IMG/VR virus record: IMGVR_UViG_3300025326_000223
Coordinates: 1-22,105 of that record
Length of the DNA stretch: 22,105 nucleotides
Origin: a virus
Strand: one strand, 5' to 3'
A program made the position numbers and the translations under genes. The notes beneath the pieces are model-generated. The model was not told where the DNA came from and did not search any database. It saw only the letters and a list, made by a program, of their open reading frames with translations. This document shows positions 1 to 22,105 of this stretch, piece after piece. Every line of letters begins with the position of its first letter. The first letter of the stretch is position 1.

Positions 1-1176
1 CGTTGGAGTAAGTGCCGCCGAGCTCCATCCCGCTGTCGTTGATACGCCGTCCGTTTCTAGTACGCTAATTGTTACCGTTGCATTGTCCAGCGTGCCCGCC
101 GTATGTCGGAGGTAGAGACTAGTAGCCCAGGTTTGCCCGGCGCTTGCAGCTACCGAATTTACACCTTCCAAACTGACGCTAACGTTGGTTATACCTACTG
201 GTGTCCCATAAAATCTAATAGCAACATATTCAATCCCGTCCTCGGCCCCAGTGTCAACAACCTCACGCGTCACACCAGAGCCTGTTGACGAAACACCCCA
301 ATGTGTTGGCGCAGTCCCCGGCGTACCCGCAACCGCACCCGTTGCCGTATTGTTCCGAATGCTATTCGTCGCCGCATCCTCTGCCAGCAGCCCATCGCAC
401 GCATACTGTTTCGGGTATGTGGTTGCGCCTGTGCGTTTGTATGCGAGGGCGGTGGGGCCGGTGTTGAGTTGTGCGCGGTCAACGTAGACGCCGGATGCCC
501 CGTCACCTAAATAGGACGTAACGCCCCCCGATGCGGTATGGACGAACGCGTTGAGTGAAGTGCTGGTAGTTGTAGCAGTTATCGCAATTCGATACCACCC
601 ATTGACCGACGGCGTAACTTGATAGCTGCCGGAGCCGCTACTCGATATAAAAGTGCCCGCACTTAAATTGAACACCGCCTTATAGACTGATGCGCCCGTG
701 TATATTTCTAGGGCGGCTTGAGTGCGCTCGGCAGCTTTCAAAAAGACACTAAAAGTGTGTACTTCACCTGACGAAACCGTTGCGGCTTGTCGGCTGTTGT
801 GATCCGAATTAGCTACAGACTCCACTAATTTATCCGCAGTTAGTTCGCCTTTTGAGGAAAGCGCCGCATTTGAGGACACACTAACCCCCGACTTAACCCA
901 CAAGGGGTCGGCAAAGTCCTCTGACGAGACGAATTTATTCTCAAACTCCAGCACGCTCGGATCATGCTGCAACCGCGCCGTATTCGCAGCGCACACTTCC
1001 AGCACGCCCGAAGGGTTAAACCGTGTAGCCGTATCGCCCGCCCGCGTGACGACGAGTGCCGCATTGCCTTCAATGGGATGCGCGCTGCCGGTCGTGAAAT
1101 CGAATTCGAGCGATGCGCCGCTGCTGTGGCGGCTCACGGCAGGCTGATACGCGATGTTGGGGCCGATGCCGATCAT
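1..1176 (-). CDS. Receptor-binding-type tail protein, partial (runs off the left edge)
   Basis: An open frame of 392 codons starts at ATG 1174-1176 and reaches base 1 without a stop, so the C-terminus is missing. The start overlaps the stop of the upstream gene as ATGA. No Shine-Dalgarno is visible, so translational coupling is likely. Residues 23-75 resemble the N-terminal module of many phage tail proteins (FDFTTG, then TATRF, GVLE and AANTARLQHDP). Residues 85-250 look like a carbohydrate-binding-like beta module (SSEDFADPLWVKSG at its start, VNGWYRI, then VYVDRAQLNTGP at its end). Residues 262-392 begin a second module of the same general kind (GLLAEDAATN, AVAGTPGTAPTHW). The expected role is adhesion to the host surface at the tail tip, inferred from these modules. 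GC falls to about 50%, with stretches below 40%, unlike most neighbours. Confidence 0.75.
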   Translation of the reverse strand, partial: MIGIGPNIAYQPAVSRHSSGASLEFDFTTGSAHPIEGNAALVVTRAGDTATRFNPSGVLEVCAANTARLQHDPSVLEFENKFVSSEDFADPLWVKSGVSVSSNAALSSKGELTADKLVESVANSDHNSRQAATVSSGEVHTFSVFLKAAERTQAALEIYTGASVYKAVFNLSAGTFISSSGSGSYQVTPSVNGWYRIAITATTTSTSLNAFVHTASGGVTSYLGDGASGVYVDRAQLNTGPTALAYKRTGATTYPKQYACDGLLAEDAATNSIRNNTATGAVAGTPGTAPTHWGVSSTGSGVTREVVDTGAEDGIEYVAIRFYGTPVGITNVSVSLEGVNSVAASAGQTWATSLYLRHTAGTLDNATVTISVLETDGVSTTAGWSSAALTPT

Positions 1177-1682
1177 AGGGCCGCCGCCATGATGAACAGG
1201 TCGTCAAGCTGCGATTCGGTCAGTCCGAGGGCGGCAGCCAGGACCGGCACGAGCGGCTGGTTGCGCCGCACCTCGCTGGAGAATTCCCACTCGATGCGCG
1301 CCTTGTCGCCATCAGCGCCTTCCATCGTGGCGACGGCGTTGGTGACGGTCGTGAGCATGCCTGCGGCCAGCAGCGCGAGTCGCGCTTGACGCATGGTGAC
1401 GGCTGCGGGGATGGCGATGACGGGAGCATCCGGGATGCGCTCGACCAGTTGCGGAACCATTCGCGGCTCGGACTGGATGACGGTAACGAATTCGCCATCA
1501 ACCTCGCCCGGGACCAGCACTTCAACATCGGCCCACGTTGCAATCAGTTCGACCCTCCAAGAGGTCCAATTGCGCGCCGCATCCTCGTCGATTTCTAGGT
1601 ACGCATCCTCGTGCTCGATCAAGAGATCTTGCAGGTAACAGCCGGTGATTGTGCCGTCCGCTTCAAAAGTAATGTATCGCAT
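1173..1682 (-). CDS. Tail fibre assembly-like / conserved phage tail protein
   Basis: This 169-residue protein starts at ATG 1680-1682, directly after the TAA stop of the upstream fibre gene. The N-terminal half is acidic and variable. The C-terminal half carries a block common in phage proteins next to fibre genes: a VTMRQARLALLAAG segment near residues 95-108, IEWEFS near 129-134, and a terminal LGLTESQLDDLF helix. Proteins with this C-terminal block are usually annotated as hypothetical or fibre-assembly proteins. Its biochemical role is not established from sequence. It ends in an ATGA overlap with the receptor-binding-type gene, which fits a chaperone or partner of a neighbouring fibre. 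Confidence 0.75.
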   Translation of the reverse strand: MRYITFEADGTITGCYLQDLLIEHEDAYLEIDEDAARNWTSWRVELIATWADVEVLVPGEVDGEFVTVIQSEPRMVPQLVERIPDAPVIAIPAAVTMRQARLALLAAGMLTTVTNAVATMEGADGDKARIEWEFSSEVRRNQPLVPVLAAALGLTESQLDDLFIMAAAL

Positions 1683-2876
1683 TTATGCCACCCTTTCAAA
1701 CGTCAATTCAGAGTACACCTCGACCTGGCCGGTACTTGTCGCCTGTCCCAAGCCCCACCCAGTCGCCGTCACGGTCCAATGCCTCACCGTAAAGGCCTTC
1801 GTGGCGGCAATTGTAATGACTCCGCTAATTACAGAGTCGCCCCCAGACGCCGAGCTAGACCCAATGAGCGCGTAGGTGCCGTCCGTGACGTTGTACAAGA
1901 ACGCTTTATGCGCGCCCGCGCTTGGGTAGGCTGGCACGCGGCCACTGACCCTGTAGGTGCCGGCTGGAACGGTAGGCGAGTTTGAGGCGAGGGAAGCGCC
2001 GGCGATTGTGTTAACGTCGGTTGTATTGAGAGTGCGGGTTTGTGTAATCGTGGTAGCCACCGACGTTCCACCGTCTACGCCACTTGCTTTCTGATCGCTC
2101 ACTTTCAACATAGGGAGCGCGCCGCCCATGCGAATGAAGCTCAAGGCGACGCCATTGCACCGCATAAGCACAGCCTGCCCACGTTGCAGCACAAACGTCC
2201 CAATGGTGACGGCGCCCGTTCCAGCGGAATTGTCGAAGTAGACGTAATGCCCGTTGCCGAGCGTTGCCGCCGCGTCAGTCGTTACGGTGAAAGTGCCAGA
2301 GCAAGCGAACACCGCGCCAAGATCCTGCGCGACCACGTTGTAAGCGCCAGTCAGATCGCGCACGGCATTGCTCACGGTCGACATCACCGGAGGCGCGAGG
2401 CTCACGGTCCACGCTGCGAATGTGCCGATGCCCTGCGAATACGCCGCCGTGAAAACAAGTGCACCGGTCCCGCTGTTGTACGAGACGATTGGGCCACTCT
2501 CCCAGTTTTCTGGCGATGCGGTCGAGGCGAGCATGATCATCATGCCAGCCTGCAGGCTCTTGCCAGTCTGGATCGTGAGCGAGACGGTCGCGGGTACGGT
2601 CGTCTGGATTGCGAGGCTGGTCGTGGACGTAGCGGACGTGCCGGGTGCGTTGACGGCGGTGAGGGCGGAGGCGGTGGCTTCGGCGGCGGCTGGCACGGCG
2701 GCGTCAGCGGCGTCAGCGGCGGCAACTGCATTTGCATCCACCTCCCCGGCCACCACATTGAACTGCGTGATTCGAGATGGGAACTCCGCCATGAAGCTCC
2801 CCATGTTGGCGTCAAACGTTTCTTGCGCCTGGCTGCGCAGAGGGGCATCGCCGGTAAGTGGATCAATAGTCGACAT
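1683..2876 (-). CDS. Tail fibre-like structural protein
   Basis: A 397-residue protein starting at ATG 2874-2876. The TTG codon just before it is a weaker alternative start, whereas the ATG has a GGAG Shine-Dalgarno about 7 bases upstream. The N-terminus is followed by an alanine-rich, probably helical stretch at about residues 45-80. The middle is rich in threonine, serine and glycine, as in beta-structured fibres. The last ~130 residues (from about SGVDGG, through TLNTTDVNTI and TVPAGTYRVSG, to the terminal SELTFERVA) resemble the globular C-terminal domain of phage fibres. The gene overlaps the previous stop by one base (TGATG). A tail-tip or side-fibre role is inferred. No enzymatic motif is visible. 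Confidence 0.75.
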   Translation of the reverse strand: MSTIDPLTGDAPLRSQAQETFDANMGSFMAEFPSRITQFNVVAGEVDANAVAAADAADAAVPAAAEATASALTAVNAPGTSATSTTSLAIQTTVPATVSLTIQTGKSLQAGMMIMLASTASPENWESGPIVSYNSGTGALVFTAAYSQGIGTFAAWTVSLAPPVMSTVSNAVRDLTGAYNVVAQDLGAVFACSGTFTVTTDAAATLGNGHYVYFDNSAGTGAVTIGTFVLQRGQAVLMRCNGVALSFIRMGGALPMLKVSDQKASGVDGGTSVATTITQTRTLNTTDVNTIAGASLASNSPTVPAGTYRVSGRVPAYPSAGAHKAFLYNVTDGTYALIGSSSASGGDSVISGVITIAATKAFTVRHWTVTATGWGLGQATSTGQVEVYSELTFERVA

Positions 2877-4018
2877 CAAATAACTCCATCAATTTTTAGG
2901 GCCATGCGGGAAATCGGAACGTCTGCGATCACATTTTTGAAGCTGGAATATTTTCCAAACACGATGGAGTGCCCGTACGTGCTCGATCCAATGAAAACGA
3001 CATTGCGCTGTCGGAAATCGCGCAGTTGGTCAATCGCCGAATCGATCACATCGTTGTAGATGACCACGTCGAGCGTCATGATTTTCGAGTAGCCGCGTAC
3101 AGTGGTTGAACTGCTTCCGTCCACACCAAAGCGCGTGCTTGAATAGTCTTTGTCCTCGGCGCCAAGGCCAAATACCGTAAAGCCGAACGTGGTCAGCGGG
3201 CCGATGGAAAACATGCCGCATTTGGCCGTGCCGCCCGGCTTGTTGATCGCGACCTGAATCGTTGCGCCGTAGTACATCGGCAGATCTAGATTGAGGTGAA
3301 AATTCTTGCGGCGAATGCGGGCGAAGCACCAGTTGTAATAGCTACTTCCAGACGTGGACTGAATCAGGCTTTCCGTGCTCGTGTACACCACGCCCTCGAC
3401 CGGATCGGTCATCGTCGTAACGATCTCATTCGCGTCAAGGCCGCCCAGGTACAGGCCGCCCGCCAACTGGGCCGGCGTCACCTCGACAATGATCGATTCC
3501 GCATTGGATGTCTGCGTGTTGTTGACCGCATCGAACATTTTGTAGGCGTTCATGACGCCGACCAGCGCCCAGTAAAGCGGACTGGTAGCCGGCGTCTGGC
3601 CGATGGCGTTCTGCGTGATCGTGTGCACGCCTGATTGCGTGCCCGTCGTCGTGATCGCGGCCCCGCCCGCAGTTGCGCTCACGTTGAACGTGTCTGCGAC
3701 AGGGGATTTCACGTAGTACGTCGTGCCAGCCACGAGGCCAGTCGGTAGCGCGCCGGTCGTGGCGAATTTGACCGGTGCATTCGCCGCATAGCCGTGCGCC
3801 ACCTGCGACACCTCGCACGGCGCGGCAATCGTCATGGTGACGGTCGCCGACGTGCCCAATATCTGCTGGTAGATGTCATGCACGTCGGTTGCCACGACAA
3901 TGACACGCTCGCCCGGGCCATAGACGCCCGTCGCGCTGTAGGCCGCGTAATCCGTTTCCGGTACGCTGGTCGATGTGAGAATCGCATCGGTGATGGTTAC
4001 AGGATCAAGGACGATCAT
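2876..4018 (-). CDS. Conserved phage tail protein with an inserted beta domain
   Basis: A 380-residue protein overlapping the tape measure stop as ATGA. Its N-terminal and C-terminal parts resemble a conserved, functionally unnamed phage tail protein found after tape measure genes. Recognisable pieces are DYAAYS near residue 23, NAYKMFDAV near 163, the FGLGAEDKDYSSTRFG region, VRGYSKIMTLDVVI, and FGKYSSFKNVIADVP near the end. Residues 56-137 interrupt this scaffold with a separate beta-rich domain (GALPTGL, TTYYV, SATAGGAAI, TGTQSGVH). The position just after the tape measure suggests a distal tail component. Function is inferred from position only. Confidence 0.75.
   Translation of the reverse strand: MIVLDPVTITDAILTSTSVPETDYAAYSATGVYGPGERVIVVATDVHDIYQQILGTSATVTMTIAAPCEVSQVAHGYAANAPVKFATTGALPTGLVAGTTYYVKSPVADTFNVSATAGGAAITTTGTQSGVHTITQNAIGQTPATSPLYWALVGVMNAYKMFDAVNNTQTSNAESIIVEVTPAQLAGGLYLGGLDANEIVTTMTDPVEGVVYTSTESLIQSTSGSSYYNWCFARIRRKNFHLNLDLPMYYGATIQVAINKPGGTAKCGMFSIGPLTTFGFTVFGLGAEDKDYSSTRFGVDGSSSTTVRGYSKIMTLDVVIYNDVIDSAIDQLRDFRQRNVVFIGSSTYGHSIVFGKYSSFKNVIADVPISRMALKIDGVI
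3608..3853 (-). other. Inserted beta-rich domain, copy in tail protein
   Basis: Codons 56-137 of the tail protein encode a domain with GALPTGL, TTYYV, SATAGGAAI and TGTQSGVHTI. It separates YQQI from PATSPLYW...NAYKMFD, which lie close together in the usual form of this tail protein as I recall the family. The same domain occurs in the head-tail connector of this phage. About 27 of roughly 62 aligned residues are identical by eye. Confidence 0.65.
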
Positions 4019-7000
4019 GCGGACACCTCGACCAAGATTGGGCGCTCGCCGTTGATCGCATCATCAAGCTGGCTCGCGGTTTCTCCGGTATTTTTGGCGA
4101 TGGCGTAGTTCTCCAGGCTGTTCGTTCGGCGCAGTTCGGCAACCTCTGCCGTCAAGCGCTCGACAGCCGCTTCCAGCCGCGACGTGTCGCCGCCCTGCCC
4201 GCGCGTGTACGGATTGTTGTAGGCCGCTGGCGTGATGCGCTCGCCCTCGTGGATCAATGCCAGACCGGTGCGCGGCACGTAGTCGGTACCCACGTCGTAG
4301 CTCGGGACGCTCAAGCCAAATTGCCGCCCAATGCCTGTCGCGGTCATCGACATGGCAGATGCCAATTGAGCGCGCGACAGGCGTAAGTCGAACTCGGTGA
4401 TTGCATTCGCCTCGGCGAGCCGGTCAACCGCCTGCGACAACTGCGGCAGGAGTTTGTAGGCGTCCTCGTCGCCACCGCGCGCCATGGCATTGGTGACGGT
4501 GAATTTCGCCCATGCTGAAGCCAGGGACTGCGCTCCATCGCCAGAAATCAGGCCGCGCAGGCGATCCACCTCGGCGAATATGGTGTCGGTGACGCCCTGC
4601 ATCGCGTTCTTGTGCTGCTCGGCGGCGCGCTTCTGCTCCTCGGCGGCTTGTAGTGCGGCCTGTGCTGCGGCTTGAGCGGCTGCGGCTGCTGCCTGCTCGG
4701 CGGCGATCTTGTCTTGCATGGCAAAAATCGATTCCTTGAGCGCGCGATTCTCCGGGGCGAGTGCGGCAACTTCCATCTTGCGCAAAGCGATGGTGTTACC
4801 GGTCAGCTGGTACATCTCGCGTTGCAGGCCGCCGCGCTCGCTTGCTACCGCACGAGCCGATGCCGCTGCATTCTCAAGCGCCGTTGCAGCCATGGCCGCC
4901 GCTGACGCCTGATCCTGCATCGCGTAGATTTGCGATTGCAGCGGGCGCAGCGTGGCGTTCATGCCGGCCAATTCAAGCTCACGAGCGCGCGCCAGTTGTT
5001 CGGCTGACGTGTGCGTCAAATTGAAGAGCGTCGCCTCCATGCCGGCGCGCTGCGTCATCAGGGCTTGTGCCTGCGATGCTGCCGCCTGCTCTGCGGCCTG
5101 CCCGTCTGCTTGACGCTTGGTGTAGATCGCATCGGCGCGGGCGCGATTCGATTCCATCAGCGTGGCGTGAGCAGCGGTTGCGGCTTGATCTGCCTTGCGG
5201 GCCATGACCAGGTCGTACAACTTGATCGTGCTCTCATCCATGCCGATGATGTCGTCCGCGCGCAGCTGCGCCGAAGTCATCGTCGCACGGTCCATTTCGC
5301 GGATCTGATCGAGGTAGACCTTGTTGGCGGCGGCCAGATCGACCACGCCCTGCGCGATCTGCACGTCGTCGTAGAGCTTGAGATTGCTCGGATCGATCTT
5401 GCCCCGGGCTTTCGCGGCGAGAGCGGTCGGCGACATGGTCAGGCTGTCGAGCTGGTCTTGCAGGCTGGCGGCTTCGCCCAGGATGTCGGCGAGTGATCGC
5501 ACGGCAGTGGCTGCCGACTCGGCGACAGGCGTGAACGATGCGAATGCGCCATTCAGCCGAAGCATTGCAGCAACCGCAGGAGCGCCAGCCTCGCCAAGCG
5601 CCAGCCGCGCCTCGATCTCGGCACGGTATCCTTCGCGCGTCGTCGGCATCGCGACGTTGACGGCGGCCAGGGCGTCAGTCACTTGCTTTGTGACGGATGC
5701 TGTTTTTTCGGACTCGGTGTAGAAATTTTCGTGGTAAGACGATGCATTCGCGACCAGCGCATCAATCCCGCCCGACGCTTTGATCAGCGCCGATGCTGCG
5801 CCATCGCTCAGATTCGCAAATCCGGCCAGGCGCTCGCCCATGACGACAAGCGCCCGCTTCGTGGCATTGATGCTGTCAACGACTTTCGCCATATCATCAA
5901 GCGATGCGCCATCGGCCAGGCCATCAAGCATTCCCTGCGCCCATGATGGCAGGCCGATATCGTCAAGCGCAGTGCGTACCGATGCGCTCAGCGCGGCGAG
6001 ATATTCAGTCTGACCGGCTGCGCCATCAGCGAATTCCTTCGGCGCCCAGCTACCGGTTTTAGTATCCTGCCAATCAACGATCTTTGCGCCCAGTTTGTCG
6101 ATCACGAGCGCGCCCCATGCGCCATCTTTCGATGTGTCGTCAGCAAACGCGGTCGCAGCGGTGTAGCCTGCGGCCTTGCCGAACGCGAGCGCCGTGCTGT
6201 CCAAAATGCTGACGATGCCTGTTACCAGGCCGGCAGTCATTTTCTCCGTGTCGGCATTCGTGCGCGTAGCTTCAAATCCAAGCGACTCGGCGCGGATCGT
6301 AGATACACCTGCCGACGATGCGAAAGATGCGCCGCCAGTGTGGAACGTGCCGGACGTGTCGAGCTTCTTCCAGATGGCGACGGCGGCAGCGATGCCGAGG
6401 GCGATAGGGCCGAGAGCGCCGATGACGGACGAGAATCCCGCGGCCATGCCCGACGCCGTGCCGGTGCCGATGGCGCTCAGGCCAGCACTCAGCGTAGAGC
6501 CTAGCCCGATTTGGCCACTCAGAATTGCGCCAGCGGTCTGCATCGCGCCAGTACCGATGGACGCAAGCGTGCCGCCAATGCCAAGGCTGGAGCCAACCGC
6601 GCTACCTACGCCGCTACTAACGCCAGCCTGCGCAGCGACTGGGATCATCGAGCCTGCCAGCGTACCAGCAACAGGCGCGAGTATCCCCTGGATCGTAGGC
6701 CGCAAGATCAGCGTCTTGAACATGTTCTTGAGCGTGTCCATCAGGTTGCGGCCAAAGGATTTGCCGGACTCGAAGCCGCGCATGAGGGCATCGGTGAGGG
6801 AATTTTCGATTGAGTCGGCGGCCTTCTTCCATGCCGCCATTGCGTCGTCGGCGGCTTTCTTGGCGATTTCCATTTGGTCGAGCGTGGTCGCTGCGGCAGC
6901 GCTGCGCTTCTTCGCGGCAATTACAAGCTCCAGCGCGGCAACCTCGTCATCGGCCATGTCAATACCGCGCAAACGCTCAAGACGATCCTCCATGCGGGCG

Positions 7001-9252
7001 ATTTCCAGCGCCTCGACAGCCGATTTCGTCAGGCCGAATGTGCGCGCCAATTCCTCGTTCTTGTCGGCCTCTTTGATTGCGGACTCGACTGATTTGCCGA
7101 TATTTTCGGCATACTCCGCCTGAATTTTCGCCATCGCATTCGTGCGCTCAATGGCCTGATCTTGCGCGGCCACAGTAGCAATCAGCGCGCGCGTTTCCTC
7201 GATGTGCTTCGGCGTCAGTTTGTTCTTGCCCGATGCAATCAACTCATCGAGCTTGATCGTCATTTTCTGCGCGTCAGAGAGCTTGTCGTACCCGCTCATT
7301 TCGAGCTTGTTGGCTGCGATCTTCTCGCCGATGGATGTGACGAGGTTTTGATATGCGGTTGCTTCTTGAGTGATGACTTTGGCCGCGCCCTTGTCGATAT
7401 ACTTGGCTCGAATAAGCTTTTCCATCTCAGGAGTGAGCGTGCCGACCTTCTTGCGCGTTTCCTCAAGTTCATGCGCCATGCGCTGCGCGGCAGTACCGTT
7501 CCGACCAAACCAATCGGCTAGGCGAGCGCCTTCCGTGCGCTTGGCGGCGGCAGTTACTTCGTCCTGAGCCTGGCCGATGCGAAGTAATGCGGTTTCGTAA
7601 TTGTGCGCGAGGTCGATTTCTGCGAGTTGACGCATGGATGCCGACTGACCGGCGAACGATCCGGAGCCGGACCGGACTTCGTCAAGCGCCTTCTTGGCGC
7701 GCGCAAGCCCGTCCTTGTCAGCATCGCTCAAATCGGTAATGCTTTTTAGTCGCGGCTCAGTGTCTTGAAGGCGATTCCGTTCCTTTAGCTTCTCGATCTG
7801 CTTATCCAGCCGCGAAATCATCTCGGTCGTGGTTTCATCGACAGATGTCAGTGCCTTGTCGTTCGATTCCTTCGTCCTGTTCTCCCACACCATCCATGCG
7901 GTCGCACCAATGCCGATGGCGGCGGTAAGTGCGGTGAGCGGGTTTGCTACAACCCACATCGCAGCACCCAATGCCCTCGTCGCAATGACTGCCCCCCATG
8001 TCGTCGCCGTAAGCCCTGTCGTTGCCACGGCTGCAGCAGTAGTTGCTGCAGTAGACGCGGCTGTTGCGGTGGCAAGGCTTGCCTCGACGGCGATACCGGC
8101 GCGGCCTAGTGCGGCCACTTCGATCATTGCGACAGACCGCGACTGGAGCGCCAACGTTTTTGCGGCATCCGATGCGGTCGAATTAATGACGGCGTTCGCG
8201 CTGGCAATCGTCGCCAGCGTCTCGGCGCGCAACTCCACGATCATGGCGGCGCGAGCCTGAAGGTTGGACACCTCAGCGGCAGTGCTTGCAACCGTGGCTT
8301 GCGCAGACGCTACCGCCGCTTGTGCGGCGGCCACGGTTGCGGCCCTCTGTGCGGTGGATGCGGCTGATGCCGCCAGCGTTTTAGCGGTCAGCGCCTCCAT
8401 CCATACCGCGAGCTTAATCGCGGTGAGCGCAACCATTGCAGTGCCGATTACTGCGAGATTACTCGCTAGCAGGCCAATCGCGCCCGTCAATGCAGCAACT
8501 CCGCCGTTCGCATTCGCCTGAATGCCAACGAATTCCATCAAGTTGCCTTTCAGGACCGTGAAAGCGCCAGAAATGGTCTGAACTTCCTTAGCCTCTTCGC
8601 GCAGCTTTTCCAGTGCGCGGGGCAGAACATCGGCCATAATTTTGGACGTGATTTCGCCGTTTTCGGCCATTTTCTTGAGCGCGCCAACTGGTACGCCGAT
8701 GCCGTCGGCAAGGGCCAGCATAAGGCGTGGCGCCGCCTCGTTGACAGCGTTGAATTCCTCGCCGCGCAGGGTGCCGGATGCGAATGCCTGGGACAGTTGA
8801 AGCTGTGCAGACGCCGATTCCGCAGCGGTCGCGCCAGATACCCTCAGCGCCATATTGACGGTCTCGGTGATCGCGGCAACCTGCTTCTGGGTCGTGCCGA
8901 GCTCTCGCGTTCCGTTCGCTATTCGGGCATATAGCATGCCGGTCGCCTGCAAATCCTGTTGCGCCGCAGTGGCAATGCGCTTCACGTCGCCATAGGCTGC
9001 GGCGTACTCGCGCGCGGACGTTGACGCAAGGCGCAGCTGTGCCGTGAATTTGGCGTAGGCGTCAGACATTTGCACGATCTGCGCAAGCCCAATGCCCATA
9101 CCGATGCCAGCGAGGGCTGACTTGGCAGCGTCAGCGGCGCGGCTCATGCTGGCCGTGGCATTGTTGACTACGCGGCCAGCTTGGTCCATGTCGCGCTGCA
9201 AGCGCGCGATGCCCGCAATAAGTTGAATTTCTAATGTGCCGGCCAGTGCCAT
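4015..9252 (-). CDS. Tape measure protein
   Basis: At 1745 residues this is the largest gene; it sets tail length and is threaded inside the tail tube. The start is taken at ATG 9250-9252 (MALAGTLEIQL). The longer frame to GTG 9306 would read through a terminator hairpin at 9264-9287. The N-terminal third has the phage tape measure signature around residues 150-225 (GEEFNAVNEAAPRLM, then ENGEITSKIM). Hydrophobic segments lie near 255-285, 424-454 and 939-964. A lambda-type tape measure region lies near 812-834 (SIENSLTDALMRGFESGKSFG). Helical repeats are encoded at 4693-5463. The C-terminus has YDVGTDYVPRTGLALIHEGE near residue 1650, typical of these proteins. No clear Shine-Dalgarno precedes the start. 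The length compares with 853 residues in lambda gpH. Confidence 0.95.
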   Translation of the reverse strand: MALAGTLEIQLIAGIARLQRDMDQAGRVVNNATASMSRAADAAKSALAGIGMGIGLAQIVQMSDAYAKFTAQLRLASTSAREYAAAYGDVKRIATAAQQDLQATGMLYARIANGTRELGTTQKQVAAITETVNMALRVSGATAAESASAQLQLSQAFASGTLRGEEFNAVNEAAPRLMLALADGIGVPVGALKKMAENGEITSKIMADVLPRALEKLREEAKEVQTISGAFTVLKGNLMEFVGIQANANGGVAALTGAIGLLASNLAVIGTAMVALTAIKLAVWMEALTAKTLAASAASTAQRAATVAAAQAAVASAQATVASTAAEVSNLQARAAMIVELRAETLATIASANAVINSTASDAAKTLALQSRSVAMIEVAALGRAGIAVEASLATATAASTAATTAAAVATTGLTATTWGAVIATRALGAAMWVVANPLTALTAAIGIGATAWMVWENRTKESNDKALTSVDETTTEMISRLDKQIEKLKERNRLQDTEPRLKSITDLSDADKDGLARAKKALDEVRSGSGSFAGQSASMRQLAEIDLAHNYETALLRIGQAQDEVTAAAKRTEGARLADWFGRNGTAAQRMAHELEETRKKVGTLTPEMEKLIRAKYIDKGAAKVITQEATAYQNLVTSIGEKIAANKLEMSGYDKLSDAQKMTIKLDELIASGKNKLTPKHIEETRALIATVAAQDQAIERTNAMAKIQAEYAENIGKSVESAIKEADKNEELARTFGLTKSAVEALEIARMEDRLERLRGIDMADDEVAALELVIAAKKRSAAAATTLDQMEIAKKAADDAMAAWKKAADSIENSLTDALMRGFESGKSFGRNLMDTLKNMFKTLILRPTIQGILAPVAGTLAGSMIPVAAQAGVSSGVGSAVGSSLGIGGTLASIGTGAMQTAGAILSGQIGLGSTLSAGLSAIGTGTASGMAAGFSSVIGALGPIALGIAAAVAIWKKLDTSGTFHTGGASFASSAGVSTIRAESLGFEATRTNADTEKMTAGLVTGIVSILDSTALAFGKAAGYTAATAFADDTSKDGAWGALVIDKLGAKIVDWQDTKTGSWAPKEFADGAAGQTEYLAALSASVRTALDDIGLPSWAQGMLDGLADGASLDDMAKVVDSINATKRALVVMGERLAGFANLSDGAASALIKASGGIDALVANASSYHENFYTESEKTASVTKQVTDALAAVNVAMPTTREGYRAEIEARLALGEAGAPAVAAMLRLNGAFASFTPVAESAATAVRSLADILGEAASLQDQLDSLTMSPTALAAKARGKIDPSNLKLYDDVQIAQGVVDLAAANKVYLDQIREMDRATMTSAQLRADDIIGMDESTIKLYDLVMARKADQAATAAHATLMESNRARADAIYTKRQADGQAAEQAAASQAQALMTQRAGMEATLFNLTHTSAEQLARARELELAGMNATLRPLQSQIYAMQDQASAAAMAATALENAAASARAVASERGGLQREMYQLTGNTIALRKMEVAALAPENRALKESIFAMQDKIAAEQAAAAAAQAAAQAALQAAEEQKRAAEQHKNAMQGVTDTIFAEVDRLRGLISGDGAQSLASAWAKFTVTNAMARGGDEDAYKLLPQLSQAVDRLAEANAITEFDLRLSRAQLASAMSMTATGIGRQFGLSVPSYDVGTDYVPRTGLALIHEGERITPAAYNNPYTRGQGGDTSRLEAAVERLTAEVAELRRTNSLENYAIAKNTGETASQLDDAINGERPILVEVSA
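4693..5463 (-). repeat. Diverged helical repeats in the tape measure protein
   Basis: Three diverged copies of a helical unit are seen in the protein. Copy 1 is at 5350-5463 (LQDQLDSLT ... DPSNLKLYDDVQIAQ). Copy 2 is at 4891-5052 (QRAGMEATLFNLT ... LRPLQSQIYAMQDQ). Copy 3 is at 4693-4839 (ERGGLQREMYQLT ... APENRALKESIFAMQDK). Each follows the plan L-x-x-L-T, then P-x-N/L-x-x-L, then an I-x-A-x-Q/QD end. Such repeats are common in the tail-length-setting part of tape measure proteins. Confidence 0.6.
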
Positions 9253-9263
9253 TTTTAGCCCGT

Positions 9264-9287
9264 AAAAAAGGCCCGCCAAGGCGAGCC
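9264..9287 (-). terminator. Intrinsic terminator just before the tape measure gene
   Basis: On the minus strand GGCTCGCC and GGCGGGCC form a stem of up to 8 bp (one G-U pair) around a tiny loop, realistically 7 bp with a CUUG loop. Six T residues (9264-9269) follow immediately. The hairpin ends only 11 bases before the tape measure ATG, in the 72-base gap after the tail chaperone reading frame. Confidence 0.75.
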
Positions 9288-9324
9288 ATTTGAATGTGTC
9301 CCGCACGGTGGCGGGTGTTTGCTG

Positions 9325-9786
9325 CTACATCTCGGTCAACTCGCGCATTGATTCCTCAAGGCGTCTCGCTGCCGCGACCTTATCGACTGCCAGGTATTCA
9401 TCGGACTGCCATGGCGCTTTGCAATCGCGCTTTGTGGCGCGCTGCGATTCGTTCATGTGTTCGATGGACAGCCGGCGCATCGTGGCGCACTCCCAAGGCG
9501 AGAGCGTGATGCCCTCGTTATCCTGGTAGTGGCGCAATTCGCCTTGCGTGATCTGGCTATCGCCGACCGTTGGCCCGACTGCCCAGAAGTGCCCGAGCAG
9601 GTATGCGGCAGCGCCTGGATCTGGCATTTCAGGCGTGAAATCGTCGTCTTTCTCAATCTTGCGCAGGCTCGCCAATCTGGATACTGGCGGCGCCTTCGAC
9701 TTGTCACCCTCTGCTTTGTCCGGCGCAGTGTTGAGCCATGCGTTGTGCCGGACGTAGAGCGACAAATCATCGGACGCCGCCTTTAG
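9325..9786 (-). CDS. Tail assembly chaperone T portion, made as a G-T fusion by -1 frameshift
   Basis: This frame lies between the chaperone gene and the tape measure, the classical place of lambda T. It has no convincing start of its own: the first candidate is a TTG at 9765 without an obvious ribosome site. The frame is open upstream into the slippery heptamer at 9786-9792. Slipping back one base continues as L-K-A-A-S-D-D and then reads through about 146 more residues to the TAG at 9325. The fusion would be about 284 residues. The T part contains PPVSRLASLRKIEK, GHFWAVGPTVGD and a charged helical C-terminus. By analogy with lambda G-T it would help recruit tail tube subunits to the tape measure before being lost from the virion. 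Confidence 0.75.
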   Translation of the reverse strand, partial: LKAASDDLSLYVRHNAWLNTAPDKAEGDKSKAPPVSRLASLRKIEKDDDFTPEMPDPGAAAYLLGHFWAVGPTVGDSQITQGELRHYQDNEGITLSPWECATMRRLSIEHMNESQRATKRDCKAPWQSDEYLAVDKVAAARRLEESMRELTEM

Positions 9787-10178
9787 AAATTTGCCCAGTC
9801 GGCGTTGAACTTCACGACTTGCTCGGTGATGTAGCCGAGCTTGGGATTTTCATACAGATCCTTGGCGGGCACCGGAAAGTTCTCGATCTGCGCGGTGATT
9901 GCGACCATCTTTTCGGCGCGCTGCTCGATATTGCTTTCCACGGTGTCTTTCGTGGCTTTGCCGCGAATTGCCGCGTAGGTTTTGGCGTTCGCGGCGGTGT
10001 CGATCTTGTGCTGCGCGCGCATCGATTCCTTGGTGCCAGGGCTGCGCACTTCGATGCGCACCGGCCTGCCGTTGAACATCAGCGGGCCGTCGCCCTTCTT
10101 GTTTTCCACTTCGAGCCATGCGGTGTCGGTCGCTTCGAAGTCGGATACGTTGAATACTGCGGTGATTTGGTCGGTCAT
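9783..10178 (-). CDS. Tail assembly chaperone (lambda G-like)
   Basis: A 131-residue protein starting at ATG 10176-10178 with an AAAAGGAAA ribosome site in the preceding bases. It lies between the tail tube and tape measure genes, the usual place for the G chaperone. It is acidic to neutral with mixed alpha/beta character (MTDQITAVFNVSDFEATD at the start, KFNADWANF at the end). No catalytic motif is visible. The final codons GCA-AAT-TTC-TAA contain the slippery heptamer that lets some ribosomes continue into the T frame. Assignment rests on gene order, size and the frameshift site more than on sequence similarity. Confidence 0.8.
   Translation of the reverse strand: MTDQITAVFNVSDFEATDTAWLEVENKKGDGPLMFNGRPVRIEVRSPGTKESMRAQHKIDTAANAKTYAAIRGKATKDTVESNIEQRAEKMVAITAQIENFPVPAKDLYENPKLGYITEQVVKFNADWANF
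9786..9792 (-). promoter_or_regulatory. Programmed -1 ribosomal frameshift site (A-AAT-TTC)
   Basis: The minus strand reads AAATTTC, matching X-XXY-YYZ, in register with the G frame (GCA AAT TTC) and followed at once by the TAA stop. A -1 slip re-pairs on AAA TTT and continues CTA AAG GCG GCG TCC GAT GAT into the T frame with no stop before 9325. Frameshifting between these two chaperone frames is conserved in long-tailed phages. Use of this site is inferred. Confidence 0.75.
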
Positions 10179-10283
10179 GATATTTCCTTTTCGCGGATTG
10201 GAATTGCCCGTGACGATCCAGCGCGCCCGCGAAAGGCGACACTAGATCGTTCGGTGCTAGGGATGGCTTGCGCCAAAAGAGAT

Positions 10284-10299
10284 GCCCGGCGAACCGGGC
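10284..10299 (-). terminator. Stable UUCG-loop hairpin after the tail tube gene (weak terminator)
   Basis: The RNA stem GCCCGG / CCGGGC is a perfect 6-bp stem around a UUCG loop. It starts six bases after the tail tube stop and is followed by a mixed T-rich stretch (ATCTCTTTT). The T tract is broken, so it may act as a partial terminator or as a 3' stabiliser of tube mRNA. The remaining gap to 10178 holds only the ribosome site of the chaperone gene. Confidence 0.55.
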
Positions 10300-10304
10300 G
10301 GGGA

Positions 10305-10769
10305 TTACACGGCTGCGACGATGGTCGGCCTGCGGCAGATCGCAAGATCGACGCCGCGTTTCTGCACGTCACCTGCAGCGCCATCGACGTACTCAGCCTT
10401 CGAGACGAGCACGTCCAGGTAGTGGATGGCGCCACTCGGGTACGTGAGCTTTGCCGAGTAGCGGGCGGTCGATTCGACGGCAGCGTCGATGATGACTTGC
10501 CCGGCATTCGACGGGACGGAGCCTAGCGTCAGCGACTTGGTCCCGTAGTTCTTATTGCCTTTGACCTTCGCCACTTCGCCAGTGCTGACGGGCGTGAACT
10601 CGGCGATGCCAGCCGTCACGCCGTGAGTGCCGAAGTTTTCGATCTCGCCGATCAGGGTGTAGGTGATCGTGGTCGCGCCGTAGCCGGCAGCGTCATACGT
10701 GGCAGGAAGTCCTGCGGAGATTGCCAGCGTTGTGCCGGTCATGCTCTGAACGGTGGTTGGAGCGGTCAT
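10305..10769 (-). CDS. Major tail tube protein
   Basis: A 154-residue protein starting at ATG 10767-10769 with a GAGG ribosome site 6 bases upstream. Size, placement between a tail completion gene and the chaperone/tape measure block, and beta-rich composition fit a siphovirus tail tube subunit. Sequence features are an N-terminal TAPTTVQSMTGTTLAIS, an IGEIENFGTHG segment near residue 40, and repeated T/V/Y-rich strands. Hundreds of copies would polymerise into the tail tube around the tape measure. The gene is isolated by gaps of 113 and 126 bases that hold hairpins on both sides, which suggests its mRNA level is set separately from its neighbours. Confidence 0.85.
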   Translation of the reverse strand: MTAPTTVQSMTGTTLAISAGLPATYDAAGYGATTITYTLIGEIENFGTHGVTAGIAEFTPVSTGEVAKVKGNKNYGTKSLTLGSVPSNAGQVIIDAAVESTARYSAKLTYPSGAIHYLDVLVSKAEYVDGAAGDVQKRGVDLAICRRPTIVAAV

Positions 10770-10785
10770 AATTTGCCTCTTTCAT

Positions 10786-10802
10786 AAAAACCCGCTCGCG
10801 GG
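10786..10802 (-). terminator. Short hairpin with T tract before the tail tube gene (second of two)
   Basis: The minus strand reads CCCG-CGAG-CGGG followed by five T residues (10786-10790). The 4-bp GC stem with a 4-base loop is short, so on its own it would be weak. It lies 33 bases downstream of a stronger terminator and 17 bases before the tube start. Confidence 0.45.
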
Positions 10803-10835
10803 ATGCGATACGGGCGGGTTGGAAATCTGTGGACG

Positions 10836-10860
10836 AAAAAAAGACCGCACGGGGCGGCCT
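10836..10860 (-). terminator. Intrinsic terminator after the tail completion gene (first of two)
   Basis: The minus strand AGGCCGC / GCGGTCT forms a 7-bp stem with one G-U pair around a CCCGT loop, running into seven T residues at 10836-10842. It starts 22 bases after the TAG stop of the tail completion gene. It is one of the best-formed intrinsic terminators in the window. Confidence 0.75.
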
Positions 10861-10882
10861 CAGTTGATTGGTTTGTGCTGCG

Positions 10883-11281
10883 CTATTCGATGAACATCAC
10901 CATGAAATCGGTCGAGCCCATGAATATCCCTGCCGCGTCATCGCGGAAATCAGGCCCGTCGCTTTCGTTTGCGATGCTGTCCACGTTGACGCCGTTGATA
11001 GTTCCGCGCGTCTCTGGCAGTGCGTCGCGCACGAGCTTGAGAGTCGATTTCTGCGCCGGGTAAGTCGATGCCATAACCGTGACTTGAACGCGGGAGGTGC
11101 AGAACTTGACCAGTGATCCAGCGACGATGCGACGGCGATTCGTTGATACGTGCGTCACGGCGATGGCCGGCAGCGCAGTGCCTTGCGGCACAATCCCGGC
11201 GTAGATACGCGCAGCGGGAACGACAGCGATCATGGCGGCGTTATTAGCCAGAAGGTAGCGGACCGCCTTAACGTCAGACAT
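10883..11281 (-). CDS. Tail completion protein (DUF3168 / gp17-like)
   Basis: A 132-residue protein. The start is taken at ATG 11279-11281 (MSDVKAVRYLLANN) with an AAGG ribosome site 6 bases upstream, inside the end of the methyltransferase gene. The longer frame to 11341 only adds a shadow of that gene. The layout fits the DUF3168 family: an N-terminal helix, IYAGIVPQGTALPAIAVTHV near residues 26-45, a central strand with RVQVTVMA, and a terminal strand. These proteins cap the tail tube and mate it to the head. Placement after head closure and gp10-like genes and before the tube gene agrees. Confidence 0.8.
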   Translation of the reverse strand: MSDVKAVRYLLANNAAMIAVVPAARIYAGIVPQGTALPAIAVTHVSTNRRRIVAGSLVKFCTSRVQVTVMASTYPAQKSTLKLVRDALPETRGTINGVNVDSIANESDGPDFRDDAAGIFMGSTDFMVMFIE

Positions 11282-12371
11282 TGCGAGCCTTGCGCTTCGG
11301 TGCTGAGATGCGCTCGTATGCCAGCCATGTGCCATCGACATGCTCGATGTTCGCGCCGCCTGCTCTCAACTCGGCCAGAGTTTCGGTCACTTGCATGTCT
11401 GCGCGCCCGTTGTCATCGTGGAAAACGATGACGCCGCCCGGCTGGACGATTGCCTTGGCGAGCGCGTAGTCATTCAGCACGCCGTCACGCGAGTGGTCGC
11501 CGTCGATGAAAACCGCGTCGCATTGCGGCAGATCGGCAGGCAGTAGGTCGAACGTGCCGCGCGGGCGCGTTACAAGATGAAAGCGCGGGTCGTCGGCAGC
11601 GAGCACGCCAGGATGCACAGGGACCTCGTTGCGCTGCGCTGTGAGCGTCGTTTGATGGCCTTGCTCAGCGTCCACGCCGATATAGCTCGTGATGCTCGGC
11701 ACGGCGCGCAGGATGGCGGCAGCGGTGCGCCCGGCATTGCAGCCGAATTCAGCCACCGTCAGCGGGTTGATTGATGCAATAAGATCGATCAGGGCGGCTG
11801 TATCGTCGGGATTCGTGTAATCGGGCAGCGCATCGAGCACGGCGGCCGGCTTCGGATCACCTTCGACCTCGACACCCTTTGCGCGAAGTTCTGCGCACAG
11901 TGCGGCAAGGCCTTTGGTCAGGCCGGGGTACTTGTCCCAATCGCTGTCTGCGGCGCCGTAGAAGTGCGCGAATGGCTCAGGATCAAAGCCGATCAGCACG
12001 ATCTTGGCAGCGCCGCACATCGCGGCCAGCCGGATAGCGGCAAGCCCGTTGTTGCGCACTTCGATCTGATGTCCGGGGCCGAGCGTCGCGCGCTCATGTG
12101 GGATGTTCGCGTACATCGCGTCCAGATCGCACTCGACGCCGCAAACGCGGATACCGGCAAAGCCTTCCGATTCGGCCCAAAAGCCAAAGTTTGGCGGGCC
12201 GTCCAGCGCGAGAACTAAGTCAGCGTCGGGCGCGAGGCGGAAGGCGCGGCGAACGGCGATGCGTGGCAGATGCTTGACGCTGTCGGCTACCTCTTGCGTC
12301 AGGCTCGGCCCGGATGCGAGCACGGCGACGGTTGCGCCTTGCCATGCCGGTGCTTTAAATGGAGTGGTCAT
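11274..12371 (-). CDS. Two-domain enzyme: MptE/DUF115-like domain fused to an SAM-dependent methyltransferase
   Basis: A 365-residue protein starting at ATG 12369-12371 with an AAGGA site 6 bases upstream, which overlaps the stop of the gp10-like gene. Residues 10-180 resemble the Rossmann-like domain of DUF115 / MptE-like phage proteins: VAVLASGPSLT (15-25), RRAFRLAPDADLVLALDG (41-58), RNNGLAAIRLA (106-116) and GAAKIVLIGFD (120-130). Residues 190-350 look like a class I methyltransferase of the Methyltransf_24 type: VAEFGCNAGRTA (206-217) as the SAM loop, IGVDA (231-235), DAVFIDGDHSRDG (285-297) and PGGVIVFHDDN (311-321). The substrate cannot be read from sequence. Lying among head-tail completion genes, it could modify a virion protein, a glycan or a nucleotide. 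It overlaps the downstream start by 8 bases. Confidence 0.8.
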   Translation of the reverse strand: MTTPFKAPAWQGATVAVLASGPSLTQEVADSVKHLPRIAVRRAFRLAPDADLVLALDGPPNFGFWAESEGFAGIRVCGVECDLDAMYANIPHERATLGPGHQIEVRNNGLAAIRLAAMCGAAKIVLIGFDPEPFAHFYGAADSDWDKYPGLTKGLAALCAELRAKGVEVEGDPKPAAVLDALPDYTNPDDTAALIDLIASINPLTVAEFGCNAGRTAAAILRAVPSITSYIGVDAEQGHQTTLTAQRNEVPVHPGVLAADDPRFHLVTRPRGTFDLLPADLPQCDAVFIDGDHSRDGVLNDYALAKAIVQPGGVIVFHDDNGRADMQVTETLAELRAGGANIEHVDGTWLAYERISAPKRKARNV

Positions 12372-12378
12372 AGTGTCC

Positions 12379-12876
12379 TTATTCCTCTGCTATTTCGATA
12401 CCGGAGGCGTTCAAGCCCTCTTTCGTGAGTCTGGCGCGGATCGCCTCGCCCACGGCGATCAGGGCTTGCTGCGCCTTGCCATCGAGCGCGGGCCGCATAA
12501 ATGCTTTTGGCTTAAAGCCAGGGTGATTGATGGAGCGATAGACGCCGCCAGCGAAGGCCAATGCGCCATTGTTTTTCCCGGCAATGACGTGCGCAGCCGC
12601 ACCTGTGAACTCAATCCAGTGCGCGATATAGCCGTGCTCGCCCTTGGCCTTAACGCTGGCCGTTACGGTGCCGCGCTTGACGCTAGTCGATACGCGCAGC
12701 CCCTTGGAGAGAATGCCGGTATCGACGTTGCCATGCGATGCAAGCTGCTGCTGCGCCTCGGCTTTGACGACATTGGCGCCCGCGCGCAAAGCCTGACGAA
12801 GCACGTTCTTCTCTAATTTCAGCGGTAGCGATTGAAGCATCGCGTTCAACTCGCGCAATCCGGTTACTGATGACAT
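12379..12876 (-). CDS. HK97 gp10-like head-tail / tail component protein
   Basis: A 165-residue protein whose ATG (12874-12876) overlaps the previous TAA by one base. It follows the HK97 gp10 family pattern: an N-terminal GLRELNAMLQSLP helix, LRQALRAGANVVKAEAQ near residues 25-42, a DTG motif (VDTGILSKGLRV) at the start of the beta core, a central strand pair ending in GYIAHWIEFTGAAAH, and the late FMRPALDGK motif. Members act at the head-tail junction or as tail terminator-type proteins in siphoviruses. Position after the head closure gene agrees. Confidence 0.88.
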   Translation of the reverse strand: MSSVTGLRELNAMLQSLPLKLEKNVLRQALRAGANVVKAEAQQQLASHGNVDTGILSKGLRVSTSVKRGTVTASVKAKGEHGYIAHWIEFTGAAAHVIAGKNNGALAFAGGVYRSINHPGFKPKAFMRPALDGKAQQALIAVGEAIRARLTKEGLNASGIEIAEE

Positions 12877-13226
12877 TACGCCCCCGCCGTCGAGTATAGT
12901 TCGACCATGATTTCGATACCGGCCTTGCGGCCAATTTCAGCCGGACCTGCGACGATCTGATACGTGCGATCGGTCACGCCATGCCGCACAATGCGCATGT
13001 CGGACGTGATGCCAGCCCGGTATCCGATGCGTACGCGCGCCGGCTGCGATGCAATCCGAATACCGTTTGCGGTCGATTCCGATTTGCTCGGCAGCGAGTC
13101 CAGGAACTCGGCGGCGATGCGCGAGGCGACGACAACCCACGGCCCGGGCTCTTGACCGTAGTCGCCGGCTGCTACTGTGCTCGGGCGCTCAATGGTGATG
13201 CGCGAATATTTTTTGCCGGCGTCCAT
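12876..13226 (-). CDS. Head closure / head-tail adaptor protein (SPP1 gp16, HK97 gp7 type)
   Basis: A 116-residue beta-rich protein with ATG at 13224-13226, overlapping the connector stop by one base. The family layout is visible: an N-terminal strand (YSRITIERPS), GPWVVVASRIAAEFLDSLPS in the middle, then MRIVRHGVTDRTYQIVAG and a terminal strand (GIEIMVELYSTAG). Such proteins bind under the connector and stop DNA leaking from the filled head. Size and order between connector and gp10-like genes are as expected. Confidence 0.85.
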   Translation of the reverse strand: MDAGKKYSRITIERPSTVAAGDYGQEPGPWVVVASRIAAEFLDSLPSKSESTANGIRIASQPARVRIGYRAGITSDMRIVRHGVTDRTYQIVAGPAEIGRKAGIEIMVELYSTAGA

Positions 13227-14038
13227 CAGAACCCTATTACTTTGTGTGGGAAAAGTATCTTTGTCGCTCCCATAGGGATCTCATACGATTGAAAGTCGCC
13301 CGCCTGCTCGCGCCTGTTGTACCAATGGCCGATGAGTAGCAGCATGGCCAGACGCATGGCGGTCCATGTCGAATCATCAGCGCCGCCGATGAAGTGCGTG
13401 CCAGTGCCGGCCCCGGTGATGTCGATTGCTGCTCCGCCCGATGTGGCGGAAAGCTGCATCGTGTTGCCAGAGACGCCGATTGCGTAGTAGTCGGTGCGTA
13501 CAGCCAATCCAGCAGGCAGCGCGCCGCCCGTATTGATTCCTCGCACCACGTCGCCGGTCGCAAACGGATGGCCGGCAGCGGTCAGGATATTGGTCGTCGC
13601 ATCAACAGTGAACGGCGTTGCGTAGCCGGCCACGAAATCGACCGTCACGGCGGCGGGGTGCTCGTATGTGCTCGGCCACGTAGCGGCGTATGCGCGCGTG
13701 ACGATGCCGGGCAGTTCTGCCAAGTCGGTCACATAGTCGGCAGCGGCGAGCGTTTGCGATGCGCCAGCCGTGTCGAGATACGTGATCGCCGATACCTTGC
13801 GCAGCGGCGCGCGTAGGTCGATCCGATCAGGCCAGTCGGGGAACGTCGAGCGTAAGCCCTGCGTAACCATGATGCGATTCGTTGCGGACTCAACGTGTGC
13901 GCGGGCGACCGGGATCAAGGCGGAAATCAGCGCGTCCTCGTCGGTAAGGTCGGCATCGCAGCGAACGTGCAATTTCGCCTCTATCAAACTAACCGGCTCC
14001 GCCCCTGGCCCTGTTCGCGTCATGACATTACCAATCAC
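13226..14038 (-). CDS. Head-tail connector protein (HK97 gp6-like) with inserted domain
   Basis: A 270-residue protein, longer than the roughly 110-200 residues usual for gp6-like connectors. The start is GTG 14036-14038; an ATG five codons further in is possible. Residues 15-60 are the helical N-terminal part (PVSLIEAKLHVRCDADLTDE). Residues 80-140 form the strand region ending in VTVDFVAGYA. Residues 228-270 are the C-terminal helix and tail (MRLAMLLLIGHWYNRRE near 227-243). Between them, residues 141-220 are an extra beta domain (GALPAGL, TDYYA, SATSGGAAI, TGAGTGTH). It forms the dodecamer-type ring below the portal. The gene starts inside the end of the homing endonuclease gene (11-base overlap) and has only a weak ribosome site, so it probably depends on coupling. 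Confidence 0.88.
   Translation of the reverse strand: MIGNVMTRTGPGAEPVSLIEAKLHVRCDADLTDEDALISALIPVARAHVESATNRIMVTQGLRSTFPDWPDRIDLRAPLRKVSAITYLDTAGASQTLAAADYVTDLAELPGIVTRAYAATWPSTYEHPAAVTVDFVAGYATPFTVDATTNILTAAGHPFATGDVVRGINTGGALPAGLAVRTDYYAIGVSGNTMQLSATSGGAAIDITGAGTGTHFIGGADDSTWTAMRLAMLLLIGHWYNRREQAGDFQSYEIPMGATKILFPHKVIGF
13379..13618 (-). other. Inserted beta-rich domain, copy in head-tail connector
   Basis: Codons 141-220 of the connector encode an extra domain with GALPAGL, RTDYYA, SATSGGAAI and TGAGTGTHFI. In ordinary gp6-like connectors the strand ending in FVAGY is followed within a short loop by the WYNRRE-type helix, so the domain is placed in that loop. The same domain sits in the tail protein at 2876-4018. 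Confidence 0.65.
13988..14038 (-). repeat. Recoded copy of connector codons 1-17 (in front of the intact connector)
   Basis: Encodes MIGNVMTRTGPGAEPVS. It matches the copy at 14772-14822 in 14 of 17 residues but only about 33 of 51 bases. Most differences are synonymous, so this looks like a diverged homologous 5' end rather than a fresh duplication. Confidence 0.85.
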
Positions 14039-14822
14039 GATAAGCCCACTTTCTTAGATTAATGTCGCAAATTACCTGTCTTGAGCATTGAAATGCCCCT
14101 GCAATTTCACTGTATGAAAGGTTCGCCCCAATGAGATTTCGTATTGAATTGGCCTGATCTGGCGTGAATCGCCGCTGCACATCGCCTATTTGCTTGCGCC
14201 GCTCATCGGAGTATTTTTTACCTTTATGTGCGGCGCCGATTTTCGCGCAATGCTCTTCCGTTAGGCTTACTCCGGCGCGCTTTAGCGACATCGCCAACCG
14301 TGATTTATCGCTATGCACATGCCCGGCGAATGGAGCCCTGCCCCTTGATTTTGCCGCGATCTTTGCCTTTGTTTCATCGGAATGCTTAAGGCCAAGTGCA
14401 TGCTTATTCCCAACCAGCCGAATAGACACCTTAGCGCACGTTTCGGCAGAATGCTTCACCCCTAACGGGCTGCCGGCAGTTGGCGAGATGTTATAGCCTC
14501 GTGCGACGGAATCCATTTCATCAATCCAAGCCTGCTCGCGTGCGACAAGATCGCGCGCCTCGGGCACAACTTCGATGATGGAGAAACTAAAGGCGGATTC
14601 ACCGTATTTATTCCAGGCGTTTTGCAACTTGCCGGAGTGATGCTTGTTCAGTGCCAGGCTACTTCTGTGCGAATTAAATCTACGCTTAAAGTTGACGGCG
14701 CTGCCAACATATGCCTTGCCACTAGCAATATGGGCGATCACGTAGATCCCGCCCCGCATAAGGTCGCCATTTGACACTGGCTCAGCGCCGGGGCTTGTGC
14801 GCACAATCACGTTACCGATCAT
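14028..14822 (-). CDS. GIY-YIG homing endonuclease fused to captured connector start codons
   Basis: A 264-residue protein. Residues 1-17 (MIGNVIVRTSPGAEPVS) are a copy of the connector N-terminus. The endonuclease proper begins near Met22. The GIY-YIG nuclease domain spans about 23-112: GIY at 25-27, YVG at 38-40, KRRF with a candidate Arg near 48, a candidate catalytic Glu at 97 (AREQAWID), and GYN at 109-111. Four to five NUMOD3-like DNA-binding repeats follow at 120-212 (for example GVKHSAETCAKV and GLKHSDETKAKI). A helix-turn-helix lies near 235-255 (YSEIAGAFQCSRQVICDIN). It uses the AAGG ribosome site that originally served the connector, and its ATG overlaps the preceding TAA. GC is about 50%, near 40% at its 3' end, which supports transfer. 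Confidence 0.9.
   Translation of the reverse strand: MIGNVIVRTSPGAEPVSNGDLMRGGIYVIAHIASGKAYVGSAVNFKRRFNSHRSSLALNKHHSGKLQNAWNKYGESAFSFSIIEVVPEARDLVAREQAWIDEMDSVARGYNISPTAGSPLGVKHSAETCAKVSIRLVGNKHALGLKHSDETKAKIAAKSRGRAPFAGHVHSDKSRLAMSLKRAGVSLTEEHCAKIGAAHKGKKYSDERRKQIGDVQRRFTPDQANSIRNLIGANLSYSEIAGAFQCSRQVICDINLRKWAYRDW
14772..14822 (-). repeat. Captured copy of connector codons 1-17 (N-terminus of the endonuclease gene)
   Basis: Encodes MIGNVIVRTSPGAEPVS in frame with the endonuclease. It keeps the original junction with the upstream gene: an AAGG ribosome site and a TAATG overlap. This argues that it is the ancestral connector start at this locus. Confidence 0.85.
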
Positions 14823-15121
14823 TATTTCGCCTTGCGGTTATATGGGCGCTTGCCGGTGTCGAGCATCTTGTTTTCTGGCGCGACTTCGACGGCTTTTACC
14901 TCTGGCTCGGCGACGAGCTCGATCATGTCGGGCTGCGCGGCAACTTGTGGCCTGGGCGCGTCGGCCGGAGCCTCAACCGCCATGCGCGCAGCGACGAAGG
15001 CTTGCGCCAGGTCGCGCGCGCCGGGCGTGCCGGTCAGGTCATATTCCTTTTCGGCCTCGTAGGTCGCGACGCGGATTCCGTCGAGCGAGCCAGGAACGGT
15101 TTTCAGCATGCGGATTTTCAT
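14822..15121 (-). CDS. Small conserved phage protein of the head region, unknown function
   Basis: A 99-residue protein with ATG at 15119-15121, two bases after the previous stop. The N-terminus (MKIRMLKTVPGSLDGI) and the early KEYDLT followed by ARDLAQAFVAARMA match a small phage protein type often found between capsid and connector genes. The second half is rich in proline, alanine and charged residues and probably disordered, ending in a basic NRKAK. No function is known to me. Its TAA overlaps the start of the endonuclease, the place where the connector would normally begin. Confidence 0.75.
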   Translation of the reverse strand: MKIRMLKTVPGSLDGIRVATYEAEKEYDLTGTPGARDLAQAFVAARMAVEAPADAPRPQVAAQPDMIELVAEPEVKAVEVAPENKMLDTGKRPYNRKAK

Positions 15122-15123
15122 GG

Positions 15124-15495
15124 TTACTCGATCACCAGATGGAAAGTGCCGGCCTTGACATTGCCGCCAGCCGCTATCACGATCTTGATGCGATCATTGG
15201 CAAGCGCGATCTTGTCGAGAACGGGCGTTCCGCCAGCTGCGTACAGGGACGGCACGCCGGATGTGGTGTGCGCGTCCTGGCGTGGTGCGCGCGTGGCGCT
15301 GGCGTTGACATCCGATTCCGTCCAAATCGTCTCGCCGGTCGCTTCGGAGGTGATCGTAAAATCCACTCCAGCGGCGAAGTCGGTCTTGACGTAACGGATC
15401 TGCGAAATCTTACCGGTCACGGTATCCGAGTAGGCGGTTGCCGATCCGTCTGCGGCGGTCGTGACGGCGACGACCAGGCGCTGCGCGTAGCTCAT
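15124..15495 (-). CDS. Small structural protein of the head accessory block, unknown function
   Basis: A 123-residue protein with ATG at 15493-15495, overlapping the previous TGA by one base. It is beta-rich with a recognisable phage pattern: RLVVAVTTAADGSATAYSD at the N-terminus, IRYVKTDFAAGVDFTITSEA in the middle, TIWTESDVNAS, and a terminal RIKIVIAAGGN. Proteins like this are found beside head fibre genes in siphoviruses and are annotated as hypothetical or structural. It is probably a virion surface component, inferred from position and composition. Confidence 0.75.
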   Translation of the reverse strand: MSYAQRLVVAVTTAADGSATAYSDTVTGKISQIRYVKTDFAAGVDFTITSEATGETIWTESDVNASATRAPRQDAHTTSGVPSLYAAGGTPVLDKIALANDRIKIVIAAGGNVKAGTFHLVIE

Positions 15496-15998
15496 CAGGC
15501 GATCCTGTAGCTGACGAACGTATCAGCCGCCGTCTTGCGCGTGCGGTACGTGGCCGAGTAGCCGGTGATGCCGCCCGTACTGGCATGCAGCGATTGCACG
15601 ATTGCGCCTCCGACGATGGTATGACCGGTGTCGGCAGTAATGGTGATCGTGTCAGCCGCAGCCAGGGCGCTGTTGATGATCGTCCAGTCGAAGCTGTCGC
15701 CAACCTCCATCGTCACGCCGGCATCGATCAGGGCGCCAGTCGGCAGCGTGTATGCAGCGGTCGCGCCGGTTGCGGTCGGGGTGGCAGTGATGATGCGTGT
15801 CAGCAGCTCGGCGATGGTCAGCGTGTTGGCGGCGGTCTTGACGGTGGGGGCGCCTTGGGCTTCGAACTTCTGGCCGCGAATGTTCAGTTGAGCGCCAGAT
15901 TTAACCGTAGCAGTGCCGCCGCTCTCGATATCCAGTGTGCCGCCAACGTGATCCGCCGCGCCGCCCTGGTCCGTGTAATTCAGTACGTTTGCCGACAT
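15495..15998 (-). CDS. Putative head fibre / capsid decoration protein
   Basis: A 167-residue protein starting at ATG 15996-15998 with an AAGGAG ribosome site. The N-terminus (VLNYTDQGGAADHVGGTLDI followed by ESGGTATVKSG) is the short repetitive pattern of phage head fibre proteins. The C-terminal half is a beta-rich domain (GDSFDWTIINSA, ADTITITADTGHTIVGG, TFVSYRIA). Such fibres attach to the capsid surface and are usually non-essential. The gene is preceded by a GC hairpin and lies in the accessory block after the capsid gene. Confidence 0.7.
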   Translation of the reverse strand: MSANVLNYTDQGGAADHVGGTLDIESGGTATVKSGAQLNIRGQKFEAQGAPTVKTAANTLTIAELLTRIITATPTATGATAAYTLPTGALIDAGVTMEVGDSFDWTIINSALAAADTITITADTGHTIVGGAIVQSLHASTGGITGYSATYRTRKTAADTFVSYRIA

Positions 15999-16021
15999 AT
16001 CAGCTCCTTAAATATTGGGAT

Positions 16022-16040
16022 GGGCGGCGCGTGGCCGCCC
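16022..16040 (-). other. GC hairpin between two head accessory genes
   Basis: A perfect 7-bp stem, GGGCGGC / GCCGCCC, around a 5-base loop lies between the stop at 16048 and the AAGGAG ribosome site of the head fibre gene. No T tract follows on the minus strand, so it does not look like an intrinsic terminator. It may protect mRNA ends or space translation. Confidence 0.5.
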
Positions 16041-16047
16041 AGGTGGA

Positions 16048-16494
16048 TTACGCCAGCGCGGGGCTGTAGATGGTGGACGACGCGACAACGGTCGAGCCCT
16101 GCGTGATCGGCAGGCTGTGGCTGTTGTACTGAATGGCGAAGATGCCATCGAACGGCGCATCGGCGGTGACGTGGAAGATTTGCGCTTCCAGGAACTGATA
16201 CGTCGGCTTGACGACATCCAGTGCGACGATTTTGTCGTCGTAGCTAGTGGCCGAGGCTGTGCCGCCAGCCGAGCCGGCCAGTAGCGCCATTGCCCCGGAA
16301 CTGTTGGTCGTGGCTCCAGCCACCTTCAGGGCCACAGCGGACGTGTCGAGCACGTTACCCATGGCGGCGAAGAACATGACGGACTCGTAGCCAGCCATAT
16401 CGATGATGTCGCATTTGGTCGGAGTGGCTGACGCCGAGCCGGCGCCATCGACTTTGATGCGGGTAATTTTTACATTGCGAAGCAGGTTATACAT
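16048..16494 (-). CDS. Small structural protein downstream of the capsid gene (decoration-like)
   Basis: A 148-residue protein with ATG at 16492-16494 and an AAAAGGAAA ribosome site. It shows a phage pattern seen next to capsid genes: LLRNVKITRI at the start, IIDMAGYESVMFFAAMG near residues 30-46, an Ala/Gly/Ser-rich centre, VKPTYQFLEAQIF, and DGIFAIQYNSH near the end. It is beta-rich without signal peptide or enzyme motifs. A capsid-associated role is inferred from its position directly after the major capsid gene. Confidence 0.7.
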   Translation of the reverse strand: MYNLLRNVKITRIKVDGAGSASATPTKCDIIDMAGYESVMFFAAMGNVLDTSAVALKVAGATTNSSGAMALLAGSAGGTASATSYDDKIVALDVVKPTYQFLEAQIFHVTADAPFDGIFAIQYNSHSLPITQGSTVVASSTIYSPALA

Positions 16495-16513
16495 GATGCG
16501 TTTCCTTTTGGTG

Positions 16514-16530
16514 CCCCGGCTGGGCCGGGG
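16514..16530 (-). other. GC hairpin after the major capsid gene
   Basis: A perfect 7-bp stem, CCCCGGC / GCCGGGG, with a 3-base loop lies 26 bases after the capsid stop. It is followed by CACCAAAAGGAAA rather than a T tract, so it is not a standard terminator. A role as 3' stabiliser or weak attenuator is possible. Confidence 0.5.
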
Positions 16531-16556
16531 TGCTACTTATTGGGATTTGCTGGCGA

Positions 16557-17837
16557 TTACACGGCGCACTTGAGCTTGCGGATTGCCTCGGCAAGCACGA
16601 CCATTCCGCCGAGACGACGGCGGAACAGGAACCGGATGTTGCCGCTGGTCGCCTGCGTGAACGGGTCGCGCAGCATGCTCATGGCGATGCGGTCAACCAG
16701 CGAGTACGCGCGCTGGAAGTCGCCGTAAGCGACTGGATAGGCGTTCGCGCCCTCCGATGGCATGTCAGGGCACTCGCAGTACGGATCGCCATCGATGGTG
16801 TTTGGCGCGCCGTTGGCGATGCCGGACATCCACAGATATTGGCCGTTGCCGTCTTTCAGGCGACGGATCGCGCCAAGAGTGGTGCGATTCATACACCACG
16901 TCGCATTGCGGGCATATGCGCTCTTGATGTCGTGTTTCACCGTCAAGAGACCATCCGCCGTGATGGTCGCAGCGGCACCACTGTTCGTGGACGCAACGTC
17001 GGCGTTCACGAGGATGCCTTCCGGCTTGCCGACCCCGGTACCATTGATGAACGCGGCACCCTCGGCCACCGCAAACTGCTCGGTTGCCTCGAACGAGATT
17101 TCGGATTCCAGATTGAACGCACTGTCTTCCAGGTTCTGCTGGGAGATGTCGATCAGCGCATACATTTCATGCGTGAAGAGTTCCAGCATGCCCCAGGCGA
17201 GGCCAGTGGTTTCGGTGCGGGCGCCTTGCTCGGCAGTCCATTGCGCGGCGAACTGGCCGGTGCGCTTCGGCAGCAGGATCGACTTCGATCCGGTCGTGCG
17301 GACGCGCGCCAATTGGCGGGCCGGGCTCATCAGGGTTACGGTCTTGATGATTTCCTTGGAATACTCGGCCGGAGCGAGATAGCCGCCGCTCGCGTCATTC
17401 GACACGGACAGCGATTTGTATTCGGCCTCGACATCGGCCAGCGCCTTTTGCTGCTCCGGCGACAGGTTGATAATGCCCTTCTGGTGCGCATCGACCACGG
17501 CGCGCGCCCACAGATTAACGTCGTGCTTTTTCTTCTCGCCGATTGCGCCAAGCCCTTGGCGGTTGAATTTGGCTTCGAGTTCTTCGACGGCGAGAAGAGC
17601 TTCGGCGGCGGCGGCCTTGGCCTGCTTGACTTCAGCTTCGGCTGCGACGAACTTGGCGCTCACCGACTCGCCGGACGACAAGCCGTCTTTTTCGATCTTG
17701 GCAAGCTTGGCTTCCAGATCGCCAACAGCCTTGCCGTCAGCCTTGGCCTTCACCAGTTCGTCGTTGGTTTTCTTGAACTCTTCCCAGGCTTTGCCTTGGG
17801 TTTCGATGATGCTCTTTACTTCTGCGAGGTCGGACAT
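16557..17837 (-). CDS. Major capsid protein (HK97 gp5-like)
   Basis: A 426-residue protein. The start is taken at ATG 17835-17837 (MSDLAEVKSIIE) with an AAAGGA site about 6 bases upstream. The longer frame to TTG 17870 would begin inside a terminator hairpin. Residues 1-100 are a coiled-coil delta (scaffold) domain rich in Ala, Lys and Glu. The capsid fold starts around 143-156 (LSVSNDASGGYLAP). It continues with TGQFAAQWTAEQGARTE, LFTHEMYALIDISQQNLEDS and FINGTGVGKPEGIL, typical of gp5-like proteins. The delta domain would be removed by the adjacent protease during maturation. The gene is flanked by hairpins on both sides. Confidence 0.95.
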   Translation of the reverse strand: MSDLAEVKSIIETQGKAWEEFKKTNDELVKAKADGKAVGDLEAKLAKIEKDGLSSGESVSAKFVAAEAEVKQAKAAAAEALLAVEELEAKFNRQGLGAIGEKKKHDVNLWARAVVDAHQKGIINLSPEQQKALADVEAEYKSLSVSNDASGGYLAPAEYSKEIIKTVTLMSPARQLARVRTTGSKSILLPKRTGQFAAQWTAEQGARTETTGLAWGMLELFTHEMYALIDISQQNLEDSAFNLESEISFEATEQFAVAEGAAFINGTGVGKPEGILVNADVASTNSGAAATITADGLLTVKHDIKSAYARNATWCMNRTTLGAIRRLKDGNGQYLWMSGIANGAPNTIDGDPYCECPDMPSEGANAYPVAYGDFQRAYSLVDRIAMSMLRDPFTQATSGNIRFLFRRRLGGMVVLAEAIRKLKCAV

Positions 17838-17854
17838 AATTTTCCTTTGGGCGT

Positions 17855-17877
17855 AAAAAAACCGGCTCAAGGCCGGT
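17855..17877 (-). terminator. Intrinsic terminator between prohead protease and capsid genes
   Basis: The minus strand ACCGGC-CTTGA-GCCGGT gives a 6-bp perfect stem with a 5-base loop, merging into seven T residues (17855-17861). It lies in the 60-base gap between the two genes, immediately before the capsid ribosome site. As an internal terminator it implies antitermination or partial read-through. Confidence 0.8.
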
Positions 17878-17897
17878 CGATGGGGTTGGTGTTTGGC

Positions 17898-18602
17898 TTA
17901 TGCGGCCAGTGATGCGCCTCGGCGTTTCAGCGCTTCGGCAATTTGCTGCATTTCGCCCCCATCGGAATCACTCCGTCCGAGGCAGTCCTTCACTCTGGTG
18001 ACAAACACCAAAGCTTCGCTTTTCGACATGCCACAAGAATCCCTCAAGTGGCGCTCTGCATCGGCAAGCGAATCGATTTCTTCCAGCGACTTGACGCCGG
18101 TAATGCGGGCAAGTCCGTTCATTGGGCGCGTGACTGGCGACACCTCAACCAAGTCAATGCGTTTAAGGCGGCGGCGCGGCTCGTCTGGCGATGTTCGCGG
18201 CGTCACTTCCTTGGCGATGTAGCCGATACTCAAGCTGTCGATGGCTGGGCGTGGCGTCATCTTCATGAGCTTGTACATTTCGATGCCGCGCGGCGTGTCG
18301 GCAAACTTGCCAGCCACTTTCAGGCCATGCCCATCTTCGGCAAAGTCAGTCCATACACCGATTGGCGTCAAGTCCTCGGCAGTCAGGCCCATGCCGCCAT
18401 GCTGCGACATCATCGCGGGCCAGCGCTGCTTACCTGACTTCACATCGGAGAGGAACGCGGCGAACGCGCCCGGCTCGATCATGTCGCCACCAGCATCGAC
18501 GTTGTTGAAAACTGCGCCGTAGCCGGTAAAGCTCATGGCATCGTCGCCAGTATCGGGTCCGAGCAATTTAATCTCGACCAGCCCGCAATTCAGTCGTTCC
18601 AT
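17898..18602 (-). CDS. Prohead protease (HK97 gp4-like, peptidase family U35/S78)
   Basis: A 234-residue protein starting at ATG 18600-18602, with an AAGGAG site lying inside the last codons of the portal gene. The N-terminal ~165 residues carry the serine protease core: FTGYGAVFNNVDAGGDMI (residues 25-42), candidate catalytic His68 in MMSQHGG, Ser125 in DSLSIGY, and Glu153 in LVEVSPVTRPMN. The C-terminal part (EEIDSLADAERHLRDSCG onward) is helical and resembles the tail of related proteases. It cleaves the scaffold domain of the capsid protein during prohead maturation. The position between portal and capsid is standard. Confidence 0.93.
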   Translation of the reverse strand: MERLNCGLVEIKLLGPDTGDDAMSFTGYGAVFNNVDAGGDMIEPGAFAAFLSDVKSGKQRWPAMMSQHGGMGLTAEDLTPIGVWTDFAEDGHGLKVAGKFADTPRGIEMYKLMKMTPRPAIDSLSIGYIAKEVTPRTSPDEPRRRLKRIDLVEVSPVTRPMNGLARITGVKSLEEIDSLADAERHLRDSCGMSKSEALVFVTRVKDCLGRSDSDGGEMQQIAEALKRRGASLAA

Positions 18603-18604
18603 AT

Positions 18605-19828
18605 TTACTCCTTGGTAGGGGCTTGCCCCAACTGCGCGGCCGTGATGTCGGCCATGTTCATCGGGACGAAGTATTTTTCGCCGCCTTCGTAGGGATTCAT
18701 GTCTTCCAGCGCGCGAATGCCATTCGGGTTGATCGCGCCAATACTGAACATCTTGACGTAGTATTCAGCGCGCGATTTTGCATCGCCGCGTAGCAGCCCT
18801 TGCACTGAAAGTTTTGAAAAATAGCCCTCGTCAAACTCTTTTGGCGTCAGCAAATCGCGGTCGGTCGTTTGCTCCCACCGCTCAACCCAGGGGCCGAGCG
18901 AGTGGACAACGTGAGCGATGAAAAACTGTTCAGCAGATGCGAAAGTGGCTGTTTTGTCTGCGAAGCCGGCCATTTGCGGGAAAACACGCATAAACCGGCA
19001 GATTTCAGCAATTTGCAGCTCGCGCGTGCGGATATGCTCGGCATCTACGCCGGTCATGGACATCTGCGAAAACGTCGCGCCCTGGTCGAGGACCAGTGTT
19101 TTGTACGAATTCGCGCCTGTGCTGGCCTCTTGAAACGCTTTTTTCAGCGCAGCGCGTCCAGCCTCTTTCAGCTCGCCATCCATGGAAATGATGCCAGCCG
19201 CTTTCGCGCCGTTTTTGTGGAACCGCGAGTGCGTTTCCTCGGTGGCCAGCGCCAAGCCGAGCGCTTCGCGCGCCAGGTCGATGACATCAAGACCTTCGAC
19301 GCCATCCCATGATGGGCCGCGCAGATGAAAGATCGACGTGCGCGGAAACGGGCGCTCAAGGCCATCTGGCATCCGAATCCAGTATGTGAGCGCAGTATCC
19401 GCGCCCTGCTCGATGCGCACGCGGTCGGGCATCACCGGCAGCAGTTCACGCACCTTGCCGCCGACGCGGTTGATGACGGCGTATCCGCCCTTGGCGAAGA
19501 TCGCGTGATACATCATCGTTTCGCGGAACTGAAACGGCGTCATCCAGTCGTTGGGTCGGCGAGCCAGGACGCGATACATCGGATTCTCGCGGGCGGCTCG
19601 ACTGCCTTCGCCGTCCTCCTGCATCAACTTGAACGGAATCTGCGCAATGCCTTCCGCCAGCACGCGCCCACATGAGAACGCGACCGACACGCGCAGGGCG
19701 TTTTTCCAGTTGACGGACGGACCGGCCTTGCTCGAAGCGCCACCAGCAACCAGATCCCACAGCGCATCGAAGCTCACGCCCTTGCGCTCACCCGGCCCGC
19801 CAAGCAGCGATGTTAGAAAATTACTCAC
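18605..19828 (-). CDS. Portal protein (HK97 gp3-like)
   Basis: About 407 residues. The start is taken at GTG 19826-19828 (MSNFLTSLLGG) because a GAGG site lies 8 bases upstream. A GTG two codons earlier is too close to it. Portal family signatures are WKNALRVSVAFSCGRVLAEG at about 42-61, NDWMTPFQFRETMMYHAI near 93, LPVMPDRVRI near 129, IFHLRGPSWDGVEGLDVI near 165, and FASAEQFFIAHVVHSLGPWV near 296. It forms the ring through which terminase pumps DNA. Its start overlaps the small membrane protein gene by 8 bases. Confidence 0.95.
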   Translation of the reverse strand: MSNFLTSLLGGPGERKGVSFDALWDLVAGGASSKAGPSVNWKNALRVSVAFSCGRVLAEGIAQIPFKLMQEDGEGSRAARENPMYRVLARRPNDWMTPFQFRETMMYHAIFAKGGYAVINRVGGKVRELLPVMPDRVRIEQGADTALTYWIRMPDGLERPFPRTSIFHLRGPSWDGVEGLDVIDLAREALGLALATEETHSRFHKNGAKAAGIISMDGELKEAGRAALKKAFQEASTGANSYKTLVLDQGATFSQMSMTGVDAEHIRTRELQIAEICRFMRVFPQMAGFADKTATFASAEQFFIAHVVHSLGPWVERWEQTTDRDLLTPKEFDEGYFSKLSVQGLLRGDAKSRAEYYVKMFSIGAINPNGIRALEDMNPYEGGEKYFVPMNMADITAAQLGQAPTKE

Positions 19829-19982
19829 CCGCACCGCCTCGCATGTGTCCGATCAAGCCCATCGACAGCATCAGCAAGCCGCCGACGATCAGGCCGGCAG
19901 GCTGGTAGATCATGCCAGCGCCGACGCTGACGAGAGCGCCGCCAGCAAGGACGGCGCCTGCTCGGATGGTTTGTGGTGTCAT
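19821..19982 (-). CDS. Small hydrophobic (membrane) protein between terL and portal
   Basis: A 53-residue frame: ATG at 19980-19982 overlaps the terL TGA stop as ATGA, and TAA lies at 19821-19823. The product starts MTPQTIRAGAVLAGGALVSV and ends GHMRGGAGE. Two hydrophobic stretches (about 8-24 and 28-45) are separated by a Tyr-Gln-Pro turn, which fits a two-helix membrane hairpin. Tight coupling to both neighbours supports a real gene. Function is unknown. Small membrane proteins at this place occur in other phages, but no role can be assigned from this sequence. Confidence 0.65.
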   Translation of the reverse strand: MTPQTIRAGAVLAGGALVSVGAGMIYQPAGLIVGGLLMLSMGLIGHMRGGAGE

Positions 19983-21679
19983 AGGAATAGGGGTTCTGAA
20001 TCGTTTAGGTAGGAGCCTGAACCGGGCGCCGCTGGATTCAGCGACATCAGCGTTACGGCGTCAAAAATTGCCATCACCGGGTCGATCTTCGCCTTGCCAG
20101 ATGCGGCCTTGGTGACTGAAATTGCATTGCCTCGATCTTCCACGCGGCAGTTGCTGACGCTCCATGCCATCAGCGGGCTGGCGCCGTGGATCATTTCGCC
20201 GCCCGCAATGCGCCGCTCTGTCGTCTTGATCGCGCCGTTGAGCTTCCATCCTTGCGACACGGCGACGATGTGATCCATCGTCAGGCCGCGATCAGTCGAA
20301 ACAAGCTCGTTGACGATGTCGTTAATGCCGGCAGCGTCAACGCCAATGCCCATCTTTTCCGGCAGCAGGCCAGCATCGCGCACACGGCAGATGATGTCTG
20401 CAACGGCAGCCACATCATCACCAGGGCGCGCAACAATAGTCAGGTCGCCAGCCTTTTGAAAGTCCAGCAGGGCCGGCGCGATTTCCTTGCGGCGCTCTAG
20501 CGCGATCTTGTGCGCCCACGCGTGCCCCCAATGCAGCCAGCGCCCGGTGTCACGTTCGCGCCCGATAATGGCAAGGCCAAGCAAGTCATCCAGCCCGCCG
20601 CCGTCGATACCGATGATGACAACTTCGCATCGATCAAGCAGGGATTCGAGCGTCAGACTGCTGTCGCCAGCAGCCTCCCAAAAGTCAGCGCCGACCCAGC
20701 GGTCGGATCGCAGCGCAAGGCCAATTTCTACATTTAGGTGCTTTGCCAGGAAGCCGCGAACCGAAGCTTCGCCGTCATTCTCGGCCTTGCGCATCTCACG
20801 CTCAAGGAATCCCCTATCGACTGAATAGCCGATGTTCGGATTAACCATGCCGAAGTTTGCCGGGTTGCGATCCTGCCCTGATGCGATGATGTCTGGCGGG
20901 TATTCGTAGATGATGGGCACGAACGCCTCATCGACTACGATCCCGTCGCGCACGTCGCGGGCATACTGCAATTTCTGCTTAAACACTCCAGCGGGCGGGT
21001 CGTCGCTCTGCGTCGTGATGTAGATAACGAAGCCCTCGGGCCGCGACGCCAGGCCGCCTGTTGCCTCGCGCAGCATGGCCTCGGCGTTCGCCTGCTTCCC
21101 GAATAGCCAGAGTTCCTCGATCAGCGTACCGACCGACTTCTTGCCCGATACCGTGTTCGAATCTGCCGCTGACACCTTCAGGCTGCCGTTATTCTCGCGG
21201 CTCGTGATCGTCTTTACGTGCGTTTGCACCTGCAGCAAATCTTCGAGCGTGTCATCCTTGCGCACCATGTCGCGCGCCGGGGCGAAGCTGTTGTTCGCCA
21301 CTTCCAGGGTCGGGGCAAGTATCGTAAATTCTGCCGACTCGCGCCAATTCCGAATCAGGGCGGTCAGCATGATTGCCGCCGCAATCGTTGACTTCGAATT
21401 CTTCTTCGGGATCAGGACAAACCACTCAGTAATGAGTCTGCGCCCGGATTCCGCGTCGTACGCCCCGAAGATCGAAGCGGCTAGATCAAACACCCATGGC
21501 GCGCACGCATCGGCGATTGTCGGCGAACCAGGCGCGTCAACGATGCGAAGCTCGCGCATCACCTCTAGCGCCGCCTCGGCCTCGCCTGGGAAGATTGGCG
21601 GTGGGATAATGGATCGACCAGCCTTGAGCCTATCGGCCCAATCGAGGCATGCCGTACTCCACTTCGGGGTATCGCTCAC
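19979..21679 (-). CDS. terL: Terminase large subunit (HK97 type)
   Basis: A 566-residue DNA packaging motor. The start is GTG 21677-21679, overlapping the terS stop as GTGA. The N-terminal ATPase has a Walker A-like loop at 91-98 (PKKNSKST) after WFVLI, the Walker B region at 186-190 (LIEEL), and the motif III region around YITTQSDD (220-227). The C-terminal nuclease domain starts near GIDGGGLDDLLG (357-368), with candidate metal-binding Asp359 and Asp364/365, a second acidic site in GVDAAGI, and a late KIDPVMAIFDAV. It cuts concatemeric DNA and powers translocation through the portal. The Walker A loop has Ser where many terminases have Gly, and Walker B ends in Glu-Glu rather than Asp-Glu. 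Confidence 0.95.
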   Translation of the reverse strand: MSDTPKWSTACLDWADRLKAGRSIIPPPIFPGEAEAALEVMRELRIVDAPGSPTIADACAPWVFDLAASIFGAYDAESGRRLITEWFVLIPKKNSKSTIAAAIMLTALIRNWRESAEFTILAPTLEVANNSFAPARDMVRKDDTLEDLLQVQTHVKTITSRENNGSLKVSAADSNTVSGKKSVGTLIEELWLFGKQANAEAMLREATGGLASRPEGFVIYITTQSDDPPAGVFKQKLQYARDVRDGIVVDEAFVPIIYEYPPDIIASGQDRNPANFGMVNPNIGYSVDRGFLEREMRKAENDGEASVRGFLAKHLNVEIGLALRSDRWVGADFWEAAGDSSLTLESLLDRCEVVIIGIDGGGLDDLLGLAIIGRERDTGRWLHWGHAWAHKIALERRKEIAPALLDFQKAGDLTIVARPGDDVAAVADIICRVRDAGLLPEKMGIGVDAAGINDIVNELVSTDRGLTMDHIVAVSQGWKLNGAIKTTERRIAGGEMIHGASPLMAWSVSNCRVEDRGNAISVTKAASGKAKIDPVMAIFDAVTLMSLNPAAPGSGSYLNDSEPLFL

Positions 21680-22032
21680 TTATTGTTGACCACAAGCTTG
21701 GGCGCAGCTGCCGGCGCGAATTTGCTGCGCGCTGCCGTCTTTGCCGCTTCCTGCTTCTGCTCCTTCTTGCCGCCCTCGCCCATCTTCGTGTGGACGAATG
21801 GCGCGGCAGCTACGGCCATGCGGTCGCGTCGCCCATCATCGGCCTCGTCGCTATTCATGATCTTGAGCATGTAGTCCAGCGGGGTCAGTTTCGCGCCACT
21901 GGCATCATGCGCCGCAGCACTCGGAATTCCATCCCGCGAACCCTGCTTGCGAACCTCTTTCTTCGCCGGCTCCTTGCTCGCCCGCGAAGTCTTGGGGCGG
22001 CCAGCGCCGACCCTGGCGCCACCTCTAGCCAT
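21676..22032 (-). CDS. terS: Terminase small subunit
   Basis: A 118-residue protein starting at ATG 22030-22032 with a GAGGT site 7 bases upstream. The N-terminus MARGGARVGAGRPKT is typical of phage small terminases. Residues 48-80 (AKLTPLDYMLKIMNSDEADD, then RRDRMAVAAAPFVHTK) form the conserved helical region. The C-terminal ~35 residues are lysine- and alanine-rich, ending in KLVVNNK. It would recognise the packaging site and load DNA onto the large subunit. Its start region overlaps a 21-bp tandem repeat that could be a binding site. Confidence 0.9.
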   Translation of the reverse strand: MARGGARVGAGRPKTSRASKEPAKKEVRKQGSRDGIPSAAAHDASGAKLTPLDYMLKIMNSDEADDGRRDRMAVAAAPFVHTKMGEGGKKEQKQEAAKTAARSKFAPAAAPKLVVNNK

Positions 22033-22073
22033 TTGAATACCTCGTTTGATTGTTTGAATTCGCCCTTTGATTA
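22032..22073. repeat. Two-unit 21-bp tandem repeat overlapping the terS start region
   Basis: Plus-strand units at 22032-22052 and 22053-22073 match at 16 of 21 positions. Each has two TTTGA boxes 13 bases apart, so boxes occur at 22032, 22045, 22053 and 22066. The last box continues into a palindrome, TTTGATTAATTCAAA (22066-22080). The terS ribosome site lies between the first two boxes. The spacing of 21 bp is two helical turns. A protein-binding site is inferred. Confidence 0.55.
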
Positions 22074-22105
22074 ATTCAAAAAGGGGGAAATTTTCTACGG
22101 ATGGG
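22074..22105. other. AT-rich leader at the right edge
   Basis: About 30 bases with an A/T-rich stretch around a run of five G (five C on the minus strand). No gene is seen and no promoter can be called with confidence. It may be part of a promoter or packaging region that continues beyond the window. Confidence 0.3.

Follow-up and report, generated by a model that had tools for sequence, protein, structure and literature searches.

In the window, which is the whole 22.1-kb record of a tailed phage analysed here, a GIY-YIG endonuclease gene appears to have entered the head-tail connector gene in frame, behind its codon 17, fusing the native connector start to the enzyme and leaving the connector to restart from a diverged second copy of its first 17 codons. 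We give this reading a probability of roughly 0.6. The evidence for it comes from the two copies of the start, from relatives in which the endonuclease is absent and from similar layouts at other phage loci.

Two copies of the connector start

Terminase, portal, protease, capsid, connector and head-completion genes, identified in the window by profile matches, all lie on the minus strand, and the 264-aa endonuclease gene sits between a 99-aa gene (up99) and the connector (Table 1). The first 17 codons of the endonuclease frame read MIGNVIVRTSPGAEPVS and those of the connector read MIGNVMTRTGPGAEPVS, its GTG start being taken as M; the two agree at 14 of 17 residues and 33 of 51 bases, and the likeness ends abruptly past codon 17. 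Identity at first, second and third codon positions is 13, 15 and 5 of 17, respectively, so that 28 of the 34 first and second positions are identical, third positions are nearly saturated and only three codons are the same. The anchored score of this pair was 68, compared with a maximum of 36 for the 4,716 pairings of endonuclease leaders with other loci's downstream starts that served as the null (0/4,716 as high), and the match is therefore not due to chance. The result is a partial gene duplication beside an endonuclease ORF, in which protein is conserved and DNA has diverged. The connector GTG lies inside the endonuclease C-terminus with an overlap of 11 bases, and connector translation may be coupled. 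Both the repeat and the overlap, to which the initial annotation had drawn attention, were confirmed (frames 14822..14028 and 14038..13226), as was the recoded second start, which is complete and differs strongly from the captured copy.

Table 1. Features of the endonuclease-connector region (window coordinates)
Feature	Position	Strand	Remarks
Upstream 99-aa gene (up99)	14822..15121	-	Stop overlaps captured start (TAATG); native left border of connector
Endonuclease frame	14822..14028	-	264 aa
Captured 5' end of ancestral connector (17 codons)	14772..14822	-	Now endonuclease N-terminus
Four-codon linker NGDL and ATG codon 22	14757..14771	-	Met22 aligns with I-TevI Met1
GIY-YIG catalytic domain	14490..14753	-	PF01541 E=2e-12; Y27, Y38, R48, H52, E96, N111 intact; pLDDT >90
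NUMOD3 DNA-binding motif, better of two stretches	14286..14393	-	PF07460 E=4e-11
Overlap, 11 bases	14028..14038	-	Last endonuclease codons (..RDW, stop) and the GTG at which the connector restarts
Recoded second start, 17 connector codons	13988..14038	-	Third positions nearly saturated relative to captured copy
Head-tail connector gene, full length from second start	13226..14038	-	270 aa; PF05135 E=6e-7; phrog_40, phrog_442

The same sequence was found in three further IMG/VR contigs at 99.98-100% identity, which excludes a single-assembly artefact. One contig of this population (L004) ends at window position 14841, 19 bases upstream of the captured start, and the match of another contig (L003) stops at 12106; either may mark a strain fork, and the former could reflect variants that lack the endonuclease.

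The downstream gene is a phage head-tail connector (gp6-like) by its domain and family matches and by its capsid and Phage_HCP neighbours. Its residues ~143-218 (window 13385-13612) form an inserted module that recurs at 39-50% identity at window 3614-3835, where the phage encodes a tail-fibre-like protein, and that prophage-bearing genomes contain in frames as long as 10,394 aa; the connectors of loci L010, L011 and L021 lack this module, which looks like a shuffled surface module. Amid the head-tail genes, window 11274-12371 (minus strand) encodes a 365-aa protein that weakly matches two PHROG families, one of sialyltransferases and one of DNA methyltransferases, and L021 has a similar-looking gene in the same place.

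The upstream enzyme has the catalytic Tyr, Arg, Glu and Asn of a GIY-YIG homing endonuclease. Its PF01541 score was 47.5 bits against a curated cut-off of 22.6, residues Y27, Y38, R48, E96 and N111 are invariant across 14 relatives, and two PF07460 stretches form a modular DNA-binding region of the NUMOD type. In a phmmer comparison with the I-TevI catalytic domain (1mk0), residues 22-114 pair with its residues 1-93 (E=5e-16). Because residue 22 aligns with I-TevI residue 1, residues 1-21, which comprise the 17 captured codons and the NGDL linker, are an added tail, and the ATG at codon 22 is probably the native endonuclease start. This leader has no counterpart in homologues, most of which are short-leadered (median of 6 codons from the nearest ATG to the GIY motif). 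In the predicted structure the first residues have low confidence and no secondary structure, and the catalytic domain exceeds 90 pLDDT. Given the internal ATG, the endonuclease may not need the captured start.

The connector junction in relatives without the endonuclease

Two relatives that lack the endonuclease have a single connector start each: L181, a Massilia sp. TS11 prophage, and L020, an IMG/VR contig. A single-protein search of genome contigs gave no close connector relatives, which were found with alignment A2; a whole-family alignment was too diverse for use as a search query. The L181 connector is 54% identical to that of the window over its full length and starts MIGNTIIRRGPGAEPVSLAEAK, with a GTG that overlaps the stop of the up99 homologue (GTGA), and a search of the L181 genome for the endonuclease gave no match. 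The L020 connector (55% identity over its full length) starts MRGNIVVTTGPLVEPISLAEAK, two bases past the homologous stop (TGA-CC-ATG). In both, the up99 homologue is immediately before the connector (49% identity in L181, 60% in L020). Since a single connector start stands directly behind the same upstream gene in L181 and L020, the endonuclease start occupies the place of the native connector start, and the two relatives provide the empty site of a terminus-carrying mobile ORF.

These results bear out the proposal of the initial annotation that the endonuclease captured the connector start: the empty site is present in both relatives, which carry one copy and not two, so that the proposal survives the refuting test named with it, and the leader is missing in homologues and precedes I-TevI residue 1. 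Its further claim that the upstream copy keeps the original junction stands for the position, which is the same in the endonuclease-less relatives, but not for the exact TAATG string, which neither of them has. Its overall interpretation is partly supported; the enzyme may cut within the first ~50 bp of the connector, and the recoded copy may resist it.

A third locus, L021 (capsid protein 71% identical), carries ~2.9 kb of other genes between the up99 homologue and a diverged connector (5288-8204), making this junction an insertion hot spot. Locus L048 has a 45% identical connector (73-846) and, ~3 kb downstream and beside another gene, a 46% identical endonuclease (4001-4411).

Origin of the second start and competing explanations

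We compared both copies with the L181 connector at conserved residues. The captured copy shares 6/12 codons (35/51 nt), and the neighbouring genes share 53-61% (up99, 25/46; up123, 43/80; capsid, 186/307). The downstream copy shares 2/12, and the rest of the connector shares 53/130, with 12/23 for codons 18-60. These values point to the upstream copy as native and to the downstream 17 codons as recoded, but the contrast of 6/12 with 2/12 is not significant alone (Fisher p=0.19) and 51 bases are too few for a tree. When the second start was compared with the body of the connector gene, p was 0.13 with L181 and 0.018 when the two relatives, which are not independent, were pooled. A mosaic origin of the whole connector was considered but is not claimed, as its sharing with L181 (53/130) is lower than that of up99 and up123 but equal to that of gp10 (36/86).

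A stronger argument than the codon-sharing contrast concerns drift. Tandem duplication of the connector start at the insertion, followed by ordinary drift of both copies in place, needs no donor, and duplications next to insertions are common. However, third positions are saturated while 28/34 first and second positions and 14/17 residues were kept, even though the endonuclease-borne copy no longer has a reason to keep a connector peptide, and near-saturation is also seen at other loci; we therefore consider this course distinctly unlikely. Released from connector constraint for as long as silent saturation takes, a copy would have lost the peptide; most of the divergence therefore preceded the fusion, or else it arose on the connector side.

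The reading that we favour, insertion in frame after codon 17 with a diverged restart, may be set out as follows. A free-standing GIY-YIG homing endonuclease gene would have entered the connector of an ancestral phage, its enzyme cutting the recipient gene within its 5' region. On the left of the break, the native start would be joined directly to the endonuclease frame (illegitimate joining), and the right end would recombine within the gene by homologous repair, bringing a diverged start. The native start behind the stop of the upstream gene would now drive the endonuclease as an N-terminal fusion, and the connector would restart at the endonuclease stop from a second copy of the 17 codons that differs at synonymous positions almost everywhere. 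Selection would keep the in-frame joints, by which the enzyme is expressed, and restarts at the stop, by which the essential gene is translated. We infer that the insertion was one-sided, that the ancestral cut site lay close to the end of the captured segment and that the second start is a diverged allele that arrived with the endonuclease; "one-sided" homing, in which repair is completed through homology at one end and by an illegitimate joint at a microhomology at the other, is documented for phage T4 (PMC2988022). A faithful copy of the start next to codon 18 would recreate the target; to restore the protein without it, the start would have to be recoded, and a recoded start would make the arrangement self-protecting. 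For the recoding proposed in the initial annotation, an equally good origin would be the arrival of a second start that had already diverged, protection being a consequence and not an adaptation. A donor of the second start was not found.

Plain co-conversion would have brought in the endonuclease together with the adjoining 5' end of a connector from a different phage; the copies would then differ through ordinary divergence, without any part in protection, and two diverged functional alleles would account for the synonymous pattern. The shared-codon rate fits independent codon choice, as this explanation expects, and nuclease genes have been found at phage recombination boundaries (PMC10448857). 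Against it, codon sharing with L181 is normal at codons 18-60 (12/23) but not at codons 2-17 (2/12), although the numbers are small; the foreign tract, if real, therefore ends near the captured length, and we regard this explanation as somewhat unlikely. A role for the captured start mainly as an operator, with the enzyme binding a relic of its target and repressing its own expression, would follow the analogy of I-TevI, which binds an operator resembling its homing site (PMC2988022). The relic and an adjacent TGTGCTATAAT element look, by eye, strongly conserved between loci of a prohead-protease family, but a scan of the window gave no sigma-70-like promoter on this strand and the second start would be left unexplained, and such a role seems very unlikely. 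A further alternative is a group I intron or intein with its open frame fused to the 5' exon, and intron endonucleases can be translated as such fusions. Yet no Rfam match to a group I intron was found in the window or in five other loci, no intein Pfam domain was detected, and the endonuclease has its own stop codon and the whole connector start is repeated, neither of which splicing would need. This alternative is hardly credible, and the initial annotation was right to propose an insertion without a splicing element.

Similar layouts in other phages and known systems

We gathered relatives of the endonuclease from viral contigs and, for 119 non-redundant loci, compared the endonuclease leader with the start of the gene that begins at most 60 bases from the endonuclease stop, with cross-paired loci as the null. 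Anchored scores of at least 19 were obtained for 6 loci against 0.5 expected, and scores of at least 25 for 4 loci against 0.08 expected. Three further cases are strong, with the downstream gene identified by Pfam: in L040 the leader MKAPILITGAARSG precedes a sulfotransferase-family gene (MNKINNLPSPILITGAARSGTS), in L472 the leader MMQIDLPYPPSSNR precedes RusA (MITIELPYPISSNRYW), and in L059 the leader MADLGTLYGS precedes a tape-measure gene (MADLGSLVVSFG). Two cases are weaker: L077 (GIDIS versus GVDIS), whose downstream gene is lysozyme-like by eye and is a fragment without a Pfam match, and the prohead-protease family of L079 and L088 (MPRLAK), which was counted as weak because only six residues match and it has its own promoter-like element. 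Overlap between restart and endonuclease stop amounts to 11 bases in the window, 1 in L040, 4 in L472 and 8 in L059, and to 4, 8 and 13 bases in L077, L079 and L088. Leader similarities in L008 and L054 were at chance level, and matches in Valrath and PhiXhv-5 that apparently start at query residues 3 and 12 were leader read-through and not captures.

Near-saturation of the start copies recurs in these loci. Over seven aligned cases, 12/52 codons are shared at conserved residues, which is not significantly below the 16.4 ± 3.3 expected from independent codon choice; the start pairs thus appear saturated but not beyond saturation, strong selection for recoding beyond that level is not supported, and active recoding is not demonstrated. 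The same layout before other genes in several unrelated phages looks, from these comparisons, like a recurrent way to insert without harming the host. More tentatively, and at less than even odds, phages may harbour homing endonuclease genes that form a natural class: their targets would be the opening codons of essential genes, whose start signal they would take over, and the recoded start that they bring along would both rescue the gene and abolish the target. Such a home-and-rescue drive would be natural and would have arisen repeatedly.

The closest described case is that of the fungal mitochondrial mobile ORFs (Glomus sp. atp6, atp9, cox2 and nad3; Allomyces macrogynus atp6; PMC3630166), which likewise place an endonuclease ORF beside a duplicated end of the target gene with mostly synonymous change. 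For Glomus sp. atp6 the identity between copies is 63.5% at the DNA and 91% at the protein level (PMC3630166), compared with 65% and 82% here. In the fungi it is the native copy that is like those of relatives, and the inserted one, which completes the host gene, is foreign-looking; the window counterpart is a trend only (6/12 versus 2/12, p=0.19). The fungal elements replace the 3' end, mostly encode LAGLIDADG enzymes and are mitochondrial, whereas the window has a 5' end, a GIY-YIG enzyme and a phage, and, unlike in the fungal ORFs, the enzyme acquires the start of the gene, which then begins anew at the stop of the enzyme. As the duplicated segment is the 5' and not the 3' end, the window is a variant of the Glomus/Allomyces type and not a member of it. 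Our literature search, which found this fungal 3'-end precedent, found no phage 5'-end case, which is weak evidence because subscription journals were thinly covered.

The window enzyme also resembles the free-standing segA-segG genes of T-even phages in being of the GIY-YIG family, intron-free and located between conserved genes. The part of PMC2988022 that deals with these genes describes them as intergenic, notes for some of them an overlap with the gene upstream and possible translational coupling, and does not mention a captured or repeated gene start. I-TevI of phage T4 is similar in its catalytic domain, aligned from residue 1, and in its NUMOD3-type DNA-binding region, but it is intron-encoded with its own start, whereas the window enzyme has an extra 21-residue leader. 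The likeness to synthetic home-and-rescue or cleave-and-rescue drives (e.g. PMC7968924) is one of logic only, a nuclease with a recoded part of an essential target; those are engineered, CRISPR-based systems in which protection was designed and tested, whereas here it is inferred. If correct, our reading would account for the entry of intron-less endonuclease genes into essential phage genes without host death and for the source of their expression signals. It would also supply recoded-rescue drives with a natural counterpart from phages and would mirror, at the 5' end, the foreign gene ends carried by fungal mitochondrial elements. The ancestral target site would be marked in the sequence by the point at which the captured segment ends, making the cut sites of many uncharacterised enzymes predictable.

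In L079, L088, L415, L416, L418 and L420, the MPRLAK segment and the adjacent TGTGCTATAAT element, ~150-200 bases upstream of the endonuclease, are strikingly conserved in DNA, and the endonucleases of these loci are only ~50-63% identical; the conserved stretch is a possible operator or promoter.

A further, weaker case, spotted by eye and left out of the recurrence statistics, was seen in L541, from a bacterial genome (G145) drawn as family kin of the Massilia genome, with an endonuclease 44% identical to that of the window. Its leader, MSIIEPGTGLPNAS, precedes a DnaT_2/head-tail-adaptor start, MTLIVEDGIGRAIADSY, a truncated third copy, MLIIEVGAGLPDADS, lies upstream, and a connector homologue is just downstream. 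The three start copies of the DnaT_2/head-tail-adaptor gene (reverse-complement 1921, 2030 and 2716; contig C57 of G145, 39500-44500) are the truncated relic with a terminator-like hairpin behind it, the leader of the endonuclease, and a restart whose frame is only 37 residues long. This triple start suggests repeated insertion at one site.
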